From the IMG/VR virus record IMGVR_UViG_3300050821_006746, positions 1 through 64,000 of that record: a DNA stretch of 64,000 nt; one strand, given 5' to 3'. The position numbers were made by a program, and so were the translations under genes. The DNA is from a virus. This document shows, piece after piece, positions 1-64,000 of this stretch. The notes under the pieces were generated by a model, which saw only the letters and a list, made by a program, of their open reading frames with translations, was not told the DNA's origin and ran no database searches. How positions within the stretch are numbered: the stretch's first letter is position 1; every line of letters starts with the position of its first letter.

Positions 1-9
1 GACAATTAC

Positions 10-420
10 ATGGGGCTAAATAATCCAAATGTATTTCTGCCAATTATCAGTATTGTTGTCTCTATCCTTGTGGTAGCAGGCGGATTTGCAGCATTCAAAC
101 AAGGTTTCTTTAAGCAATCGAGCGAGATACAAGGACAGACCATTGATGCACTCAAAACGCGAGTGGAAACACTGGAGTCTCAAGCAGAATCCGATGCCAA
201 AGAGATCAAGCGCTTGAGAACCATTATCAACACGGTCAGATTCGCGCTCAAGAAGAAGGGGATACTCATCGAAATCGAGGGCGAATATATAACGCTGATC
301 GAAAATGATGTCCAGAGCAAGAGCACACGTATGCAGGCCGACGACCCAACGGGCAAAGTACGACCAATCAAAACAAAACTCAAGAATAATAGCGACGATG
401 ACGATATAGACGCAAGTTAG
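10..420 (+). CDS. Membrane-anchored coiled-coil protein, late module
   Basis: This 136-residue protein has one hydrophobic segment at about residues 10-30, then a charged heptad-rich stretch (about 40-85) likely to form a coiled coil, and an acidic tail ending DDDDIDAS. One N-terminal membrane anchor plus a coiled coil is the layout of i-spanins and of some small tail or lysis accessory proteins. Its place directly before tail-type genes and near the endolysin and holin supports a late role. No family was recognised, so the lysis role is inference. Confidence 0.6.
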   Translation: MGLNNPNVFLPIISIVVSILVVAGGFAAFKQGFFKQSSEIQGQTIDALKTRVETLESQAESDAKEIKRLRTIINTVRFALKKKGILIEIEGEYITLIENDVQSKSTRMQADDPTGKVRPIKTKLKNNSDDDDIDAS

Positions 421-430
421 CGTCTAGACG
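421..430. repeat. CGTCTAGACG palindrome, copy 1
   Basis: Perfect 10-bp palindrome immediately after a stop codon and before the AAAGGA ribosome binding site of the next gene. Four more exact copies lie in the window (4332, 15499, 17938, 25652). Confidence 0.7.
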
Positions 431-443
431 AAAGGATATATTC

Positions 444-2270
444 ATGTCAAATACGGTCACGTGGAACGATCCAGATAAGGTGCAAAAAAGTCAGGGACAA
501 TATTCCCCAGGTGTGATGTACCTTGTTGATCCCGTCACCCAGAAAGTAGTAAGCCCTGGAGGTGGGGGCGGAGGTGGAGGCGCTGTAACCGATATCACAG
601 CGTCGGGCAATCTGACCACAGCGAGCGGCGCTGGTAGCACGGTATCCATAGCGCTCGGCACTGGTCAGGCAACGTGGGAAGCGCAATTGACGGGTACATT
701 CTCCGCTGGGACCACCATCGTATTTGAGGGAAGCGATGATAACACCAACTGGTTTGCCGTATACGGTGTCAATGTCTCACTAGCCAATCCTACGCCTATT
801 TCCTCGATTGGCGGCGCTGGTCCATTCCTCATCCGTGGTGTCAGTTCAGGCTATCAGAACTTTCGTGTACGTTGCTCTGTTCTCCACAGTGGCGATAATG
901 TGGCAGTCGTTTTGATTGGCAGCGTGGGCGCCTCTGGCAATGGCGGACTCGCCACCAACGATGGCACATTTGCAAAGGAAACAGGCGGCAATCTCGCAAG
1001 TATCGCCACAAACACGACAGGACTAGGCACGCAAACGACGCTGGCCAGTATCTTGACGGCGCTGCAAGGCATCCTCTCGACAGAAATAATAGACCTCTCG
1101 ACAACAGGTACGATCAGCGCTGCTCAGAGCACAGAAGGTACTCCTGTAAGTAATGCTACTGTTGTGCTTACTGTGGGCAATGGGCAAAGCACATGGAAAG
1201 CGCAACTGCTTGCGGGTGGAGGTGGTTTTACAAGCGGGACAACCATTGTGGCGGATAAGTCGGTAGATGGTGGTACGACGTGGTATAGTGCTTCATTCAA
1301 GGTATCTGGTGCTAGTCCTGCTACTCCCGTTTCATCCGTCGTCGGTCCTGGTCCCATCGAGATGACAGGTGATGCATCGGGTGCCAACCGTGTGCGTATT
1401 CGTTGCTCAGTCCTTAATAGCACAGAGACCGTAGCAGTAACATTGCGGGCTAGTACTGGCGTTAGTGATGTTGGCTTAATATCATCTATTCCTGCTGGTT
1501 CCAATGTAATCGGTGGCGTAACGGCTGCTAGTGGGGCTTTTGCCGATGGAGCTATCACAACGCTTGGCACTGAGGCAGATGCAGCGTGGGGACTTTCTGG
1601 TAACGCAACAGCAATAGCCGTACTCAAGGAACTGGCGTTACTCTTGCAGCATGTAGCCTATGACAATACAAACGAGATAAAGGCCTCACTCTACGGGAAG
1701 AATAGTGCGGCGGGCGATACGCCGATTGGGGTAGATGCTTCGGGAAGGCTTACCGCTGCTATTCAGGCGGTACTTGGTACGGCATTAGCGGCAGACCAGA
1801 GCAATACAGTGCTACGCATCTCCAACTATGTCAAGACGGCCACAGCAGGCGATACAGCCCTGGCGTTGGGGCAAGCCACATTTGCAAATAGTTTGTCGGT
1901 GGTTCAGGCGTCGGATAGCCCAGCGCGTACCTGGACGCGAATTTATAACACCACGCAAACAGGTGTTTCTTCCTGGACCGGATCTGGTAGTTTGACGAGC
2001 CTCGATCAATATACCTACCTAGTTGCCAATATCAACGTAAGCGCTATTAGCGGTACGAGTATCCAATTCAAGATCAATCGCATCGATGGTTTTGCTAACG
2101 TCAACACCCTGGCTAACGGTAGCACAATCAGCGGGGCAAATACCACCGATAAGTTTTCTGTTGGCCCAGGCTGTTCACAAAACCACCCATTCGGTCAAAC
2201 GGCCTCGATAACAGCAGCGTTTACTGCTATTACTAGTGTGACGTTTACGGTTGAGGTATGGGCACGATGA
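444..2270 (+). CDS. Putative phage tail/fibre structural protein with duplicated beta domain
   Basis: This 608-residue protein is rich in Gly, Ser, Thr and Ala. Residues about 33-41 are a polyglycine linker. Two related domains follow (about 45-185 and 215-345). Both contain a Q-(A/S)-T-W-(E/K)-A-Q-L segment, an S-G-T-T-I-V segment, a D-x-T-x-W segment and an R-(V/I)-R-C-S-V-L segment, which marks an internal duplication of a beta-sandwich-like unit. Such repeats are typical of tail-fibre or baseplate proteins that bind host surfaces. The gene is followed with an ATGA overlap by a putative glycan-cleaving protein, so the two may be parts of one host-recognition structure. Confidence 0.65.
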   Translation: MSNTVTWNDPDKVQKSQGQYSPGVMYLVDPVTQKVVSPGGGGGGGGAVTDITASGNLTTASGAGSTVSIALGTGQATWEAQLTGTFSAGTTIVFEGSDDNTNWFAVYGVNVSLANPTPISSIGGAGPFLIRGVSSGYQNFRVRCSVLHSGDNVAVVLIGSVGASGNGGLATNDGTFAKETGGNLASIATNTTGLGTQTTLASILTALQGILSTEIIDLSTTGTISAAQSTEGTPVSNATVVLTVGNGQSTWKAQLLAGGGGFTSGTTIVADKSVDGGTTWYSASFKVSGASPATPVSSVVGPGPIEMTGDASGANRVRIRCSVLNSTETVAVTLRASTGVSDVGLISSIPAGSNVIGGVTAASGAFADGAITTLGTEADAAWGLSGNATAIAVLKELALLLQHVAYDNTNEIKASLYGKNSAAGDTPIGVDASGRLTAAIQAVLGTALAADQSNTVLRISNYVKTATAGDTALALGQATFANSLSVVQASDSPARTWTRIYNTTQTGVSSWTGSGSLTSLDQYTYLVANINVSAISGTSIQFKINRIDGFANVNTLANGSTISGANTTDKFSVGPGCSQNHPFGQTASITAAFTAITSVTFTVEVWAR

Positions 2271-3910
2271 GTGTACTTGAGTCCGATACCGGCATACGCT
2301 CCTCCGTGCTTTCTGGTTCATGGGGAGCGGCTTCTGATCAGAACACGTGGACATTGGCATCAGGGTCATCAGTGCCTCTCAGTGCGACAAAAACAAGCCT
2401 GCAAATAACGGCGTCAACCACGACGAATATGATTATTGGCGTTGCCAGTGTACAGAATGTTGCAGCATCGGTGCAAGTAACTGTTCAAAGCAGTGGAGAT
2501 AGCCCCGTTCTCTTTTTGCGTTACACGGATACCAATAATTACATAAAATGTGACGTTGTTGGCGGCTTGCTCCGTATACGTAAAAATGTTGCGCCAGGAG
2601 GATTTACCACTATTGCATCTGTATCTTTTGTGCAAACGCCAAACGTGGCGTATCAGTTCGTTTTTCAGGTTCATGGCACAACTTACTCAGCAAAAGCCTA
2701 TCAGGTCAACACACCTGATCCCGGTTGGCTTATTAGCGCAACAGCAGGCGATAGCATCCTTGCGTCTGGGAAATGGGGTCTTTCTGCTAATTCGGCTAGT
2801 TTGCCTGTCAGTTATAGTCAGTTTGCCGTGAATAATCTACGAGCCGACAATCCTTACAATATTACCGATAATCCCTATGGCGTGACGGTTTACCATTCCA
2901 ATGCCGCAACCTCAGCGCTTGCTCAACTCATTCCAGATATGCAAGCACTCGGTTTAACGTGGCTTCGGTATCAAGTGCCATTTACTGCGATTGACTCTCC
3001 ACAAGCGACGTACACATGGACATCGTTAGATGCGATGGTAAGTGTGGCCAATGCGGCAAACATCAATATCATTTTTTCGATGGATCAAGCACCATCGTGG
3101 GGGTTGGATGGCACAACTGGACTACCAACGCCTGCCTACACTACTACCGTTGCAGGATTAGTAGCAGCGCGCTACAACGGTTTGACGGGACATGGACACC
3201 TTGATTCAATCGAGATATGGAACGAGGAATTTGATTTTAGTAGCTATAACAACACGACGTATGGAGCGGTAGCCAGTGCGGGTTACACGGCTATTCGTGG
3301 TGCTGGTTTTACAGGAAAAGTCGGTTGTGCTGCCATGCTTGGCGTTAGCAATACGGCGCACATCACAAACTGGATTACCCAATTGTATACCAGCGTCGTA
3401 TCCAGCCTATTCGACTACTACAGCCTACACTACTACAATGCGGGCAATGATCCATCGGTGACAGGTGCATATCTCTCTATTCCTACAGTGCTAAGTACTG
3501 TTAACGCGGCGCTAATTGCTAATAGCGATGCACTCAAGCCGGTCTGGATCACTGAGTTTGGCTACGCAACTTCAACCAATGGCGGCCATTCTGCCGGAAG
3601 TGTGGTCAGTGCACTCCTGCAAAATCAGTACTATGCCTATATGTTGAGCGCCGCGCACGGCAACTCACAACAATCTGGCGTAGGGCCCGTGCAAAAGATC
3701 CTCTTTTACTCAATGGATACCGATCCGACGAATACAGATGGGGAGAGTATCACTCAGGGACTTACGCCAAGTGAGGCGTATAGCCAGACATTCGGCACCC
3801 TGAAAGCATTTATCGATACCTATTATTATTGGCCTGGTGCCGTCGCGCAGTTCCCTGTGACAAGTAGACGTACTGGCCAGTTCCCTGCTACGAATAGGAG
3901 AGGATCATAG
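2267..3910 (+). CDS. Putative tail-associated glycoside hydrolase (TIM-barrel, GH5/GH39-like)
   Basis: The start at 2267 overlaps the previous stop as ATGA; an in-frame ATG at 2258 is possible. The N-terminal ~190 residues look like a concanavalin-type sandwich. The rest resembles a clan A beta/alpha barrel. It has an I-E-I-W-N-E-E motif whose Glu fits the acid/base, and V-W-I-T-E-F-G-Y whose Glu fits the nucleophile (about residues 320 and 430). Those two motifs end strands 4 and 7 in GH5 and GH39-type enzymes. A glycan-degrading enzyme in a tail operon would fit depolymerisation of capsule or cell-wall sugar during adsorption. Substrate cannot be told. Confidence 0.65.
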   Translation: MSVLESDTGIRSSVLSGSWGAASDQNTWTLASGSSVPLSATKTSLQITASTTTNMIIGVASVQNVAASVQVTVQSSGDSPVLFLRYTDTNNYIKCDVVGGLLRIRKNVAPGGFTTIASVSFVQTPNVAYQFVFQVHGTTYSAKAYQVNTPDPGWLISATAGDSILASGKWGLSANSASLPVSYSQFAVNNLRADNPYNITDNPYGVTVYHSNAATSALAQLIPDMQALGLTWLRYQVPFTAIDSPQATYTWTSLDAMVSVANAANINIIFSMDQAPSWGLDGTTGLPTPAYTTTVAGLVAARYNGLTGHGHLDSIEIWNEEFDFSSYNNTTYGAVASAGYTAIRGAGFTGKVGCAAMLGVSNTAHITNWITQLYTSVVSSLFDYYSLHYYNAGNDPSVTGAYLSIPTVLSTVNAALIANSDALKPVWITEFGYATSTNGGHSAGSVVSALLQNQYYAYMLSAAHGNSQQSGVGPVQKILFYSMDTDPTNTDGESITQGLTPSEAYSQTFGTLKAFIDTYYYWPGAVAQFPVTSRRTGQFPATNRRGS

Positions 3911-4272
3911 TGGCAACCCTTGATTATCAGCCCTGCTATGTCGGGCAAACTTATCCATCCTGGCACATCCCTTTGCAGGCGGGCGGCGTTGCGGATAACC
4001 TGAATGGAGTAGATATTACTAAATTCACACTGACTTTTCGCACCCTTACCGGCGTGGATACGTTAGGAACTGGCACGATCACATTGGATACCGCCTATCC
4101 AGCCTACATCTTTTATAAGCCATCTATTGCCGATGTAACAACCATGAACGGTACTTCCGCAAATGGCATATTCAACGGCTCTATTATCGTCAAAGCACTC
4201 TTCCCACCATCAAACAGTACGGCAGATGAAGCTGTATTCGATCCCATTCCATTTAATATTACCCCATCCTAA
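3910..4272 (+). CDS. Small late protein, possibly baseplate (BppU-like N-terminus)
   Basis: A 120-residue protein with a GTG start overlapping the previous TAG. The sequence is beta-rich, with D-I-T-K-F-T-L-T-F-R-T followed by a short domain. Upper-baseplate proteins of Gram-positive siphophages have a comparable N-terminal domain, but the likeness is weak. Its place between the putative hydrolase and the lysis genes supports a virion role. Confidence 0.5.
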   Translation: MATLDYQPCYVGQTYPSWHIPLQAGGVADNLNGVDITKFTLTFRTLTGVDTLGTGTITLDTAYPAYIFYKPSIADVTTMNGTSANGIFNGSIIVKALFPPSNSTADEAVFDPIPFNITPS

Positions 4273-4283
4273 AGGAGCACGCT

Positions 4284-4559
4284 ATGTCAAAAATTGAATC
4301 GCTACTTGCTGATATCCTTGCACGCAAACAGCGTCTAGACGATCCGAAAGCGCAATCGCCAGAGATGGCAGAGGCGCTAGCCCTAGCGGACGAGTACCAC
4401 GGACTGCTCAACGATCTGCGTGAACTGTGCAATCCTACGCCTGCTCAGGTTGTGCCAGCACCGTATGTGGTCTATCCTGAGCCACGCTATCATCCTTCAT
4501 ATCAAATCACTTGGAATGCTGATGTGCCTGTTGGCAGCACGCTACAGATTGTGAAATGA
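4284..4559 (+). CDS. Small protein of unknown function
   Basis: A 91-residue protein with an AAGGAGC ribosome binding site before the ATG. The first half is charged and helical (residues 1-50, likely coiled coil). The second half is Pro/Tyr-rich and beta-like. The gene contains one of the five exact CGTCTAGACG palindromes (4332-4341). No family recognised. Confidence 0.55.
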   Translation: MSKIESLLADILARKQRLDDPKAQSPEMAEALALADEYHGLLNDLRELCNPTPAQVVPAPYVVYPEPRYHPSYQITWNADVPVGSTLQIVK

Positions 4560-4777
4560 GGCAAGGACATTGGCCGATTGGTACGCCCTGGTGGCGTTCA
4601 TATCCAGATTTATTAGGAGACAAAGAGATGACAACAACAGAAGAAGCCAAAGTAACAAAATGCGATTATTGCGACAACACAGAAAATATCACCACGCTTA
4701 TTGACAGGACGGGCAATAATCCCGATATCCATATCTGCCGTGATTGCTACGCAACTGGTCAAGGCGAAGAGGTATAA
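4556..4777 (+). CDS. Small zinc-ribbon-like protein
   Basis: The frame opens with an ATGA overlap at 4556 (73 residues). An in-frame ATG at 4628 with a good TAGGAGA site upstream may be the main start (49 residues). Two pairs of Cys (C-D-Y-C and C-R-D-C) about 26 residues apart look like a structural zinc site. One of many small CxxC proteins in this window. Confidence 0.55.
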   Translation: MRQGHWPIGTPWWRSYPDLLGDKEMTTTEEAKVTKCDYCDNTENITTLIDRTGNNPDIHICRDCYATGQGEEV

Positions 4778-4779
4778 CT

Positions 4780-5139
4780 GTGAACTACTACGATGCACGC
4801 GAGATGAGTGATGCACAAGGCAAGTCTAGTGGACTTTTCCACTACACAGCTCAGAATGACGATCGCATTTTTCCTGTAGGTTACTGTGCTCAGGGATGCG
4901 TTGGACATGCTACGCCAGATGAGGCACGCGAACACTATCGCATCTATCTGCTCGATAGCGCCAAGTATGATGGCATGTTACAAGGTGAACAGCGCCAGTG
5001 TGAGGTATGCGGTCTCTGGATACAGACATATGCTCATATCCCACTAAACATGGAAGCGCATTTCTTATGTAATGAACACCTGAATAGAGAGACGCTTGAT
5101 ACGGTGATGCATCGTGTTAAGCAGATTATTTCATCGTGA
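4780..5139 (+). CDS. Small Cys/His-containing protein, unknown
   Basis: The GTG start at 4780 lies 2 bases after the previous stop, with an AAGAGGT site. The 119-residue product has C-E-V-C-G-L-W and C-N-E-H about 25 residues apart, which may bind zinc, and a helical C-terminus. It immediately precedes the endolysin gene. No family recognised. Confidence 0.5.
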   Translation: MNYYDAREMSDAQGKSSGLFHYTAQNDDRIFPVGYCAQGCVGHATPDEAREHYRIYLLDSAKYDGMLQGEQRQCEVCGLWIQTYAHIPLNMEAHFLCNEHLNRETLDTVMHRVKQIISS

Positions 5140-5148
5140 GGAGGATCT

Positions 5149-6258
5149 ATGTTAAAGGGACTTGATTATGTGACTGGTCCTCCCATTGCCGCTATGAAAG
5201 CCGATGGCGTCTCCTTTGTGTGCAGGTACTTGTCAGAAGTTAATGCGTTGACGCAAGTCAAATTGCTCTCTGCCAACGAAGCAAAGACGCTTGGCGCGAA
5301 CGGCATAACCATTGTGAGCAATTATGAATGGTACGGCAACCGAGCGGCAGAAGGCTTTGCCAGTGGCGTAGCAGACGCGCAGATAGCAGCATCTCAGCAT
5401 ACGGCGTGCGGAGGTCCACCGGATAGGCCAATCTACTTCTCAGTGGATTTCGATACAAGCGTAACACCTACCATCATCGATTACTTCAAGGGCATATCGT
5501 CGGTTATCGGATTGCACAGAACAGGCGCATATGGCTCTTATCAAGTAATCAAGGGACTACTCGACGCCAACACTATCACTTGGGGATGGCAAACTTACGC
5601 GTGGTCAGGCGGCGCATGGGAGCCACGAGCGCATATCCAGCAATATAGCAATGGAGTGTCGTTCGCTGGTCAATCAGTGGATTATAACCGATCCATTAAG
5701 GATGACTTCGGCCAATGGATGCCAGGAGGAGGAGAAATATTGTTACAACTTACAGACCCAATGGGCAAGTACTTCACAGCCAGTACGGCGGGTGATCGTT
5801 GGCATTGTGCGAAGACCAACCAAGACATTGCCTATGCACTGCTCGTGTTCTATCGCCAGTACGGCGGTGTGTTCGGCTTGCCCATCTCAGGCGAGATCTA
5901 CCTTCAACAGTACCCAAATGTTGCAATACAATATTGCCAACGCGCTCTCATGGTCTATGACGCCAAACACTCGATTGACTTTCCAGATGGTGCCGGTGAC
6001 TGCTACCTCCTACATCTCGACTCAGGCATAGGACAACAAGCCGTTGCCAAGCCGCTCATTGCCGCTCTACAAACTCAGGTCAACACGCTCACAGCACAAG
6101 TGCAATCCCTGACGAGCGAACTAGCAGCACTCAAAGCACAGCCAACGCCCGATACGAGCGCATTGGATGCACAAATAGCCACGCTCACGACGGAATTGGC
6201 GCAATACAAGCAGGCCATAGCGAGCACGGAGACGGCGTTGGCGGCATTACCCAAATAG
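5149..6258 (+). CDS. Endolysin-like protein with DUF1906 glycoside-hydrolase-like domain
   Basis: A 369-residue protein with a GAGGAGG ribosome binding site. Residues 1-200 match the DUF1906 (Rv2525c-like) barrel: an early L-D-Y strand, V-C-R-Y-L, S-N-Y-E-W-Y, I-Y-F-S-V-D-F-D, G-A-Y-G-S-Y and W-Q-T-Y-A-W-S. These lie at strand ends as in GH25-type muramidases. The C-terminal ~80 residues form a long coiled coil. DUF1906 proteins serve as phage endolysins in Gram-positive hosts, and the next gene is holin-like. Cleavage of peptidoglycan at lysis is therefore likely, though catalysis by this family is not proven. Confidence 0.8.
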   Translation: MLKGLDYVTGPPIAAMKADGVSFVCRYLSEVNALTQVKLLSANEAKTLGANGITIVSNYEWYGNRAAEGFASGVADAQIAASQHTACGGPPDRPIYFSVDFDTSVTPTIIDYFKGISSVIGLHRTGAYGSYQVIKGLLDANTITWGWQTYAWSGGAWEPRAHIQQYSNGVSFAGQSVDYNRSIKDDFGQWMPGGGEILLQLTDPMGKYFTASTAGDRWHCAKTNQDIAYALLVFYRQYGGVFGLPISGEIYLQQYPNVAIQYCQRALMVYDAKHSIDFPDGAGDCYLLHLDSGIGQQAVAKPLIAALQTQVNTLTAQVQSLTSELAALKAQPTPDTSALDAQIATLTTELAQYKQAIASTETALAALPK

Positions 6259-6302
6259 CATTCTTGTGTAATTTATTATTGTTCAGTTTATTGGAGGTTC
6301 AT

Positions 6303-6818
6303 ATGAAGCCATTATCACCAGCTCTCACAACCTTAGCCCATATCGTTTGGGGCGGCATATTCGGTCTGCTCATCTCAGGAGGTGCGGCAATCTCGCAGTA
6401 CAACGCAACCAACGGTATCAACATCCCACAAGATGCCGCTGTGTTCGCTCTTGCTGTGCTCACTGGTATTGGTAGCGCAAGTATCGCAACGTGGAATAAT
6501 ATCAAGAAATCGCCTGCTCTGCCAGTGGCCGAAGCCGAAGTAGAGAGTGTTGCTAAAGATCAGTTTAATCAGTTCGCTCAGAGCGTGCATGGCCGCCTGA
6601 GTACCATTGAAGCATGGCTACAATCCCACATACAAACTCATGCCGCTAGCGTGCCATCCACGCCCGTACAAGCCCCTCAGAGCGCCCCTGTGCCATCATC
6701 GCTCAGCAAGATAACATTGCAGCCATTGCCAGCACAGAGCACGCCGAATATAGCGCCTGCGGGTAGCGTGCCGCTTACGACGGTACCAGCTATGCCAGTG
6801 GTACAAGTTCATCAATAA
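6303..6818 (+). CDS. Holin-like membrane protein
   Basis: The ATG at 6303 follows GGAGG at ideal spacing, so the start is firm. The 171-residue product has two hydrophobic segments near the N-terminus (about 8-30 and 36-58). A helical charged stretch and a Pro/Ser/Gln-rich tail follow. Two membrane spans directly after an endolysin gene suggest a class II-type holin. The length is greater than most holins because of the tail. Confidence 0.65.
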   Translation: MKPLSPALTTLAHIVWGGIFGLLISGGAAISQYNATNGINIPQDAAVFALAVLTGIGSASIATWNNIKKSPALPVAEAEVESVAKDQFNQFAQSVHGRLSTIEAWLQSHIQTHAASVPSTPVQAPQSAPVPSSLSKITLQPLPAQSTPNIAPAGSVPLTTVPAMPVVQVHQ

Positions 6819-6838
6819 TCTTGTGTAACATTGTGAGC

Positions 6839-6892
6839 AAAATAACAGCAGAGGCGACTATCGTGATGGTAGTTGCCTCTGCTGTTATTTTG
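6839..6892. terminator. Bidirectional terminator between convergent genes
   Basis: A near-perfect hairpin of about 20 bp runs from AAAATAACAGCAGAGG to its complement around 6874-6892. It is flanked by A- and T-runs, so it can end transcription from both the lysis module (+) and the HAD gene (-). Confidence 0.8.
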
Positions 6893-6898
6893 AGATAA

Positions 6899-7378
6899 TT
6901 AGTCACCGAAAAAGTTACTAGCCCACTGAAAAGCCACATCACAAGCAAGAGCGGCTGCCTCATCCTCTGGCCTATCCCCAACCATCAGCGTATCCTCTGA
7001 GCTCACACCAGCCATCTCCATTGCCTCTTTCAGCATGCCAGGATTAGGTTTACGGCGCGGATCATCCTCGTTATAGTATTCAGGTAACGCCTTCTTGTTT
7101 GGACTAGAACAGGATACCAGCGAAGCCATTGCGCCAATTGCTTGCGCTGTCTCACCCAACACGGCGCGTACCTGTGCCTCAGAGAACTTTGACCACGGGA
7201 AGCAGACGCCTCCCTGATTCGAGACAGTGATAATGGTCGTGCCATTAGATGCCAGTTCTCGGCATGCTTCCACGCGACCAGGGAAGAAGTCCCAATCGTT
7301 GGCGGTCTCGCGGAAGTCACCACCTGATTTCGGCTTGCCGAGCGTCCCATCAACGTCCAAGAGAAGCAATTTATACAT
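6899..7378 (-). CDS. HAD-superfamily phosphatase (PNKP 3'-phosphatase / GmhB type)
   Basis: A 159-residue protein with all HAD motifs: motif I D-V-D-G-T at residues 8-12 (Asp8 nucleophile, Asp10 acid), motif II T-V-S-N-Q-G, motif III R-K-P-N-P-G-M, motif IV G-D-R-P-E-D-E. The short capless form and the S-N-Q-G motif place it with polynucleotide-kinase 3'-phosphatases and histidinol/heptose phosphatases. In phages such enzymes usually repair DNA or RNA 3' ends. It overlaps the upstream gene by 8 bases. Confidence 0.8.
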   Translation of the reverse strand: MYKLLLLDVDGTLGKPKSGGDFRETANDWDFFPGRVEACRELASNGTTIITVSNQGGVCFPWSKFSEAQVRAVLGETAQAIGAMASLVSCSSPNKKALPEYYNEDDPRRKPNPGMLKEAMEMAGVSSEDTLMVGDRPEDEAAALACDVAFQWASNFFGD

Positions 7379-7847
7379 TTATCATCCTCCATTGCCTTGA
7401 GCGATAGGAGAATGAAGCCACGACACAGCCATCCAGGGTAAGATCGTACGTCCCTGAAAACGCCGTGATCGGGTTTATTTTGCCGTCCTTGAGCGAGTTT
7501 CCTACGTAACTTCTGCACTGGAAATACCCGCTGTCAAACTCCCCTTGTTCTATCACGATGCCTGCGTGGAAGACATCACCGTATTGAGACCGAAACGTAA
7601 TGATGTTAATGACAGCCTGTCCGATTTCAAATCGTTGTTCTGATACCGTGTCGCCATAATTGACAGCGGCAGTAGGAAATGTTGCTTTGAGATCCATTCT
7701 CTCTTCCCTTTCTAATTCTTGTTCGATGTACCAAACTAACTGGGCGTTGATTGAGCGGTGTTCACGCTGTGCGCTTGCCTTTAGCGCTTCGAGTGTTGCT
7801 GACGGGATGTACGCCGTAAATTGTGGATCTTTGTTTGTGTTTGCCAT
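7371..7847 (-). CDS. Arc-type ribbon-helix-helix protein with extra C-terminal domain
   Basis: A 158-residue protein. Residues 8-50 read as an RHH fold: a strand F-T-A-Y-I-P, then a helix A-T-L-E-A-L-K-A-S-A, then H-R-S-I-N-A-Q-L-V-W-Y-I-E-Q-E-L, the pattern of phage Arc/Mnt repressors. The remaining ~100 residues are beta-rich and unrecognised. It is probably a DNA-binding regulator and is translationally coupled to the HAD gene. Confidence 0.65.
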   Translation of the reverse strand: MANTNKDPQFTAYIPSATLEALKASAQREHRSINAQLVWYIEQELEREERMDLKATFPTAAVNYGDTVSEQRFEIGQAVINIITFRSQYGDVFHAGIVIEQGEFDSGYFQCRSYVGNSLKDGKINPITAFSGTYDLTLDGCVVASFSYRSRQWRMINV

Positions 7848-7886
7848 GTCAATAGTATACCTGTATCATACCTGTATGTCAACCCC

Positions 7887-8540
7887 TTATTTGCCATCCT
7901 CCTGATTTTGGTTTTCTTGCATGCGTATTTCTAAGAATCGAGCACGCAAGGCTTTCAACGCGTCTTTAGAGGTTTTTGCCTCAACGGAGCCAACTAGTTC
8001 CGTCAATTCGGGGATATGAGCAATATAGCCATCTTTCGCATTATTGGGAAGTACGTGTGCCTCATATCCCCAAACATTGCCCACACGCACATAGAGTTTT
8101 GACTTTGGTGGATGCGTTTGATTATGCTCGCTAATTCGCTGTGATCGTTGCGCATAATTGTGCATATGCCCATGTTTCTTTTTGTATGCACGAATAGCCT
8201 CATTCCCCTTTTGACTCATCTCCTGATACTTGCCGCTTTCTTTGCGCCAAGCAGTTGCACAAATTTCGTCACAAAAATGTGTATCCGATGAGTTCCACTG
8301 GTACGGTTCGCGAGAAAGCGGATCGAGGGACTTTCCGCATGCCGCACAATTTACCTCTTTGGGGCGGCGCTCTAATTTCAGGATAGAGGCATGTTCACGA
8401 GAACACACGCGATCACAGTATTTTTCGTTGTCCTTGTTGGCGATCTTTGCTCCACAATTCGGGTTCTGGCAATAGCGGATGGGCGTATTGCCTCTGTTCT
8501 GCAAAACTCGTCTCGCACCTGTTTTCTTTGGCTTGAGCAT
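7887..8540 (-). CDS. Zinc-finger protein with HicB-like C-terminal domain
   Basis: A 217-residue protein. Residues 20-110 carry three clusters of Cys with basic and aromatic residues (C-Q-N-P-N-C, C-D-R-V-C, C-A-A-C-G, C-D-E-I-C), typical of FCS/MYM-like zinc fingers. The last ~45 residues (G-Y-I-A-H-I-P-E-L then a helix with A-L-K-A-L-R-A) resemble the RNase H-like fold of HicB antitoxins, without a HicA partner beside it. It has its own consensus promoter with an operator. Likely nucleic-acid binding. Confidence 0.55.
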   Translation of the reverse strand: MLKPKKTGARRVLQNRGNTPIRYCQNPNCGAKIANKDNEKYCDRVCSREHASILKLERRPKEVNCAACGKSLDPLSREPYQWNSSDTHFCDEICATAWRKESGKYQEMSQKGNEAIRAYKKKHGHMHNYAQRSQRISEHNQTHPPKSKLYVRVGNVWGYEAHVLPNNAKDGYIAHIPELTELVGSVEAKTSKDALKALRARFLEIRMQENQNQEDGK

Positions 8541-8589
8541 TTCAAACTCTCCTACTTATGGAAATGCCACTTGACTAGGGTATGAAAAC

Positions 8590-8618
8590 AGTATAAAGGC
8601 GACAATGATCGTTGTCAA
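8590..8618 (-). promoter_or_regulatory. Consensus promoter with palindromic operator
   Basis: On the minus strand TTGACA (8613-8618), a 17-base spacer and TATACT (8590-8595) drive the 7887-8540 gene. The imperfect palindrome GACAATGATCGTTGTC (8601-8616) covers the spacer and overlaps the -35 box, so a repressor site is likely. Confidence 0.75.
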
Positions 8619-8723
8619 GACACTTCACCCAACTAGCAAAAGTACTACAAAATTGCTCTATTCCCATCTATCATTGGATAATGTTACACAAGAAACTGTT
8701 TTCTCGGAAAGGATGCACAGAAC

Positions 8724-9257
8724 ATGAAATCTAGACTGTTGAGCTTACTACCTGATGCCAGAGTGACGATCACGCTAAGCCTCCCACGCCTCGTAGCAGT
8801 AGTACTGATCGCGGCTGTGATAGCATCGGCGTTGATCGGTGTGCGAGTATTCACCACACAGGCAGCACAATGTAGCCAGTGGTATCATTGTCCGATTAGC
8901 CAGCGATACGGGCAAAATTATGAACATGGGGTAGATCTGCTAACGCATGGATTAGCAATTACTGCGCTAAGAAGTGGAACAATCACATTTGATCGTTGGG
9001 AATGCTGGAATGACGAATGCGTGCAAGACATCACATGGCGGTTAGATTTTCCTTCGCATGCATGCAACAGTCCATTCATGTATGTTCAAATCAATCGTGC
9101 CGTGAAGGGGCTGCACGTTGGGGAGCACGTCAGCGATTGGCAACTGTTGGGGTATAGTGGATCGTTCTTTGAAATTGGTCTCACGAGTGACAGAGAATAT
9201 GGCGTGAGCGGATGGCATTGGGGTGTAAATATCTTAAAGTGTTTTCCGTATCTGTAA
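8724..9257 (+). CDS. Secreted or membrane-anchored M23-like peptidase-fold protein
   Basis: A 177-residue protein. A basic N-terminus and a hydrophobic segment at about residues 20-45 form a signal anchor. The exported part reads like a shortened lysostaphin (M23) fold: E-H-G-V-D fits the H-x3-D zinc ligands, a G-T-I strand follows, then G-E-H-V-S-D-W-Q-L-L-G-Y-S-G and W-H-W-G near the end fits the last His ligand. It could cut or remodel peptidoglycan, or be an inactive relative, since the usual H-L-H-F motif is altered. It stands alone with its own promoter region and terminator. Confidence 0.6.
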   Translation: MKSRLLSLLPDARVTITLSLPRLVAVVLIAAVIASALIGVRVFTTQAAQCSQWYHCPISQRYGQNYEHGVDLLTHGLAITALRSGTITFDRWECWNDECVQDITWRLDFPSHACNSPFMYVQINRAVKGLHVGEHVSDWQLLGYSGSFFEIGLTSDREYGVSGWHWGVNILKCFPYL

Positions 9258-9309
9258 ATGCAAAAGAAAGGGTCCAACATCACATTGGACCCTTTCTTTT
9301 GCATTTACA
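9254..9309. terminator. Strong bidirectional terminator
   Basis: A perfect 24-bp stem (GTAAATGCAAAAGAAAGGGT... and its complement) with a short loop and A/T flanks lies at the end of the M23-like gene, facing the convergent minus-strand gene. Confidence 0.85.
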
Positions 9310-9322
9310 GGTTCCCAATGCG

Positions 9323-9769
9323 TCAATGCATGTCGCACTCGTAGTATTGATGAAGTTCTTCGTGGGTGATCTCTTCGAGTCGGGCAACTCGGATGAGTTC
9401 ACGTTTGCGTCGGTGGGCGTGCGTTTGGTGGTCGTAGAGCTTTTCGGCAACCGGGCGGGTTGGATCGTCCTGGCTCACAACGGCCCATTTACCGCCTCCC
9501 CAGTTCACAACTTTGTAGGGCAAACCGCCGCGCTCGCGGATAGTGATTGCTGCTTCATCTAGAAAGGTGTATGGAGAAGCGCCTTCTTGCTCCAACCACT
9601 CGCGACGGATGGCTTGGCGCATCTGTTGTAGTTTCTCGGCGATTGTATCGCAAATCTGATAATGTTCTTCTAGGTCTCCATCTTCGATATTGTCGATTGT
9701 GTCCTTCCAAGTACCGATTGCTGCACCTATTTCAATAAGCTCTTCGTGTGAGAATGTCCAACGTTTCAT
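9323..9769 (-). CDS. Unknown protein under a double-operator promoter
   Basis: The ATG at 9769 has an AAAGGAGGTG site, so it is preferred over upstream in-frame codons. The product has 148 residues, mostly helical, charged, with a central strand pair (G-L-P-Y-K-V-V-N-W-G-G-G-K-W-A-V-V). No family recognised. Tight control by two identical operators suggests either a regulator or a protein harmful when overproduced. Confidence 0.6.
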   Translation of the reverse strand: MKRWTFSHEELIEIGAAIGTWKDTIDNIEDGDLEEHYQICDTIAEKLQQMRQAIRREWLEQEGASPYTFLDEAAITIRERGGLPYKVVNWGGGKWAVVSQDDPTRPVAEKLYDHQTHAHRRKRELIRVARLEEITHEELHQYYECDMH

Positions 9770-9790
9770 GCTTGCACCTCCTTTTATTGT

Positions 9791-9842
9791 GACCATTTTT
9801 GGTCTATTTGGATAGTGTAGACCAAAAATGGTCATATGTCAA
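9791..9842 (-). promoter_or_regulatory. Promoter with two inverted operators
   Basis: The minus-strand promoter is TTGACA (9837-9842), a 17-base spacer and TACACT (9814-9819). One operator GACCAAAAATGGTC (9820-9833) fills the spacer. A second copy in inverse orientation (9791-9804) lies just past the transcription start. Both are near-palindromes, so a dimeric repressor should block this promoter cooperatively. Confidence 0.8.
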
Positions 9843-9912
9843 GAGAGAGAATGGCCAGCAACCCACAGAGTGAACGTGCTACGGATATGGCCCTGGCTGT
9901 GATTTGATGTTT

Positions 9913-9973
9913 TCGGTTCTAGTGCGTCGAATAGAATAGCACAGTAGCACGGCCTTTCCGTGCGGGCTAGAAC
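9913..9973. other. Nested stem-loop of unknown role
   Basis: GGTTCTAG and CTAGAACC close a roughly 60-base region that holds an inner GCACGG/CCGTGC hairpin. No open frame fits it. It lies between a terminator and a promoter and may be a structured RNA or a protein site. Confidence 0.3.
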
Positions 9974-9977
9974 CATA

Positions 9978-10012
9978 AAGAGCGCCACCAGAGATGATCT
10001 GGTGGCGCTCTT
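9978..10012. terminator. Hairpin terminator
   Basis: A 15-bp perfect stem (AAGAGCGCCACCAGA and complement) with a 5-base loop, directly downstream of the minus-strand frame ending at 10014. Confidence 0.75.
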
Positions 10013-10013
10013 G

Positions 10014-10340
10014 TTAATCGTCGCAGTCGCACTCTGCCGGGTCCAGGTAGGCTTGACATTCGTCATTGTGGCACTCATACGAGTCGCACAAGTCGCCGCC
10101 ACAGGCGTAACCAGGCTAATTGCATCGGCATGTAGTGCGATAGTACGAGTAACTATCTGGATTGTTCAAATCTCCGCTCACGCGGGTCAAATCGTGGATC
10201 TCTTCATGGCAAGATCTGCACTCATACGTTGCGGATATATCGTCTGCATCGCGCATTTCCGAGGGCGCCTATGGCGCCCTCGGCGTGCCTGCCTTTGGAC
10301 GTAATAAGTTCTGGCGAATACTTTGTTCTCGGCTTAGCAT
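10014..10340 (-). pseudogene. Cys-rich open frame interrupted by two in-frame TAG codons
   Basis: A single reading frame of 109 codons starts at ATG 10340 (GAGGAG-type site upstream) and ends at TAA 10014. TAG codons interrupt it at 10269-10271 and 10116-10118. The parts are 23, 50 and 33 residues. The middle part has C-R-S-C and C-R-C. The last part is strongly Cys-rich (C-G-G-D-L-C, C-H-N-D-E-C, C-D-C) and lacks an ATG of its own. If both TAG were CAG (Gln), one zinc-binding protein of 108 residues would result. It may be a decayed gene, a read-through gene, or separate mini-genes. Confidence 0.5.
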
Positions 10341-10375
10341 AATTATGTGCTCTCTTTCTCCTCGCATGTGCGAGG

Positions 10376-10642
10376 CTACATCAGCCGCTCTGCCTCGCTA
10401 CGCTTGAGTCCAGCAAAGCCCTTGTTAATGAGGAATTGATCTAGTCGGTGCTCCTGCTCGAAATCGAAATGATACCAGAGCGTGCGATCCTCCGGGTCGT
10501 GCTTGATGCACACACGATAAACGTCGTCAAATTGATCTGACTCGATCTCTATCGTGCGACCACGAGCGTCAGTGTAAGAGATCATTTGACCGGGAATCAA
10601 GTCAATGCGTGCGTTCGCATCAGTTATGGTTGTGTGGTTCAT
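10376..10642 (-). CDS. Small protein of unknown function
   Basis: An 88-residue protein, beta-rich at the start (I-D-L-I-P-G-Q-M-I-S-Y-T-D-A-R-G-R-T-I-E-I) and helical at the end. The start overlaps the end of the upstream gene by 23 bases, so the two are co-transcribed. No family recognised. Confidence 0.6.
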   Translation of the reverse strand: MNHTTITDANARIDLIPGQMISYTDARGRTIEIESDQFDDVYRVCIKHDPEDRTLWYHFDFEQEHRLDQFLINKGFAGLKRSEAERLM

Positions 10643-10919
10643 GGTTTGTCTCGCTTTCTTTTTGTACGCACTGTTTAAACTCCGTAAAGCTCTCTTCGCC
10701 CTGACGTTGCACTAAGAAAAGTGTGGCAAGTCTGCGCTCTTCCTGATCCTTAAGCCATTCTTCGGCAAATGGATCATCTTTTAGGCAGATAGTTTTGATG
10801 CGATTGTCCAGCCACTCATAGCGAGTCTCCAGAGCGTTTTTGTGATACTCGTCAGTGATGGCTCCCGCCTCAAGGATCTTCGCGGTCAGATCTTCGCGCT
10901 TCTTGAGCAAAGAAGCCAT
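10620..10919 (-). CDS. Small helical protein of unknown function
   Basis: The start at the internal ATG 10919 is chosen because upstream codons overlap a divergent gene and use a weak TTG. The product of 99 residues is charged and mostly helical, likely coiled coil. It is coupled to the following 10376-10642 gene. No ribosome binding site of good quality is visible, so the start is uncertain. Confidence 0.5.
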   Translation of the reverse strand: MASLLKKREDLTAKILEAGAITDEYHKNALETRYEWLDNRIKTICLKDDPFAEEWLKDQEERRLATLFLVQRQGEESFTEFKQCVQKESETNHEPHNHN

Positions 10920-10942
10920 ATGACTTACGTGGCTATACTTAT

Positions 10943-11344
10943 ATGCCAGATATGCTTGCCAGAATGGCGCAAACCCGTGTTCGTTGGCAAAACGAGCAGT
11001 ATGGCGTCGATCAGGAAGAAGTGGAAACGGCGGCACTGGCAAAATATCGGATTAGAGCATCCTTGCCATACCGAAAAGATAAAGAGACACCGGAAGAGCG
11101 ACAATCCCGCGATAACACTGAGAATGCCGCCATACAGGATGCGATGAATGCGCTGCCCTGGCCCGGCATCCCGTTGGCAGAGTTGGCCGAACGGCACCAC
11201 ATCCCGCTCGGAACCCTGTATGCAGCGGTTAACGACAAGATCATCCCTACTCGCAAGGCAGGAAAAACGGTCCTCGTCAACACAAAGGATCGTCAGTGGG
11301 TAGAGTGGTTGGCTCGCTATAATGCTAGGCGTCGGCGCAAATAA
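10943..11344 (+). CDS. Small HTH DNA-binding protein (excisionase/AlpA type)
   Basis: A 133-residue protein. The C-terminal half holds a helix-turn-helix of the excisionase type: I-P-L-A-E-L-A-E-R-H-H-I-P-L-G-T-L-Y-A-A-V followed by a wing I-I-P-T-R-K-A-G-K-T-V-L-V. The N-terminus is charged and helical. ATGs at 10952 and 10964 are other possible starts. It diverges from the minus-strand gene starting at 10919 and ends in a hairpin terminator. Confidence 0.65.
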   Translation: MPDMLARMAQTRVRWQNEQYGVDQEEVETAALAKYRIRASLPYRKDKETPEERQSRDNTENAAIQDAMNALPWPGIPLAELAERHHIPLGTLYAAVNDKIIPTRKAGKTVLVNTKDRQWVEWLARYNARRRRK

Positions 11345-11355
11345 GCGCACAACAA

Positions 11356-11390
11356 AATGCCGCTGATCTCATTGGAAGATCAGCGGCATT
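11356..11390. terminator. Bidirectional hairpin terminator
   Basis: A 14-bp perfect stem (AATGCCGCTGATCT and complement) with a 7-base loop between convergent genes. Confidence 0.8.
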
Positions 11391-11412
11391 GTCTTATCGT
11401 CTAGGCACTATA

Positions 11413-12216
11413 TTATAGCATCCACGCGTTGCTCTTTGCGGGTAAGCGCTCATTCTCGCCAGTTGACTGCGGGTGCGTCTCGCTGCTATGCATCATGTCT
11501 AGCAGGATCGCCTCAGCACGCATAGCGGTGATCTGGATAGTATCCGTGGACTTGGACACGCGAGGACGCTTCTCAGTGCTCTCACACTCGTCATCCTCGC
11601 TATATGTTGCCTGATGGGGGATATCAGCAAATAGCGTTCCTCGTGCCTCTGGGATAGGTGTATGTGGCGTGGGTTGTGGCGTTGGCGCATACTGGATATC
11701 ACGAGCTGGTAGTGGACCCGTTGGCGGTTTGTTGATGGTGGATCGCAAGGCAGATGGCAATTGGGGCAATTCTTTCACTGTGGATAACTCAGCAAAGATG
11801 CCTCGCACGCCTTCCTCTTGCCATGCATGGCGCATATCACGCGCATAGGTGCCTGGTGTGGCTTCTCTCACTCGCTTGGCAATCTTGCCTGCTGGTAAAG
11901 CGAGAGCATTGATTCTGCCTGTTTGGATTCTGACAAGATTTTCTCTCGCCTCATCTGCAACGGCTTGATCGCATGGGAGACAGAAATACTTATCCTTATC
12001 GAAGAGTGATTTGGTCATTGGTTGCCCACATATCAGGCATGGATCAGGGTAACGCTCCCATGTGGATGCTGTAACAACAGCTCTGGGCGCTGGCAAGAGC
12101 GCTACGGGGGCACTCGCTATAATGCGTTCATTCTTTTCTTGCAGGCTTAGCAGGAACTTGATAAACGCGCTCATGCGTTGCTTGATGTTTAATCCGGTCA
12201 CTGACGGATTGGTCAT
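11413..12216 (-). CDS. Zinc-finger protein, unknown
   Basis: The ATG at 12216 follows AAAGGAAC and is preferred to an upstream in-frame codon. The 267-residue product has a zinc site in the N-terminal third (C-L-I-C-G ... C-L-P-C-D, 20 residues apart), a helical middle, a Pro-rich linker (about 165-195) and a polar C-terminus. The architecture suggests a nucleic-acid-binding accessory protein; no family recognised. Confidence 0.55.
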   Translation of the reverse strand: MTNPSVTGLNIKQRMSAFIKFLLSLQEKNERIIASAPVALLPAPRAVVTASTWERYPDPCLICGQPMTKSLFDKDKYFCLPCDQAVADEARENLVRIQTGRINALALPAGKIAKRVREATPGTYARDMRHAWQEEGVRGIFAELSTVKELPQLPSALRSTINKPPTGPLPARDIQYAPTPQPTPHTPIPEARGTLFADIPHQATYSEDDECESTEKRPRVSKSTDTIQITAMRAEAILLDMMHSSETHPQSTGENERLPAKSNAWML

Positions 12217-12235
12217 TTTTCGTGTTCCTTTTCTA

Positions 12236-12251
12236 CTAACGTGGTCGTTAG
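12236..12251. promoter_or_regulatory. Palindrome CTAACG-TGGT-CGTTAG
   Basis: A perfect 6-bp inverted repeat 20 bases upstream of the 12216 start codon. Its place in the leader region makes it a possible operator. Confidence 0.35.
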
Positions 12252-12323
12252 CAATCCAAAAACGACGTATATTCCTCCAAGTCCATACGGTATTCAATGT
12301 CACGATACATCAAAATAGATAGA

Positions 12324-12375
12324 ATTGCAACAATGAGAGACTTTGCGTAGATACTCAATTGATCATTGTTGCAAT
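12324..12375. repeat. 13-bp perfect inverted repeat
   Basis: ATTGCAACAATGA (12324-12336) and its exact complement (12363-12375) are separated by 26 bases between two minus-strand genes. The long spacer and lack of a T-run argue for paired protein sites rather than a terminator. Confidence 0.5.
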
Positions 12376-12417
12376 TTGGGAGCACTTTTGTGGTGTATCT
12401 AATGTATTGCTTGCTTG

Positions 12418-12729
12418 CTATCCGTAGAGATTAGCGTGCAATTTTCCTAGCATCTCCTCGATAGTGGTTCCCATGTGGCTATAGAGCCAGCCACGACGCG
12501 TCACGAAGTACAAACGCTCAATATTGCTACCCTCAGAGTAGAATGGCGCATGGCTAAACCTGAAAAACGCAACCATATCAAAACCAAGTTTAGCCCGATA
12601 CTCCTCGATATATTGCGTGAGAAGAGCGATACATGGTGCCATCTCTTCCTCTGCCCACTCACCCTCAAAGATCCATTGCGTGCGGTCTTCGCCTCCTGGC
12701 AAGTGACCTTTGGTGTCTGTTTGTGTCAC
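12418..12729 (-). CDS. Unknown small protein
   Basis: A 103-residue alpha/beta protein. Features include an acidic helix E-W-A-E-E-E-M and an aromatic strand R-L-Y-F-V-T-R-R-G-W-L-Y. It ends the run of genes that starts near 14224. No family recognised. Confidence 0.55.
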   Translation of the reverse strand: MTQTDTKGHLPGGEDRTQWIFEGEWAEEEMAPCIALLTQYIEEYRAKLGFDMVAFFRFSHAPFYSEGSNIERLYFVTRRGWLYSHMGTTIEEMLGKLHANLYG

Positions 12730-12732
12730 TAC

Positions 12733-12966
12733 TTATTCTCCCGTCTTTCTTGCCATACCTTCATAGGTGTATTCTGACTTACGGCCAGAGGTATAATGTT
12801 CCCATGCAACACCAGCAGCGACTTGATCGTTGTACCAATATTGATGTTGACCATTTGCGGCAGCCCTCAATCGTTTTTCAATACCATTCATGTCGAAGCG
12901 GATGTAAACGCGCCGACCTGAGCGGTCATACCTGTACCCAGGTGGAAGTTGAGGAACCTCTCTCAT
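12733..12966 (-). CDS. Unknown small basic protein
   Basis: A 77-residue basic, Tyr/Arg-rich protein starting L-P-P-G-Y-R-Y-D-R-S-G-R-R-V-Y-I-R-F, a pattern seen in small phage proteins that contact nucleic acid. It lies 3 bases from the next gene, and its ribosome binding site GAGGAGG is formed by Glu codons at the end of the preceding frame. Confidence 0.55.
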   Translation of the reverse strand: MREVPQLPPGYRYDRSGRRVYIRFDMNGIEKRLRAAANGQHQYWYNDQVAAGVAWEHYTSGRKSEYTYEGMARKTGE

Positions 12967-13062
12967 TGCTTATTCCTCCTCCTCAACAACTTTCCACTCA
13001 CCATCCACAAGCTTGTTCCGATCCCGCATGCGCACGAAATGCGCACCCGACGTGTTCGTATC

Positions 13063-13215
13063 TCATCCACAGGGGTATCCTTTTCTGCGAGCAGTCGCTT
13101 GCTGGTTAGCTTGCTTGAGCCAGCATGTGATGCAGATCTGCTGGCCCGTTGGGGGCGTCGTAAAGAACTTCTTGCGACATACTTCGCATCTCCAATGAGG
13201 TTTAAAAATTTTCAT
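13063..13215 (-). CDS. Zinc-ribbon mini-protein; frame continues past a TGA
   Basis: The ATG at 13215 has AAAAAGGAG upstream. The product of 50 residues has C-E-V-C and C-I-T-C 18 residues apart, a clear zinc ribbon. After the TGA (13063-13065) the same frame stays open for 30 codons to TAA at 12970, and the extension (F-V-R-M-R-D-R-N-K-L-V-D-G-E-W-K-V-V, then four Glu) looks protein-like. It may be a mutated TGG codon, read-through, or a separate 19-codon gene from an internal ATG. The start overlaps the upstream gene by 14 bases. Confidence 0.6.
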   Translation of the reverse strand: MKIFKPHWRCEVCRKKFFTTPPTGQQICITCWLKQANQQATARRKGYPCG

Positions 13216-13480
13216 AGCATCTCCTTTTTGTATCGGCTAACTTGTGCCAACTAGTCCTTTTTATGGATGAGTCAACCAAAAATCTCGGAGGACCTTCCTC
13301 CTCTGGCGTGATAATCATTTCACGGTCGATATCAATGAGGTTTATCCCGCTTACCTTTTTCCATCTTCTACCTGTAGGTGTGCGTAGGACGCCAATCAGC
13401 GGCGTTGTATCGTCAAGGCTATCTGCATAGCCGACAACCTTTGCATCCACCTCCTGGCCTTTGTGGCGAATGCGTAGCAC
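13202..13480 (-). CDS. Unknown small beta protein (SH3/KOW-like)
   Basis: A 92-residue protein from a GTG start. V-L-R-I-R-H-K-G-Q-E-V-D-A-K-V-V-G-Y resembles the strand-turn-strand of KOW or SH3-type barrels. A Pro/Glu loop and basic tail follow. The open frame continues upstream without an ATG, so the true start could be earlier. Confidence 0.5.
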   Translation of the reverse strand: MLRIRHKGQEVDAKVVGYADSLDDTTPLIGVLRTPTGRRWKKVSGINLIDIDREMIITPEEEGPPRFLVDSSIKRTSWHKLADTKRRCYENF

Positions 13481-13525
13481 GTCGCCTAGCTCATATTCCC
13501 AGGATCGCGTTGCTCTCCCTCCAAC

Positions 13526-13550
13526 GGATGCCAGGTGCGACCTGGCATCC
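13526..13550. terminator. Hairpin between genes
   Basis: An 11-bp perfect stem (GGATGCCAGGT and complement) with a 3-base loop. No T-run follows on the minus strand, so it may attenuate or protect RNA rather than terminate. Confidence 0.45.
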
Positions 13551-13561
13551 TGCTATGTGTG

Positions 13562-13852
13562 CTACTGAACCAGAACACGCCGCTCATTGCACTTGTCGTA
13601 TAAAGCGTCAAGGAACAAGTTTAGCAAATGCTCATTATTGGCGCGCTCAAAGCAAATGATTGCAGCGGGATCATCCTTGAACAAATCGCACTGACGTAGC
13701 TTATCAGCAATCGCTTTGCCGATCTCAGGCACGCTCATTGCAGGATCATTGATGTACTGCTTAATGTAAATGCGTGCATTCCAACTGAGAATGGGCCCGG
13801 TTGGCTCTGCCATCTCGTCTAGCAGATCGAATACGTTGTCGTGAATGCTCAT
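13562..13852 (-). CDS. Unknown helical protein
   Basis: A 96-residue protein, almost wholly helical by pattern, acidic, with two Cys. It sits in the same run as the annealase candidate and may be a small partner protein. No family recognised. Confidence 0.55.
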   Translation of the reverse strand: MSIHDNVFDLLDEMAEPTGPILSWNARIYIKQYINDPAMSVPEIGKAIADKLRQCDLFKDDPAAIICFERANNEHLLNLFLDALYDKCNERRVLVQ

Positions 13853-13906
13853 TGTTGTTCTCCTCTCAGGCAGGCCAGCGAGTACCAGCCTGCCATATAC
13901 GCGCTA

Positions 13907-14224
13907 CTAGGGCAAATCGTCACTATCTAAGAATGGGTCAAAGTTGTCTCCACTAACGATGGTTACTGGACTGCGCGTCTCTTGATCCGCCTTGAACGTC
14001 GCAACAGCCTTAATTAGCGTCTCGAATGCCGATTGTGAAAGCGTGATGGTTGCACCGCCTTGATCGGCAATGACCATTTGACCATGAGAATCGATCAATG
14101 CTGTCTGGAATGTCACACGAGCAGAGGCTTCAAACTCATCTCGCTCGTCAGATAAGCCTGCTTGCAAGAGCACAAGGCGATCATAATGGCGCTCAGCAAG
14201 GATTGTACCGGGTTCGAGGTTCAT
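13907..14224 (-). CDS. Unknown protein next to annealase candidate
   Basis: A 105-residue protein. Strand-rich centre (A-R-V-T-F-Q-T-A-L-I-D-S-H-G-Q-M-V-I-A-D-Q-G-G-A) followed by a helix and a strongly acidic end (D-P-F-L-D-S-D-D-L-P). Acidic C-terminal tips are common on SSB-type proteins, and the neighbour is a recombination gene, but the likeness stops there. Confidence 0.5.
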   Translation of the reverse strand: MNLEPGTILAERHYDRLVLLQAGLSDERDEFEASARVTFQTALIDSHGQMVIADQGGATITLSQSAFETLIKAVATFKADQETRSPVTIVSGDNFDPFLDSDDLP

Positions 14225-14278
14225 TGGTTGCTCCTTTCGGAGGGGCTAGACCAGTGCGATCTAGCCCCCATCTCACTA

Positions 14279-14926
14279 CTACGATGCTTTCGCTACAGGT
14301 TGCTCTTCATTCACGGCATTCATGAGTTGGTCAAGTTGCACTTGTGTGAGGCTTGCCAGCGTGTCAGCATTGACAGGATAGCCCAATTCAGCACAGGCGA
14401 AGGTGTAGAAACCGTTGGCATCTGACCAGAGATGTTTGGCTTTACCCGCGTTATAGACGGGCGTGTAGGGCTTGCTAGTGCGTTGTACGGATTGCTCGCC
14501 ATGCTCAGCAGGCTTAGCCAGTGTCACTGGTGCTGAATTATCAGATTGCCCTGTACCGCTAAATGGTTTGCCACGCTCAATTTCATCTTTGCTGGCAATG
14601 CTCTCTACAGAACCGAAGCCAGCAAATGCCAGAGCACGACCAATAGCCGATGTCTCGCCACACTCGAAAGGGTTGGTTCCGTCTGGTGTATTCTTTGGTG
14701 CATTCATCTTGATTTCGGCATTGCCAATATATTGTTGACCATCAACAACGATCACTGCCACCCAAAGCCAGCGATCCGCCACATTCGTAGGCTCACTCTT
14801 GATGATGCTGAACACAGCCTTTTTCTCGTGAACCATGTGGACACGCTCGGACACTTCTACGTAGTTCTTACCATGAAGATTAAGGGTTTTGACGCCATTT
14901 ACATTTTGGTATTGACCGCTAGCCAT
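14279..14926 (-). CDS. Putative ssDNA-annealing / recombination protein (Erf-like)
   Basis: The ATG at 14926 follows GAGGAG and gives 215 residues. Residues ~80-110 contain N-P-F-E-C-G-E-T-S-A-I-G-R-A-L-A-F-A-G-F-G. A very similar E-T-S-A-I-G-R-A-L segment is a hallmark of Erf/Rad52-type annealases and related actinophage proteins. A low-complexity linker and a helical C-terminal region follow. It would promote recombination or repair of phage DNA. It has its own consensus promoter. Confidence 0.55.
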   Translation of the reverse strand: MASGQYQNVNGVKTLNLHGKNYVEVSERVHMVHEKKAVFSIIKSEPTNVADRWLWVAVIVVDGQQYIGNAEIKMNAPKNTPDGTNPFECGETSAIGRALAFAGFGSVESIASKDEIERGKPFSGTGQSDNSAPVTLAKPAEHGEQSVQRTSKPYTPVYNAGKAKHLWSDANGFYTFACAELGYPVNADTLASLTQVQLDQLMNAVNEEQPVAKAS

Positions 14927-14972
14927 AATATTGCTCCTCGTCACTGAAAGGGTAATCAACTATCATGGCTAC

Positions 14973-15002
14973 ATTATATCCGACAATGGATAATGATGTC
15001 AA
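14973..15002 (-). promoter_or_regulatory. Consensus promoter with operator-like spacer
   Basis: The minus-strand TTGACA (14997-15002), 18 bases and TATAAT (14973-14978) precede the annealase gene. The spacer contains ATCCATTGTCGGAT, a variant of the palindrome found in both promoters at 15434-15497, so the three promoters may share a repressor. Confidence 0.75.
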
Positions 15003-15415
15003 GCACTTTCCTTTTTCTGCGAATATCTCCCTCTATTCACTTTATCGTCTTTGCGTCGTTGGCGTTCTTGCTCTCGCTCTTTAACCAGGCGTTGCGCTTT
15101 TTCGATATCAGGGATATGAAAGCCCTGTCTAAGCAGTATTCCTATGGTTTCAGCACAATCCTCTAGCCAGTCGGCTACATCCTTTGCCTCAACGGGCCTT
15201 TCTTGACGTTTCGTTGGAGTCGGCAACTGCTCCACAATAAAAGACCGATCGTAAAGAGTTAGCCTCTTGGATGCGTGCTTTATGTACTGCTTATCAATCT
15301 TGCCAGTGTTCCTCAATTGCTTGAGATCATCTGGCGAAACAAAAAAGCCCTTGCGGATACTCACCTCAAGGCTCGCCTCCAGTGGCGTAATCCATTCAGT
15401 TGTTGGTTGCGACAT
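14999..15415 (-). CDS. Possible small DNA-binding regulator
   Basis: The ATG at 15415 follows GGAGGT. The product has 138 residues. Residues 10-50 (P-L-E-A-S-L-E-V-S-I-R-K-G-F-F-V-S-P-D-D, then L-K-Q-L-R) look like an HTH with a wing, and the C-terminus is a very basic helix rich in Arg, Lys and Gln. Divergent from the helicase gene and behind an operator-bearing promoter, it is a fair candidate for the autoregulating repressor of that region; this is inference. Confidence 0.5.
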   Translation of the reverse strand: MSQPTTEWITPLEASLEVSIRKGFFVSPDDLKQLRNTGKIDKQYIKHASKRLTLYDRSFIVEQLPTPTKRQERPVEAKDVADWLEDCAETIGILLRQGFHIPDIEKAQRLVKEREQERQRRKDDKVNRGRYSQKKESA

Positions 15416-15433
15416 ATTTACCTCCATGACCAA

Positions 15434-15497
15434 ATTTTACACGACGTTGGATATTTTGTCAAAAAGGCTTGACATATCCAACGTCGGATGTTATAGT
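15434..15497. promoter_or_regulatory. Divergent consensus promoters sharing inverted operators
   Basis: Minus: TTGACA 15457-15462, 17 bases, TAAAAT 15434-15439. Plus: TTGACA 15469-15474, 17 bases, TATAGT 15492-15497. A 13-bp inverted repeat, CGACGTTGGATAT (15442-15454) and ATATCCAACGTCG (15474-15486), puts one operator inside the spacer of each promoter. A CGTCTAGACG palindrome covers the plus-strand start site (15499-15508). Confidence 0.85.
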
Positions 15498-15498
15498 T

Positions 15499-15508
15499 CG
15501 TCTAGACG
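15499..15508. repeat. CGTCTAGACG palindrome, copy 3
   Basis: Exact copy lying 2 bases after the -10 box of the helicase promoter, at the expected transcription start. Confidence 0.7.
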
Positions 15509-15536
15509 ATAAATGATTAGCAACCAGGAGGGCGAT

Positions 15537-18167
15537 ATGGCAATGGCAACTTTCACACCGACAGCACAACAGGACGCAGTGATCTCTTTCTTCGAGGCGA
15601 AGTTTGGTCCTGCTCAGCGCGATAAACTGGTTTCCGTATTCTTGAATGCAGTTGCCGGTAGCGGCAAAACTAGCACACTTATGCTCGTTGCCGAAGCCGC
15701 CAAGGCAATGGAGCAACGTACTGGCAAGAATATCAAAGGTTGCATGGTTGCCTTCAACAAGATCATTGCAACAACAGCACAAAACAAGCTCAAAGATATT
15801 GGTTCTCGCCTTGAGGCAAAGACCACCAATGCTCTGGGACACGCTATTTTAAATGAGGCGGCGCGCACTGATATGTGCCCGAAGCCCAAACTTGATACGA
15901 AGAAATATTATGAGCGTGTGCTGAACTATGTGTCTGCTCGCAAGTTCTCCTTCCCTGCTGGTCGGATACCCCCAAAGATGATTAGCAGCATCAACAAGCT
16001 GGTGAGTGCCGCTCGTCTAACCTTCACCGAACCGACTGAGGATAACCTGCTTGATATCGTTGACCACTACGGTCTTGATATTGACATCACAACCAATTGG
16101 GCGTTCATCTGGCAGGCAGTAGCACCAATCATCGAAGAGGGCGTCAATGAGTTTCTTGCGACTGGCAAGATTGACTTTGACGATCAGATTTATCTTCCCT
16201 TGCGTCTCGAATATGCCGCGCCAATGTACGATCTTCTGATGATTGACGAGGCGCAAGACCTGAACAGCGTGAGGCTCAAACTCATTCAGTCTTGCGTGAA
16301 GAACAATGGCATGCTCCTCTTCGTCGGAGACCCTTTCCAAGCCATTCAGGGCTTCGCCTTCGCTGATACTCATAGTATCCAGACCATCAAGCAAGAGACA
16401 AACGCCGCTGAATTGCCACTCTCAGTATGCTGGCGTTGTGATAACAAAATCATCGAGGTTGCTCAGGCACTCGTACCGCACATCGAGGCACGCCCTGGTG
16501 CCAATGACGGTATCGTTGATATGGTCTCCTCTTCTCTGCTGATTAAGGCGCTAGAAACCGGCTACAAGCGCAGTGGCAGCACGAAAGACGGTGATCTCGT
16601 TCTTTGTCGCGTCAACGCTGATCTGGTTCGCTATTGTCTAGACACTATTCGCGCTGGCAAGTACGCCGTCATTCGTGGCCGCTCAATCGGCCGTGGCATC
16701 CTCGCAAAGATTGATGAGATTATCGAGAAAGCTGGCAAGCCGGTCACACTCGCCAATCTCTCAGAAGCGGCGCAAGACTGGCTAGCACTGCAAATCAATT
16801 CCTTGTGGGGCAAGAAAAACGCAGAGGACAAGATTGCTAAGCTTGAGGATCAGGTTGACTCGATTGACGCCTTTGTAACTGGCTTCCTCCTCGATACGCC
16901 AACTGGCAATATTGACCAGCTTCGCGCTTACATTGAAGAGAAGTTCTCTGGAGACGAGGGCGAAGGAAGCGAAGAGCAAGATGGTATTCTGCCCATCATC
17001 TTTTCTACGGTCCACAAGGCGAAAGGGTTGGAGTTTGACCGTGTATTCATCCTTCGCCCTGACCTGATGCCCCATCCAATGGCTAAGCTCGACTGGCAAA
17101 AAGAGCAAGAGTACAATATCCTCTACGTCGCCTGCACACGCGCCAAGCATGAACTCTACTTTGTCGATGATATCCCTGAGTGTTTGAAGCACGTGGTAGA
17201 ACCAATGATTGCTCCTGAAGAGATGATTGACGAAGAGGAAGCCGTTGCTATCGCTGAAAGTATCGTAACCCCTGTCGTTGAGGCTCCTGAGATTGTAGAA
17301 GAGCCCGCTGTTACACCAGAGCCAATCATCGCAGAGCAACCAGTCGAGGTAGCGCAGCCCACGTACAACTACCCCTATAGCGATGGCAAAAGCCGCAAAG
17401 GCGCTGCCAAGACAAAGGGCGTAGCATACAATTTTCCACCTGAACTCTGCGACAAGCTTGACCAGGCGGCGGCGCTCATCCTTGAGAAAGATGGCCACAA
17501 ATTCGACAAGAGCGCCTACATTGCTGGTGTGCTTGTTGGCGCATACCCCAACATCGACGAGTTGATCGCTTCTTTGCAGGATCAGGACAACACCCCTGAT
17601 CCTGATGACCACGGCGGCGCTCCACTGCCAGCAACTAGCGAGATCGTGGAGGGTGGCTCTCACTTCTCCTCTACACTTGCCCACTTCTTCGATATGGCGA
17701 TACAGGACGCCACTAGCAGAGGTTACACGGTGCAAGCAGTCATTAACACACCGCAAGCAGCAACGCCTATTGTAGCGTCTGAGAGCCATCTAGAAACACC
17801 TATGTTATTTGACGCTCCTATCGATCCCGAAAAAGCATACAGGCGCTTCTATCATTGTGGAAGCAAGTTCTGCAAGCACAAATGGGGCTACGATTATCGT
17901 TACGATAACGAGCGCAATGAATTTTATCGTCTAGACGCCAACGGTAAGCGTATCAGTGCAGAGCAAGACGCGATCTGCCCGAAGTGTGGCAATGATGGAA
18001 AGTACGCGAAGAAGCGCACACTCAGAGCCACCTATCACCCTGGACATCGCTGCACTGCCTCATGTAAGAATGCAACTAGCGATGAATGTACGTGTGTATG
18101 TGGTGGTTCGTCGCATGGCGAGAAGTGGATGCAAGGAGTCAAGTTGCTCAAAGCGCCGAAAAAATAG
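15537..18167 (+). CDS. UvrD/Rep-family (SF1A) helicase with zinc-rich C-terminal extension
   Basis: The ATG at 15537 follows AGGAGGG. The product has 876 residues. SF1 motifs are clear: Q-motif region T-P-T-A-Q-Q, Walker A A-V-A-G-S-G-K-T-S near residue 40, Walker B L-M-I-D-E-A-Q-D, motif III G-D-P-F-Q-A-I-Q-G-F, motif V S-T-V-H-K-A-K-G-L-E-F-D, motif VI Y-V-A-C-T-R-A-K. After about residue 560 there is a Glu/Pro/Val-rich linker, then a small helical domain. The last ~100 residues have at least ten Cys with His (C-P-K-C-G, C-T-C-V-C). ATP-driven 3'-5' unwinding in replication or repair is expected; the zinc tail may target it to DNA or RNA. Confidence 0.9.
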   Translation: MAMATFTPTAQQDAVISFFEAKFGPAQRDKLVSVFLNAVAGSGKTSTLMLVAEAAKAMEQRTGKNIKGCMVAFNKIIATTAQNKLKDIGSRLEAKTTNALGHAILNEAARTDMCPKPKLDTKKYYERVLNYVSARKFSFPAGRIPPKMISSINKLVSAARLTFTEPTEDNLLDIVDHYGLDIDITTNWAFIWQAVAPIIEEGVNEFLATGKIDFDDQIYLPLRLEYAAPMYDLLMIDEAQDLNSVRLKLIQSCVKNNGMLLFVGDPFQAIQGFAFADTHSIQTIKQETNAAELPLSVCWRCDNKIIEVAQALVPHIEARPGANDGIVDMVSSSLLIKALETGYKRSGSTKDGDLVLCRVNADLVRYCLDTIRAGKYAVIRGRSIGRGILAKIDEIIEKAGKPVTLANLSEAAQDWLALQINSLWGKKNAEDKIAKLEDQVDSIDAFVTGFLLDTPTGNIDQLRAYIEEKFSGDEGEGSEEQDGILPIIFSTVHKAKGLEFDRVFILRPDLMPHPMAKLDWQKEQEYNILYVACTRAKHELYFVDDIPECLKHVVEPMIAPEEMIDEEEAVAIAESIVTPVVEAPEIVEEPAVTPEPIIAEQPVEVAQPTYNYPYSDGKSRKGAAKTKGVAYNFPPELCDKLDQAAALILEKDGHKFDKSAYIAGVLVGAYPNIDELIASLQDQDNTPDPDDHGGAPLPATSEIVEGGSHFSSTLAHFFDMAIQDATSRGYTVQAVINTPQAATPIVASESHLETPMLFDAPIDPEKAYRRFYHCGSKFCKHKWGYDYRYDNERNEFYRLDANGKRISAEQDAICPKCGNDGKYAKKRTLRATYHPGHRCTASCKNATSDECTCVCGGSSHGEKWMQGVKLLKAPKK

Positions 18168-18176
18168 CAACAAAAA

Positions 18177-18204
18177 GAGCACGCATAGCTACCCATGCGT
18201 GCTC
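18177..18204. terminator. Hairpin terminator after helicase gene
   Basis: A 10-bp stem GAGCACGCAT / ATGCGTGCTC with an 8-base loop, 10 bases after the stop codon. Confidence 0.7.
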
Positions 18205-18265
18205 CCAACGCTTACGATCACCCCTGCTGCTTCGACAACAGAAGTATGCTCAGTATAGCATATCT

Positions 18266-18284
18266 GACAATGATAATCATTATT
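18266..18284. promoter_or_regulatory. Fur-box-like palindrome
   Basis: GACAATGATAATCATTATT matches 17 of 19 positions of the Fur consensus GATAATGATAATCATTATC. It ends 10 bases upstream of the -35 of the 18295-18323 promoter. Binding by a host Fur-family regulator is possible but unproven; palindromes of this type can also be sites of unrelated regulators. Confidence 0.45.
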
Positions 18285-18294
18285 ATATGAGCGC

Positions 18295-18323
18295 TTGCTC
18301 AAATATACCATACTTGATACAAT
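18295..18323 (+). promoter_or_regulatory. Promoter of zinc/HTH gene
   Basis: TTGCTC (18295-18300), 17 bases, TACAAT (18318-18323). It leads to the start codon at 18352. Confidence 0.6.
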
Positions 18324-18351
18324 CGCGCCAATGATTCTAGGGAGCCGAAAA

Positions 18352-19155
18352 ATGGGTATAATCAAGCCACCAATAGAGGTAATTTGCGCTATCTGCCACA
18401 AGCCATTTCTAGCAAAACCATACAACACGCCTAAATGTTGCTCTTCTGCATGTACACACGAACTCCGAAGCCAGATAACCCATAGGCGTGTAGGATATGC
18501 AAAACAAGTTACTCTGACTTGTCCGGATTGTGGCAACGATTTTTCGCTAAGTGCGTCACAGAAAAACCAACGACGTTGTCCAGAATGCATAAGTAAAGCC
18601 AAACTGGCCTGGCAACCAATCCAAACAGAGACTCAGGTGGAGGCAATAGAACAACCCATAGAATCTTCCTGTTGGAGAAAAGACCCGATCAATCACAAGA
18701 GGACTGATAGTATTTTGATCAAGCATCCACTTGCGCCCCTCTCTCAATACAGAAAAAGGAACGCCCAAAAGTCCGTGTACGACCTTTGGGCTTCTGGCTA
18801 TAACTTTGGCCAGATAGCAAAGATTTATAAAGTTTATCGCTACCAAGTTTCCGATGAATATTACCACGAAGTTGATAATCTAACTCAAATGGCCCAATCT
18901 ATGCACAATGATCTATTGCAAAGAATAGATGTTGTTAGCGCATTGCCACCCCAAGAAAGAAAAGCGAGAAACCCAACTCCTCACTCACTCGCAAAAGAAA
19001 AAATGAAGTCCGAAGCCATTAGGCTCCACGCAGAAGGTTTGTCTAGTTATAAAATCGCAGATATGCTTGGCAAACCGGCCAAAACAGTTCAGGGATGGCT
19101 CAAAAAAGAACAAAGGCCAAACGATCGCGCCATTGGCAACATGTGGGCGTGGTGA
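18352..19155 (+). CDS. Zinc-finger plus HTH protein
   Basis: The start at ATG 18352, downstream of the promoter, gives 267 residues. Residues 10-85 contain two zinc sites (C-A-I-C ... C-C-S-S-A-C; C-P-D-C-G ... C-P-E-C). The middle has a helix pair (V-Y-D-L-W-A-S-G-Y-N-F-G-Q-I-A-K-I-Y-K-V). The C-terminal ~40 residues form a resolvase-type HTH: S-E-A-I-R-L-H-A-E-G-L-S-S-Y-K-I-A-D-M-L-G-K. It is likely a site-specific DNA-binding regulator. Confidence 0.65.
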   Translation: MGIIKPPIEVICAICHKPFLAKPYNTPKCCSSACTHELRSQITHRRVGYAKQVTLTCPDCGNDFSLSASQKNQRRCPECISKAKLAWQPIQTETQVEAIEQPIESSCWRKDPINHKRTDSILIKHPLAPLSQYRKRNAQKSVYDLWASGYNFGQIAKIYKVYRYQVSDEYYHEVDNLTQMAQSMHNDLLQRIDVVSALPPQERKARNPTPHSLAKEKMKSEAIRLHAEGLSSYKIADMLGKPAKTVQGWLKKEQRPNDRAIGNMWAW

Positions 19156-19169
19156 GAAAGGGAAATTTA

Positions 19170-19274
19170 ATGGGCAATGAAGAAAGGGAATACTCTCCTG
19201 TTGCAGATGTGCAAGAGCAAATAGCAGCAGGAGAAATTGAGGAAATCAAACCCCGAAAGTTTGATAACCACTAA
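19170..19274 (+). CDS. 34-residue acidic mini-protein
   Basis: An ATG with AAAGGGAAA upstream, 14 bases after the previous stop. The product is acidic and helical (E-E-R-E-Y, V-Q-E-Q-I-A-A-G-E-I-E-E-I). A small hairpin (ACCACT/AGTGGT) overlaps the stop codon. Too short for assignment. Confidence 0.45.
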   Translation: MGNEEREYSPVADVQEQIAAGEIEEIKPRKFDNH

Positions 19275-19433
19275 AGTGGTTACTGGCCCGCCAATCCATT
19301 TACTGTAAATGTGGTTACCATCCATTATACCCATTACATTAGCACCAAATCGCACAATTGGTATTATTGTTGTTAAATGCCTCTATTTGTCACAATCGGT
19401 ATAATGGATATTAAAACATGGAGGTGCGGTTCA

Positions 19434-19616
19434 ATGGAGCCACAAAATCTCGATCTTGAATTAAAAAAGCTGAGAAAAGAAAATGATACATTAAGAGAGG
19501 ATAACGCCACGCTAAAAGAGACGATAAAGATCCTTGGACAAAAACTGTATCCATCGCAAAACGACTTCACGAAAACGCTACTGATCAACAAAGAATCCGC
19601 GAATGAGTTGGTTTGA
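19434..19616 (+). CDS. 60-residue coiled-coil protein
   Basis: The start at ATG 19434 follows GGAGGTGCGG. The sequence is a leucine-zipper-like coiled coil (L-D-L-E-L-K-K-L-R-K-E-N-D-T-L-R-E-D-N). TATAAT at about 19410 may be its -10 box. Its stop codon overlaps the -35 of the next promoter. It could dimerise or antagonise a regulator; function unknown. Confidence 0.55.
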   Translation: MEPQNLDLELKKLRKENDTLREDNATLKETIKILGQKLYPSQNDFTKTLLINKESANELV

Positions 19617-19641
19617 CAAAGAAGAATGCAAGTAATATGAT
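19613..19641 (+). promoter_or_regulatory. Consensus promoter with no gene behind it
   Basis: TTGACA (19613-19618), a 17-base spacer and TATGAT (19636-19641). The next plus-strand element is a terminator 45 bases after the predicted start. Confidence 0.7.
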
Positions 19642-19647
19642 ATACAA

Positions 19648-19730
19648 GTGAGAGCTTGACCAGCAATCACGCATCCATCGCCTGAAAAAGCTTGCTTTCC
19701 AATCTGCAAAAATCGAGAGCGAGCTTTTTT
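19648..19730 (+). ncRNA. Candidate small RNA of about 83 nt
   Basis: The transcript would run from the promoter at 19613-19641 to an intrinsic terminator. That terminator is a 15-bp stem (left arm 19685-19699, right arm 19715-19729, two G-U pairs) ending in a T-run. No ATG and only a 2-codon GTG frame lie inside. The terminator is also usable by the convergent minus-strand gene. The RNA role is inferred from this promoter-to-terminator spacing. Confidence 0.5.
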
Positions 19731-19748
19731 GCATTCATCGTGAATATC

Positions 19749-20312
19749 TCAAGCAACGCTATCATCAGCATTTGGGAATCTTTCTAAGAAATCCTTTTTC
19801 AAGCTTTCTTCAATTTCTTGATCGATAATCTCCTCTATCCTCTGAGCCATCGCAAAACACGCATTGCTTAGTTGGGTATAGTTCTTTGTGTTTCCCTGAT
19901 CATCTGTAAATATGTAGTTACTACCTTCCTGGGCAATTTTACATTCACGATGCCAAACCACGCCAGTAATCTCTACCATGCGCTTCCACCCTCGCACGAA
20001 TTCCTTTTTGATCTCGGCAATTTGCCATAATTCCTTCTTGGTTTGAGCTTCTTCGTATTTCCTGTGTTCTGCTCGCAATGCATCTAATTTTGTATCTCGC
20101 TCTAACCATCCTTCTGTGTACTCAAAAATCACATAATTATCATTGATTTTTGGGCCTATTCGCTGTAACTTTTTCGCTGTTTCCTCTGAGTATTCACTAT
20201 CGGCAAAAAGATCTTTGAGATCAATTCCCGCATCAACAAGAGCCCTAAATTTATTCCATTCTGGTTCAAAAAATCGAATCCCTTCACAATCATATTCACC
20301 TGTCTCTACCAT
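19749..20312 (-). CDS. Unknown protein, 187 residues
   Basis: The ATG at 20312 is placed just after TTGGAGG. The protein is acidic, rich in Glu and Lys, with a long helical middle (about 75-110) and a Trp-rich segment (W-K-R-M-V-E-I-T-G-V-V-W-H-R). No family recognised. It is the last gene of the minus-strand run before the bidirectional terminator. Confidence 0.6.
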   Translation of the reverse strand: MVETGEYDCEGIRFFEPEWNKFRALVDAGIDLKDLFADSEYSEETAKKLQRIGPKINDNYVIFEYTEGWLERDTKLDALRAEHRKYEEAQTKKELWQIAEIKKEFVRGWKRMVEITGVVWHRECKIAQEGSNYIFTDDQGNTKNYTQLSNACFAMAQRIEEIIDQEIEESLKKDFLERFPNADDSVA

Positions 20313-20414
20313 CTTCAAGCCTCCAATAATTTTAATAACCAGTATACCCCTACCACCAATAAATCAAAACACAACAAAAACACTGGCCAAACACCAGTGC
20401 TTTCAAACACACCT

Positions 20415-20433
20415 AATAATGATTATCATTCCC
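20415..20433. promoter_or_regulatory. Second Fur-box-like palindrome
   Basis: Read on the minus strand it matches 16 of 19 Fur consensus positions. It overlaps the end of the 20426-20644 gene rather than a visible promoter, so a regulatory role here is doubtful. Confidence 0.25.
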
Positions 20434-20644
20434 GCTGCTTCGGGCCAATCTCTAGTTGCGATGACTCGTAACACGTCACACAATACTCCTTTGGATTCCC
20501 GTCCACATATGTCTCGCGCATGTGCTTTTCACAGATAAAGAGTCCACAGTGGAAGCACTGATATGCTCGCTCTCCCCAACACAGGAGATGATACGTTTGC
20601 GGATCTCGCACCTGGCAACGCTGATAGCCTTCTAGTTCAATCAT
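20426..20644 (-). CDS. Small zinc-binding protein
   Basis: A 72-residue protein with C-F-H-C-G-L-F-I-C-E-K-H and C-V-T-C, spaced like a RING- or treble-clef-type zinc fold. It overlaps the upstream gene by 8 bases. Probably a binding adaptor; no enzymatic motif. Confidence 0.6.
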   Translation of the reverse strand: MIELEGYQRCQVRDPQTYHLLCWGERAYQCFHCGLFICEKHMRETYVDGNPKEYCVTCYESSQLEIGPKQRE

Positions 20645-20849
20645 GGCTCACCTCCACATAGCGCTCTTCGTCTTTGTTGTACACAAATGGTACCCCATGT
20701 GCCTCTAGCCAATCGTAGATAAGCATGTACGTGCGTGTACCTAGTTGGCGTAGAGCCATGTGTTGACCGTGTTGTGCCTGATTGGAGGCAGTAGTCAAGT
20801 GATCTAGCTTCTCTGCTACTTCCTCACTGGTAGTCTGCTTGTCGATCAT
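20637..20849 (-). CDS. Small helical protein
   Basis: A 70-residue protein of three probable helices and an aromatic/acidic tail (F-V-Y-N-K-D-E-E-R-Y-V-E-V). Coupled to the zinc protein downstream. No family recognised. Confidence 0.55.
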   Translation of the reverse strand: MIDKQTTSEEVAEKLDHLTTASNQAQHGQHMALRQLGTRTYMLIYDWLEAHGVPFVYNKDEERYVEVSHD

Positions 20850-20888
20850 GGTATAATCCTCCTGATTGGTGTTTGAGGGATTAACGAG

Positions 20889-20916
20889 CTAGTCTATCTC
20901 ACAACAGATAGACTAG
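20889..20916. terminator. Hairpin between minus-strand genes
   Basis: An 11-bp perfect stem CTAGTCTATCT / AGATAGACTAG with a 6-base loop. Confidence 0.55.
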
Positions 20917-20924
20917 CTACCGCG

Positions 20925-21185
20925 CTACTCTTCTGGCTTTACTACTTTTAGTCCCTCGTCTTCATTGACAATTTGCATCATTCCCGGCTTCTCCAACGAC
21001 TTACAGATAGAGCAGGGGCAAGGGATTTCTCTCTCGCCACGCCAACGATTGCCTTCTCAAACATCCTTGACCAGTTCCCAATAGCCGCAGTAGTCGCATA
21101 CAAGTATCATTACGCTGCTTTCGTGCATATTAGGCAGCGTGTGGAAATCTTTTAAGTTTGGCTCTTCGGCTTCTGCTTTGTCCAT
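20925..21185 (-). pseudogene. Zinc protein frame interrupted by one TGA
   Basis: From ATG 21185 (GGAGATCC upstream) one frame runs 87 codons to TAG 20925, broken only by TGA at 21057-21059. The N-part (42 residues) ends C-D-Y-C-G-Y-W-E-L-V-K-D-V. The C-part (43 residues) carries C-P-C-S-I-C. The two Cys pairs belong together as a zinc ribbon, so the frame looks like one protein with a TGG-to-TGA change or a read-through site. It overlaps the upstream gene by 34 bases. Confidence 0.55.
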
Positions 21186-21421
21186 TGGATCTCCTTCTCC
21201 ATTTGCTCAATCCTTGTCAGTAATTGCCTACGCTCACCCTCATCGCTCAGCATGGCCGTCAGAGAGCGCGCATGACCAATCTTCTGCGCATTGTCCCTCT
21301 GTCGTATTTGCTCTTCTAGCCGTGCCCATCGTGAGCGGATGCGTTTGCTTTTGCGCCATGCCAAGAGCAGCGTAAGAATGACAGCAACCGCGTATATCAA
21401 GATAAACCAATCTATTTGCAC
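21152..21421 (-). CDS. Small membrane protein with coiled coil
   Basis: A GTG start with GAGGAAAA upstream. Residues 3-22 form one membrane span (W-F-I-L-I-Y-A-V-A-V-I-L-T-L-L-L-A-W). A basic patch and an amphipathic coiled coil follow. The topology is N-out/C-in by the positive-inside rule. No family recognised. Confidence 0.6.
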   Translation of the reverse strand: MQIDWFILIYAVAVILTLLLAWRKSKRIRSRWARLEEQIRQRDNAQKIGHARSLTAMLSDEGERRQLLTRIEQMEKEIQWTKQKPKSQT

Positions 21422-21468
21422 GATTTTCCTCGATTTGAAATACTACGATCTAGAATAACACATTGAGC

Positions 21469-21498
21469 AATGTATGGTTATCGCGATATTCGTATCAA
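21469..21498 (-). promoter_or_regulatory. Promoter with TATCGCGATA operator in the spacer
   Basis: TTGATA (21493-21498), 18 bases, TACATT (21469-21474) on the minus strand, upstream of the 21421 start. The perfect 10-bp palindrome TATCGCGATA (21479-21488) lies in the spacer. Confidence 0.55.
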
Positions 21499-21666
21499 GC
21501 AATAACCCACCAAAATAACAACAAAACACTCCAGTGATTTTGGCAATGGATCTGCCTTTAACGAGAATCAAAGAAGAAGTTCAATGATCGCAATAACTAG
21601 CAAGGCAACCTTCACATCATAGCCTCTTGTGCGTATTTTTCTAAACACTTTGCCTCTCGCCTTTCG

Positions 21667-21696
21667 GGAGGTGATTACCCGAAGATAATCACCTCC
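21667..21696. terminator. Hairpin after the membrane/HTH gene
   Basis: An 11-bp perfect stem GGAGGTGATTA / TAATCACCTCC with an 8-base loop, 15 bases past the stop at 21711. Confidence 0.7.
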
Positions 21697-21710
21697 AACC
21701 TGTCGGTTTA

Positions 21711-22898
21711 CTACTCGTTTACCAAGCGCAATGCCGGAATGTTGGGATCGGTTTTCCTGTCGGAACTCGACAGGTTCCTTAACCATTGGATCAGCGAAGA
21801 AATCAGGATCAACTCTTTATTGTTTGGGGTAACTTTTAAGTCTCCCCGTTTCAAAGCGTTGTTTATCTTCGCGGTTCCTAGCCCGGTATACTGAGTTATC
21901 GTCTCGACATTGGCCGACTTTACTCCGCTTTTTAACCAGAGGATGCATTTTTCTCCGTAGGCTTGTAGTGCGGTGTCTTCCGATTGATTGACTGATCGAT
22001 GCAACTCAGCATAGCCTTTTTGCGTTTCCGTTAGCAGGCTTTTTAAGCTCTCGATTTCATCGTTTTTCGCGTCGATCGTTGAGAGCAAACTTTCCTTTTC
22101 TTGGGAGGCAAACGCCAAGATGCTTGCCTTTTCACTGGTTAATGTGGCGATCAATCTGTCTTTTTCCACGCGCAACTCTGTCAATAACTTGTCTTTTTCC
22201 GTGTTCAATGCCGTTAAGGATGCTTGCATATCCGCTTTCAAACCTGCAAGCAAACCATCCTTTTCCGCCAATCTTTCGCGTTCCTGTGGCTTACCCAAAA
22301 AGAAGAAAATCAACGATCCAAACGCAAAGATAAAAGCACTATCAGCACGCAAGATAACGAAGAATGTTGGCATAGTGAAGCTAACATTTGCTACGCTGCA
22401 ACTGATGGTAATAAAGTCCATGAGCAGAAATGTTACCGCAGGTATCCCAAAAACGATGGCCCACAATCGAGACCAGAATCCACCTGTCTTCCACATTTTG
22501 ATATGACCAACGGTTTGCACGACTGCCAGTCCAACGATAAAAATGGGCAAGGCTACATATGCAGTTGTTGCCAGGTACGTGATATACGTTGCTGTATCTT
22601 CGCTCATATAGCGCAAGATCAACTCGTGAACGTTGGCATTTACACTCATCCAGAAGGACGCCATGAGAAAGATTAAATCGCTTGCTGTTCCTGCACTTAG
22701 AATCAGCCAATAGACGAGCGCCTTTGTCCACTCCCAGGAATACAGGATGCGTGCAAGGGAAGCAATGACATTCCCGATCCGATCCATCAGTTTGGGTTGC
22801 ATTGCTGGAACCGAGATCGCTGGTGCATTACCCTTGCCAAACCAGCCGCGCTTTTTCTTTGGCTGGCTAGAGATAATGATTTCTTTTTGCTCTACCAT
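21711..22898 (-). CDS. Polytopic membrane protein with coiled coil and C-terminal HTH
   Basis: A 395-residue protein. Four hydrophobic segments (about residues 58-85, 103-128, 140-165, 180-203) are followed by a ~100-residue coiled coil with repeated E-K-D-(K/R)-L-(L/I). A C-terminal DNA-binding-like domain (S-A-N-V-E-T-I-T-Q-Y-T-G-L-G-T-A-K-I-N-N-A-L-K) follows. A membrane protein that can touch DNA, next to an FtsK/TraB-like pump, suggests a platform that tethers plasmid DNA at the membrane during transfer or partition. No family recognised. Confidence 0.6.
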   Translation of the reverse strand: MVEQKEIIISSQPKKKRGWFGKGNAPAISVPAMQPKLMDRIGNVIASLARILYSWEWTKALVYWLILSAGTASDLIFLMASFWMSVNANVHELILRYMSEDTATYITYLATTAYVALPIFIVGLAVVQTVGHIKMWKTGGFWSRLWAIVFGIPAVTFLLMDFITISCSVANVSFTMPTFFVILRADSAFIFAFGSLIFFFLGKPQERERLAEKDGLLAGLKADMQASLTALNTEKDKLLTELRVEKDRLIATLTSEKASILAFASQEKESLLSTIDAKNDEIESLKSLLTETQKGYAELHRSVNQSEDTALQAYGEKCILWLKSGVKSANVETITQYTGLGTAKINNALKRGDLKVTPNNKELILISSLIQWLRNLSSSDRKTDPNIPALRLVNE

Positions 22899-22949
22899 GA
22901 TAAGTCCTCCATAATCGCAATAATTTCTGTATCTTTAGGTGCTTCGGTG

Positions 22950-23036
22950 GGTGAGTCGGTGACATTCAGACGAGCTATTTTCCTCATGTTTACGCTCAAT
23001 TTTGTTACACGAGGGGCACCCACCGACCGACTCACC
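22950..23036. repeat. 11-bp inverted repeat between translocase and membrane gene
   Basis: GGTGAGTCGGT (22950-22960) and ACCGACTCACC (23026-23036) flank a 65-base AT-rich stretch. The right arm touches the end of the translocase gene. It could be a paired protein site or a weak terminator. Confidence 0.4.
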
Positions 23037-24643
23037 TATTTACCCATCGACTTTTCAGCCATAGCTTTGAGATCGTCGAGTAAATCCCGTGCCTTATTCT
23101 CTCCACACTCAAAGCCTTGCTGAACCAGCCTGTCACGCAATGAATAACGAGAGAGCTTGCCTCCAACACTTACAACCTCGTTCCATATCGCCAATGCATC
23201 ATTAATGGTTGGCTCTGGCTTCTGCTCAGGAATGGCAATCTTGGGCATCTCTGGTATTCTCGCTTGCCTGTTTGTGGTTGCGTATACAGGCGTTCTACGA
23301 CTCGCTAACCGCTGCCTATGCTGATCGTAGCCACTCATACGCACATGTTGCCGTTGGGTTACAGGAAGCATCTCTGTGTGTCTCTCCTCGCGTGGCGTGG
23401 GACTAATCATATAATCCATCAGCTCGTCTTCTTCGCCACCGCCATATTCCTCAATTAGTCCTCGAATGTCGTTACTCGTCACATGCGGGATGCTGACAAG
23501 AATAGCATGCACCAGTGGACCACCGTCAAGAATGGCATAACCCGCGCAATCTTCGCCTGAGATCAGATGCAAGAGGTTTTTGATGGCATCAAACTCAATC
23601 CCAAGCATACTCGCCTGACGGTCTCCAGACTGGAAAGCATACTTGACACTCATAATATCCCTGGCAGATGACCCACCATCCCCAAACAGCGCAGCAGGCA
23701 TCGTCTGACCAGCGATAATCACGCGTATCTTGAGCTTTGCACCTTCAGCAATGAGAGAAAGCATCGTATCAGCCACTAAATCACGATCATCTTTGCGTTT
23801 CTTGAGGCGTACCATCAAAGCAACAAACTCATCTACAATATACAGGATTTCGCGTGTTTCTTCCCATTGCTGAATAGCCGCGCTCTCGCCCTTCTTCGCT
23901 CGTTTGTGCAGTGCATTGCGGCGGTCTCGCTCGTTTTGTATCCACTGGCAATCAGCGATCATTTCTTCTGGTTGATCGAAGATGGTAAAGTATGTGCCCA
24001 TTTCACTCGACACATCACCGTGTAAATCCCATCCTCGAATGATAGATCCGCGCATAACCGCCTGAGCCACATGGAACCGTAGGCAACTCGTCTTGCCTGA
24101 GCGTGGTAAACCGATAAGAGCGACGTTGACCGACTGCACAAAGGGAATACCTGAGATAAAGTGCTTGCCATCGAAGCCAAGAATATCGCGCTCAGGTGCA
24201 ATCAGATGCCTCATCTGAGCGAATGTCGGGCTACGCTGTGGGAGCATGCTCGTTGGCAGCGTGGGCTTCGGCTGTAATTCCTCCATTGCCTCATCCCCTT
24301 GTGTAACTGGCAATGGTTGTGCTTGTCCTGTTGTTACACAAGACTGATCGACTTCTTTGGGCATAGGTCGTGATGCCCTTCTTTTACTCACCCACCGTTT
24401 AGCGGCACGAAATCCTGGACCCAAGTACTTGGCGACTTTGGCATACTCTTCTGGTGTGCCATGACCCTCCAAAACGAGCAATGCTATCGTAACAAGACCG
24501 CCTGCAAACAAACCGGCAGGACCATGTGAAGCCAGGCCAATAAATGACCCACTAACACCAGCAGTACCCGTTACCACAATGGTTTTTCGCTTTGCTACAA
24601 TGCCATCAGCCTCTTTTGCATCATTTTGCTGAACCTCTTGCAT
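23036..24643 (-). CDS. FtsK/TraB-like DNA translocase
   Basis: A 535-residue protein with an AGGAGAGGACC ribosome site. Residues ~20-60 form a membrane region. A linker follows, then a RecA-like motor: Walker A G-L-P-R-S-G-K-T-S (178-186), Walker B L-Y-I-V-D-E-F (about 267-273), and sensor-type R-V-I-I-A-G-Q-T. The last ~60 residues look like a winged helix (I-W-N-E-V-V-S-V-G-G-K-L-S-R-Y-S-L-R-D-R-L). Membrane anchor, FtsK motor and C-terminal winged helix is the layout of TraB, the single-protein double-stranded DNA pump of Streptomyces plasmids. A packaging or partition role remains possible. Confidence 0.75.
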   Translation of the reverse strand: MQEVQQNDAKEADGIVAKRKTIVVTGTAGVSGSFIGLASHGPAGLFAGGLVTIALLVLEGHGTPEEYAKVAKYLGPGFRAAKRWVSKRRASRPMPKEVDQSCVTTGQAQPLPVTQGDEAMEELQPKPTLPTSMLPQRSPTFAQMRHLIAPERDILGFDGKHFISGIPFVQSVNVALIGLPRSGKTSCLRFHVAQAVMRGSIIRGWDLHGDVSSEMGTYFTIFDQPEEMIADCQWIQNERDRRNALHKRAKKGESAAIQQWEETREILYIVDEFVALMVRLKKRKDDRDLVADTMLSLIAEGAKLKIRVIIAGQTMPAALFGDGGSSARDIMSVKYAFQSGDRQASMLGIEFDAIKNLLHLISGEDCAGYAILDGGPLVHAILVSIPHVTSNDIRGLIEEYGGGEEDELMDYMISPTPREERHTEMLPVTQRQHVRMSGYDQHRQRLASRRTPVYATTNRQARIPEMPKIAIPEQKPEPTINDALAIWNEVVSVGGKLSRYSLRDRLVQQGFECGENKARDLLDDLKAMAEKSMGK

Positions 24644-24661
24644 GGTCCTCTCCTTTCCTCA

Positions 24662-25213
24662 CTAGTGATGTATCCAAGCAACAATACCCTTGATAACGAT
24701 AAGATAAAGTGCGTAATACAACAGGCCAAAAGCCATCATAAACACGATGAGCGTAAAGCCAATTTGTTGCCATCCATTTGCTCCACCATTTGCTTGGTAG
24801 TCGGACACTGAGTCAAGCAGCATAATACCAAGACTGCACGCAATACAAATCCAACTTGCAACCCGATTATGCTTAAGTGTCGAGAACACCAATCCAGTGG
24901 AGAAGAAGAATTGCACAACCTCCATTCCCCAAGCATAGGTAAATGACTCTGCCTGCATACCAACCATATTGCCCTGGAAAAAGTCTATTGGCTGCATTAA
25001 TACACTGAAATGTGGCGCGATACTAACCACTAACGACGCGCCGTGAATAAACCATGACTCGCTCGTGGTCAGTTGTACAGTAACACCCCACAAGGCAAAA
25101 AACAGAAGGAGCACGCCTAGCAAGATAGCCCCTAGCGGGTGGTCGTGCATGGCACCGCTCCTTGTGGCCGGTGTCCCTGATCCTGCCCCTGTTGCCGTTC
25201 CTGCTCCGCTCAT
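24662..25213 (-). CDS. Four-TM membrane protein of the translocase operon
   Basis: A 183-residue protein. A Gly/Ala/Thr-rich start is followed by four hydrophobic segments (about 28-50, 52-75, 90-140 in two, 150-178). It starts inside the stop codon of the 52-residue gene (ATGA) and ends 18 bases before the translocase gene. Small multi-TM proteins beside traB (Spd proteins in Streptomyces) help plasmid spread along hyphae; this analogy is by position only. Confidence 0.6.
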   Translation of the reverse strand: MSGAGTATGAGSGTPATRSGAMHDHPLGAILLGVLLLFFALWGVTVQLTTSESWFIHGASLVVSIAPHFSVLMQPIDFFQGNMVGMQAESFTYAWGMEVVQFFFSTGLVFSTLKHNRVASWICIACSLGIMLLDSVSDYQANGGANGWQQIGFTLIVFMMAFGLLYYALYLIVIKGIVAWIHH

Positions 25214-25368
25214 TGCACTGCCTCCACAGGATATTCAACAATCACCATCTGCTCGTCGCCAATAACCACATCCTTACGTGGCTGCAATGGCTCTATACAA
25301 TAGCGCGGATCGTCCCCCTCCCACCCTTCGCGTATTCGCTCTGTACTTGTGGCTTGTTCGTCTGCCAT
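25210..25368 (-). CDS. 52-residue protein leading the translocase operon
   Basis: The ATG at 25368 follows GAGGAG, and the stop overlaps the next start as ATGA. The product is acidic with D-D-P-R-Y-C-I-E-P and a V-V-I-G-D-E-Q-M-V-I-V-E-Y strand pair. No family recognised. Confidence 0.6.
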   Translation of the reverse strand: MADEQATSTERIREGWEGDDPRYCIEPLQPRKDVVIGDEQMVIVEYPVEAVQ

Positions 25369-25390
25369 ATCGAGACTCCTCTTTCTATTG

Positions 25391-25469
25391 CCCTACCTGC
25401 ATCGTTCTACAGGTAGGGACTCACTCACTCTCCTCTACCTTCATCAGCTCAGCAGAGTGAGTGAGTCCC
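25391..25469. repeat. Two tandem long hairpins
   Basis: A 9-bp stem (CCCTACCTG at 25391-25399 with 25410-25418) is followed by a 16-bp perfect stem (25416-25431 with 25454-25469; GGGACTCACTCACTCT). The GGG at 25416-25418 is shared, so the structures are exclusive. This could be an attenuator or terminator upstream of the translocase operon. Confidence 0.55.
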
Positions 25470-25499
25470 TCATTCAATTGCGCCCATCGCTGAGCACTC

Positions 25500-25626
25500 C
25501 TACAATTCCTCGTCTTCTGTCTCATGCGCCTGTTTCCACTCAGCAACCTGTGCGGCAAACGCTACCATAAATGGCGGCCATTGTAGCCACCCGTCCTGTT
25601 GGCACTCCTCCCATGTGCCGATTCAT
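25500..25626 (-). pseudogene. Small gene with a frame change
   Basis: The ATG at 25626 has GAGAGGAG upstream, but its frame gives a poor 28-residue product. The +1 frame just after the start encodes a convincing stretch (T-W-E-E-C-Q-Q-D-G-W-L-Q-W-P-P-F, then A-E-W-K-Q-A-H-E-T-E-D-E-E-L) that ends at TAG 25500. A one-base insertion near codon 3 would explain it. Programmed shifting is less likely since no slippery run is seen. Confidence 0.45.
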
Positions 25627-25651
25627 TGCTTGTTCTACTCCTCTCTTAGAT

Positions 25652-25661
25652 CGTCTAGACG
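25652..25661. repeat. CGTCTAGACG palindrome, copy 5
   Basis: Exact copy in the 50-base gap between two minus-strand genes, 26 bases upstream of the ATG at 25626. Confidence 0.7.
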
Positions 25662-25678
25662 TAACCCATGCCGTCTGA

Positions 25679-25903
25679 TCAGGATTGCCGAACCTGGGCG
25701 AGAATAAAGGACATCTCCGCCTCAAAGTAATGCTGATGAGCCTTATCAACGGCACGCCGGTCTGATTCAAGTGTCTCCTGTCCACCTACTACTGCGTATC
25801 CTTTCTCAACCATCATCTGATGAGAAGTTAGAGTATCCAATGCGCGAACATAGGTAATATAAAGCTCAGCAACTTGTGCGTCTGTAACTTCTGGTTTGCT
25901 CAT
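25679..25903 (-). CDS. Small helical protein
   Basis: A 74-residue protein of three likely helices (D-A-Q-V-A-E-L-Y-I-T-Y-V-R-A-L-D-T-L, then R-A-V-D-K-A-H-Q-H-Y-F-E-A-E-M). No family recognised. It is part of the closely spaced minus-strand cassette array. Confidence 0.55.
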   Translation of the reverse strand: MSKPEVTDAQVAELYITYVRALDTLTSHQMMVEKGYAVVGGQETLESDRRAVDKAHQHYFEAEMSFILAQVRQS

Positions 25904-25926
25904 TATTCGCTACTCCTCACTTTGCT

Positions 25927-26166
25927 TTAATCCAGTACTGACCACTGTCCCTCAAGATAGGCAATCTGACGACTCCAATAATCTCTGCTTTTATCGTCTG
26001 TTGCCTGTTCATATCCCTCTTGCGCGAGACCCAAGTCTTCTGCGATGTTTGCCGCCTCCCGGACGCTTGCCTCTAGTGGCGTATCCCCTTCTGTCAGAGA
26101 AGCTTGCAGCCATTGGCGTTCATCGCGCTTGCCATGCTCATATGCGTCTTCGTGCTGTCTGCTCAT
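25927..26166 (-). CDS. Small acidic helical protein
   Basis: A 79-residue protein, rich in Glu, Asp and Arg; H-G-K-R-D-E-R-Q-W-L-Q-A and a Tyr/Trp-rich end. GAGGAGG upstream of the ATG. No family recognised. Confidence 0.55.
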   Translation of the reverse strand: MSRQHEDAYEHGKRDERQWLQASLTEGDTPLEASVREAANIAEDLGLAQEGYEQATDDKSRDYWSRQIAYLEGQWSVLD

Positions 26167-26181
26167 TCGCTAAAATCCTCC

Positions 26182-26390
26182 TCATGCCTTACGCACCTTC
26201 ATACCCACGCAAAGCCCACAAATGCCATCATCCGTCACAAAGTAATACTCATCAATCTGAGCAGGCAAATGAGGCTTATGCAATCCAATGGTTGCCTGCT
26301 CGTGATATCCGCACCATATTGCGCATCGTCTAGAGCATATCTGCCCGTTGTGTTGCTAGGGACTAACGCATAAATTTGATCGTCGCTCAT
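26182..26390 (-). pseudogene. Zinc-protein gene split between two frames
   Basis: The ATG at 26390 (GAGGAG upstream) opens a frame that is protein-like for ~33 residues (M-S-D-D-Q-I-Y-A-L-V-P-S-N) and then degrades. A different frame over 26182-26330 is clearly protein-like (C-G-Y-H-E-Q, D-E-Y-Y-F-V-T-D-D-G-I-C-G-L-C-V-G-M-K) and ends at TGA 26182. The total of 209 bases is one short of a multiple of three, consistent with a one-base loss. C-G-L-C indicates a zinc site. Confidence 0.45.
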
Positions 26391-26395
26391 TCGCA

Positions 26396-26572
26396 CTACT
26401 CCTCGCTTGCATAATAATCTTGCACGAATTGCCTGCACTGCTCATACGAGTACTCACTTTGTGCATTGTGCAGGTTGAGCGGCGTGAGTGTCATGAAACC
26501 TAGCTCGTTCAGCACATACTTTGCTGTGTCAGTTAAGAACTCGCACATCTCTTCTTCTGTTTGTTGCTCCAT
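26396..26572 (-). CDS. 58-residue acidic protein
   Basis: An ATG at 26572 with GAGAGT upstream. The sequence is helical and acidic (M-E-Q-Q-T-E-E-E-M-C-E-F-L-T-D) and ends A-S-E-E. Its final GAGGAG codons form the ribosome site of the next gene. No family recognised. Confidence 0.6.
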   Translation of the reverse strand: MEQQTEEEMCEFLTDTAKYVLNELGFMTLTPLNLHNAQSEYSYEQCRQFVQDYYASEE

Positions 26573-26579
26573 TTGCTTG

Positions 26580-26816
26580 CTACTCTCCTTCTTCGAGTAC
26601 AGGGCACCGCTTTACTGACTTTGGGTGAGTTTCCCCACATTCGGTACAATCGTAGTAGTTCTCTGCCAGGTCGCGGATTTCTTCTCGTTTCGCGTCCAGG
26701 GCTTTAACGAGATCCCATGCGGCTGCTGGTGAGATCTCCAGATTGATGTATGGTCCGGTAAAGCCGCCTGAGATCGTCACGCTATACGCCCCGCTTCGAT
26801 CAATCGTAACCTCCAT
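26580..26816 (-). CDS. Small protein with one CxxC
   Basis: The start at ATG 26816 (GGAGTAGTGCGA upstream) gives 78 residues: a beta N-terminus (M-E-V-T-I-D-R-S-G-A-Y-S-V-T-I), a central helix and C-T-E-C-G ... C near the end, a likely zinc site. No family recognised. Confidence 0.55.
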   Translation of the reverse strand: MEVTIDRSGAYSVTISGGFTGPYINLEISPAAAWDLVKALDAKREEIRDLAENYYDCTECGETHPKSVKRCPVLEEGE

Positions 26817-26821
26817 TCGCA

Positions 26822-27037
26822 CTACTCCTCCACAATCCGATAAAAAGTCGAGGAAGCGTGACATCGCCAGCCTTCATAGCTCGCGATCCAAGTCTCATCC
26901 CCGTTCTTGAATCGCGTGATCTCTTCGAGTTCGCCTATCACGTCGTATCCTCGCCTCTCGCTCTCATCGAGGAAAAGAACACGCTTTCCGATACGCGGAT
27001 CTTCTTCTAGCAGTTGTCCTTGCTCTATTTTGCTCAT
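26822..27037 (-). CDS. Small beta-rich protein, first of the cassette array
   Basis: A 71-residue protein resembling an SH3-like barrel (I-G-K-R-V-L-F-L-D-E-S-E-R-R-G-Y-D-V-I-G-E-L) and ending R-I-V-E-E. GAGAGGAG precedes the ATG. It is the first gene of the minus-strand array. Confidence 0.55.
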   Translation of the reverse strand: MSKIEQGQLLEEDPRIGKRVLFLDESERRGYDVIGELEEITRFKNGDETWIASYEGWRCHASSTFYRIVEE

Positions 27038-27088
27038 TCGTGCTACTCCTCTCGCTGTTCAACTGTCTCCGTAGAACGCAATTTCATG

Positions 27089-27121
27089 TTTTCAAATGCT
27101 ATACTCACTATCATTTGAAAA
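27089..27121. promoter_or_regulatory. Inverted repeat in divergent intergenic region
   Basis: TTTTCAAATG (27089-27098) and CATTTGAAAA (27112-27121) are separated by 13 bases that contain TATACT. The two arms flank a -10-like box between divergent genes, so it is a likely operator. Confidence 0.55.
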
Positions 27122-27133
27122 TGAGGTATATAA

Positions 27134-27733
27134 ATGCAATATCCCATCCCGCCATATCCCGAATATCACCCGATCCAACCCAAACGCTCTGCCTGGCAAC
27201 GCTTCCGCTCACTTGGTTGTGCCAAGCAGTCATTGTTCGGCTGCCTATCACTCATTATCGTTTTCGGTGCAATCCTCTGTGCCATCGGTACACCAGCGTT
27301 TGTACAAGGCTGGCAGGTGGTATCTGCTACCGAGACCGCTACTGTAGCGCGAGTTGTAGTGACACCATCCACTCAGGCGAGCATTCGCCCTCGCATGGGT
27401 GGCCCGCTGGATGATTTCGTAGCCACCTATGGCCAACCGACAGCAACCGCACCAGATAGCGAAACCTTCCTGAGCACCGATAAGCTTGTACGCATCACGG
27501 CCTATGTGACCGCTGGAACCACTATCGTGGATCGTGTCTACGTGACGGGTCCATCCACATGGAATGCCACCGATGATTACGCGTTTTGCCTGCAACTATT
27601 ACCCGATGATGCCCAGGAGTTCCAGCGCAACGTTGGGCCAATCAACTGGCTTGACTACCATAGCAGCATGGGCGAAATAGTCATGCAGTTGCAGGTGCCC
27701 ACGTGCTTGTTGTTTGTTAGCCCACCGTCTTAG
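27134..27733 (+). CDS. Membrane-anchored exported protein
   Basis: A 199-residue protein. A Pro/Tyr-rich cytoplasmic start is followed by one membrane span at about 35-58 (L-S-L-I-I-V-F-G-A-I-L-C-A-I). The rest is an extracellular beta-rich domain. Such proteins in prophages often alter the host surface or exclude other phages, but no family is recognised. Single gene with its own terminator. Confidence 0.55.
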   Translation: MQYPIPPYPEYHPIQPKRSAWQRFRSLGCAKQSLFGCLSLIIVFGAILCAIGTPAFVQGWQVVSATETATVARVVVTPSTQASIRPRMGGPLDDFVATYGQPTATAPDSETFLSTDKLVRITAYVTAGTTIVDRVYVTGPSTWNATDDYAFCLQLLPDDAQEFQRNVGPINWLDYHSSMGEIVMQLQVPTCLLFVSPPS

Positions 27734-27747
27734 TGCTTCATCTCACA

Positions 27748-27776
27748 GTGGAGCAGAGCGCAACGCTCTGCTCCAC
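27748..27776. terminator. Strong hairpin terminator
   Basis: A 13-bp perfect stem GTGGAGCAGAGCG / CGCTCTGCTCCAC with a 3-base loop between convergent genes. Confidence 0.8.
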
Positions 27777-27798
27777 ACCGTACAATAAGCGAGACAAG

Positions 27799-28449
27799 CT
27801 AGTCCTTTGCCAAATCCCGAAATTTTAATGTTCGCCTCGGCCTTTGAAGCGATTTAATAAGTGCTTTTTTCAATCGCTTCTGTTCTAATGCCAATACTTT
27901 GGCTAATCGTTTTGCCTGAACATATTCTGCAAAGCCATCGAATACTTCTTGTGGAAGCGTATCTATCAAATAACGAAACACCAATTGAAGCATTTTGGGA
28001 TCACGGCCAATAACACCATTGAAATGGTTAATAAGCATTTCCAGCCGATCTACTTGAGAAGATTCAAGGTAAATCGTAATTTTGAGCGCCCCCTCTGAGA
28101 AAAGATCGCTATGTTCACGTTTTCCATGCTGATTATGAACATAATTCGTAAGATACGGACCGGCATAAATTTCTTGAATACACTCCACTTCATAAGCAAG
28201 CGCTTCGTCTTCATCGCTTGTTTCAAGTATTTTTGCCTTATCAACCTGCATGCCCTTTGCCCATATCGAACAGATAGCAACACACTTGGCACACCTACAC
28301 CCTTTTTCGGCTTCGATTTCGTGGGCATCCATACGACCAGCAGTGCCCTTACCTACATAGAAGATTACACCGCTTAAATCCGTGCCATTATCAGCAATAA
28401 AGCCTTGTGGATACGCATATCGATAGGTATAGTACTTTTTCTCATCCAT
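27799..28449 (-). CDS. GIY-YIG-type nuclease-like protein
   Basis: The start at ATG 28449 gives 216 residues. Y-Y-T-Y-R-Y ... V-I-F-Y-V-G-K-G-T-A-G-R-M-D-A-H-E is the core of the GIY-YIG fold in its LEM3-like form, where F-Y-V-G-K-G replaces Y-I-G. The conserved Arg and His follow at the usual distance. Cys pairs (C-R-C-A-K-C) may bind zinc. The C-terminal half is helical and basic, fit for DNA binding. It is probably a homing-type or repair nuclease. Confidence 0.6.
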   Translation of the reverse strand: MDEKKYYTYRYAYPQGFIADNGTDLSGVIFYVGKGTAGRMDAHEIEAEKGCRCAKCVAICSIWAKGMQVDKAKILETSDEDEALAYEVECIQEIYAGPYLTNYVHNQHGKREHSDLFSEGALKITIYLESSQVDRLEMLINHFNGVIGRDPKMLQLVFRYLIDTLPQEVFDGFAEYVQAKRLAKVLALEQKRLKKALIKSLQRPRRTLKFRDLAKD

Positions 28450-28569
28450 AGAAATTATGCTCCATATAGGCACAAAGCCACTTCAGTGATATTATCTAAA
28501 GGTTCACACAACGAAAAGTTACAATTTTCGCTGCGAAGAATGGAGGCTAGCTACGTCCTAGCCTCTGGC

Positions 28570-29301
28570 CTATTTCCAGTGGTCTGGATGGTAACGATAT
28601 GTCAATCGAAACTGAGGGCCGACAAGGACAAGCTTGTTGAACATTATGGCAGTACCATCTGCCGATGTGCTCTTACGCCGAATTTCAAAAACCGGCTCTG
28701 TCCTTGCTATTTTTAGTGATTTTCGCTCTTCACCAGTTGGGAACCGCGTAATCACCTCATCCTCTGTTGTCTCGATAAACACCCCATGTTTCGCCTTGAT
28801 GGCACTAAGAACATCCATATCCTTATTAGCGCGCATGGCTTCAACAAACTCTCCAGCAAGAGACGCTGGGTACCAATTCTCTGCAATGCGAAGAGGCTGA
28901 TCGTCGGCGCTCTGTAATCTCATGCGATGGACCACACGCAAACCAGAGGATTGTTTAAAGATCTGAGCTAAATCTGGCGGCAATTCCTCGATGGTCGGAT
29001 CAATAAGGTTTTCCATGATTGGCTTTAATCCATGATCCGATAGGTACTTGTCAAATGTTGGCGTAATACCCGGCAAATCCAATAATGGATAGTTAACCGT
29101 CAAGTACTTCCCTTTCTCTCTGATATATCCCTCAGAGCGAAGGTACTGTATAACGTAATACACAGTGTTGCGCGCTACATTCCATCTTTCGGCCAGTTCT
29201 GCTGTTGTTGGAATACGGCCAGAACCGGCATGACCATAAACGCCGCTAACGATCTCTTTCCGCAACTGAGAGGCTAATTCCTCCGTGCGGTCATTTGCCA
29301 T
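28570..29301 (-). CDS. GntR-family repressor with UTRA domain
   Basis: The ATG at 29301 follows AAGGAGGTG, giving 243 residues. Residues 5-70 are a GntR winged helix (L-R-K-E-I-V-S-G-V-Y, I-P-T-T-A-E-L-A-E-R-W-N-V-A-R-N-T-V-Y-Y-V-I-Q-Y-L). Residues 85-243 match the UTRA effector-binding domain (F-K-Q-S-S-G-L-R-V-V-H-R-M-R, A-E-N-W-Y-P). In Streptomyces plasmids such Kor proteins repress tra and their own gene. The operator in its own promoter supports autoregulation; control of the TraB-like operon is inference. Confidence 0.85.
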   Translation of the reverse strand: MANDRTEELASQLRKEIVSGVYGHAGSGRIPTTAELAERWNVARNTVYYVIQYLRSEGYIREKGKYLTVNYPLLDLPGITPTFDKYLSDHGLKPIMENLIDPTIEELPPDLAQIFKQSSGLRVVHRMRLQSADDQPLRIAENWYPASLAGEFVEAMRANKDMDVLSAIKAKHGVFIETTEDEVITRFPTGEERKSLKIARTEPVFEIRRKSTSADGTAIMFNKLVLVGPQFRLTYRYHPDHWK

Positions 29302-29314
29302 AAACACCTCCTTC

Positions 29315-29374
29315 GTCCTATACATTTTTACATAGGACAATTATGATTATAGACCACAAATTATCCTATGTCAA
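29315..29374 (-). promoter_or_regulatory. Perfect consensus promoter plus operator of GntR gene
   Basis: TTGACA (29369-29374), 17 bases, TATAAT (29346-29351). Downstream of it a palindrome with arms GTCCTAT and ATAGGAC (29315-29338, 10-base centre) covers the early transcript. A further ATAGGA lies at the -35 box. Autorepression is likely. Confidence 0.85.
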
Positions 29375-29428
29375 CCTTTTGCTCTATCTGGCTTTATCTC
29401 TTTGACATACCACACTGCGTAATGGCAA

Positions 29429-29471
29429 CATAATCATGTTCCTACTTGAACAGTAGCAGAACATGATTATG
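29429..29471. repeat. 13-bp inverted repeat upstream of parA
   Basis: CATAATCATGTTC (29429-29441) and GAACATGATTATG (29459-29471), 17-base centre, end 18 bases before the parA start. A TTGAAC-16-TATGAT promoter lies within. It is a likely partition operator or centromere site. Confidence 0.65.
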
Positions 29472-29488
29472 ATAAGGAGAGTGCGAGT

Positions 29489-30472
29489 ATGGCAAGAGTC
29501 TATGTGATCTGCAACACGAAAGGTGGAGTTTTTAAGACCACGAATACAGCGCAGCTTGGCTATGGATGTGCTAAACGTGGATACAAAGTGGCGATACTGA
29601 GCATGGATGCTCAATGCAATGTGGACTATTCCCTCCTGGGATACATTGAAGATGAGGAAGAGCTAGATGATGGGGCACTACAACAGTTCCAAGAAGAGTT
29701 TAAGGAGTTTGATGATGAGTATGTGTTGGAAGCAGAGGCAGAAATTGTAGATGAAGACGAAGAAGAGGAAAAGCCATATCCAGGCTTAGGTATCCCCACA
29801 CTTTACGATGTCATTATTGGCATCAATGGAGACCAGCGAAAAAAGCGTCCCATTCGAGATGTGATTGTGCAAATTCCACAACAACCAAATCTCTTCATTG
29901 CAAAAGGATCAATTGCGCTCTCAGACATGGATATCAATCTCTCTGCCGTAAGCGGGCGTGAAAAAATTCTCAAGCGTGCAATCGAATCCATTCAGGACGA
30001 GTTTGATATCATCCTGATTGACACGCCGCCAACGCTTGGGCTAGCACCTGTCAATGCCTTTGTTGCCGCTGGTAGCCGAAAAAACACTAAAGACAATCGC
30101 ATTAATGGCGTGATTATTGCTATTTCTCCACAGATCTATAGTGTTTTAGGAATCAGAATTTTGATGGGTGCATTTATTCAGTTGCGAACACAGTTAGAAA
30201 TACCACTTCCTATTTTCGGCGTCATTTGCGCTAACGTCAAAAGAACAAAAAACGCAAAGAAGCGCATGCAGCAAGTTCGAGGATTCTTTGGTAATGCTGT
30301 TTTTAAGACGACAATCCCACAAAACGAAAAAGTGGAGGAAGCAGCCGATACGCAGTTACCCTTAACTCAGTTTGCTCCCAACAGTGCAGGCGCAAAGGCA
30401 TACGACACGCTAACAGAGGAGTTTCTGAGGCGGGCTGGTCTTCCGCTTGCAAAGGAGGGAAGCAATGCCTAG
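29489..30472 (+). CDS. parA: ParA-type partition ATPase
   Basis: A 327-residue protein with a GATAAGGAGAG site. The deviant Walker A is K-G-G-V-F-K-T-T (11-18), with Phe where Gly is usual; both signature Lys are kept. Walker B-type I-I-L-I-D-T-P-P-T-L-G is near residue 170. Between them, residues ~52-95 form an insertion made largely of Glu and Asp, which is unusual for the family. ParA ATPases move low-copy plasmids and plasmid-prophages along the nucleoid, so the element is probably maintained outside the chromosome. Confidence 0.88.
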   Translation: MARVYVICNTKGGVFKTTNTAQLGYGCAKRGYKVAILSMDAQCNVDYSLLGYIEDEEELDDGALQQFQEEFKEFDDEYVLEAEAEIVDEDEEEEKPYPGLGIPTLYDVIIGINGDQRKKRPIRDVIVQIPQQPNLFIAKGSIALSDMDINLSAVSGREKILKRAIESIQDEFDIILIDTPPTLGLAPVNAFVAAGSRKNTKDNRINGVIIAISPQIYSVLGIRILMGAFIQLRTQLEIPLPIFGVICANVKRTKNAKKRMQQVRGFFGNAVFKTTIPQNEKVEEAADTQLPLTQFAPNSAGAKAYDTLTEEFLRRAGLPLAKEGSNA

Positions 30473-30911
30473 TAATCCGCTTGGCAACAAGCCAAAGCGC
30501 GCACTCTATCAAAACACCGATGCACCAGAGCAAGAACTTGTTACAGAGGAGAAACAAACCGAAGTGAAGCAAGAAACAATACAAATCAAGCCAGAGGAAA
30601 GCGCAATACCAATACGCACAGAGCAACCACCGATACAGATAGCGTTAACCTGGCAGCGAGCTGGCCAACCATCATCCCACGACCGTAGAAGCAAAGTTCC
30701 ATTCAACGATCGCTACTCCAAAGATAACATCATGGTAGACAAACGCCTAGAGCCTTACTACCTCCACTATCTTGCGCAATGCAGATCGAAGGTAGAGGGA
30801 TCAAACGCAATGTTGCTAGAATTTCTTATCTCGAAGGGCTATCCGATTGATCCTCATCTTCTCGATAGAGCGTTTACACCAGAGGACGTACCACACCCAC
30901 CAAAGGAATAA
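30465..30911 (+). CDS. Probable partition partner (ParB-like role)
   Basis: The ATG at 30465 overlaps the parA stop by 8 bases and follows AAAGGAGGG. The product has 148 residues: a basic start (P-L-G-N-K-P-K-R), a disordered Glu/Gln/Pro middle (30-75), and a helical C-terminal domain (~85-148) that may bind DNA. A short basic N-terminus can activate ParA ATPase, as in other small partners. Assignment rests on position and layout. Confidence 0.6.
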   Translation: MPSNPLGNKPKRALYQNTDAPEQELVTEEKQTEVKQETIQIKPEESAIPIRTEQPPIQIALTWQRAGQPSSHDRRSKVPFNDRYSKDNIMVDKRLEPYYLHYLAQCRSKVEGSNAMLLEFLISKGYPIDPHLLDRAFTPEDVPHPPKE

Positions 30912-30921
30912 CCCAAACCCT

Positions 30922-30950
30922 AGAGGCTACTGATATGTACAGTAGCCTCT
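30922..30950. terminator. Terminator of the par operon
   Basis: A 10-bp stem AGAGGCTACT / AGTAGCCTCT with a 9-base loop, 11 bases after the stop. Confidence 0.75.
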
Positions 30951-30982
30951 CACTATATGCTGATAGCCTCCTAATGTTTATC

Positions 30983-31032
30983 TTATCAGTAACTCATAAG
31001 AAGCAAGTCAGTTGCTTATGAGTTACTGATAA
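30983..31032. repeat. 18-bp perfect inverted repeat; candidate centromere
   Basis: An 18-base arm starting TTATCAGTAACTC (30983-31000) is exactly complementary to 31015-31032 with a 14-base centre. Further partial copies of GAGTTACT and ACTACATG occur to about 31130. The 280-base stretch 30951-31230 is AT-rich and has no convincing gene. Its place just behind parA and its partner suggests parS or an origin. Confidence 0.55.
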
Positions 31033-31192
31033 TTTGCTCATATGGACCTACTGTACATCTTATTCTCTGCTTATCAGCAACTAACTACATGGTCATGAGA
31101 ACTACATGAGTTACTAATCAGTTGAACATCAGTAGGTTATGTGTAAGTTTTATGCCCCATCGGCAACCACCACATTGTTTCCACAAATCCCC

Positions 31193-31221
31193 TTGACAAT
31201 GGGAATATCAAAGTGTATATT
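31193..31221 (+). promoter_or_regulatory. Consensus promoter with long untranslated leader
   Basis: TTGACA (31193-31198), 17 bases, TATATT (31216-31221). About 200 bases follow before a credible gene. They contain TAGGAC half-sites (about 31232 and 31253) like the GntR operator, and several hairpins. Confidence 0.7.
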
Positions 31222-31422
31222 TGTTAGGACGGTTTGTTTAAGTCAATCTGATAGGACAAAATGACTAGGCAAACAGCAACCCAAACGCAACGCACCCTAA
31301 CAACCGAATAGATCTCCCCGCTTGAGCACTGCCTCGTGAGTTGTCGAAGCCTCCCAGATCGGGAGATAGAGTGAGCTGGCGTATCGCCAATAAAAATAGC
31401 AGCATGGGGGACCATGTGAGCA

Positions 31423-31638
31423 TTGGTAGCAATACTGGTGTTCTTCTGTGAAGAGGGAGAGAACAAAGCAATCTTGACGGTCATATTAGCCGTAGTTTCT
31501 GGCATCCTTGCGCAATCACGCCACAATCGCGTGTATCGCCTTGACAACAGGGATGCCAGAGCACCCGGCAAAGCAAAGACAGGTGCAAGATGGAAGGTTA
31601 CAGAGCCTATTGTGCGTGTTGTGCGAATTACCGGCTAG
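31423..31638 (+). CDS. Possible small membrane protein
   Basis: A 71-codon frame from TTG 31423. Two hydrophobic stretches (V-A-I-L-V-F-F and I-L-T-V-I-L-A-V-V-S-G-I-L-A) are followed by a basic tail. It overlaps the next gene in another frame by 49 bases. The weak start codon and lack of a strong ribosome site make it uncertain. Confidence 0.35.
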   Translation: MVAILVFFCEEGENKAILTVILAVVSGILAQSRHNRVYRLDNRDARAPGKAKTGARWKVTEPIVRVVRITG

Positions 31639-31859
31639 TGCGTCGGTACATCACTGGTGAGTATTTCTGCTATCGTTGTACCAGCAAGATTAGTACTGGC
31701 TTGACAAAGCGTGGCGTTGATCTGGGGAATAGGGAGCAGGTGCTAGCGGGGATCGATGATGCGGTAAAAGAAATTGAGGAGTCTCTAGCAGGACAGAAGA
31801 AGACATTGGAGAGGGATTATCGAAAGAGCAGAAGACCAGCAAGGATTATTTCTTCTTAG
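31590..31859 (+). CDS. Zinc-ribbon protein with coiled coil
   Basis: An 89-residue protein. C-A-C-C ... C-Y-R-C (about 8-30) is a zinc ribbon. A helical region with acidic heptads (D-D-A-V-K-E-I-E-E-S-L) and a basic end follow. It is convergent with, and overlaps by 14 bases, the next minus-strand zinc protein. Confidence 0.6.
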   Translation: MEGYRAYCACCANYRLVRRYITGEYFCYRCTSKISTGLTKRGVDLGNREQVLAGIDDAVKEIEESLAGQKKTLERDYRKSRRPARIISS

Positions 31860-32028
31860 CCTTACGAGCACAGGAAGCACACCAATACGTGTGTTGATCG
31901 ATCCGATGCAACGGCTTGTCGTGCTTATAGCACTTCGGACAAGTACCACGCATCTGCGAGACACCATGCACTTGGGTGAGATACATGCCTCGCTCGTCAA
32001 GTAGTGGCTTATGTTTCTTTTCTGGCAT
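31846..32028 (-). CDS. 60-residue zinc-ribbon protein, possibly leaderless
   Basis: The start at ATG 32028 gives a product with C-P-K-C and C-A-S-C 20 residues apart and a Lys-rich end. TATACT lies 6 bases upstream of the ATG, so the message may start at or next to the start codon (leaderless). No ribosome binding site is present. Confidence 0.6.
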   Translation of the reverse strand: MPEKKHKPLLDERGMYLTQVHGVSQMRGTCPKCYKHDKPLHRIDQHTYWCASCARKAKKK

Positions 32029-32064
32029 AAATAGAGTATAACACGACAAGAAAGGAGAACACAC

Positions 32065-32274
32065 ATGATTACACCAATGGAGGGCAGGCACGCAATCACG
32101 GCGTTTGTCGATGCGCATCCTGTATGGAAAAGCGTGAAGTCCAGCCTAAGCACCCAGGAACGCGATGAAAAGCAGTACATCTACTTTCAGGGATCTGAAA
32201 TTGGGGTTGTGTGGCAGGAAGGCCGTAACATTTACGCCGAGTCATTTTGGGGCTATTCACCCAATTTGGTATAG
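32065..32274 (+). CDS. Small protein of unknown function
   Basis: A 69-residue alpha/beta protein with AAAGGAG upstream of ATG 32065. It ends in an aromatic strand (A-E-S-F-W-G-Y-S-P). No family recognised. Confidence 0.6.
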   Translation: MITPMEGRHAITAFVDAHPVWKSVKSSLSTQERDEKQYIYFQGSEIGVVWQEGRNIYAESFWGYSPNLV

Positions 32275-32286
32275 CGCCAAATAGCC

Positions 32287-32318
32287 GCTTGCCTCATCAT
32301 CCTGGCAGCGAGGCAAGC
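32287..32318. terminator. Hairpin between convergent genes
   Basis: A 9-bp stem GCTTGCCTC / GAGGCAAGC, 12 bases after the 32274 stop. Confidence 0.6.
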
Positions 32319-32352
32319 AGCTAACACAAAGCAGAGTTGTAAGTGAACAATG

Positions 32353-32604
32353 CTACTTCTTCGCAATCACGGTAGAGTGTTTCACGTCAACGACAATAAG
32401 CGCATTACGTAGCGAGGTAAGGTAAATAAAGGCAAATAGGCAGAGCAACAGGAAATCGAGGATGGCATGAGCATTCACGCCGAAGGAGCCGCCGAGAATA
32501 TCTATAGAAAAGGCGCGACTATCGGGGAAGCGCCAAAAAATAAAGGCTATCCACGATGCGAGCAGGGTAAAGCCCAACGATAAGAGATAAATACGTCGTA
32601 ACAC
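32353..32604 (-). CDS. Two-TM membrane protein
   Basis: A GTG start with AAGGAGG. The 83-residue product has two membrane spans (about 5-25 and 45-66) with a short loop and a basic C-terminus. No family recognised. Confidence 0.6.
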   Translation of the reverse strand: MLRRIYLLSLGFTLLASWIAFIFWRFPDSRAFSIDILGGSFGVNAHAILDFLLLCLFAFIYLTSLRNALIVVDVKHSTVIAKK

Positions 32605-32684
32605 GGCCGCCTCCTTGCTAGCTTAAATACATGCATAGTGTACCATAGTATATCAGCAAGTGGAAGGGTCTAGTTATAACAAGG

Positions 32685-32725
32685 CGCAAAACGACCGCCC
32701 TGGTTTAATGAGCGGTCGTTTTGCG
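32685..32725. terminator. Long hairpin terminator
   Basis: A 14-bp perfect stem CGCAAAACGACCGC / GCGGTCGTTTTGCG with a 13-base loop. The 190 bases that follow to 32919 hold no gene I can support. Confidence 0.65.
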
Positions 32726-32919
32726 GATCTTCTTCATTTACCTTTTGTGCATGTGTTCCTGCGCTACTCGCTCACTCTTTCTGCTGTGCTTCACTGCTCT
32801 ACCCGGTTACGATCCGTACTAGGATGAGTCATGCGAAACTTGTAGCCGGAATGTCCGACTAGAAACATTAATGGCAGAATCATAGCATATCAATGCAAAT
32901 CGTTCAACAAAGGAGCACT

Positions 32920-33288
32920 ATGGAAGAGATTAGACAAAACGATCGGGTACAGGTTGTAGGCATGTGGCCTGATAGTGCAAGAGGCTATGTCAAGCATATC
33001 ACCACGATTGGTGATATGGCTTATGTGGTCTTTGACAAGGTGCAACAGGCCAATGAGGAAGAGGATCACAACTGGTACGAGTACAACTGGTACACGGAAG
33101 AGCACCTGCTGAAAATCGAAAGCCTCAAGTTAGGTGATCGTGTCGAGATCATAGCAGAATGGCCTATTGGTGTGATGGGTACTACTGGCCAAAGGAGCAA
33201 CGATATGATCTGGGTTACGTTTGACCAGGAGCAAGATGGCAGTGATGGAGGCTGGTATCGAGAAGCACATTTGAATAAAATCGTGTAG
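32920..33288 (+). CDS. Protein with two KOW/SH3-like repeats
   Basis: The ATG at 32920 follows AAAGGAG. The 122-residue product is a tandem duplication: D-R-V-Q-V-V-G-M-W-P ... A-Y-V-V-F-D and D-R-V-E-I-I-A-E-W-P ... I-W-V-T-F-D, each ending W-Y-x-E-x-H-L-x-K-I. Such small barrels bind nucleic acid or protein. Terminator downstream. Confidence 0.6.
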   Translation: MEEIRQNDRVQVVGMWPDSARGYVKHITTIGDMAYVVFDKVQQANEEEDHNWYEYNWYTEEHLLKIESLKLGDRVEIIAEWPIGVMGTTGQRSNDMIWVTFDQEQDGSDGGWYREAHLNKIV

Positions 33289-33299
33289 AGCGTCAAACA

Positions 33300-33332
33300 G
33301 CCGTCACGCGGTCTTCCAAGAAACGTGACGGC
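33300..33332. terminator. Hairpin terminator
   Basis: A 9-bp stem GCCGTCACG / CGTGACGGC after the duplicated-barrel gene. Confidence 0.6.
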
Positions 33333-33391
33333 CATTCTCATCCGGGCACCCACTAGTGTCACCTGGCTAGGGTGTCCAAAGAAAGTATACT

Positions 33392-33646
33392 ATGACTACC
33401 CAAATCAAGCAAGCTGGCTTGCACCTGAGCGCACCAATAGACAACTGCGTTGGCAGGCAATATCGTGTGTCAGATGAGTACTGGACGGAGATCGTGACAA
33501 TCGCCAATGGCTGCGTTCACTGCTCATGTGAGCGACATGAGCACATGGCAGAATGTGAGCACATCATGGTTGTCGAGAAGAGAGAAGAAGAGTATCGTAG
33601 TGAGACACAACGTAGGCTTGAGTATTGTTCGTTATTTGAAGTATAG
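33392..33646 (+). CDS. SWIM-type zinc-finger protein
   Basis: An 84-residue protein. C-S-C-E-R-H-E-H-M-A-E-C-E-H fits the C-x-C-x(n)-C-x-H SWIM signature found in SWI2/SNF2 and MuDR proteins, where it binds DNA or protein. A stand-alone SWIM domain suggests an adaptor. It heads a run of short plus-strand genes. Confidence 0.65.
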   Translation: MTTQIKQAGLHLSAPIDNCVGRQYRVSDEYWTEIVTIANGCVHCSCERHEHMAECEHIMVVEKREEEYRSETQRRLEYCSLFEV

Positions 33647-33658
33647 AAAGTGAATGAT

Positions 33659-33868
33659 ATGAGTGTAGAAGTAACAATAGGCGTAAGCACACGAGTAAAA
33701 GCTGATGTGCAATCCTACGGCATCGTAGAAGCCACCGTGATAGCGGTTATTCCAAATGGGGATGGTAGCGACATATATCAACTCGAATGGACCAATACTG
33801 CGTGGCCCAAAGGTGGGACGGCGGTCTCTCGCGATGAGATCATTGAAGTTTTATCAATGGAGGCATAG
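33659..33868 (+). CDS. Small beta-barrel-like protein
   Basis: ATG 33659 is preferred to GTG 33650. The 69 residues read as five strands (V-E-A-T-V-I-A-V-I-P, I-Y-Q-L-E-W) like a KOW/Tudor-type barrel. One base before the next start. Confidence 0.55.
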   Translation: MSVEVTIGVSTRVKADVQSYGIVEATVIAVIPNGDGSDIYQLEWTNTAWPKGGTAVSRDEIIEVLSMEA

Positions 33869-33869
33869 C

Positions 33870-34088
33870 ATGGATCTCAAATATACCCGTAAAAAGCTCT
33901 CGGAAGCCGCTATGCGCGCAGAGCACGCAAGGACACTCCCACACGACGACAAGGTATTCCACGCCTTTACAGCGGCAATGGGCGCACTATACGCTTGCTT
34001 TGAGTGGCTGCCCGATGATTTGCAGGCTGATGCGAGACAGGCATACGATGCGTTGAATGCCACATTGGAGGAAGATGTCAATGGATGA
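33870..34088 (+). CDS. Small helical protein
   Basis: A 72-residue protein, wholly helical (K-L-S-E-A-A-M-R-A-E-H-A, then F-T-A-A-M-G-A-L-Y-A-C-F). The GGAGGC site lies in the end of the previous gene. No family recognised. Confidence 0.55.
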   Translation: MDLKYTRKKLSEAAMRAEHARTLPHDDKVFHAFTAAMGALYACFEWLPDDLQADARQAYDALNATLEEDVNG

Positions 34089-34347
34089 GCATACAGTCTA
34101 CGCCGCTATAGAGCAAGGTGAGACGGAGTGGCTGGCCCGCATCCTCGAAGCAGACAAAGAGCCATACTACTTCGTGCCAGGCGGTATCTATAGCGGTATT
34201 GCTATGTTGTTCAAGAGCCTGCTGTGCAAGGCACTGAATAATGCATATATGGATGTGGTAATTGTGAGCGAGGATCTGTTTAATCGTAAGGTAGTTGAGC
34301 GAGAGGCACCTGATCTGCTGATTGAGCAGAATATGACACTACCGTAG
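34081..34347 (+). CDS. Small unknown protein
   Basis: The start at ATG 34081 overlaps the previous stop by 8 bases. The 88-residue product has a helical centre (S-G-I-A-M-L-F-K-S-L-L-C-K-A-L). No family recognised. Confidence 0.55.
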   Translation: MDEHTVYAAIEQGETEWLARILEADKEPYYFVPGGIYSGIAMLFKSLLCKALNNAYMDVVIVSEDLFNRKVVEREAPDLLIEQNMTLP

Positions 34348-34360
34348 AAAGAATAAACGC

Positions 34361-34597
34361 ATGAGCGAATATCAAGACCTGAACATGAACAAATACTACA
34401 ACCCGATGGACGAGAACAAAATTTTCGCTTTACCAACGGATACTGTAACCGAACACCCAGACGCACAGGGGAATAAGACGCTTTACATTACCCGACTGCT
34501 TCCCAATGGGAGTCAAATGAACGCTACCACTAAACCTGATAGGACAATCATTTGTAATTGGCATGAATTTTATTGGCAGGAGCTAGAAAGCTATTAA
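34361..34597 (+). CDS. Small unknown protein
   Basis: A 78-residue polar protein with two short strand regions (K-T-L-Y-I-T-R-L-L-P and R-T-I-I-C-N-W). The gene carries GATAGGACAATCATT (34537), a near copy of the half-operator in the GntR promoter. A hairpin terminator follows. Confidence 0.5.
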   Translation: MSEYQDLNMNKYYNPMDENKIFALPTDTVTEHPDAQGNKTLYITRLLPNGSQMNATTKPDRTIICNWHEFYWQELESY

Positions 34598-34667
34598 TTG
34601 CGGGTTGGTAGACTGCTGTTTGGCGCTTCAGTGTCAGATAGCAGCCTGTCAATTGGCAGGATGGAAG

Positions 34668-34700
34668 GGCCACTCTCTACTGAGCAGAATGAGAGTGGCC
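34668..34700. terminator. Hairpin terminator
   Basis: A 10-bp stem GGCCACTCTC / GAGAGTGGCC. Confidence 0.6.
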
Positions 34701-34757
34701 GCAGAGAGATGAGACGCAATCGTTGGAAGCGAGGTAGCATCTCAGGAGGATTGTATT

Positions 34758-34928
34758 ATGCGAGAGCATAAAAAGCAAGAAACTACCACAGAACATCCCA
34801 CACCACAACAATGGGCTATCACACTCAAAGAGTACGAGATTGCCTTCTCAGATCGTCATTTCTGCCTGACATGCAGTCAATGGGTAGAAGATGAAGGGCA
34901 CGAATGCGCAGAGAGGCAGGCCGCATAA
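34758..34928 (+). CDS. 56-residue zinc mini-protein
   Basis: The ATG at 34758 has AGGAGGA upstream. C-L-T-C ... H-E-C near the end could bind zinc. The stop TAA shares a base with the next ATG (TAATG), so the two are coupled. Confidence 0.55.
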   Translation: MREHKKQETTTEHPTPQQWAITLKEYEIAFSDRHFCLTCSQWVEDEGHECAERQAA

Positions 34929-35137
34929 TGAGCAGGAAGGAACTCACTCAATTTGTAAACGATGAGGCACTCGTTGATCTGCTGTACACGTCGCTAGAAG
35001 AAGCACATCCTATCGATTGTGAGTGCGCCTGGTGCAACGCTGAGCAAGGACGCGAGCAAGGCGATGGATCTCACGGTATTTGCGGGTATCACCGCGAAGA
35101 AGTCTATCAAGCGTACAAATCGAGTCGTGTGGCATAA
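34928..35137 (+). CDS. 69-residue zinc protein
   Basis: Starts in a TAATG overlap. C-E-C-A-W-C ... C-G-Y-H forms a likely zinc site after a helical N-terminus. The stop again overlaps the next start (TAATG). Confidence 0.55.
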   Translation: MSRKELTQFVNDEALVDLLYTSLEEAHPIDCECAWCNAEQGREQGDGSHGICGYHREEVYQAYKSSRVA

Positions 35138-35319
35138 TGGACGATAAAACTCTTAGCGAGATTGAAACGCGTTTACGTCACGTTGAACAGGATCTCACTT
35201 CAATGCGCGAAGATCTCCAGAAATACGGAGAAGTGCAGGCGATAAGGGATCTGGCAATCGTCAACCTTGCCATCGATATAGAGCGAGTACAGGCGGTACG
35301 TGACATGATTGGCAATTGA
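35137..35319 (+). CDS. 60-residue coiled-coil protein
   Basis: Starts in a TAATG overlap. A heptad pattern (L-S-E-I-E-T-R-L-R-H-V-E-Q-D-L-T-S-M) indicates a coiled coil. Last gene before a strong terminator. Confidence 0.55.
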   Translation: MDDKTLSEIETRLRHVEQDLTSMREDLQKYGEVQAIRDLAIVNLAIDIERVQAVRDMIGN

Positions 35320-35323
35320 ACGA

Positions 35324-35357
35324 TATGAGAGCAGGCGCTTGATCGCCTGCTCTCATA
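35324..35357. terminator. Strong terminator
   Basis: A 14-bp perfect stem TATGAGAGCAGGCG / CGCCTGCTCTCATA with a 6-base loop. The 198 bases to 35555 hold no gene that I can support. Confidence 0.8.
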
Positions 35358-35555
35358 CTATCCGAGTCTTGTTTGTATAGTTGCATATTTCTTTAATGCA
35401 TAGTACACTTGATACGATTTACAAAACATTTTCACGTACACTAACTATACGTGACCTAAGAATGGTGACTCAAATTTTTTTGCGTACTTTCAACTGTGGT
35501 AGGGAGCAAGCACACAAAAAATCGACCGAGCCGCCTTTTCTTTTTGGCTACTTTC

Positions 35556-36371
35556 TCAGGCTTTTTGTCCAGAGATCATCAGTGCATCGATAAACATCTC
35601 GAAGCCTGGTGCCTCAAAGTCGCTGAACACCTGTGCTTTGATGCTTTCAAAAGCCTCCTCATCAAGCACTTCAAAAAGTACTGGTTTAAAAACCTCAAAC
35701 ACGCTGCGCAAATCGGAGAGGAACCCCTCGCGTCCTTCTATGCCAACGCTCAAATCAAGCACGTATGGCTTTTGCTGGATATTGACGAGTCCCAACGCGC
35801 CAAATATCTTAGCAAACTGGTCAACCTGTGCGTAAGATGTCCCCCGTCTTTGGAGCGCCTCCATGAAATATCCATTCCAACGCTGGAGCGCGTCGCTATT
35901 GGAGTGAGGGGGCTGCTTGAAATCGATCACGCAAAATGTAGCACCTGGCTTGAGCAAATGCGCACAGTCCGCGAATATTTCCTGCACTCGTGAACCAAGA
36001 AACCAGCATGCACAACGCATCTGGATATAATCAAACGCCTTTACTTTGCCGCTTGATTTTGCGATATCAAACATATCGCCCTGTTTGTAAGTGATATTCA
36101 CATGCTCTGTGGACGCAAGGGCACGCGCATAATCTAGCAAGAGGGCACTCTTATCCAGGCCAACACACTCAGCATTTGGATAAGCGTGCGCTACTCTTCT
36201 GAGCCATCCTCCTGTGCCGCAAGCCACATCTAGTACACGTTTAGGATGCATGTATCCTGTAAAAAAGAGTGGGAAGAGATCATTGAGCAATTCGTCTTGT
36301 AAACTGAGTCTCCTTGCCTCATCAGCGTCGCTAGGAGGGATAGGATACTGACCTTGCCTGCTGTTTTGCAT
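35556..36371 (-). CDS. SAM-dependent methyltransferase (class I)
   Basis: The ATG at 36371 has AGAAGG upstream; 36401 is another option. The 271-residue product has motif I R-V-L-D-V-A-C-G-T-G-G-W, an acidic residue after strand 2 (V-G-L-D-K-S), motif II F-D-Y-I-Q-M-R and post-motif strand L-K-P-G-A-T-F-C-V-I-D-F, as in UbiE/Methyltransf_25-type small-molecule methylases. The substrate is unknown. It follows an unknown gene with a 16-base gap. Confidence 0.8.
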   Translation of the reverse strand: MQNSRQGQYPIPPSDADEARRLSLQDELLNDLFPLFFTGYMHPKRVLDVACGTGGWLRRVAHAYPNAECVGLDKSALLLDYARALASTEHVNITYKQGDMFDIAKSSGKVKAFDYIQMRCACWFLGSRVQEIFADCAHLLKPGATFCVIDFKQPPHSNSDALQRWNGYFMEALQRRGTSYAQVDQFAKIFGALGLVNIQQKPYVLDLSVGIEGREGFLSDLRSVFEVFKPVLFEVLDEEAFESIKAQVFSDFEAPGFEMFIDALMISGQKA

Positions 36372-36387
36372 ATCGCCTTCTTTCGTA

Positions 36388-37386
36388 TCAAAACGGAACA
36401 TACGCCCTCGTAGGAAGTTTACCACCATCAAACGAGTGCCGCATGTATCCTGCTAGGATAGGTTCTCCAATGTTTTCAAGCAACGTTGTGGCATTGTTGT
36501 GTATTCTCATGCAGAGATAGCGCTGATCGCTGTCAGGCAACCCTTGCGGATGGCTTTTGCGGATCGGATCTAACATCTCTGCACGTCGCTTTACATTATT
36601 GTGCCGCACAAAATCAGCATCCCACGTTGCCATCTGCTCCTCGTCAAGATCCCAATACCAATCACCAGCAAACTCCCTTGTTTTGCCCCACGCGAGTGAT
36701 CCAATACCTGGAACAGTAACGAAACCAGGATGCCAACTTGCACCGATCCACTGTGAATAGAGCAAGAGATTGGCTGGCAGATCGGGCGAGAGTGGATAAG
36801 GATACATACGTGGCATTTTCTCATCTGGCAATAAGCCCCACACGTAGAACCACGGCGCATCCATTCTCTGACGTGCTGGCATCCAGCGACGCTGTTCTCG
36901 CTTAAAGAGATAGCGCATCATGTAAATACTTGCGACACTATTTGGCTCTAGCGAACTGTGCTTGATTGATCTTAGCAAGTGCTTGTTAAGCCATTCCTGC
37001 ACAGTTGTACGTGGTAACGCCCTAGAAGATGAGTATCTCTCAAATTCACGTCTGAACCAGTCGGGTACTATGCGCTCTGTTTGTGTCCGTGCCTCAGCGG
37101 TTACGGCAGCCACAAGGAAGTACGAGATAGTCTCACGTGCTACTTGGATCTGTTTCCAAATCTGATCGAAAAGTGGTGGAGGCTCTTGTTTACCATAAGA
37201 TGGCAACTTGATTGCGTGAGGATACGCAAAGATATGACGCACGAACGCCTCTGGCAATGGTGCAAAATTTGCCAGATGTGGACGCCATATCGATTCATCA
37301 ATCTCAGGGATCTTGGTTTGTAGCATAAATTTAGGCATCCTTATCGCGTGGTGCTGTAAGTATATCACTCCATCCGTGCATTTCAT
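36388..37386 (-). CDS. Unknown 332-residue protein
   Basis: A Trp-, Arg- and Pro-rich globular protein with no recognised motif. It has a helical N-terminal half and an aromatic middle (W-F-Y-V-W-G-L-L-P, W-Y-W-D-L-D). ATGs at 37338 and 37326 are alternative starts. It is paired with the methyltransferase, so both may act on one substrate. Confidence 0.55.
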   Translation of the reverse strand: MKCTDGVIYLQHHAIRMPKFMLQTKIPEIDESIWRPHLANFAPLPEAFVRHIFAYPHAIKLPSYGKQEPPPLFDQIWKQIQVARETISYFLVAAVTAEARTQTERIVPDWFRREFERYSSSRALPRTTVQEWLNKHLLRSIKHSSLEPNSVASIYMMRYLFKREQRRWMPARQRMDAPWFYVWGLLPDEKMPRMYPYPLSPDLPANLLLYSQWIGASWHPGFVTVPGIGSLAWGKTREFAGDWYWDLDEEQMATWDADFVRHNNVKRRAEMLDPIRKSHPQGLPDSDQRYLCMRIHNNATTLLENIGEPILAGYMRHSFDGGKLPTRAYVPF

Positions 37387-37761
37387 CGATATTGCACGTG
37401 GAGGTTTGGCTATCTAATTAAGGACAAGGTGAGAAAGCACAGCAACTATACCACATAAGCCAACAAGAACACAAATAGCAATAAAACAAGTAAATAGCAC
37501 GCATCTCCCTTCTGGAAAGCAGAGAATCAACAAAAATACTCAGTATTTCCACCATGCTAAAAAGCACGAAAATCTGCACCTATCAACACCTCGTTGTGTG
37601 ATTTTCCACACTTCAGCCTTGTTATACAAGCAAGCGAAACGTCATAACACCTAATTGCACTGCAAATGCAGTATTCGAGTGAACAGGTAGAGACAAGCAA
37701 CTAGAGTTATAATAAAATGAGGAATTTTTCAGAAACGGCAAATAATCCGCGAACAAAGTAC

Positions 37762-37790
37762 TTGCGGTTCGCGGAGGCATGCATTATTAT
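37762..37790 (+). promoter_or_regulatory. Promoter overlapping a hairpin
   Basis: TTGCGG (37762-37767), 17 bases, TATTAT (37785-37790). The stem CCGCGAAC (37747-37754) pairs with GTTCGCGG (about 37767-37774) across the -35 box. The surrounding 530-base gap (37387-37918) is AT-rich with short inverted repeats and no convincing gene. Confidence 0.5.
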
Positions 37791-37918
37791 TAGAGCATAT
37801 CATTTTTCTTTTTGCTCAGGGATGCATCTACTCATATCATTGCGCCAATCCTGAGTAACGAGACAAAACGCAATCATCCGGCTCATAAGAGCCTGCTATA
37901 TAGAAACCGAGGCACAAC

Positions 37919-38158
37919 ATGCCTAGCACAATGATCCAATCTGATATGCCCGTTGTTTTGGGGCATGAAGATGATATCCTCCTAACATTCAAAGAAACCA
38001 TGAAGATGTTGCGTCTTTCTCGCTCTGGTTTGTATCGCGAGATGTGGGATGGCAACATTACGGGATACAAAATCGGGTCAACCTGGAGGTTTTACCGAAA
38101 TGACGCAAGACAGTTACTGCGCCAGGTAATCTACCATCCCGAAAAACGCCCAGCTTAA
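37919..38158 (+). CDS. Excisionase-type HTH protein 1
   Basis: A 79-residue protein matching HTH_17: L-L-T-F-K-E-T-M-K-M-L-R-L-S-R-S-G-L-Y-R-E-M, then the wing I-T-G-Y-K-I-G-S-T-W-R-F-Y-R-N-D. Such proteins act as excisionases or small repressors. It opens a stretch with three of these genes. Confidence 0.75.
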   Translation: MPSTMIQSDMPVVLGHEDDILLTFKETMKMLRLSRSGLYREMWDGNITGYKIGSTWRFYRNDARQLLRQVIYHPEKRPA

Positions 38159-38162
38159 CCCA

Positions 38163-38208
38163 CACACTTACGATTTTTAATCGTGTGAATAGCCATATTA
38201 TCGGCTAT
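38163..38208. terminator. Two small hairpins
   Basis: An imperfect CACAC..CGATT / AATCGTGTG hairpin and ATAGCC / GGCTAT (38189-38208) follow the HTH gene. Confidence 0.4.
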
Positions 38209-38220
38209 CCTGATTAAACC

Positions 38221-38249
38221 TTGTACTATCAGGATCAATATGCTATTCT
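38221..38249 (+). promoter_or_regulatory. Promoter of second HTH gene
   Basis: TTGTAC (38221-38226), 17 bases, TATTCT (38244-38249), 50 bases before the start codon. Confidence 0.5.
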
Positions 38250-38298
38250 TCTGTCATTCGCTGTTTACAGTGACACAGCAAAGGAGATAACCGCCTTG

Positions 38299-38487
38299 AT
38301 GGCAGAAGAATGGATAACAGTGAACACCATCAGTGCCGAGCTTGGAATAAGCACTGAGAGCGTTCGCAAATACATCAACAAACCAGATGGTATAGTGGCT
38401 ACTCTTGTGGGCAACTCATACCGCATCAAACGTAAAGACTACGAAGACTGGCAGAAAAGACAGGAAGGCAAAAAGAAGAAAACTTAG
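38299..38487 (+). CDS. Excisionase-type HTH protein 2
   Basis: The start at ATG 38299 follows AAGGAG; TTG 38296 has better spacing. The 62 residues carry W-I-T-V-N-T-I-S-A-E-L-G-I-S-T-E-S-V-R-K-Y-I and a wing I-V-A-T-L-V-G-N-S-Y-R-I-K, then a Lys-rich tail. It is a probable DNA-binding regulator. Confidence 0.7.
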   Translation: MAEEWITVNTISAELGISTESVRKYINKPDGIVATLVGNSYRIKRKDYEDWQKRQEGKKKKT

Positions 38488-38757
38488 TGACCGTCAAAAG
38501 AGCAAAAAGATAGCGCCGCCACCTCCTACAGTTTCGGCGCAATCGTCGGCATTCTCATACCTGGCTGGATAGATACTTATCAGGCTTACGCCTTCGGGCA
38601 CAAAAAAGCACAGGCCATCAAACCTCTGCTCCGCCTCAATTTCAGTGACGAGGTTTGTGTCCAGATAAGTCACTATGCTGCATAGCATACGTGTTGAATG
38701 ACCGATTGTCAAGAATTTGGGCAAAAAATCTGAGGCAAAGAGCGCCCCTGACGGTCA
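38488..38757. repeat. 9-bp terminal inverted repeats around one gene
   Basis: TGACCGTCA (38488-38496) and TGACGGTCA (38749-38757) enclose the single minus-strand gene between two plus-strand HTH genes, like the ends of a small inserted module or a pair of operator sites. Confidence 0.4.
38494..38673 (-). CDS. Small protein with its own promoter
   Basis: The promoter TTGACA (38707-38712), 17 bases, TATGCT (38684-38689) predicts a start near 38677. That excludes ATG 38688 and leaves GTG 38673, an almost leaderless start. The 59 residues are mixed, with G-L-C-F-F-V-P-E-G-V-S-L-I-S-I and a Gly-rich end. No family recognised. Confidence 0.45.
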   Translation of the reverse strand: MTYLDTNLVTEIEAEQRFDGLCFFVPEGVSLISIYPARYENADDCAETVGGGGAIFLLF

Positions 38758-38766
38758 TTAGAGAGC

Positions 38767-38985
38767 ATGAGAGACAAAAGAAGAAATGAGAACTATCTTA
38801 CTGTAAAGCAGATAGCAACAATACTTGGCGTATCAGAAAAAAGGGTGCGAGATTACATCAAAAATGAAGGACTCACACCAAAGAAAACACGAGGACGTAA
38901 ACCGTACTTAGTGCATGTAGATGTGTTTAACGCATGGCTTGAGACGCGTACAACATCTGAAGGAGAGAGCAGCGATGACGAATAG
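38767..38985 (+). CDS. Excisionase-type HTH protein 3
   Basis: A 72-residue protein. Y-L-T-V-K-Q-I-A-T-I-L-G-V-S-E-K-R-V-R-D-Y-I with a basic wing (P-K-K-T-R-G-R-K-P-Y-L-V) and an acidic Ser-rich tail. It overlaps the next gene by 11 bases and so leads the long plus-strand operon. Confidence 0.72.
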   Translation: MRDKRRNENYLTVKQIATILGVSEKRVRDYIKNEGLTPKKTRGRKPYLVHVDVFNAWLETRTTSEGESSDDE

Positions 38986-39307
38986 GCTATATATGGCAAT
39001 CACCAAAGCAATTATCGTTGTCTCTCTCCTCGTGTTGGCAGTTATCAACACCGCTAAACGCTGGCAATCCCGCAAGGAGCACCACGAAGTGCAACCTACA
39101 CCACAGGATTGCCAGCAACAACAAGAAATAGCCTCCATTATCGAGGAAGAATTTCAGCGAGAAGAGAATTTCAAGGTGTGGTACGCGCAACGCATGGATG
39201 CATCACGCATTATCTTGCCAGAGAAGCAGGTACGCAGGCTCTACGAGACGTATCTGAGCAATGAGAAAATTATCAAATCGCGAGTAGTCAGTGAGGTAGC
39301 AGATTGA
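38975..39307 (+). CDS. Membrane-anchored helical protein
   Basis: The start at ATG 38975 gives 110 residues. One membrane span (A-I-I-V-V-S-L-L-V-L-A-V-I) is followed by a Gln/Glu-rich helical domain. Overlaps both neighbours. No family recognised. Confidence 0.6.
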   Translation: MTNRLYMAITKAIIVVSLLVLAVINTAKRWQSRKEHHEVQPTPQDCQQQQEIASIIEEEFQREENFKVWYAQRMDASRIILPEKQVRRLYETYLSNEKIIKSRVVSEVAD

Positions 39308-39513
39308 AACGACAAGAGAAAAAGACCATCGAAATGCGGGTGTACGTCCCGCAAGGCATACACCGCCTGCTAGTCCAGAGACAGAACAATAATAAGCAAT
39401 TAGACAAGCCCTTCAAGTCGCTATCAGATTTTGCTCTAGATGCGCTGATAGATGGCCTATTTCGAGAAGCGTACTGCGAACAATTGCAAAAAATGAAAGA
39501 GCAACGGACATGA
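39304..39513 (+). CDS. Small ribbon-helix-helix-like protein
   Basis: A TTG start overlapping the previous stop; ATG 39334 is possible. K-K-T-I-E-M-R-V-Y-V-P-Q-G-I-H-R-L-L followed by F-K-S-L-S-D-F-A-L-D-A-L fits a strand-helix-helix regulator. 69 residues. Confidence 0.5.
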   Translation: MKRQEKKTIEMRVYVPQGIHRLLVQRQNNNKQLDKPFKSLSDFALDALIDGLFREAYCEQLQKMKEQRT

Positions 39514-39806
39514 GTGTAGTTGCAGACCCCCAATACGAGGCAACAGAACCGATGGTATCCGTGTTCTCCCAGAGCGGCGTAGATCATCCTGTTGTCTTAC
39601 CAGAGCTGGTATTACCAGCGCAAGCGCAACCTGCTATCACGCACGACGCACATACGCGACTAGATGACCTCCTATGCGTCAAGCAAATGCAGCAAGGTTT
39701 CAAACTTGACATCATTGCCGTGTGGCTGGCTATTCCGTTGCTTTTCGGTTTAGTCGGTTGTGCCTGGGTCTTATTTATTGCTCAATTTTTCAGATTTTTT
39801 AGTTGA
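39510..39806 (+). CDS. C-tail-anchored membrane protein
   Basis: A 98-residue protein in an ATGA overlap. A Pro/Val-rich soluble part precedes one C-terminal membrane span (A-V-W-L-A-I-P-L-L-F-G-L-V-G-C-A-W-V-L-F). No family recognised. Confidence 0.6.
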   Translation: MSVVADPQYEATEPMVSVFSQSGVDHPVVLPELVLPAQAQPAITHDAHTRLDDLLCVKQMQQGFKLDIIAVWLAIPLLFGLVGCAWVLFIAQFFRFFS

Positions 39807-39818
39807 TTAGGAGTATTC

Positions 39819-40103
39819 ATGCACGAAGAATTAATTATAGTTGCCTACGATCTCCTGAGCAGTTACGTATTGCCAGGAAAAGCCTACGATGTGCTTGAAG
39901 CACTGGCGTACAGATCATCAATAGTAGATCTGGAACAAGAAGATCCTGATGACATTAATTATAACAAATTGAGAGTTAGTGCCATGAAAGACGCCGTATC
40001 TGCTCTGCACGCTGCGCACAAAAAATGGGACGAAGAAGCCAGCAAGCGACAATCCTTTGCCATTATCGATCCCATTTGGAACGAAGTGGAGATGCAAGCT
40101 TGA
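39819..40103 (+). CDS. Small helical protein
   Basis: A 94-residue acidic helical protein (I-V-A-Y-D-L-L-S-S-Y-V-L-P-G-K-A-Y-D-V-L). No family recognised. Its stop overlaps the next TTG start. Confidence 0.55.
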   Translation: MHEELIIVAYDLLSSYVLPGKAYDVLEALAYRSSIVDLEQEDPDDINYNKLRVSAMKDAVSALHAAHKKWDEEASKRQSFAIIDPIWNEVEMQA

Positions 40104-40306
40104 CTACCACAACACGAGTGCCCTACCGCAAAGTCGATGTGCTAGCACTGCGCATTGACCCCAAGCGAACCTGTGATGTAGTCGAGGACCAGCCAGACGG
40201 CGCTACACACGTCAAAGTACGGTGGTTCGGTAAGACGATAGAAGAATACATCAGAAACGAAGATGTCATGCCACTTGGGCAAAGGCCGATAGAAGAGGTA
40301 ATATGA
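40100..40306 (+). CDS. Small SH3/KOW-like protein
   Basis: A TTG start in a TTGA overlap. The 68-residue product is strand-rich: V-D-V-L-A-L-R-I-D-P, T-C-D-V-V-E-D, H-V-K-V-R-W-F-G, E-Y-I-R-N-E-D-V. It resembles the other small barrel proteins in this window. Confidence 0.5.
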   Translation: MTTTTRVPYRKVDVLALRIDPKRTCDVVEDQPDGATHVKVRWFGKTIEEYIRNEDVMPLGQRPIEEVI

Positions 40307-40467
40307 GCCATTTTGACTAGCGAAACACATACCAATTGGTACGCCTACACGCACTGATAGGTACGTGCTTATGAGTCACAGTAAATCAATATTAATCTGG
40401 AATGATTCCGCTCAGCGGAAAATTGGTAAAAATTAAGTAGAAGAAAGTACCAGGCAGGAGTTGAGAA

Positions 40468-41034
40468 ATGAACAAAATACCAACGCTCTTTTTGCGCAAT
40501 CCTGAGAACATGAAACTAGTTACTCGCGAGGTTAACCCAGATGCGGCGTGGGTAGTCGACGTTTACGGCTTCCCTACCGTCAAAAAAGACGGCACAAACA
40601 TTCGTGTCGCCACAGAAAACGGCATTTGTACCTTTGTTGAAAAGCGGCGCAATCCCACGCGAGAAGAAAAGGCAGTGGGCGCTGAACCTGGCTACGTTGA
40701 TGCGCATCCCAACGATCCTGCCGACAAACACATTTTTGCTGCTGTGGATGCTACCAATTTCACTGATTGGCCTGATGGTGCATGGCCGTGTGAGGCGTTG
40801 GGGCCAAAAATACAGGGTGGCATTGAAAGTCGTGTGCCGTGTCTCTATCCATTTTCATTTGAGCCTGAATATATCTACGCGCAATTTCTGAGAGATTTCG
40901 ATGCCATCAAAGCGTATCTGGAGTCGCATCCTATCGAGGGGATTGTTTGGCACGATCGGGTACATGAGCGATTCGCGAAGATCAAGCGTAGGGATTTTAA
41001 TCTACCGTGGCCTCCAACAAAGAGAGAGAAATAA
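40468..41034 (+). CDS. RNA ligase-like nucleotidyltransferase
   Basis: A 188-residue protein with the ligase motifs: motif I V-K-K-D-G-T-N (Lys adenylated), a strand I-C-T-F-V-E-K-R, W-P-C-E-A-L-G-P-K (motif III region), motif IV P-I-E-G-I-V-W-H and motif V F-A-K-I-K-R-R-D-F. The short length with no extra C-terminal domain suits small phage RNA ligases. It would seal RNA nicks, as T4 Rnl enzymes do after host tRNA cleavage. A HAD phosphatase of the PNKP type is encoded at 6899. Confidence 0.78.
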   Translation: MNKIPTLFLRNPENMKLVTREVNPDAAWVVDVYGFPTVKKDGTNIRVATENGICTFVEKRRNPTREEKAVGAEPGYVDAHPNDPADKHIFAAVDATNFTDWPDGAWPCEALGPKIQGGIESRVPCLYPFSFEPEYIYAQFLRDFDAIKAYLESHPIEGIVWHDRVHERFAKIKRRDFNLPWPPTKREK

Positions 41035-41304
41035 TTGGACAGAAAAGAGAAGGCTAACCGACGCGCCAAAGATGCCGTTATTGCGTTGCTTGTTGCATCC
41101 GAGCAGCCACCCAATGAGGCAGAGGCGCTAACTTCGATGTTGGAATGGGAAGACCTAACCTATACACAAGTGCTTGAGGCGCTTGATTATAACCTCAAGC
41201 ACAACGCCTATCGCAATGAGCAACTGGAGAACCATGCTAACTTATGTATTCGAGAAGCAGAGAAGGTGAAGGCGCGCAAACAGAGGGAGGCGGTTAGTGT
41301 CTAG
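41035..41304 (+). CDS. Helical protein coupled to RNA ligase
   Basis: A TTG start directly after the ligase stop. 89 residues, charged and helical, basic at both ends (R-R-A-K-D-A-V-I-A-L-L-V-A, K-V-K-A-R-K-Q-R-E). No family recognised. Confidence 0.5.
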   Translation: MDRKEKANRRAKDAVIALLVASEQPPNEAEALTSMLEWEDLTYTQVLEALDYNLKHNAYRNEQLENHANLCIREAEKVKARKQREAVSV

Positions 41305-41551
41305 ACTTACCGAACCACGCCAGTACAAGCAGCGCACCCACGAAGAGATGCAAGACGCACTCAGACGCTTCTGCAACGCTGCATGGGGCAATCATGGGGC
41401 AAATGAGCGTAGTGTCTTCTCTATCCCACCTGACGATGAGGACGCTGATATTATTTTCTCTGATGTCATGCACGAACTGGTAGAGGCACGTAAACGGATC
41501 ATAGAACTTGAGGCAGAGGTACAATCGTTGCGAGAAAGAGAGAAAGAATAA
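41297..41551 (+). CDS. Small protein with C-terminal coiled coil
   Basis: A GTG start overlapping the previous gene by 8 bases. The 84-residue protein ends in a heptad helix (R-I-I-E-L-E-A-E-V-Q-S-L-R-E-R-E). No family recognised. Confidence 0.55.
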   Translation: MSRLTEPRQYKQRTHEEMQDALRRFCNAAWGNHGANERSVFSIPPDDEDADIIFSDVMHELVEARKRIIELEAEVQSLREREKE

Positions 41552-41811
41552 TGTGGGATATTCCTAAATACTGGTTAGTAGCATTCGGCATAGGATGCGC
41601 ATTCTTATTGCTTCTTTTGGCGTGGATCACAATATTTGTGCCACTCTTCAATCAAGCCGATTACAACAACTTCAATATCGAAGAGCAACTAGACAGAGCA
41701 GAGCGCATGGGCATTCTGAGCGCACTCAAGTGCTCAGTGAAGATGGCAACCATCTACAAATTGACGTTTGCCCATAGGATCGCCTGCTTAATGAGTGAGG
41801 TGCAGCCATGA
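41551..41811 (+). CDS. Small membrane protein
   Basis: An 86-residue protein with one N-terminal membrane span (about 8-31) and an amphipathic C-terminal half. The start shares a base with the previous TAA. No family recognised. Confidence 0.6.
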   Translation: MWDIPKYWLVAFGIGCAFLLLLLAWITIFVPLFNQADYNNFNIEEQLDRAERMGILSALKCSVKMATIYKLTFAHRIACLMSEVQP

Positions 41812-42134
41812 TCCATAGCGACGATCCCAAGATAACATTGCTCAAAGAGTGCTACGCATTGCTAGACGATATCCGAGATGAGGGTGTGTACAAATCAGCA
41901 ATCATTCCTGGTCTGCTTGCCCGTATAGTCCCGTTTATTTTTAGCCCTATCCCATACGAAGAGGTTTCCACAGTACGCTTTCGTTGTCCTGGTTGCCAAT
42001 CGGTGATGCTTGAGGTTTTACGCAGCGATTGGGCGACATGGGACCACATTACATGCGATTGTGGCAAACGTTACCGGGTTGTATGGTGTGAAGGCGAAAG
42101 CAAAGCGTATATTTTGGAGGATGTGCAGCCATGA
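41808..42134 (+). CDS. Zinc-ribbon protein
   Basis: A 108-residue protein in an ATGA overlap. C-P-G-C-Q ... C-D-C-G with strands between is a zinc ribbon in the C-terminal half. The N-terminus is helical. No enzymatic motif. Confidence 0.55.
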   Translation: MIHSDDPKITLLKECYALLDDIRDEGVYKSAIIPGLLARIVPFIFSPIPYEEVSTVRFRCPGCQSVMLEVLRSDWATWDHITCDCGKRYRVVWCEGESKAYILEDVQP

Positions 42135-42340
42135 CTCATACTATCCCTGGTCGCGCTCATACGCCAGAACAAAAACGCGCAATCATCGAGCGCTTTTACG
42201 AAGCCTGGCTTGCTGTTCCTAATTGGCGGTTGCCTCAACTTATTTACAACGCTACTGGAGGCAAGGACATTTTCTATGTAGAGGATGAGCCTTTTATGGC
42301 AGAGATAGAGCAAATATCGGAACGATGGAGGCAACCATGA
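42131..42340 (+). CDS. Small helical protein
   Basis: A 69-residue protein in an ATGA overlap with H-T-P-E-Q-K-R-A-I-I-E-R-F-Y-E-A-W and W-R-L-P-Q-L-I-Y-N-A. Such small proteins are common in actinophage gene arrays. Function unknown. Confidence 0.5.
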   Translation: MTHTIPGRAHTPEQKRAIIERFYEAWLAVPNWRLPQLIYNATGGKDIFYVEDEPFMAEIEQISERWRQP

Positions 42341-42459
42341 CCCTCATCCTCTGGGCAACATCTCCCATCACATCAACGCTCGCCATATGGGCACTATCGC
42401 GCATCATCGGCGCTGGTATGTACTATTTCGCCGGTAGAGGAAGTAAGGTGCAATCGTGA
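42337..42459 (+). CDS. 40-residue membrane mini-protein
   Basis: ATGA overlap at the start, GTGA overlap at the end. Almost the whole product is hydrophobic (L-I-L-W-A-T-S-P-I-T-S-T-L-A-I-W-A-L) with a basic C-terminus, so a single-span membrane peptide is expected. Confidence 0.5.
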   Translation: MTLILWATSPITSTLAIWALSRIIGAGMYYFAGRGSKVQS

Positions 42460-42674
42460 AACAGCAGTATCACAAAACGGTCAAGCTCAAGGGATGGCAG
42501 ATCGAAGACGGAGAGGACATCGACAAAGCAATACAAGAGGTTTTGGAAATTATTGCTCAGCAAAAAGGAACAATCCACCTGATCGATTTCAAAATCTATC
42601 AGATAGATACACAGCCATTGCTAGCGCACCGCGAGACGTTCTTGACGGTTATGGCAGAAGAGGGGGAGTTATGA
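42456..42674 (+). CDS. Small unknown protein
   Basis: A GTG start in a GTGA overlap. 72 residues, alpha/beta (V-K-L-K-G-W-Q-I-E-D-G-E-D-I-D-K-A-I). No family recognised. Confidence 0.55.
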   Translation: MKQQYHKTVKLKGWQIEDGEDIDKAIQEVLEIIAQQKGTIHLIDFKIYQIDTQPLLAHRETFLTVMAEEGEL

Positions 42675-42928
42675 ACACACCATGCCCACTCTGCAATACC
42701 CCAACAGACCTACACTCTGATTGTCCTGGCTATCCTGGTCGCGGCAGCAAAACAGGCTTTGTCATGGCATGCAACCCTCCATGCGGCAACGCCTGCCGCT
42801 TTGAGTGCCCTTCCTGCCATTGGTGGTATCGCACGCCAAACTGCCGCGATGCGAGCAAGATGGGCATTCGTCCCGATTGGCTAGACGCTGTACTGGCAGT
42901 GTTTGAGGAGGCGGAAAATGCGCTTTAA
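42671..42928 (+). CDS. Cys-rich zinc protein
   Basis: An 85-residue protein in an ATGA overlap. Nine Cys in the first 60 residues (C-P-L-C, C-P, C-N-P-P-C-G-N-A-C, C-P-S-C, C-R) suggest two zinc sites. Helical C-terminus. A possible nucleic-acid adaptor. Confidence 0.6.
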   Translation: MNTPCPLCNTPTDLHSDCPGYPGRGSKTGFVMACNPPCGNACRFECPSCHWWYRTPNCRDASKMGIRPDWLDAVLAVFEEAENAL

Positions 42929-43142
42929 AAATAGGCAACGCAAGATAAGCAGAGGCGTAATGCCAATTCAAGAAATCCTAGACCAATACGGAGATATGCC
43001 CATGTGCGACTTTGTAGACCTTGCCATAACTCACGGTCTTATTCCACTGAACATGCATCTCAGCCCATACGATGAATTGGCAATATACCCACAACATCGG
43101 AGCACCCCAGCGCTGTCAGTGCAGAATGGGCCTGCATCATGA
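42918..43142 (+). CDS. Small unknown protein
   Basis: The ATG at 42918 overlaps the previous gene by 11 bases. The 74-residue product has a basic start and helical middle. It is the last gene before the opposing XRE regulator. Confidence 0.5.
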   Translation: MRFKNRQRKISRGVMPIQEILDQYGDMPMCDFVDLAITHGLIPLNMHLSPYDELAIYPQHRSTPALSVQNGPAS

Positions 43143-43195
43143 GCACAACACAAAAGCGGCGCACATTTCGCACGCCGCTAACCTCATCTGAATAC

Positions 43196-43435
43196 TCAAG
43201 CTGCTATGGATTTACGAGGAGGCTCTACCAGCGTACTCAAGTCAACTTCAAGCGCTCTGGCCAACTTGATAAGCGTTTCTCTTCGTGGCATTCGCCTACC
43301 ATTCTCAATAGTACTGATCGTATCAACATCAACATCTGCCCTAGTTGCCAAATCAACCTGTGTCATGAGACGGCTTTCTCTCACTTCTCGCAGGCGGAAC
43401 TTCGCCCCTACAGGTCTCTTTCGTGGTCTACCCAT
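43196..43435 (-). CDS. XRE-family (Cro/C1-type) HTH regulator
   Basis: A 79-residue protein with GGAGATAC upstream. A complete HTH_3 domain: L-R-E-V-R-E-S-R-L-M-T-Q-V-D-L-A-T-R-A-D-V-D, T-I-S-T-I-E-N-G-R-R-M-P-R-R-E-T-L-I-K-L-A-R-A-L-E-V. It is the only minus-strand gene in this plus-strand region and divides two operons, so it probably controls the promoter at 43562. Confidence 0.85.
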   Translation of the reverse strand: MGRPRKRPVGAKFRLREVRESRLMTQVDLATRADVDVDTISTIENGRRMPRRETLIKLARALEVDLSTLVEPPRKSIAA

Positions 43436-43561
43436 GTGTTATGTATCTCCTCATCGCTTATGTGGTTTGTGGTCTCTGAACATTTTCGGTGTATTTCTCT
43501 CAAGTTTAAATCACTGCCAAACAAAATTCAAGCCCAACTATCGAATGTACGTGTATTCACC

Positions 43562-43590
43562 TTGACAAACTTAGTGCAATCATGTAAGAT
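43562..43590 (+). promoter_or_regulatory. Consensus promoter of the 43.6-48 kb operon
   Basis: TTGACA (43562-43567), 17 bases, TAAGAT (43585-43590), 41 bases before the next start codon. Confidence 0.7.
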
Positions 43591-43631
43591 ATCTAGAAAG
43601 AAAATCCGTTAAATTGCTAAGGAGACAATCA

Positions 43632-44072
43632 ATGAGCAAAATCACGCCTGATCAAGAAACGTTCCTTGCTTTCGTAGCAAGTGAGATCGCAGGTCAGGAA
43701 CGCCTCAATCAATTCGCGACATACGAAGCTTTGAAGTGTATTTGCGAATACTATAATCACCCTACCGAATCAACAGCGCTTGACCTGTACTTTTTCTTGC
43801 GTACCCATGACGAAAGCAGGGCAATGGTCCACCAATTCAGGGAATACACACGAACACATCAGTTAAACGAAAACGATACCACCGTCAATCGCCAATTCAC
43901 ACCCGACGACAAAATTAGCATGGTCAAGGGCGCTATTATCGGTGCATTGGGCGGTGGTCACATCGATGGACGCGACGGGGCAAGTTATTGCAAGGCCGTG
44001 CTAGCAAGCATCGCTGAGATCCTCGATATCACTATCCCAGAAGATCTCAAGGCGGCAAACGGACTGCACTAG
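43632..44072 (+). CDS. Unknown protein, first of operon
   Basis: The ATG at 43632 follows AAGGAG. A 146-residue helical protein ending in a small domain with G-A-L-G-G-G-H-I-D-G-R-D-G. Gly-rich loop but no P-loop. No family recognised. Confidence 0.55.
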   Translation: MSKITPDQETFLAFVASEIAGQERLNQFATYEALKCICEYYNHPTESTALDLYFFLRTHDESRAMVHQFREYTRTHQLNENDTTVNRQFTPDDKISMVKGAIIGALGGGHIDGRDGASYCKAVLASIAEILDITIPEDLKAANGLH

Positions 44073-44082
44073 GAGCGCAACA

Positions 44083-44274
44083 ATGAAAACAATCGATCAA
44101 CTCAGCAAATCGGGCCTGCGCAAACGTCGCCAGCATATCATGACCATGCCGTTGACGCCTGTCCGTGCTGAGAAAATCCGGCAAATTGAGGCGAGAGAGT
44201 GGGAGTTGTATCGAGAGGAGAATCCGCCAGTGAAGGCGCCTGCAAATTTTTTTGTACGGGAAGAGGAGTGGTAA
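44083..44274 (+). CDS. Small basic helical protein
   Basis: A 63-residue protein, Arg/Lys/Glu-rich (S-G-L-R-K-R-R-Q-H-I-M). AGGAGC site upstream; ends directly at the next ATG. No family recognised. Confidence 0.55.
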   Translation: MKTIDQLSKSGLRKRRQHIMTMPLTPVRAEKIRQIEAREWELYREENPPVKAPANFFVREEEW

Positions 44275-44598
44275 ATGAGATTCAAAGTACGAACCGCCGT
44301 CCAATTGACGCAAGAGCAACTGGCCACGCTGCAACGTCATGGTTGCAGGCCCATACCCTATATCACATGGGACCATGAATGGGTCTTTGCAGCGTATTGC
44401 GAGGATGGACAAGAGCAAGAATTGCGCAATCAGGCATGGCGCAAGCGGCGCGAACACAACCGCAAAATGATGTACTTCTTTGCTCTAATGGAGCAAGAGA
44501 CGGTCTCGCTGCAAGGCACGATGGTTGCTCTTGCTGAGGTCTACGTGGATGCCGCCCAGATGGCTGCAACGAACACAAAGAAGGAGCAAGAAGCATGA
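44275..44598 (+). CDS. Unknown protein
   Basis: A 107-residue protein. A strand start (F-K-V-R-T-A-V-Q-L-T-Q-E-Q-L) is followed by a basic helix and a hydrophobic helix. Starts at the base after the previous stop and overlaps the integrase-like gene by ATGA. Confidence 0.5.
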   Translation: MRFKVRTAVQLTQEQLATLQRHGCRPIPYITWDHEWVFAAYCEDGQEQELRNQAWRKRREHNRKMMYFFALMEQETVSLQGTMVALAEVYVDAAQMAATNTKKEQEA

Positions 44599-44996
44599 GC
44601 AACTTCAACAACACAACCATTGTGGTAGCATCCATTTCACCACACATCTGGGAACAGGATAAAGGCGTTTGGAAGCAGTGGGTAACATCCATCGACGTTT
44701 CGTTCAAGACGAAGGAGACATACAAGCGGATTATCACACATTTCTACGGACTGCTTAATCTACCTATCTCTCAGATAACTGAGCAGCACATCAACGATTA
44801 TCGAGACTATCTGGTAGAAGATGGTAGAACTGAGAGAACTGTCAGAACCTACATAACCGTCATTAACAAGTATTGGCGGTTTGCTCAGGCATTGCAAAAA
44901 GCAAGAACAGCAACGGAAGAGACGTACCACGATCTGACCGAACTAGAAGTCTCGGTATTTGCTCAGGTTCAGCAAGAAATGGCAGGTGAAGCATGA
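44595..44996 (+). CDS. Orphan N-terminal (SAM-like) domain of a tyrosine recombinase
   Basis: A 133-residue protein. W-K-Q-W-V-T-S-I-D-V-S-F-K-T-K-E-T-Y-K-R-I, I-S-Q-I-T-E-Q-H-I-N-D-Y-R-D-Y-L and R-T-V-R-T-Y-I-T-V-I-N-K-Y-W-R-F-A match the core-binding domain that clamps att DNA in XerC/D-type integrases. The catalytic domain (R-H-R-Y) is absent and the next gene is unrelated. It is complete with its own start and stop in a coupled operon, so it may compete for core sites rather than recombine. Confidence 0.7.
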   Translation: MSNFNNTTIVVASISPHIWEQDKGVWKQWVTSIDVSFKTKETYKRIITHFYGLLNLPISQITEQHINDYRDYLVEDGRTERTVRTYITVINKYWRFAQALQKARTATEETYHDLTELEVSVFAQVQQEMAGEA

Positions 44997-45247
44997 GCAT
45001 AGCCAATCCTGAAAACGTTCTCTGTACGCATCCCAACCAGTACCCGAAATTCGAGATTGACGTGATACCGGGCACAGATTGGGAGCTAGAAATCCGAAGT
45101 GAGCATGTCATTTATGCCTATCGATGGGATGACGAAGAATTTACCATGCAATACATCCTGTGGCCAAACGGAAACGATGCCATATTCACATCTCGTGACG
45201 ACGCCATAGAGGCTTGTAAACAATTCGAGGAGACGAAAACAAAATGA
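44993..45247 (+). CDS. Small unknown protein
   Basis: An 84-residue beta-rich protein (W-E-L-E-I-R-S-E-H-V-I-Y-A-Y-R-W-D-D-E) in an ATGA overlap. No family recognised. Confidence 0.55.
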   Translation: MSIANPENVLCTHPNQYPKFEIDVIPGTDWELEIRSEHVIYAYRWDDEEFTMQYILWPNGNDAIFTSRDDAIEACKQFEETKTK

Positions 45248-45531
45248 GCGAAGAGAGACAAATTGAAATTCGCCCTTTTGGCCAAATTGTTTGTCATCGC
45301 ACGCCGTCTAACCCGAAGTTTATGCGAGACCAGCATGTGATACGTCGCAACGCTACCGATGAGAGCAAGTTGGGCAACTTTGTAGCCTACTGCGAGGATG
45401 CGCGGCTTGCTTGGGTCTTCTGGGCAGGCGAGACTGAGGCAAGGAAAGTGCTACTCTCGAATTTGGCATCTATCGAGGATTGGCGTGTTGCTCGTGAACA
45501 ACAGGCTAACCTTGCGAATTATTGGAAATAG
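45244..45531 (+). CDS. Small unknown protein
   Basis: A 95-residue protein in an ATGA overlap, with mixed strands and a helical end. No family recognised. Confidence 0.55.
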   Translation: MSEERQIEIRPFGQIVCHRTPSNPKFMRDQHVIRRNATDESKLGNFVAYCEDARLAWVFWAGETEARKVLLSNLASIEDWRVAREQQANLANYWK

Positions 45532-45541
45532 GAGCATCAAC

Positions 45542-45865
45542 ATGGAAAAACCGACTATTGTCTGTCTCTGCGGTTCCACTCGCTTCTCAGATGCATTTCA
45601 CGAAGCCAACTTACGCGAAACCCTGGCAGGCCGCATTGTCTTATCCATCGGTTGCGATTTCAAGAGTGACACCGACCTTTTGCTAGCCGGTGAACTCACT
45701 ACGGCAGACAAACATCGCCTAGACGAGCTGCACCTGCGTAAGATCGATTTAGCCGATGAGGTGCTTGTGCTCAACGTTGGCGGATACATCGGACAATCGA
45801 CAAGCAACGAGATTGCCTACGCCCAAAACCACAACAAGCCTATTCGTTGGCTGGAAGCTTTGTAG
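45542..45865 (+). CDS. Nucleoside 2-deoxyribosyltransferase-like protein
   Basis: The ATG at 45542 follows AGGAGC and gives 107 residues. The start I-V-C-L-C-G-S-T-R-F is the first strand and loop of nucleoside 2-deoxyribosyltransferase-like proteins. D-L-A-D-E-V-L-V-L-N-V-G-G-Y-I-G-Q-S-T-S-N-E-I-A-Y-A fits the second half with a Glu at the active-site region. Phage members are thought to act on nucleotides or modified bases. Confidence 0.7.
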   Translation: MEKPTIVCLCGSTRFSDAFHEANLRETLAGRIVLSIGCDFKSDTDLLLAGELTTADKHRLDELHLRKIDLADEVLVLNVGGYIGQSTSNEIAYAQNHNKPIRWLEAL

Positions 45866-45902
45866 TTCGTATTTTACTCCTTCAGTGACAGGAGAACACA
45901 TC

Positions 45903-46274
45903 ATGTACACACTCGAAGAACGAGACGGCGCATTATACGCCAAAGAAACGAGCATTAACGAATGGCTTCCGCGCCAGGACGAAAACTGGTACTTGCTCGC
46001 CACCCCTTACCGAAATTTCGTTTCGTGGTTTGCTTCTGAGGAAGCAGCTCGCCAACTTCTCGGCATGGAAATCCGTGCTACCATCAACAATCCTGCGGTG
46101 GTTTTCCGAAATCACTTAGGTTGGCTTTTCCATCGGGCCGACGCCAGTTCTAAACCCGCCTATACCGAATCTACCCCCATACCTTCGCCAAAGATCAAAG
46201 GTCGCTGCAAGGTTGTGTGGCACAAAGGCGCATGGCACAAGGAAACCGTGAAGGGATTGGTGAAAGTCGCATGA
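45903..46274 (+). CDS. Unknown protein with conserved leader motif
   Basis: A 123-residue beta-rich aromatic protein. Its start is preceded by CAGTGACAGGAGAACACATC, a leader shared with three other genes here (48316, 62029 and, on the minus strand, 14926). No family recognised. Confidence 0.55.
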   Translation: MYTLEERDGALYAKETSINEWLPRQDENWYLLATPYRNFVSWFASEEAARQLLGMEIRATINNPAVVFRNHLGWLFHRADASSKPAYTESTPIPSPKIKGRCKVVWHKGAWHKETVKGLVKVA

Positions 46275-46468
46275 AACCAAGCCTCAAACTACTCTACTAC
46301 TCGCTAGAACGAGCGAGCATGACCTACGCCGAAACAGGCTCACCCTATGCTCAGCAACGCGCAATTGAACTCATCGGAGAATTGCACCAATGTCTAGACG
46401 ATGTTGAACAAATCATCCTCTCAGAAGAGCGCACGCCCACTACAGGCGAATCGGAGGCGCAAGGATGA
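46271..46468 (+). CDS. Small helical protein upstream of response regulator
   Basis: A 65-residue helical protein in an ATGA overlap. L-L-Y-Y-S-L-E-R-A-S-M-T-Y-A-E-T and C-L-D-D-V-E-Q. It overlaps the response regulator start by ATGA. No family recognised. Confidence 0.55.
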   Translation: MKPSLKLLYYSLERASMTYAETGSPYAQQRAIELIGELHQCLDDVEQIILSEERTPTTGESEAQG

Positions 46469-47157
46469 AAGTTCTTATCGTAGATGAAAATTCTAATATG
46501 GTCCACATGCTCTCTGGCCTGCTCAAGCATCAAGTGGGTATCGATGTACTGGAGGCCAGTTCTCTCAGGCAAGTCGAGCAAGGCTGGCAGTGGAAACCTG
46601 ATCTTGTACTCATTGACCCTCTAGACGATACGGGCATCGACTTTTGCACCCAACTGCGCAAGAAACATGACCCGCTCATCCTGGCAATGAGCAGAGACAG
46701 AGCAAACGAAGCGCCCTATCTCGAAAACGGCGCTGATGCTTACATTCAGAAGCCGTTCCTGCCTGAGAAAGTTCTTGCGCATATCCATGCTCTTGCTCGT
46801 AGACCACGTTCGCAAGCCAGTATCAATAGCGGCATTATGCGCATAGGCAACCTGACTATTGACTCAGTGCGCAACCAGGCTCAAGCACAAGACTCTACGA
46901 TTGCGCTGACTACCATAGAGTGCCGATTGCTCTGGTATCTCGCCAACAATGCACCGCGTATTTGCTCATATGCTTTGCTAGTCGATTATGCATGGAATAT
47001 CAATATCCCTTGTGTCCGAGAAAAAACGGACACCAACTTGCTCAAAGTGTTCATGTTCCATTTGCGCAAGAAACTGGCAACACTTGGCCGCATGGGAACA
47101 GTCGAGAATGTTGTAGGCACTGGATATCAATTTATCCCAGCAGAGGAGCAATCATGA
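46465..47157 (+). CDS. OmpR/PhoB-type response regulator
   Basis: A 230-residue protein. The receiver domain (1-118) has D7/E8, the phospho-acceptor D51 in L-V-L-I-D-P, and K96 in Y-I-Q-K-P-F. The winged-helix output domain (about 130-226) has L-T-T-I-E-C-R-L-L-W-Y-L-A, N-L-L-K-V-F-M-F-H-L-R-K-K-L and the end V-V-G-T-G-Y-Q-F. All key residues are present, so it should be phosphorylated. No histidine kinase lies in the window. Embedded in a phage operon it could link host signals to phage transcription or divert host signalling. Confidence 0.85.
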   Translation: MKVLIVDENSNMVHMLSGLLKHQVGIDVLEASSLRQVEQGWQWKPDLVLIDPLDDTGIDFCTQLRKKHDPLILAMSRDRANEAPYLENGADAYIQKPFLPEKVLAHIHALARRPRSQASINSGIMRIGNLTIDSVRNQAQAQDSTIALTTIECRLLWYLANNAPRICSYALLVDYAWNINIPCVREKTDTNLLKVFMFHLRKKLATLGRMGTVENVVGTGYQFIPAEEQS

Positions 47158-47516
47158 GCGACAACGACCTACATCTTGAGATTAACGATAAATGCATCGA
47201 TAAGGGAACGCCTGTTTTATTGGGCAAAAACACAGTCTTTCACTTTTCGCCGCCGCTCAACGAGGATTACTGGATATTCCGTGTCATGCTACACAAAGAT
47301 CAGGCAGTTGTGGGATTTCCGAAGTACTCAGGAATAGGCATTGGCTTTGCTCAAGAGGAGCACTACAACGTTAACCTGCCATACAGGTGCAATGCTGCAA
47401 TGGTCTACGATCACATCGAAGAGAACAAGCGCTACGATGAGATCACCAAAGAGCAGTGCATACAGGCAATACACCTGATCCAAGAAGCAGCAGAACGGTA
47501 CCAGCAATCACAATGA
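47154..47516 (+). CDS. Unknown protein downstream of response regulator
   Basis: The start at ATG 47154 overlaps the regulator stop by ATGA. A 120-residue alpha/beta protein with a beta core (W-I-F-R-V-M-L-H-K-D-Q-A-V-V-G-F) and helical end. No family recognised. Confidence 0.55.
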   Translation: MSDNDLHLEINDKCIDKGTPVLLGKNTVFHFSPPLNEDYWIFRVMLHKDQAVVGFPKYSGIGIGFAQEEHYNVNLPYRCNAAMVYDHIEENKRYDEITKEQCIQAIHLIQEAAERYQQSQ

Positions 47517-47626
47517 CCAGAGACCATCTTTGGCTCGCACTCAGCGGCGCTCTGCTCGTGGCGTTCGCGCTTGCCGCTATTTGGCTGTTTAGTGCGCATT
47601 ATTCGCTATTATTTGTTTCGTTTTAG
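47513..47626 (+). CDS. 37-residue membrane mini-protein
   Basis: ATGA overlap at the start. One membrane span (L-A-L-S-G-A-L-L-V-A-F-A-L-A-A-I-W-L-F). Like the 42337 gene it is a hydrophobic peptide in a coupled operon. Confidence 0.5.
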   Translation: MTRDHLWLALSGALLVAFALAAIWLFSAHYSLLFVSF

Positions 47627-47635
47627 GAGCATTTT

Positions 47636-48082
47636 ATGAGTAAAAGTGGTGGATACCTTGATGTGGTTAATGACGATCTTATCTCTCGACGTGGCTTGAC
47701 GCTCAGACCACACCCAAAGCAGGTTGTGCTTGAAGGCATCCAATCTGTGGAGGATAATCGCTTTCCAGATGGTCGTGCCCTGGCACCAATAATTAGCAAA
47801 CACGAATGTGCGTGCTGGGTATGCCATCCTGAGATGTTTCCTGATGGTGAAGTTGAGGAAGGGACTGTGAGCGTGCGCAAATGGCTTACACCACGTTTCT
47901 GGAAAACGACTCTCGATGGACAACCATGCGGGTTTGTCAAAGAGGCAAAACCAGGACGACAGGGTCATGTGTGGGTATCACGAACGCCGCCACATGCCTG
48001 CTCTTGTGGTAGTCACTATTCTTGCACAATGATGTTGCATGGCAACGTAACGGTCACACCTGACGGAGATGATTACAAATGA
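47636..48082 (+). CDS. Unknown Cys/His-containing protein
   Basis: A 148-residue protein with C-A-C-W-V-C-H in the middle and C-S-C-G-S-H-Y-S-C near the end, two possible metal sites. TAGGAGC upstream. No family recognised. Confidence 0.55.
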   Translation: MSKSGGYLDVVNDDLISRRGLTLRPHPKQVVLEGIQSVEDNRFPDGRALAPIISKHECACWVCHPEMFPDGEVEEGTVSVRKWLTPRFWKTTLDGQPCGFVKEAKPGRQGHVWVSRTPPHACSCGSHYSCTMMLHGNVTVTPDGDDYK

Positions 48083-48279
48083 TTGTACAGCAACCCATCA
48101 CAGCACAGCAAAAAGCCGAGATGAAGACCCTGGCAAAGCAGTGCAAGGCAAAGGTCTCATTCAGTGGGCCACACATCGCACTCACAACCAAGTGCTTCTC
48201 AGGGCGCTATCCCAACAACATGGACGGCTATAGCGCCGCACTGGCAATACTTGAGAAGTTAACGCCGAAACAATCGTAG
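48079..48279 (+). CDS. Small unknown protein
   Basis: A 66-residue protein in an ATGA overlap: a basic helix, strand K-V-S-F-S-G-P-H-I-A-L, then a Gly/Tyr-rich helix start. No family recognised. Confidence 0.5.
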   Translation: MIVQQPITAQQKAEMKTLAKQCKAKVSFSGPHIALTTKCFSGRYPNNMDGYSAALAILEKLTPKQS

Positions 48280-48315
48280 TGCATCACTTATCCCGTCAGT
48301 GATCGGGAGGACATC

Positions 48316-48927
48316 ATGAATACGCTTATACCCATTGATCCAATAGAGAATAATTTGTTAGGCAAAAGCAATGAATGGTACACACCATCTCGCTATATCG
48401 AAGCCGCAAAGGAAGTCATGGGCGGCATTGATCTTGACCCTGCTTCGAGTGAAGTAGCCAACAAAACCGTTAAGGCAGCAAGGTACTACACCATCAAGGA
48501 TAACGGACTCCTGCAGGATTGGCGTGGTCGCATATGGCTCAATCCCCCCTATGGACGCACGACTAAAATGCAGGGTCAGCACAAAAGCACCATCTATTTG
48601 TTCACCGAAAAGCTTATCAAATCCTATGAGAGCGGAGAAGTTGAGCAAGCTATCATTTTGGCAACCACTGAGGTAAATGCGCGGTGGTTTTATCCGCTCT
48701 GGAAATATCCCATATGCATACCTGACCATCGCGTCCATTTTATGGTTGATGAGAAGCTAGAAAAATATTGCCAGATGTTTGGCACCTGCTTTGCTTACCT
48801 CGGACCTAACGAAGCTCATTTTACAGAAGTCTTTTCTAGGTTTGGGCATGTTGTCAAAACCGTTGGACGGCCAGCGCCAAAGCCAATAGCACTAGACCTG
48901 TGGACACCAACAAGCGTGGCACCGTAA
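48316..48927 (+). CDS. Phage Dam-type DNA N6-adenine methyltransferase
   Basis: A 203-residue protein of the Dam phage family: W-Y-T-P-S-R-Y-I-E-A-A, G-G-I-D-L-D-P-A-S-S, catalytic N-P-P-Y-G (about residue 75), H-R-V-H-F and F-C-x-A-Y-L-G region. It transfers a methyl group from SAM to adenine N6. It follows a CAGTGATCGGGAGGACATC leader. Self-methylation would protect phage DNA from host restriction or mark it for regulation. Confidence 0.85.
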   Translation: MNTLIPIDPIENNLLGKSNEWYTPSRYIEAAKEVMGGIDLDPASSEVANKTVKAARYYTIKDNGLLQDWRGRIWLNPPYGRTTKMQGQHKSTIYLFTEKLIKSYESGEVEQAIILATTEVNARWFYPLWKYPICIPDHRVHFMVDEKLEKYCQMFGTCFAYLGPNEAHFTEVFSRFGHVVKTVGRPAPKPIALDLWTPTSVAP

Positions 48928-49077
48928 CGCGTTCCTTAGCCTCTCAGCACGAGGTGACCCATGACATCATTCAGCGCCTATGCGCTTACTAATAGATACA
49001 GATTCACCAACAATAGTTGCAGATTCTTGCAATCACTTGCATTTCACGGCAAATTCGTATATCCTAGTACTGACACG

Positions 49078-49112
49078 TTGACTTCGTTAGATCAGTGTGT
49101 TATCATGATAAC
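49078..49112 (+). promoter_or_regulatory. Promoter with palindrome on the -10 box
   Basis: TTGACT (49078-49083), 17 bases, TATCAT (49101-49106). The perfect 14-bp palindrome GTTATCATGATAAC (49099-49112) covers the -10 box, so binding would block transcription. Confidence 0.75.
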
Positions 49113-49132
49113 GAGCGAACAGGAGAACCAAC

Positions 49133-49333
49133 ATGTTTATGGCAGAAATAGCGTACACGCCAGAGGAGGTAGCAAAGAGGCTCAGCATCACGCCGCGCAT
49201 GGCAACAGAGTATCTACGAACGGGCAAAATACCGGGTGGGTACAAGGTAGCTGGTCAGTGGAGAATAGACGAGCCAGACCTCACGAACTTTATAACAGAG
49301 CAGAAGCGCAAGGCTTCACAAAAGGACTCATAG
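49133..49333 (+). CDS. Excisionase-type HTH protein 4
   Basis: A 66-residue protein with CAGGAG upstream. Y-T-P-E-E-V-A-K-R-L-S-I-T-P-R-M-A-T-E-Y-L-R-T-G-K-I-P-G-G-Y-K-V-A-G-Q-W-R-I is a standard HTH_17. The palindrome at its promoter may be its own binding site. A 220-base gap with the small hairpin CAGAACG/CGTTCTG (49412-49432) follows. Confidence 0.78.
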   Translation: MFMAEIAYTPEEVAKRLSITPRMATEYLRTGKIPGGYKVAGQWRIDEPDLTNFITEQKRKASQKDS

Positions 49334-49553
49334 GGGTTATCCCCAAAAACGACATTGAGCCACCTAAACTTTGGCGAGTAGCAGGTGGCCCATGAACAAA
49401 GATCTCAGCAGAACGTTTAATGCGTTCTGACGAGCGACTTTGTGTCCATTCACTGGACAAATTAACTATACACTATCCGGCAAGCCGCGTCAAGGTGAAA
49501 CACCAACGACGACTTGAAACAGCGAGACACATACAAGCGAAAGAAGGAGAGCG

Positions 49554-49859
49554 ATGAGCACACAACCAACGCCATTGATGATTAAAACTCTAGAGCAAAT
49601 TGGGAACGACACCGTAACTGGATGGGGCTACAACAACAACCCGAATGGACAGCGCAACCTCAATGCCAACATAACCCACGCATTGATTAAACGTGGACTG
49701 CTAGAGCCTGCTGGTGAAATGTCATGGAGTGGGCAGAACACGCCTGTGTACCGTCTCTCTGAGTCAGGGAAGCAAGCATTGAGTGCTGCACTACCGCCCA
49801 CGACACCGAAAGATGAGTCTTGGAAATTAGTGTTTGCGAGAGGTGAACAATGGGCATAA
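49554..49859 (+). CDS. Possible winged-helix protein
   Basis: A 101-residue protein. M-I-K-T-L-E-Q-I-G, N-I-T-H-A-L-I-K-R-G-L-L-E-P and P-V-Y-R-L-S-E-S-G-K-Q-A-L read as a winged helix of the PadR/MarR type. GGAGAGCG upstream. It heads an ATGA-coupled run to 52.3 kb. Confidence 0.5.
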   Translation: MSTQPTPLMIKTLEQIGNDTVTGWGYNNNPNGQRNLNANITHALIKRGLLEPAGEMSWSGQNTPVYRLSESGKQALSAALPPTTPKDESWKLVFARGEQWA

Positions 49860-50272
49860 CAAAAATCACGTCAGCGCAACAGCAGATCCTCAACCAAATG
49901 CGCAGAGGCTATGCGCTCATTTCTCATATGGACACCAAATACCGTTCATTCAACATGCCTGCTGAGCATGGCGGATACCTGCTCAACACAGCGTCTTGTG
50001 CCATGAAGCCCGTTCTTCTCTCGACAATTAAAGCCATGCTTGGTAAAAATCTGATTGCCGAGGAAAAGCGCTATGTCTCATCAGATGGCTTCTGTGGTGA
50101 ACACCAGACGGAGAGGTGGCGCATTCACTACAAACTCAACCTGTGCATTCACTGCTATGAGCAGCCTGCTAGCGATCAGTTCAATGGCATGTTCTGCGCT
50201 GCATGCGCCAATGAGATGGGTGAGCAGTGGGAAACCGAACAAAACGAGCGTGTGAAGGAGATGGCGCAATGA
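49850..50272 (+). CDS. Zinc-containing wHTH-like protein
   Basis: A 140-residue protein. The first half resembles a winged helix (S-A-Q-Q-Q-I-L-N-Q-M-R-R-G-Y-A-L-I, A-M-L-G-K-N-L-I). The second half has C-I-H-C and C-A-A-C zinc ligands. It overlaps the previous gene by 10 bases. Likely nucleic-acid binding. Confidence 0.55.
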   Translation: MGITKITSAQQQILNQMRRGYALISHMDTKYRSFNMPAEHGGYLLNTASCAMKPVLLSTIKAMLGKNLIAEEKRYVSSDGFCGEHQTERWRIHYKLNLCIHCYEQPASDQFNGMFCAACANEMGEQWETEQNERVKEMAQ

Positions 50273-50466
50273 ACAAAAGAATGATCACGGCTATTACACC
50301 CAGGTCTGATTTTGTTGAGGTCGATCTAGCCTGTGGGCACACAATACGGTGGTTCCCGTTTAGCGAACAAACCCCTCAGCAATTGGCAGAGCACATGCAA
50401 AACCTAACACCCAAGCCAATACAAGTAGGCAAGACAAAGTTAAATTGCAAGGAGTGCACACAATGA
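50269..50466 (+). CDS. Small zinc-type protein
   Basis: A 65-residue protein in an ATGA overlap. V-D-L-A-C-G-H-T-I-R-W-F-P-F and C-K-E-C at the end may share one metal. This C-G-H-T plus terminal C-x-x-C layout is common among small actinophage proteins. Confidence 0.55.
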   Translation: MNKRMITAITPRSDFVEVDLACGHTIRWFPFSEQTPQQLAEHMQNLTPKPIQVGKTKLNCKECTQ

Positions 50467-50765
50467 GCAACGAAGAACGACAAGTATCGTGGATTGGCAC
50501 ACTCCACGTCACGTACAAAGCAGGCGATACCGGTATGATTATCCCCGAATATATCCTTGCCCGCATGACACCAGAACTGGTAGCAAGCGAATTGGAAAGC
50601 ATCGCACGACAAATCAGAGACGGTCAAGTACCGGATCAAGTCAAGCCGATCGATGAGGTTGATATTCTCCACCTGCGGCAAATTGCAGAGTGGCTAGAGC
50701 AACGCTATGGCACATCCAAGGAAACCATCGCGCTCCAGCCACAAGCGAAAGGACAACAACAATGA
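50463..50765 (+). CDS. Unknown protein
   Basis: A 100-residue protein in an ATGA overlap. Strand-rich start, then a helical region (L-V-A-S-E-L-E-S-I-A-R-Q-I). No family recognised. Confidence 0.55.
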   Translation: MSNEERQVSWIGTLHVTYKAGDTGMIIPEYILARMTPELVASELESIARQIRDGQVPDQVKPIDEVDILHLRQIAEWLEQRYGTSKETIALQPQAKGQQQ

Positions 50766-50959
50766 TTACTGACGAGGCGATACTACAAGCAATCGAATAC
50801 AGGATGGATCAGTTAAACGCAACATTCAGCCTTGAGGATGGGCACATTTGCAGCAATAACGCTGATCTAGGAACCATTTCAAAAGTGTATCATCTTCCAC
50901 TTCATTGTCTTGCCCAACTAATCTGGAAAAGTAAGGAAGAGGCAGAGGTGAAAGCATGA
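50762..50959 (+). CDS. Small HTH-like protein
   Basis: A 65-residue protein in an ATGA overlap, with A-D-L-G-T-I-S-K-V-Y-H-L-P-L-H-C-L-A-Q-L-I resembling a short HTH. Function unknown. Confidence 0.45.
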   Translation: MITDEAILQAIEYRMDQLNATFSLEDGHICSNNADLGTISKVYHLPLHCLAQLIWKSKEEAEVKA

Positions 50960-51267
50960 CACCAATCACAGCCGCCGCCACTATCCAGCGCATTGCTGAC
51001 AGTGGACTCGATATCAGCACTGAGGATTATCGGGCACTGGTAGAGGTTGCCCAATGGCTAGCGACGTTGCAAGAGCCAGTGAGCACGGAACTTGACGACA
51101 TAATTGACACACTCGACGAAACAATTGATGAGATTGTAGATACCATCCTTGACGACAACAATGTTGACACCCTCAACGATGAAGAAAGAGTTTCGCCAGA
51201 AACGTGGCTTTCTGCAAAAACAGAAATTTTGGCATTGTTGGCTCAGCGCAAGGAGAAGGCACAATGA
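50956..51267 (+). CDS. Acidic helical protein
   Basis: A 103-residue protein in an ATGA overlap. A very acidic central stretch (L-D-D-I-I-D-T-L-D-E-T-I-D-E-I-V-D-T-I) is suggestive of a DNA-mimic or coiled-coil protein. Acidic phage proteins often inhibit host DNA-binding enzymes; inference only. Confidence 0.5.
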   Translation: MTPITAAATIQRIADSGLDISTEDYRALVEVAQWLATLQEPVSTELDDIIDTLDETIDEIVDTILDDNNVDTLNDEERVSPETWLSAKTEILALLAQRKEKAQ

Positions 51268-51512
51268 GCAAACTCAGTTTCGCTTGTGGTCACACCGAAG
51301 AGCAAGAGCACGCACTGGTCAATGAGTTCTTTGACGGCTTGCGCGCTTACATGAAACAGTGTGGGCGCTTCATGGGCAAGCCGATTGCCGAGAACTGGCA
51401 AACACTCGACGAGCAAGCAAAAGATCACCACATTAATGTTCTGTTTGTGCGCCATGCGGTTACGCTCACAAAGTTGGCACACGACGCGATACACGAGGCG
51501 ACAAAAGCATGA
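51264..51512 (+). CDS. Small unknown protein
   Basis: An 82-residue helical protein in an ATGA overlap, starting L-S-F-A-C-G-H-T-E-E-Q. No family recognised. Confidence 0.5.
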   Translation: MSKLSFACGHTEEQEHALVNEFFDGLRAYMKQCGRFMGKPIAENWQTLDEQAKDHHINVLFVRHAVTLTKLAHDAIHEATKA

Positions 51513-51856
51513 ACCACGAAGGCAAGCACTACATACACACCACTAAAGCGTGGTACTACGCTGATTGGGCACCACAGGAGTGGCAAGACGAAATTCGCTT
51601 TTTCACAGAGGGATCGGGAGCAATGTACATGCGCTGGTATGCTCGTCCCAACTTAACATCACGTTTAGAGGTGAACATAGGCGAGATGTATGCACTGACG
51701 ACACAAACGGAACTACTTTCAACGTTGGCTCACATTGCTGTGAGCGGCGAGAAAATGGCACCCGATGATTTTCGCGAGATCCTTGAGGAATGTGGTTTTG
51801 TGGATAGCACGCCTCTTACACAAAAAGGGCACCCCAACGAGGAGACACAATCATGA
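51509..51856 (+). CDS. Unknown protein
   Basis: A 115-residue alpha/beta protein in an ATGA overlap. Aromatic N-terminus (K-A-W-Y-Y-A-D-W-A-P-Q-E-W). No family recognised. Confidence 0.5.
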   Translation: MNHEGKHYIHTTKAWYYADWAPQEWQDEIRFFTEGSGAMYMRWYARPNLTSRLEVNIGEMYALTTQTELLSTLAHIAVSGEKMAPDDFREILEECGFVDSTPLTQKGHPNEETQS

Positions 51857-52110
51857 TAGGGTTATCAGACATCGCAGAACAGGGCGAAGAATCGGGAAGA
51901 GAAGAAGCGGCATGTGATTATCCGTTCCTTCCTGATCCTCTAGATTATCGAGAATTGCGTCAATATGGGCGTGGTCGTGCGCAAGGCTTATACCGATTAC
52001 GCGGCAAAGCAGCACGTGTGTTTGCGCACAACTGGTCTATAGGCTACATAGCTGAGTGCAATTTATATAAACTGGTTTGCTCAGCAGAATTGCAGGAGGC
52101 GCAATCATGA
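51853..52110 (+). CDS. Small unknown protein
   Basis: An 85-residue protein in an ATGA overlap, with a helical Arg-rich middle (Y-R-E-L-R-Q-Y-G-R-G-R-A-Q-G-L-Y-R-L). No family recognised. Confidence 0.5.
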   Translation: MIGLSDIAEQGEESGREEAACDYPFLPDPLDYRELRQYGRGRAQGLYRLRGKAARVFAHNWSIGYIAECNLYKLVCSAELQEAQS

Positions 52111-52325
52111 TAACACTCACCACAGGTGCACATCTCGCCAGTGTGCGAGAACGCCTCACAGCGCCGCTAGACGAGCAAAGCTATAACGACCTGGCAGTGG
52201 TAGCGCTCTTCTACTCGACGCACGCCACGACTGAGCAGCGTGTTGAGGCGGCATTGCTCTATGTGGAGGTGGTTCGCAAGGCGGCAGAGGCGAGACGAGC
52301 AACGCGACAAGATGATATAGCATGA
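52107..52325 (+). CDS. Small helical protein
   Basis: The start at ATG 52107 is an ATGA overlap. 72 residues, Ala/Val/Arg-rich helices. End of the coupled run that began at 49554. Confidence 0.5.
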   Translation: MITLTTGAHLASVRERLTAPLDEQSYNDLAVVALFYSTHATTEQRVEAALLYVEVVRKAAEARRATRQDDIA

Positions 52326-52370
52326 CACGTTGACATAATGTTGAGACAAGCGAGCAGTAAGGATAGCAAC

Positions 52371-52580
52371 ATGGAACAAGAGAAGCCACTCACAATCGAG
52401 CAGCGCATTACTCGTATCCGCCAATGTATGCAGGCTGCGGGCGAGGATTGCGTAGCATTGGGTAATCAGTGGAGCGAGTTTGGCGATTGGAACAATGGGC
52501 CACGCTTCTCTGTTCGCAGTCAGATAATGCCTGAGAATATGCAGGAAGCCACAAAGGAGACGCCACAAAATGCAATTTGA
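52371..52580 (+). CDS. Small unknown protein
   Basis: The start at ATG 52371 gives 69 residues with a helical N-terminal half and a Trp-rich turn (W-S-E-F-G-D-W-N-N-G). Overlaps the next gene by 11 bases. Confidence 0.5.
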   Translation: MEQEKPLTIEQRITRIRQCMQAAGEDCVALGNQWSEFGDWNNGPRFSVRSQIMPENMQEATKETPQNAI

Positions 52581-52779
52581 GCAAGCAACCAAGAACCTGA
52601 CAGATCGCACTGACTGCAACCCGAATGATTATGAGGCAATTCAATACTTCCTCATCGAGTTTGCGGAGCACATTCTTATGCATACTACACCTGCGGCAGG
52701 GAGCACGATCAAGAAGTATCAGGGGATGTCTGTAGAGCAAATCGTGGTGGCTCTTCCCGATATGCCAGAAATGGAGTGA
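52570..52779 (+). CDS. Small helical protein
   Basis: A 69-residue protein; AAAGGAG lies inside the previous gene. Helical with an acidic end (L-P-D-M-P-E-M-E). No family recognised. Confidence 0.5.
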   Translation: MQFEQATKNLTDRTDCNPNDYEAIQYFLIEFAEHILMHTTPAAGSTIKKYQGMSVEQIVVALPDMPEME

Positions 52780-52782
52780 CCT

Positions 52783-53208
52783 ATGAGCAGAGAACTACTT
52801 TTCCGCGCCTGGACTGGCAAGACGATGATGTACCAAGATCGGCAATACTTGGGATCATTCATCCGTCGCGTGGTCATACAAGTCTTGATGGATCACGATT
52901 TTCCCGAAGCGATGAAGCGCAAAAGCTACTTGCCCAAAGGGACCAAAATTGACGATTATCTCATGCAATACATCAACAATGAGGATATCTGCGGCAAAAA
53001 AATCTACGACGAGGACATTGTGATGCTACGTGGTAGCAACTACCCGACGCGCTATCAAGTGTACTGGAATGTGGATCAGTGGGACGTGAAAGATGCTCAG
53101 GGCAATGGCTATGATCGTGGCTACTACGAGAGTGGCTCTATTAACTGGAGAAGTGGCTTGGAAGTTATCGGCAATATGCGCGAAACCCCTAACTTACTCA
53201 ACAATTAG
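52783..53208 (+). CDS. YopX-family phage protein
   Basis: A 141-residue protein. The YopX pattern is clear: R-E-L-L-F-R-A-W-T-G-K-T-M at the start, N-E-D-I-C-G-K-K-I-Y-D-E-D-I-V in the middle and L-E-V-I-G-N-M-R-E-T-P-N-L-L at the end. YopX proteins are widespread in Gram-positive phages. Their function is not established. Confidence 0.85.
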   Translation: MSRELLFRAWTGKTMMYQDRQYLGSFIRRVVIQVLMDHDFPEAMKRKSYLPKGTKIDDYLMQYINNEDICGKKIYDEDIVMLRGSNYPTRYQVYWNVDQWDVKDAQGNGYDRGYYESGSINWRSGLEVIGNMRETPNLLNN

Positions 53209-53286
53209 CCTGCCCTACGGCAGTGTACATAGAGGTGTCCAGTGACCACCAACATCAGCGCCCAGCGCGCATATGATACAATCGAC

Positions 53287-53315
53287 TTGACATTAGCCAA
53301 CAGATCAAGTAAAAT
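53287..53315 (+). promoter_or_regulatory. Consensus promoter with direct repeats
   Basis: TTGACA (53287-53292), 17 bases, TAAAAT (53310-53315). CATTAGCCAACA occurs at the -35/spacer (53291) and again just past the -10 (53318), 27 bases apart, as tandem regulator sites would. Confidence 0.75.
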
Positions 53316-53338
53316 GGCATTAGCCAACAAGGAGAATA

Positions 53339-53566
53339 ATGGATTTGGAAGCAGTAAAGGAGATCATCTCTTCGCAGGGATGGACACCGCAGGAAAGGAA
53401 GAAGCAGAGAGGGACGCTCTATTTGTACGCTGCCAAATGGGATGTAGAGGAACAAAAAACCATGTGGCGATACATTTGTGCGATATCCCAGGCGGAATAT
53501 CTCACAGAGGAGCAAATACTAGCAACACTCAGCAGACCACCGAGAACAAAAAGAAAGCCAGCTTAG
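53339..53566 (+). CDS. Small HTH-like basic protein
   Basis: A 75-residue protein with AAGGAG upstream. L-E-A-V-K-E-I-I-S-S-Q-G-W-T-P and a basic end (R-T-K-R-K-P). A hairpin (AGCCAGC/GCTGGCT) overlaps its stop. The 287 bases after it hold no gene but contain the next promoter. Confidence 0.55.
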   Translation: MDLEAVKEIISSQGWTPQERKKQRGTLYLYAAKWDVEEQKTMWRYICAISQAEYLTEEQILATLSRPPRTKRKPA

Positions 53567-53784
53567 CGCTGGCTAATGATAACAGCGACCCGCCATTGGT
53601 TGGCACCCTACGCGGGCCGTAAAACAAACTGAACCGCCAGGCAACGTGTTCAGCGTTGTCTAGAGGCTACGTGCGCCTTGTGATAGGCACATTGTTCATT
53701 TTACCTGATTGAACAAAGGAATGCAAGGATGGTAGCGAAATCGTGACGAATATTCCAGCAAATCAAAAATCATTGTCTTACCCC

Positions 53785-53818
53785 TTGACATTTGCGTTCG
53801 TATCGAATACAATACGAA
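53785..53818 (+). promoter_or_regulatory. Consensus promoter with operator on the -10 box
   Basis: TTGACA (53785-53790), 17 bases, TACAAT (53808-53813). TTCGTAT (53797-53803) and ATACGAA (53812-53818) form an inverted repeat spanning the -10. Confidence 0.8.
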
Positions 53819-53853
53819 TATCAAGTAGTAAACAAACACAAAGGAGAAAGACA

Positions 53854-54135
53854 ATGAACGATCAAGTATACACACAGATGCTTAAAGATGTCACCACAGA
53901 GGTCAATTTTGAGAAGGCTTGCGAGATGCTAACGCAGATCCATCAGGAGTGTGATTGTCGCACCACTGAGTACTACGGTGGCAAACGCACACAACGCTCC
54001 ATCAAGAGCCGCGCCTTTGTCTGTGCCGCAAACACTGTGCGCTGGAATTTCCATAAGTTCGTCACGATGTCAAAAAATGGCCGCTACGAAGTGAACGAGC
54101 GCAATCAGCGCATTCAAGACAGGCAGGGATGGTAA
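53854..54135 (+). CDS. Unknown protein leading the methylase operon
   Basis: The ATG at 53854 follows AAAGGAG. A 93-residue basic helical protein with C-D-C. Its operator-controlled promoter also serves the cytosine methylase. No family recognised. Confidence 0.6.
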   Translation: MNDQVYTQMLKDVTTEVNFEKACEMLTQIHQECDCRTTEYYGGKRTQRSIKSRAFVCAANTVRWNFHKFVTMSKNGRYEVNERNQRIQDRQGW

Positions 54136-54332
54136 TGGAAAAGAAACGCGGTGGACAGGAAGGCAACAAGAACGCTAAGCGGGCAAAACATCCCCGCTTA
54201 GCAGTCAGTTATTCGGGTGATCTCCTCGATTTAGCCTATGAAAAGTTGGCAGATCAAGGGAATACTGCACCTACAGAGGATCAAATAAAGGATTTTATCC
54301 GCGCAATGACAAGGAAGGGATTGGAGCAATGA
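54135..54332 (+). CDS. Small basic protein
   Basis: TAATG overlap with the previous stop (ATG 54129 also possible). 65 residues: K-K-R-G-G-Q-E-G-N-K-N-A-K-R-A-K is a disordered basic start typical of phage DNA-binding proteins, followed by helices. ATGA-coupled to the methylase. Confidence 0.55.
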   Translation: MEKKRGGQEGNKNAKRAKHPRLAVSYSGDLLDLAYEKLADQGNTAPTEDQIKDFIRAMTRKGLEQ

Positions 54333-55087
54333 AACCATTCACCTTTGGCTCACTTTTCTCTGGCGTTGGTGGTATTGATTTAGGCTTGGAGCGGGCTGGT
54401 ATGCAGTGCGCTTGGCAGGTGGAGATAGATGATTATGCAACAAAAGTACTTGAAAAACAGTGGCCCAATGTTACCCGGTTTCGAGACGTGCGAACCGTTG
54501 GAAAACGCAACCTGCCAACAGTTGACCTTCTGGCAGGTGGATTCCCCTGCCAACCTCATAGTCTCAATGGCAAAAGAAAAGCCAGCGAAGACGAACGCGA
54601 TCTCTGGCCAGAATTTCGCCGGCTTATTTGCGAGCTTAAACCCGCTTGGGTGTTGGCTGAAAACGTCATGGGGCTACTTAGTTCAGAAAATGGTCACTTC
54701 TTCGGCGGCATTCTCAGGGACTTGGCCGCGCTCAGGTATGATGCACAATGGCAAGTGCTACCAGCTTCCTCCTTTGGCGCACCACACCGAAGAGAAAGAG
54801 TCTTCATTGTGGCCTACCCTCAGAGCCTCTATGTGGAAAAATCGCAAATGGTCCAATCACAGAAAAGACCACCATTTCAATTTGGAAGAATATCTTCCAA
54901 CGATTTATCCAGAAATCAATGGAAAACCAATCAACCCTCATTTTCTGGAATGGATGATGGGATTCCCTATTGGGTGGACAGAAGTAAGGGACTCGGAAAC
55001 GCAGTTGTTCCACAAATAGCAGAGAGCATTGCTTATCGCATTCTCATGGCAGATGCAGCAAGCAAGGATGAAACGGAAGTAGCATAA
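54329..55087 (+). CDS. C5-cytosine DNA methyltransferase
   Basis: A 252-residue protein. Motif I F-S-G-V-G-G-I-D-L-G-L-E-R-A-G (10-24), motif IV G-G-F-P-C-Q-P-H-S with catalytic Cys74, motif VI A-E-N-V, motif VIII S-F-G-A-P-H-R-R-E-R-V-F-I-V-A and motif X G-L-G-N-A-V-V-P-Q-I-A are all present. The target-recognition region is short, so the enzyme is smaller than most Dcm-type methylases. It methylates cytosine C5, most likely for protection from restriction. Positions 54429-55019 also encode a second open frame. Confidence 0.9.
   Translation: MKPFTFGSLFSGVGGIDLGLERAGMQCAWQVEIDDYATKVLEKQWPNVTRFRDVRTVGKRNLPTVDLLAGGFPCQPHSLNGKRKASEDERDLWPEFRRLICELKPAWVLAENVMGLLSSENGHFFGGILRDLAALRYDAQWQVLPASSFGAPHRRERVFIVAYPQSLYVEKSQMVQSQKRPPFQFGRISSNDLSRNQWKTNQPSFSGMDDGIPYWVDRSKGLGNAVVPQIAESIAYRILMADAASKDETEVA
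54429..55019 (+). CDS. Overlapping frame inside the methylase gene, phage-family-like protein
   Basis: A complete 196-codon frame lies wholly inside the cytosine methylase gene in another plus-strand frame. Its product carries A-I-S-G-Q-N-F, T-W-P-R-S-G-M-M-H-N-G-K-C-Y-Q-L-P-P-L, S-S-L-W-P-T-L-R-A-S and F-L-E-W-M-M-G-F-P-I-G-W-T-E. This set of motifs I know from stand-alone phage proteins often annotated near cytosine methylases. The start has no strong ribosome site. It may be expressed, or it may show that this family arose by overprinting of dcm genes. Confidence 0.45.
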   Translation: MIMQQKYLKNSGPMLPGFETCEPLENATCQQLTFWQVDSPANLIVSMAKEKPAKTNAISGQNFAGLFASLNPLGCWLKTSWGYLVQKMVTSSAAFSGTWPRSGMMHNGKCYQLPPLAHHTEEKESSLWPTLRASMWKNRKWSNHRKDHHFNLEEYLPTIYPEINGKPINPHFLEWMMGFPIGWTEVRDSETQLFHK

Positions 55088-55119
55088 CCTGGCAGTGCCA
55101 GTAATATAGAGGTTTGATT

Positions 55120-55170
55120 ATGGCACAAGTAGCACGACCACAAGAGGGCAAAGAAAAGCAAGGATGGTAG
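55120..55170 (+). CDS. Possible 16-residue leader peptide
   Basis: An ATG frame with TAGAGGTTTG upstream, polar and basic, ending 3 bases before the HNH gene. It may couple translation into that gene; weak support. Confidence 0.25.
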   Translation: MAQVARPQEGKEKQGW

Positions 55171-55173
55171 CGC

Positions 55174-55800
55174 ATGTACGAGAAATCTTACCAAGCCTGG
55201 AAAGAGTTTAAGGAAAAGCTCTATGGAAAATCTAAGGAGCAATTCGAGGATGCAACGCCAGAAGAAAAGCGGGCGTTGCTAGACAAGATGAATGCTTCTG
55301 ACGATGAACAGATACAGCAGAAAGAGATAGAGCTAAATGAGCTATTTAGCAAAATGCAAGATCTTACTCAGGAAATAGCTCGTTTAACGGAATATTCAAC
55401 AGGACATCAAGTTAGGATCATTCAACACGCCACAAGTGCTCTCAATAATTTTGTTCGCAATGGCATCCCCGATATGTTCCATTTTCCACGAGAAGACATG
55501 GACAAAATTATTCGCGCCATAGAGCAGGATCGTCGTACTCAGGCGCAAAGAGAAACGCTTGAGGGAATGCCGTATGATGCCTATCTGAAAACAGAGGCAT
55601 GGCAAATAAGGCGTTCACAGGCTCTCAAAGACGCCAAGAATAGGTGTCAGTTATGTTACAGTACAAAACTTCTCAATGTCCACCACAAGACCTATGAGCG
55701 GCGCGGACACGAACTGCCAGAGGATTTGATTGTACTCTGCAACGATTGTCACGCAAAACATCACGACAAAATTGGCAAAAAGAATTCATGGAATTTTTAG
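55174..55800 (+). CDS. HNH endonuclease
   Basis: A 208-residue protein. Residues 1-100 are a long coiled-coil-like helix region. The C-terminal domain is HNH: W-Q-I-R-R-S-Q-A-L, zinc pair C-Q-L-C, L-N-V-H-H-K-T-Y catalytic His, D-L-I-V-L-C-N-D-C-H-A-K-H-H. It is likely a nicking or homing-type nuclease; with its position before the replication genes, a role in replication or packaging is possible. Confidence 0.82.
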   Translation: MYEKSYQAWKEFKEKLYGKSKEQFEDATPEEKRALLDKMNASDDEQIQQKEIELNELFSKMQDLTQEIARLTEYSTGHQVRIIQHATSALNNFVRNGIPDMFHFPREDMDKIIRAIEQDRRTQAQRETLEGMPYDAYLKTEAWQIRRSQALKDAKNRCQLCYSTKLLNVHHKTYERRGHELPEDLIVLCNDCHAKHHDKIGKKNSWNF

Positions 55801-55818
55801 ATAGATTTTCGAGGTAGC

Positions 55819-57459
55819 ATGATGGCAAACGCAGTTAGCCCACAGGATGAGCAGAAGATCAGCGAAAAGCAAAACACACCCTGGCGTGTGAAATTTACCT
55901 GCGACAAGAAAAACCCATCCTATCAAGAAATCCGCAAGGATCTTTTTGTTGCCTGTTGGGGCAATGCCAAGATGGTAGAGGTGCTATTTCACTTCCTGAA
56001 TACTGGTAGTTGGAAAGCGCATCACAACCACATGGACGAAAACACACGTGTGATTGTCCTCCAAGAAAAGCACTCTGAGATTTTAGCTAAAGTTAAACTT
56101 AAAGTCTCAGAGCCTACGCTTATCACATTCCTCAAGATGTTTGCTCAAGTTGGCTATGTTCGCAAAGCAGCCCGCAAGGGAGCACAAGAGATCAACTTTG
56201 AGGCCGTAGAGAAAGCATTCACAAACCCGCCTGAGAAGCCGGTTATCAGCAAGGATTTAAACTTAAATTTAAGTTTAAATAGTGAGCGGTCAAATGAGGT
56301 GGATAACCTACGTCAAGAGGTCGTCAATTTGCGCGAACAAGTGCAGGATTTAAGTTTAACTTTAGTTGGATTTAAGTCACTGTACGCTCAATTTGAGCAC
56401 GAATTTAAGTTTAACTTTAGCTCGCGAACTAAAGAATTTAACTTAAATGAATCGCCTGAGAGCACACAGGAAGCCAGCTCAGACCCACTTTTTTTTCCTA
56501 AGAATCCTTCTTTAGATATAAGAGATAGAGAAGAAGATGAAGAGAGTAAGAAGGACGATTGCGCTATCGCGCCGCTCGCACCTACATTTTTCGCTTTGCT
56601 TCCCTGGCTTTGGTCGGATGGGCTGGAAACACCCACAAGGTTACTTGTGGAATTAAACTCCACTATGCCAGTTGGTGAACAACAAAGGCGCTTATGGGCC
56701 ACTGAGCAGTACAAGCAGGAATTAGCTTCTAAAGGTTGCCCTGTGATGGTAGAGATGGTTTCAGAGCCTCCACAGAACGCCATTGATGCTGCTGCTACTC
56801 CTGAGTGGATTCTGGTTCTCATGGAGCCAGCACAACCCAAACAAGTATACGCTTCATATAGCCAGGAGTCACCTACACCCCCAGAGCAAAGTATAAAAGA
56901 TACGGAGGTTGGTGCGGCGCGTGGCTATATGCAAAGTACAGATGCAAATATACCTTCTGAGCAGAATAAGTCCACAAAGCGCACACGTGGCAAGAAAGCA
57001 GAGAAGGTTGAACAGTCAAGCCTCCCTTTTGACAAGGGCATCGCGCTAAACGAGGATGAACAGCGCATTTCTGATTGGTTCTGCAAGTTCTGGTTTATCA
57101 AAATCCCGCCAACAGTAAACGCATTGTACAAAAAACATTGTGGAACTTTAGTGCCTTTTGTCCATTCTTGGGAAGAAATGCAGAGTTTAGAGAAAGTGGC
57201 GCGAGTTTGGTTGCAAAGCCAACTTAAACCAGGGACAAAGGTTGGTGGATTGCATCTAGGTAATTTCACAAACACCAATGTTTTGAATAATTGGCAGCCA
57301 GATTTACCAGACAATATTGTCGCTATCGACTCAAAACAACGATCTGGGGTTGATACCTTTGCGCATGTACCAGCCTTTGGAGGGAAAACCGAAGAGCAAT
57401 TAGATGCTGAGTTGCCGGAGACTCTTGAGTTTCTTCGTGCGAGAGGCATAGCCATCTAG
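55819..57459 (+). CDS. Putative replication initiator with internal iterons
   Basis: A 546-residue protein. Residues ~25-130 look like a winged-helix domain of plasmid/phage initiators (K-M-V-E-V-L-F-H-F-L-N, T-L-I-T-F-L-K-M-F-A-Q-V-G-Y-V). A coiled-coil segment and a long polar region follow, then a C-terminal helical domain (~425-500). The DNA for residues ~90-210 holds repeated AT-rich iterons, which explains odd L-N-L-N-L-S-L-N and F-K-F-N-F stretches. Initiator gene with internal iterons followed by a DnaC-like loader is the lambda O-P layout. Confidence 0.6.
   Translation: MMANAVSPQDEQKISEKQNTPWRVKFTCDKKNPSYQEIRKDLFVACWGNAKMVEVLFHFLNTGSWKAHHNHMDENTRVIVLQEKHSEILAKVKLKVSEPTLITFLKMFAQVGYVRKAARKGAQEINFEAVEKAFTNPPEKPVISKDLNLNLSLNSERSNEVDNLRQEVVNLREQVQDLSLTLVGFKSLYAQFEHEFKFNFSSRTKEFNLNESPESTQEASSDPLFFPKNPSLDIRDREEDEESKKDDCAIAPLAPTFFALLPWLWSDGLETPTRLLVELNSTMPVGEQQRRLWATEQYKQELASKGCPVMVEMVSEPPQNAIDAAATPEWILVLMEPAQPKQVYASYSQESPTPPEQSIKDTEVGAARGYMQSTDANIPSEQNKSTKRTRGKKAEKVEQSSLPFDKGIALNEDEQRISDWFCKFWFIKIPPTVNALYKKHCGTLVPFVHSWEEMQSLEKVARVWLQSQLKPGTKVGGLHLGNFTNTNVLNNWQPDLPDNIVAIDSKQRSGVDTFAHVPAFGGKTEEQLDAELPETLEFLRARGIAI
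56086..56448. repeat. AT-rich iterons; candidate replication origin
   Basis: The motif TTTAAGTTTAACTTTAG occurs as copies at 56086-56103 (inverted), 56349-56365 and 56404-56420, with partial copies at 56370-56377 and 56435-56447. At 56255-56280 it expands to a perfect 26-bp palindrome centred on AAATTT. All lie inside the initiator gene. Repeated, phased AT-rich sites in an initiator gene are the pattern of a lambda-type origin. Confidence 0.65.
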
Positions 57460-57473
57460 AAAGGGTAACGGTT

Positions 57474-58430
57474 ATGGATAAGAAAGCAAAAGAGCGTATG
57501 CAACAAGCCATTGAGGATGCCAAGCGCAGACGAGAGCACATCTGTGATGATCCACAACCTCTAGGCAACCTGCTTCCAACATTGCCCAAAATTGTTGCCT
57601 TGACGGGTGTATACCCTGAATTTTTGTTTGAGACGCAGCCGAGCAATTATAGCCGCAATCCAGATGATCTCATGTATCTTTGTCCAACGTGTGGACAATG
57701 TTTCGGTGTAATCAGAAAGTCAAATGGCTATCGGCGGCGTCCTTGTCAGTGTATGCAAGACGAATACGACCGTCAGGATAGACTACGCTTTCAGGAGAGT
57801 GTGCGCCAAGAGCGCCTGGCAGTGCCAGTCAAGGAGCGAGTGACTTACACCTGGCTTGGTATGGACTATAGCGCGTTGGCAGAGCACTCACTGTCCAATT
57901 TTGAGATGCAGTATCAGCGCAACGCTTTTACGTTGGTTGCTGGCTACGTCAAGCAAAATTTAGCCCGTAGTGCCGAAAAGGATAACCTCTTGATTTATGG
58001 CGAGAAGGCAGGCTTGGGTAAGACTCATCTTGCGGCGGCATTACTTAATCTCTGCTACGAGGATGGCTATTCTTGTTTGTTCATGCTCGCAAAGGATTAC
58101 TTCGATGCGCTATGGGCATCTGACTTCAAGGACCGCTTGGCATTGCGTCAACGAGCGAGCAAGGCTGATTTCTTGCTCATAGACGACATTGACAAAGCTG
58201 AGCAAAAAGATACGAGCGCTCAAAAGTCAGAATTTTTTCAATTGCTCAATTTGCGTTATGAGGCTGGTCGTCCAACATTCTTCACGGCAAACTCTGCTGA
58301 TCTTTCTAGGTGGTTCAATGAGTGGACAATAAGCCGGGTACAAGAGCGCTTATTGAGGATACCCGTTGCTGGTAAAGATTATCGAGAGATTCGCGCTGAA
58401 CGTGCAAGGCAAGGGATAAACGCAGGCTAG
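57474..58430 (+). CDS. DnaC/IstB-like helicase loader
   Basis: A 318-residue protein. A zinc cluster (C70, C73, C76, C91, C93) precedes a AAA+ ATPase: Walker A G-E-K-A-G-L-G-K-T-H (176-185), Walker B F-L-L-I-D-D-I-D (233-240), a sensor region P-T-F-F-T-A-N-S and R-V-Q-E-R-L-L arginine-finger region. It is expected to load the replicative helicase on the initiator-opened origin. It lies 14 bases after the initiator gene. Confidence 0.85.
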   Translation: MDKKAKERMQQAIEDAKRRREHICDDPQPLGNLLPTLPKIVALTGVYPEFLFETQPSNYSRNPDDLMYLCPTCGQCFGVIRKSNGYRRRPCQCMQDEYDRQDRLRFQESVRQERLAVPVKERVTYTWLGMDYSALAEHSLSNFEMQYQRNAFTLVAGYVKQNLARSAEKDNLLIYGEKAGLGKTHLAAALLNLCYEDGYSCLFMLAKDYFDALWASDFKDRLALRQRASKADFLLIDDIDKAEQKDTSAQKSEFFQLLNLRYEAGRPTFFTANSADLSRWFNEWTISRVQERLLRIPVAGKDYREIRAERARQGINAG

Positions 58431-58453
58431 TGTTAAGAAAGGATACACTCACC

Positions 58454-59089
58454 ATGAGTTACATGCCATTTAACGATGATAACCAACCATTATATGCTGA
58501 TGAGAACGAAAATATTCTTTTACGTGTGAAAGACCTCAAAAAGTTGATTGAGGATGATGTGCATTTGTCCGTTATTGATTTGAAGTCGATGAGCGTAAAC
58601 AGCGACCCTGAAAAACTGCAAGAACTATATCCTGCTCTTATGCCAGATCGCGTGTGGTTTGTTTGGGCTACGTTTCAAGCACCAGAAGGTTTAAAAACCT
58701 CACGGGCCTTTGTCATGTTGAAGGATGGTCAACTTTCTCTTCCTCTTGGGATGTTTCTTCATCTGGAGACGTTTCTTGCTGCTCATCGAAAACAGGCAAA
58801 GCGAGATATACCTGATTTGACACTGGATTATATTGAGACGTTGGAATCGATCATTGCTGACGATTGGCGTTTCTGGCGTGATTTTGTATATTTCCTTGAT
58901 CGTCACCATGCTCAGTTATTCGTTCAGGGAACACTCAAACCGCAATTTGAGAGACAGATCGTTGATTTGTATAAAAATTTTAGGTCAGTTAACTTTTTTT
59001 CAACGGAAAATGAGGCAATTGATCCATTCCCTGGCGGCAAGTTTAGTTTTGTGGAGAAGCGCGATATCGAACGCAAGAAGGAAGAATAA
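58454..59089 (+). CDS. Unknown protein next to helicase loader
   Basis: The ATG at 58454 has AAAGGATA upstream. A 211-residue globular alpha/beta protein with aromatic segments (F-W-R-D-F-V-Y-F-L-D-R-H-H). No motif recognised. Position suggests a replication accessory role. Confidence 0.6.
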   Translation: MSYMPFNDDNQPLYADENENILLRVKDLKKLIEDDVHLSVIDLKSMSVNSDPEKLQELYPALMPDRVWFVWATFQAPEGLKTSRAFVMLKDGQLSLPLGMFLHLETFLAAHRKQAKRDIPDLTLDYIETLESIIADDWRFWRDFVYFLDRHHAQLFVQGTLKPQFERQIVDLYKNFRSVNFFSTENEAIDPFPGGKFSFVEKRDIERKKEE

Positions 59090-59091
59090 TC

Positions 59092-59490
59092 ATGGCACAA
59101 TGTACAGCGCTCGCTTGTCCACGTTTGCACGCTGATCCCGAAGATCGCACAATGGCTATCGACTTCTCGTCTTCACTGGTTACGCGTGACGCGCTCGGCA
59201 ATACGTGGTGCAACTATTGCATCAAACAATGTGAACTCATAAATTGGGGGAAGGCGCATAACTGGCCTGAAATCCATGTCACTGGAGAGCGAGGTAGATA
59301 TGCCATAGCACAAGGTCAATGGCATTGGCTGACGAGCGTGATGGGAAGTAACCAGGATGCGATAGACGCCTACCATGCCGCTGTGATAGCTGGGAACGAG
59401 GCTATGGAGCAGGAGATCGCGGAGAGTGTGGAGCGGGCGCATGATGCGAGGTTGCAGGCGAGGCGCGAACGTTGGTTGCACACGAGATAG
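59092..59490 (+). CDS. Zinc-site protein with helical tail
   Basis: A 132-residue protein, two bases after the previous gene's stop. C-T-A-L-A-C, C-N-Y-C and C fit a metal site in the first 50 residues; the rest is helical and Arg/Glu-rich. No family recognised. Confidence 0.55.
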   Translation: MAQCTALACPRLHADPEDRTMAIDFSSSLVTRDALGNTWCNYCIKQCELINWGKAHNWPEIHVTGERGRYAIAQGQWHWLTSVMGSNQDAIDAYHAAVIAGNEAMEQEIAESVERAHDARLQARRERWLHTR

Positions 59491-59538
59491 CCTTGTGCAA
59501 CAATGATAATGGATGAGATAAGCCAGAGGAGAGATAGA

Positions 59539-59715
59539 ATGGATCAGTTAACCGTATATGCTGTGTTTTTCTATATGGATGATGACGTGCCCGATGTTTA
59601 CTGTCTAGACGAAGCAGTTGCCAGGCAGATGGCTAGCAACTATGAGTCTGGCGATTATATCCTGTTGCAGGTGAGTGAGCAGGAATGGATGAGCCTGTTG
59701 AGAGGAGAGCGATAG
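59539..59715 (+). CDS. Small acidic protein
   Basis: The ATG at 59539 follows AGGAGAG (ATG 59503 also in frame). 58 residues with V-Y-A-V-F-F-Y-M-D-D-D-V-P-D-V-Y. The stop overlaps the next GTG. Confidence 0.5.
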   Translation: MDQLTVYAVFFYMDDDVPDVYCLDEAVARQMASNYESGDYILLQVSEQEWMSLLRGER

Positions 59716-60143
59716 TGGGTTGGTATACAGATGTGGTTGTCCACGTATCCATTTTGGAAAACGACGATGAGCAGGATAATTTGCGCCTCTTGCCTGAATT
59801 GCAAGCCGTGGCGCGGTTATTTCCTGTGCCAGACTGCTCGCATTTTTACGCTGGCACAACCAAAGGCTCTCACATTGATGTGATACTAAAGGGCATCGGT
59901 GCTATCAAGTGGGAATATCCCGAAGACGTGCAGGTGTGGTACAAAGACGAGCACGACGAGACTTTCAGGCTTGTTATGGGTGTGGAAGAGCAGGATAAGC
60001 GGATTGTGGAGCGGGATAGATTGCTGTATGAGGCGTGGGATTTGCTTATGGATGTGCAGGTATTTATACCACCTGAGAATTACGATTTGACTTGCGTGAA
60101 GAATTGGATTGAGAAATACAAACAGTTGAAGGGCGAAGAATGA
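59715..60143 (+). CDS. Unknown protein
   Basis: A GTG start sharing a base with the previous TAG. 142 residues, alpha/beta with a conspicuous Trp/Glu helix (L-L-Y-E-A-W-D-L-L-M-D). ATGA-coupled to the DUF488-like gene. Confidence 0.55.
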   Translation: MGWYTDVVVHVSILENDDEQDNLRLLPELQAVARLFPVPDCSHFYAGTTKGSHIDVILKGIGAIKWEYPEDVQVWYKDEHDETFRLVMGVEEQDKRIVERDRLLYEAWDLLMDVQVFIPPENYDLTCVKNWIEKYKQLKGEE

Positions 60144-60604
60144 AAATAATCCCTGTGGGCTATGGCAACCCGAAGCACCGTGAACTTATCCCTGTGCTCA
60201 TGCAAGATCCTGATGCCGTGCTAGTGAGTGCGTGCCACTCAGATCGTGCAGCGCTCTACACATGGAGTGTTGCCAATCTTATAAAGCGCTATGGTGAACA
60301 ATTCAGGTGGATACCTCCACTTGGCAATATTCACTACAAACATCCTGAGTTTGGCATCCAGATTGCCGATCTCGACACCGGCTTATCTGATGTCTACGAT
60401 TTGTTGTTGTTGGGTAAAACGGCGCTGATTATGTGTGGATGCGGAACGATGGAACCAACGAAGAAACATCCACACGGGTGTCATCGGCGCATTATTTGCG
60501 ATGCGATGGCAGTGAGGTATGCAGATGTGGAGATTGTTCTACCTGAGACGATCTCGCCAGACGGCACGATTAGCGCACGTCAGGCGGGCGTGATGACACG
60601 TTGA
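60140..60604 (+). CDS. DUF488-like protein
   Basis: A 154-residue protein. P-V-G-Y-G-N near the start, D-L-L-L-L-G-K-T-A-L-I-M-C-G-C-G and H-G-C-H-R-R-I-I-C-D-A-M near the end fit the DUF488 pattern, where a Cys-rich strand is followed by C-H-R. Function of the family is not established; an RNA or nucleotide link has been proposed. Confidence 0.55.
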   Translation: MKIIPVGYGNPKHRELIPVLMQDPDAVLVSACHSDRAALYTWSVANLIKRYGEQFRWIPPLGNIHYKHPEFGIQIADLDTGLSDVYDLLLLGKTALIMCGCGTMEPTKKHPHGCHRRIICDAMAVRYADVEIVLPETISPDGTISARQAGVMTR

Positions 60605-60701
60605 CCGTGTTGGACGTGGGATTTTTATGTTGCGATTTGTGGGGCTTTTAACGTGGCTCTCAACGCGTTAAAATGGGTATAGCGAAAAGGAGCAAACAGA
60701 A

Positions 60702-61088
60702 ATGATTAAGAATTGCCCACAATGTGGCGGATTGATCGGCTTGAATGCCGAAAAGATAGCGCGAACGTTGGAGAATACTTTTGTCTGTGAAGGGCACCCT
60801 CAGCCATCGCCACAAGATACGCAGTTTCGTCAATGGGCTACTGCTGTCTGGGATAAACTGTTGGGCGATAGCCGCTACATCGACGTGTCAACGGGCATGG
60901 GCACTGAATTGGACACAGAGGACAGTGATCACAAGCCATATATCGATATCCTTGCGCGTGCAGGTTATGTGCTTGTAGAGCATACATTTACGGAATTTTG
61001 GAGCGGGGCAGACGCAGAGGTAGGGCATTATCCTGACATGGAATCTATCCCTGATTTGCCAGAGTTACCAGAGGAGAAGACAAGATGA
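60702..61088 (+). CDS. Zinc-finger protein, paralogue A
   Basis: A 128-residue protein. An N-terminal C-P-Q-C-G finger is followed by a helical domain. I-L-A-R-A-G-Y-V-L-V and the ending I-P-D-L-P-E-L-P-E-E-K-T recur in the next gene, so the two are tandem duplicates. AAGGAGC upstream. Confidence 0.6.
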   Translation: MIKNCPQCGGLIGLNAEKIARTLENTFVCEGHPQPSPQDTQFRQWATAVWDKLLGDSRYIDVSTGMGTELDTEDSDHKPYIDILARAGYVLVEHTFTEFWSGADAEVGHYPDMESIPDLPELPEEKTR

Positions 61089-61366
61089 ACAGGGATAATC
61101 AATTTGCCGGATCGGCAAAGGCGGTCTATGAGAAATTTGTGCGAAATGTTCTCTTGTCCGATAAGGGGATGGACATTGAAGCCTTTAAGCAAGAGCAAGA
61201 AACTATTCTTGCACGTGCTGGCTATGCTCTTGTGAAGCAAGCGATAGACGAAGCCCATTCAGTACTGAATGGGAATTGTACGGATTGCTACGAACACATC
61301 ACCGCTTATGATGTTTTGCGTGACATACCAGATATGCCCACATTGCCAGAGGAGACGACAAAATGA
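61085..61366 (+). CDS. Paralogue B of the preceding gene
   Basis: A 93-residue protein in an ATGA overlap. It shares I-L-A-R-A-G-Y-A-L-V and I-P-D-M-P-T-L-P-E-E-T-T with the preceding protein, but lacks the zinc finger. Recent tandem duplication with loss of the N-terminal part is likely. Confidence 0.6.
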   Translation: MNRDNQFAGSAKAVYEKFVRNVLLSDKGMDIEAFKQEQETILARAGYALVKQAIDEAHSVLNGNCTDCYEHITAYDVLRDIPDMPTLPEETTK

Positions 61367-61851
61367 GTATTGATAATCCCACTAAACACATCCTTGTAAA
61401 AGATGTACATCAGTTTGAATGGATGCTCTACCGGCGTGGCTGCACATCGTTTGCTTCGTGGAGTGATGTGCATGGAATGGTGTACGCGACGATGCTTGGT
61501 AATGAGGTATATCAGTTTCGAGAAGACTTTTTCTTGCACGAGACTGTAGAGATTGTTTCTCATCGTCTAGAGGTTATGATGGGCAACGGGATGCACTTTG
61601 TTTGGTGCAAGCAGTGCCACGAGCCATTGTTGAAAATAGAGACAGGACATGCAGAATGGATTGAAACTGGTGGCGATGCGTATCAGATGTATGATAATGC
61701 GATTATGCTGATGCCAGGCGTTGCCTTTGAGATGACAATCGAATATCGTAGCGCGAAGGCTGGACCCGCTTCACCTGTGATCGAGTCTTGTGTAAATTGT
61801 GGCGTGTTGTTGGACGGGAACACTAGCGAGATCGAAGATTGCCAGGATTAG
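61363..61851 (+). CDS. Unknown protein with C-terminal zinc site
   Basis: A 162-residue protein in an ATGA overlap. C-K-Q-C ... C-V-N-C-G separated by ~75 residues suggest a metal site enclosing a beta domain. No family recognised. Confidence 0.55.
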   Translation: MSIDNPTKHILVKDVHQFEWMLYRRGCTSFASWSDVHGMVYATMLGNEVYQFREDFFLHETVEIVSHRLEVMMGNGMHFVWCKQCHEPLLKIETGHAEWIETGGDAYQMYDNAIMLMPGVAFEMTIEYRSAKAGPASPVIESCVNCGVLLDGNTSEIEDCQD

Positions 61852-61892
61852 GCCCAAGAAAAAGAAATAGCCAGTGACCCAACGTACCAGAG

Positions 61893-61938
61893 AAGCGCAC
61901 ATGAGTATGCACCAGTTTGGTATCTCTCGTGTGCGCTT
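61893..61938. terminator. Long hairpin
   Basis: A 13-bp stem with one mismatch (AAGCGCACATGAG and CTCGTGTGCGCTT), followed by TTATATT. Confidence 0.55.
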
Positions 61939-62028
61939 TATATTGCATTGCAATATATCAATACGCGGCAATTCGTGCTAGAATGTGCTCAGAATTCCAA
62001 TCCTTCACAGTGACGAGGAGACACCATC

Positions 62029-62388
62029 ATGAGCTTTCTAGACCGTATCCGATTACAACGACCCACCTATGCCACAAAGATTATCGTGCCCGAAGAGATC
62101 AAGGCATTCGATCCCATTACGCCACTTCCTGAGCCACCAACGCCGCTTGTCGTACAAGTGCAGACGTGCGGTTATTGTGGCGGTCCATGCGAGAGTGAGC
62201 CGCATCAGTTCACAAATGGTGATTTGTACTTGAAGCGGTTGCCTTTCTCTTTCTTGTGCAACTCTTGTTGGAAGATGCGTGAGGACTTGCGCACACGGCA
62301 TAATGTGGCTAACACCAATACCCTTGTAGTGGGCAAGCCGCAGCGTATGCGCAAGGTAGAGGCGCGAGCAGAGGCAGAGCAGGCGTAG
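62029..62388 (+). CDS. Zinc-finger protein
   Basis: A 119-residue protein preceded by the shared CAGTGACGAGGAGACACC leader. C-G-Y-C-G-G-P-C ... C-N-S-C forms a zinc site in the middle; the C-terminus is basic. Last plus-strand gene. Confidence 0.6.
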   Translation: MSFLDRIRLQRPTYATKIIVPEEIKAFDPITPLPEPPTPLVVQVQTCGYCGGPCESEPHQFTNGDLYLKRLPFSFLCNSCWKMREDLRTRHNVANTNTLVVGKPQRMRKVEARAEAEQA

Positions 62389-62398
62389 GGCAAAGAGA

Positions 62399-62425
62399 GA
62401 GGCTAGCGTTGGTTGCGCTAGCCTC
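62399..62425. terminator. Bidirectional terminator
   Basis: A 10-bp perfect stem GAGGCTAGCG / CGCTAGCCTC with a 7-base loop between convergent genes. Confidence 0.75.
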
Positions 62426-62435
62426 GTGGGATTGA

Positions 62436-62813
62436 CTAGAGGTCACTGTAGTGTTCCCACGGCCAAGTACCATCATCGTACATCCACTGCCACTCTGCTG
62501 TGCTAAATGTTTGCAGGTGCTTATCGTGCTGATAGACGTGGATAATTTCTGAATCGTTCTCATCCTCCTTGAGCGTGATATGGCAATCCTCAAGTGCGTT
62601 GGTCAAGACGCCTGCTTGATCCATCTCGAAACACGATGTTGCGTTGTCGTCGCCTGCTGCATCAGAGTTGTTCTCGTGTGAGTAGATAGCCTCTACAGCG
62701 GCGCGCACCACGTAGACCTCGCTGAGCAGAGCGCTTAGGTGCTTGTGTAGGCGCTGGTTCTCTTTGCGTAGCGCTTCCAGTTCGGTTAGGGGCTGTTGTG
62801 GTTGGTCGTGCAT
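62436..62813 (-). CDS. Protein with N-terminal coiled coil
   Basis: A 125-residue acidic protein. L-T-E-L-E-A-L-R-K-E-N-Q-R-L-H-K-H-L gives a coiled coil; a beta/aromatic domain follows (T-A-E-W-Q-W-M-Y-D-D-G-T-W-P-W). No family recognised. Confidence 0.55.
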   Translation of the reverse strand: MHDQPQQPLTELEALRKENQRLHKHLSALLSEVYVVRAAVEAIYSHENNSDAAGDDNATSCFEMDQAGVLTNALEDCHITLKEDENDSEIIHVYQHDKHLQTFSTAEWQWMYDDGTWPWEHYSDL

Positions 62814-62827
62814 GTGCTATTCTCCTT

Positions 62828-63076
62828 CTAACCAAAGTGTGGTATGTATTCCGGTTGAAACTCACGATCAATAAGTTGCTCTGCTTTTGCCTGTGCCTCT
62901 TCTTGCGTGGCTTCGGTTGCCTCAGTCACACTAAACGGCTTCTTGACGCGATAAAACCACATGCCGTCATCTGCTGGTTTAACGAATGCGCGAATGCCGT
63001 TTCTGTTGTCTCGATTGGCAAAAACGATGTGGAGTGTGTCGGTGTTATGGGCACGACGCCAGTAGTAGAATTTCAT
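62828..63076 (-). CDS. Small alpha/beta protein
   Basis: An 82-residue protein. Strand pair F-Y-Y-W-R-R-A-H-N and T-L-H-I-V-F-A-N, then an Ala/Glu helix. ATGA overlap with the upstream gene. No family recognised. Confidence 0.55.
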   Translation of the reverse strand: MKFYYWRRAHNTDTLHIVFANRDNRNGIRAFVKPADDGMWFYRVKKPFSVTEATEATQEEAQAKAEQLIDREFQPEYIPHFG

Positions 63077-63273
63077 GGTTGTTCTTCCTCTGTGACTTTG
63101 CTAAGTTTCCGTTTGAGTTCTCGTTTATGCTCACTCGATAGGTTGATAGCCTTCTCCAGATCGTCTAGAAGATCATCAGGTGCTTCCAAGATGAGCAAGA
63201 GCGTTCGCACAAAGAACTGTACGAGATAGTCGTGCGTTGATTCGTATTCATGGCGTCGTTCCTGCGTTTTCAA
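63073..63273 (-). CDS. Small helical protein
   Basis: A 66-residue helical protein (L-V-Q-F-F-V-R-T-L-L-L-I-L-E-A-P-D-D-L). It overlaps the upstream gene by 26 bases. No family recognised. Confidence 0.5.
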   Translation of the reverse strand: MKTQERRHEYESTHDYLVQFFVRTLLLILEAPDDLLDDLEKAINLSSEHKRELKRKLSKVTEEEQP

Positions 63274-63493
63274 AACAATCCTCCCATTTTCGTGATCTGC
63301 CTTGCGTCGAATAAACGCGCTTATCGTTTTCGTCGAGGATCACATAATAGCCGCTGTACACCGTCGCATGATCCCAATTGGCCGCTTGCTGTGCCTCTTC
63401 TAGCGTCTCCCACGTTAGCGGTGGTGAGTGCCCGATTGCGCCGTGTGTGAGGACGTGGAAGCCCTCACAGCCACTATAAGCCATACGATACAT
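63248..63493 (-). CDS. Small unknown protein
   Basis: An 81-residue protein with a beta C-terminus (A-T-V-Y-S-G-Y-Y-V-I-L-D-E-N-D-K-R-V-Y). One base from the upstream gene. No family recognised. Confidence 0.5.
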   Translation of the reverse strand: MYRMAYSGCEGFHVLTHGAIGHSPPLTWETLEEAQQAANWDHATVYSGYYVILDENDKRVYSTQGRSRKWEDCFENAGTTP

Positions 63494-63494
63494 A

Positions 63495-63773
63495 CTAAAA
63501 CCCCGCTATTTTCGTTGTATCTTTGCCCATACGGTTGAGCATCCGATAGATGTTGTTTTGTGCCCACTCCGCAGCGAGCCAACAATCATCAACATAGAGG
63601 TACTGGATTTGTTGGATCTCCTCCAGTGTGATCGTTTTCCACTCAGGCTCTCCCAAGCGGATGTACATTTCATCTAGCCAACTTGAGAGACGTGGAGCGC
63701 TCTGCTCGTAGTGTCGAACAGCTTCCGCAAGGAACTGCTTGAACTTTTCGACAGATAGAAACTGTTTAGGCAC
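63495..63773 (-). CDS. Small helical protein
   Basis: The GTG at 63773 follows AAGGGAG and overlaps the upstream stop (TAGTG). 92 residues, mostly helical. No family recognised. Confidence 0.5.
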   Translation of the reverse strand: MPKQFLSVEKFKQFLAEAVRHYEQSAPRLSSWLDEMYIRLGEPEWKTITLEEIQQIQYLYVDDCWLAAEWAQNNIYRMLNRMGKDTTKIAGF

Positions 63774-64000
63774 TATCGATTCTCCCTTATGGCTTGCAGG
63801 TGTTGGCACATGGTACGCCCGCCGTCGAATTTGGTAAACATTGTGCTTAATGCCATCTCTAGTCCCTGATTGCCCTCCGCCATTTTCCAGATAGCCGCCT
63901 GCGCTGCATCGTCATTGGCGTCAAATGCCTGAGCGTACTCCATCAGGTAATCGCGCTTGCCTGCGTTGATACGTTCTAGGCGGGCCTGTGCCGCCTCTCT
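63773..64000 (-). CDS. Partial gene running off the right edge
   Basis: The frame is open from the edge to TAG at 63773-63775 (75 codons visible). The protein is helical (A-Q-A-R-L-E-R-I-N-A-G-K-R-D-Y-L-M-E-Y-A-Q-A-F-D). The start lies outside the window. No family recognised. Confidence 0.55.
   Translation of the reverse strand, partial: REAAQARLERINAGKRDYLMEYAQAFDANDDAAQAAIWKMAEGNQGLEMALSTMFTKFDGGRTMCQHLQAIRENR

Follow-up and report, generated by a model that had tools for sequence, protein, structure and literature searches.

A long open reading frame lies inside the C5-cytosine methylase gene of this virus, on the same strand and in another frame, and the question raised by the locus is whether this second frame merely mirrors the codons of the methylase or is a gene in its own right and, if so, what its product might do. 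The window (the whole stretch of 64,000 nucleotides that was analysed) is part of a virus record of 109,141 bases. As claimed in a preliminary description of this DNA, the second frame is present at 54429-55019; it lies in the +1 frame of the methylase gene at 54329-55087. The motifs quoted in that description, as well as their codon-by-codon placement on the methylase blocks, were both correct. The features of the locus, in which the methylase is named alpha and the product of the second frame, ORF196, is named beta, are the following:

54329..55087, + strand: alpha, 252-aa C5-cytosine methylase with motifs I-VIII and X, proposed large subunit
54417..54431, + strand: Shine-Dalgarno-like AGGTGGAG (54417-54424) with the ATG of ORF196 at 54429; such starts are enriched in homologues
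54429..55019, + strand: ORF196, ATG start, 196 aa, +1 frame of alpha, proposed small subunit (beta)
54723..54743, + strand: conserved beta block WPRSGMM (alpha frame: DLAALRYDA)
54807..54851, + strand: beta LWPT module LWPTLRASMWKNRKW, a repeated LPTP-type unit, proposed target-recognition module
54930..54983, + strand: beta INPHFLEWMMGFPIGWTE, proposed motif IX
54989..55015, + strand: alpha motif X GLGNAVVPQ, where the tail of the beta frame reads DSETQLFHK

The methylase gene and its second frame

The alpha chain matched M.HhaI (E 1e-39) and PF00145 (E 9.5e-57), the latter only over profile positions 1-180 of 324. The catalytic PCQ and motifs I-VIII of PF00145 are present, as is GLGNAVVPQ, while motif IX is absent in-frame. 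ORF196 matched phrog_1008 (E 1.5e-27); a Pfam search with it returned no family, PF00145 included, Pfam and NCBIfam searches of beta gave nothing consistent, and a profile search against the PDB gave no match. When beta is laid on alpha, SGQNF falls on DLWPEF, WPRSGMM on DLAALRYDA, LWPT on VAYP, and NPHFLEWMMGFPIGWTE followed by DSET on GMDDGIPYWVDRSK-GLGNA. As for the surroundings, an HNH endonuclease gene lies immediately 3' of the methylase (window 55174-55800; phrog_8060, E 1.7e-11; phrog_119, E 2.1e-11), a second DNA methyltransferase-like gene is located at window 48316-48927 (phrog_111, E 4.1e-31), and the same virus also codes for a ParA-like protein, an FtsK-like protein and a large helicase.

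The chance of such a frame was evaluated in 20,000 trials, in each of which the synonymous codons of the methylase gene were permuted among themselves and the encoded protein was left unchanged. The +1 frame was open for at least 196 codons in 26 of the 20,000 permutations, and the exact ORF196 stretch was left open in 11 of them; resampling by the codon usage of the window gave 15 and 6 in 20,000, respectively. Because of these counts, the odds of 1 in 10,000 given in the preliminary description have about the right magnitude as regards the exact stretch, and are somewhat optimistic for any such ORF. The open frame in one gene alone is suggestive and no proof; what is decisive for ORF196 is its conservation across homologues.

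Conservation and distribution of the second frame

Eighty viral loci were collected by methylase alignment alone, the second frame playing no part in the selection. The +1 frame is open in all 80, for 125-380 codons, and beats synonymous shuffles at P ≤ 0.05 in 73 of them, compared to 6 of 80 for the +2 frame. In 129 pairs at 60-80% identity, the identity of four-fold degenerate third bases was 0.44 upstream of ORF196, 0.66, 0.62 and 0.94 across the overlap, and 0.45 downstream. Within the overlap, third bases are near-fixed at single methylase codons: Gly211 is GGG in 83 of 84 cases (19 expected), Val208 is GTG in 53/53, Arg207 is CGA in 52/55, Pro203 is CCC in 69/74 and Ala133 is GCC in 53/54. 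At conserved methylase residues before about residue 65 and after 230, by contrast, third bases are close to expectation at most sites, and the limits of the second-frame constraint coincide with those of the ORF. Between motifs VIII and X, where the sequence varies, conservation is higher in the +1 frame (0.29) than in the methylase frame (0.22); in one relative (L014) the +1 frame reads LWPTPRASMWKNRKW, as against LWPTLRASMWKNRKW in the window. The fixed third bases, together with the better conservation of the +1 frame, therefore indicate that the second frame is under selection at the protein level, and we consider it almost certain, judging from the compared sequences, that ORF196 is a real conserved overlapping gene. 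The overlap is a conserved feature of phages and prophages across many groups of bacteria, as seen in the homologues compared.

To see which methylases carry the second frame, C5-methylases were fetched as loci from 17 genomes, each picked for containing at least one overlap gene. The ordinary set (n = 28) comprised those with a Pfam match through the C-terminus in the 17 genomes, E. coli dcm and eight further ordinary types. A second frame beyond chance was found in none of these 28 ordinary C5-methylases, three of which gave short weak matches, and it was present in all 19 distinct genes whose Pfam match ends after motif VIII, with no in-frame motif IX. On a separate point, in the methylase ORF of one locus (L157 1143-2643) the first motifs are followed by an inserted HNH-like domain (AHHHDYNRPYDVMWLCQKCHHQWH), which recalls the out-of-frame HNH insertions of PMC11855218. 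A hidden HNH insertion of the ShiLan type in a phage methylase (PMC11855218) was considered for the window and rejected as a different phenomenon, the window methylase being without insertion.

These data bear on the explanation by which the open frame and its motifs only reflect conserved methylase codons and codon bias, with no translation. It is true that the beta motifs fall on conserved methylase blocks and that all database matches lie inside methylase genes. However, third bases are fixed at degenerate codons within the overlap only, the +1 frame is open and the +2 frame is not, ordinary C5-methylases share the catalytic blocks and yet have no second frame, the variable region is the better conserved in +1, the same modules occur in-frame elsewhere, and start codons preceded by a Shine-Dalgarno sequence are enriched. 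We give this explanation practically no chance of being right: an artefact of conserved codons is rejected by the synonymous constraint and by the ordinary-methylase controls, and with it the earlier alternative of a frequent out-of-frame artefact, given that the constraint is strong and confined to the overlap. The preliminary description had suggested testing synonymous sites across homologues, and had expected of a by-product that every database match would lie inside a methylase gene and that such constraint would be absent; the matches do all lie there, but the constraint was found, restricted to the overlap. Its central claim, that the same bases encode two proteins, is borne out, the second having the marks of a real conserved product.

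A tblastn search of ORF196 against phages gave 133 records, every one below 60% identity, and in the 11 annotated loci checked that had a methylase CDS beneath, the match lay in the +1 frame of that CDS in all 11. By using the second-frame protein as a query that requires the VEWLMG block, 160 loci were fetched (80 bacterial and 80 viral loci), and in 160/160 the match overlaps a methylase in +1, with 156 clean overlaps and 4 cases of shifted methylase frames; no stand-alone beta gene occurred among the loci fetched in this way. The stand-alone phage proteins evoked in the preliminary description are this overlapping ORF, and the birth of a stand-alone family by overprinting of dcm was rejected, since it does not hold as written when no stand-alone loci are found. 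Among 200 bacterial genomes from a single phylum, the second frame was present in 2, including the genome used as centre, and therefore it is probably mainly a feature of phages and prophages.

Annotation of the relatives follows one frame or the other. In Rctr197k, VLCpiM12a and W5_chr3 the annotated gene is the second frame only. In Klebsiella phage VLCpiM12a and Salmonella phage W5_chr3 (L341 1003-1878, L343 985-1914) this frame is labelled 'DNA methyltransferase' and 'Mte8-like protein', and no annotation marks the catalytic chain, a divergent relative, which lies in the other frame. PHROG 1008, which bears the label 'DNA methyltransferase', was matched by 73/73 of the second-frame proteins tested and PF00145 by 0/73; the label probably derives from the overlapping gene.

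The proposed translation start, motif IX and small subunit

The sequence AGGTGGAG is found four bases ahead of the ATG at 54429. Over 196 loci, Shine-Dalgarno sequences of at least five bases precede 62 of the 412 +1-frame ATG/GTG codons at methylase residues 34-66, compared to 0-2% in other frames or positions, and start codons so preceded are enriched just where the +1 constraint begins. This enrichment favours a predicted internal initiation over frameshifting.

The C-terminal block of beta, LNPxWVEWLMGFPxGWT, aligned to the canonical motif IX (iTpREaarLqgFPDdf) over 17 columns with P about 0.003 and an HHalign probability of 11%, a match which is weak by itself and could be convergence. 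We read the C-terminus of beta (NPHFLEWMMGFPIGWTE), which adjoins the variable LPTP modules, as a putative motif IX, and this reading is strengthened by natural fused and split variants. In actinophage methylases, for example that of Moonbeam, LPTP modules, EWMMGWPAGW and motif X are all in the methylase frame, and the HMM of the second frame finds such fused alpha-frame blocks (E 7e-12 on L009, and likewise in many relatives). In L070 and L198 beta runs on into motif X in its own frame; by its order of motifs, this second frame with motif X resembles the split of M.AquI. For the fused version in L313, a structure model was confident at motifs I-VIII and IX-X (pLDDT 92-97 in the IX-X part), with the LPTP stretch undefined, and matched M.HhaI (E 6e-15). 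The AlphaFold model of ORF196 alone was poor (pLDDT 61, pTM 0.28) and no fold match was found for it, as might be the case for a chain that needs a partner.

Over the 196 loci, the +1 frame holds 437 LPTP-like motifs, compared to 11 for frame 0 and 12 for the +2 frame; the gene lengthens by about 24 residues per module, and Thr130 of the LWPT module of beta is invariant in the alignments. Identical modules recur in differing combinations among actinophages, which suggests a shuffling of recognition units between these phages. Target recognition in C5-methylases is located between motifs VIII and IX (PMC3404938), and the LPTP-type modules, standing just before the proposed motif IX, are probably the target-recognition part. 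More tentatively, and with rather more doubt than belief on our side, the second frame could be a modular specificity subunit in which modules of ~24 aa are gained, lost and shuffled to alter the methylated sequence, while the catalytic chain accepts the variable linker that the same bases encode in its own frame. If true, a long same-strand overlap that is very widespread would carry a system for switching specificity, and split (IX-X) and fused forms would be linked to it by natural transitions.

Taken as a whole, ORF196 is very probably the small subunit, with motif IX and target recognition, of a predicted two-polypeptide m5C methyltransferase. Alpha, which holds the SAM-binding and catalytic motifs I-VIII as well as motif X at its C-terminus, would be the catalytic chain. 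Translation of beta would begin at an internal ATG served by a separate ribosome-binding site; beta would contribute motif IX (NPHFLEWMMGFPIGWT) and probably the target-recognition part with its LPTP-type modules, and by docking on alpha it would make the small DNA-binding domain complete, as in M.EcoHK31I. The complex would then methylate the phage DNA, presumably against host restriction. Protein-level conservation of both frames is shown by the comparisons; we infer that beta has a translation of its own, associates with alpha, carries the function of motif IX and sets the sequence specificity.

Two other explanations accept the constraint on the second frame. In one of them, beta would be an independent overlapping protein with another job, such as a regulator or inhibitor of the methylase or an anti-restriction protein, and no subunit. 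This fits with beta having no Pfam match and with its N-terminal half persisting in actinophages even when motif IX has moved into alpha; the same persistence in +1 of the N-terminal half, despite a motif IX in the alpha frame, means that beta does more than carry motif IX. On the other hand, in the loci and genomes compared, beta occurs only with methylases lacking the full Pfam C-terminus and never apart from them, and in fused forms its C-terminal part stands between motifs VIII and X, so that we regard an independent role as unlikely. In the other explanation, ribosomes would slip from the methylase frame to +1 in a programmed frameshift, giving a fusion of the alpha N-terminus and the beta C-terminus and no separate beta. 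A fusion too would constrain the +1 frame, and alpha followed by beta in one frame does occur in a few contigs (L108, L183), possibly through sequencing errors. But alpha shows protein-level conservation (identity 0.58) in its C-terminus, past the overlap, from which it follows that full-length alpha is made, and the Shine-Dalgarno start codons are enriched exactly at the onset of the +1 constraint; we find a frameshift very improbable.

Among the variant forms, the actinophage methylases L309-L340 have the second half of beta, LPTP modules and motif IX included, joined to the methylase frame, with the first half of beta still open and recognisable in +1 (E to about 1e-42). In L108 (2113-2851) and L183 (1858-2935) the methylase N-terminus continues into the beta frame as one ORF, owing either to an indel introduced by assembly or to a frame fusion of natural origin.

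Relation to known systems

Same-strand overlaps that are both long and conserved are rare, and proving them is difficult; here the constraint is visible codon by codon. As annotations choose a single frame, half of the enzyme regularly goes missing, and an annotated gene expressed with altered codons could yield a dead enzyme. The proposed two-chain enzyme would explain how C5-methylases without motif IX could work, and the overlapping, split and fused forms make a natural series for studying two proteins that share bases.

The +1 ORF inside the methylase of the Paenibacillus larvae phages Lily (LILY_63) and Shelly (gp56) was already listed as an 'internal gene'; it was recorded merely as such, as a hypothetical protein or as 'DNA methyltransferase', and neither a role nor a wider family for it was found in the paper searched. 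The two-polypeptide kind of enzyme is already known, whereas no description of the phage-wide overlap pattern, or of its spread, was found in the literature searched.

The catalytic chain is homologous (PF00145) to monomeric C5-methylases of phages and bacteria of the M.HhaI and M.HaeIII type, which, unlike the window gene, hold all motifs in one frame and have, in those tested, no +1 ORF beyond chance. M.AquI (CYCGRG) is a two-polypeptide m5C methyltransferase, in which, as proposed here, two chains make one enzyme. L070 and L198 resemble it, with motifs I-VIII on one chain and the recognition region, IX and X on the other; the window differs from it in having motif X on the large chain and an overlap of about 195 codons. 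Lee, Kam and Shaw are said to have reported in 1995 that an alternative, overlapping frame codes for the small chain of M.EcoHK31I (about 176 aa). The proposed small chain of the window is likewise in an overlapping frame of the large-chain gene. M.EcoHK31I (YGGCCR) is made up of two chains: the larger bears motifs I-VIII and X together with the predicted TRD, the smaller bears motif IX only (PMC3404938). The large chain of the window similarly has motifs I-VIII and X and is without IX; in contrast to the TRD in the large chain of M.EcoHK31I, the LPTP modules, our proposed TRD, are in the small chain, and the system of the window is found in phages. Likened by description, and not filed as a homologue, the window pair would be of this two-polypeptide kind and would work like M.EcoHK31I.
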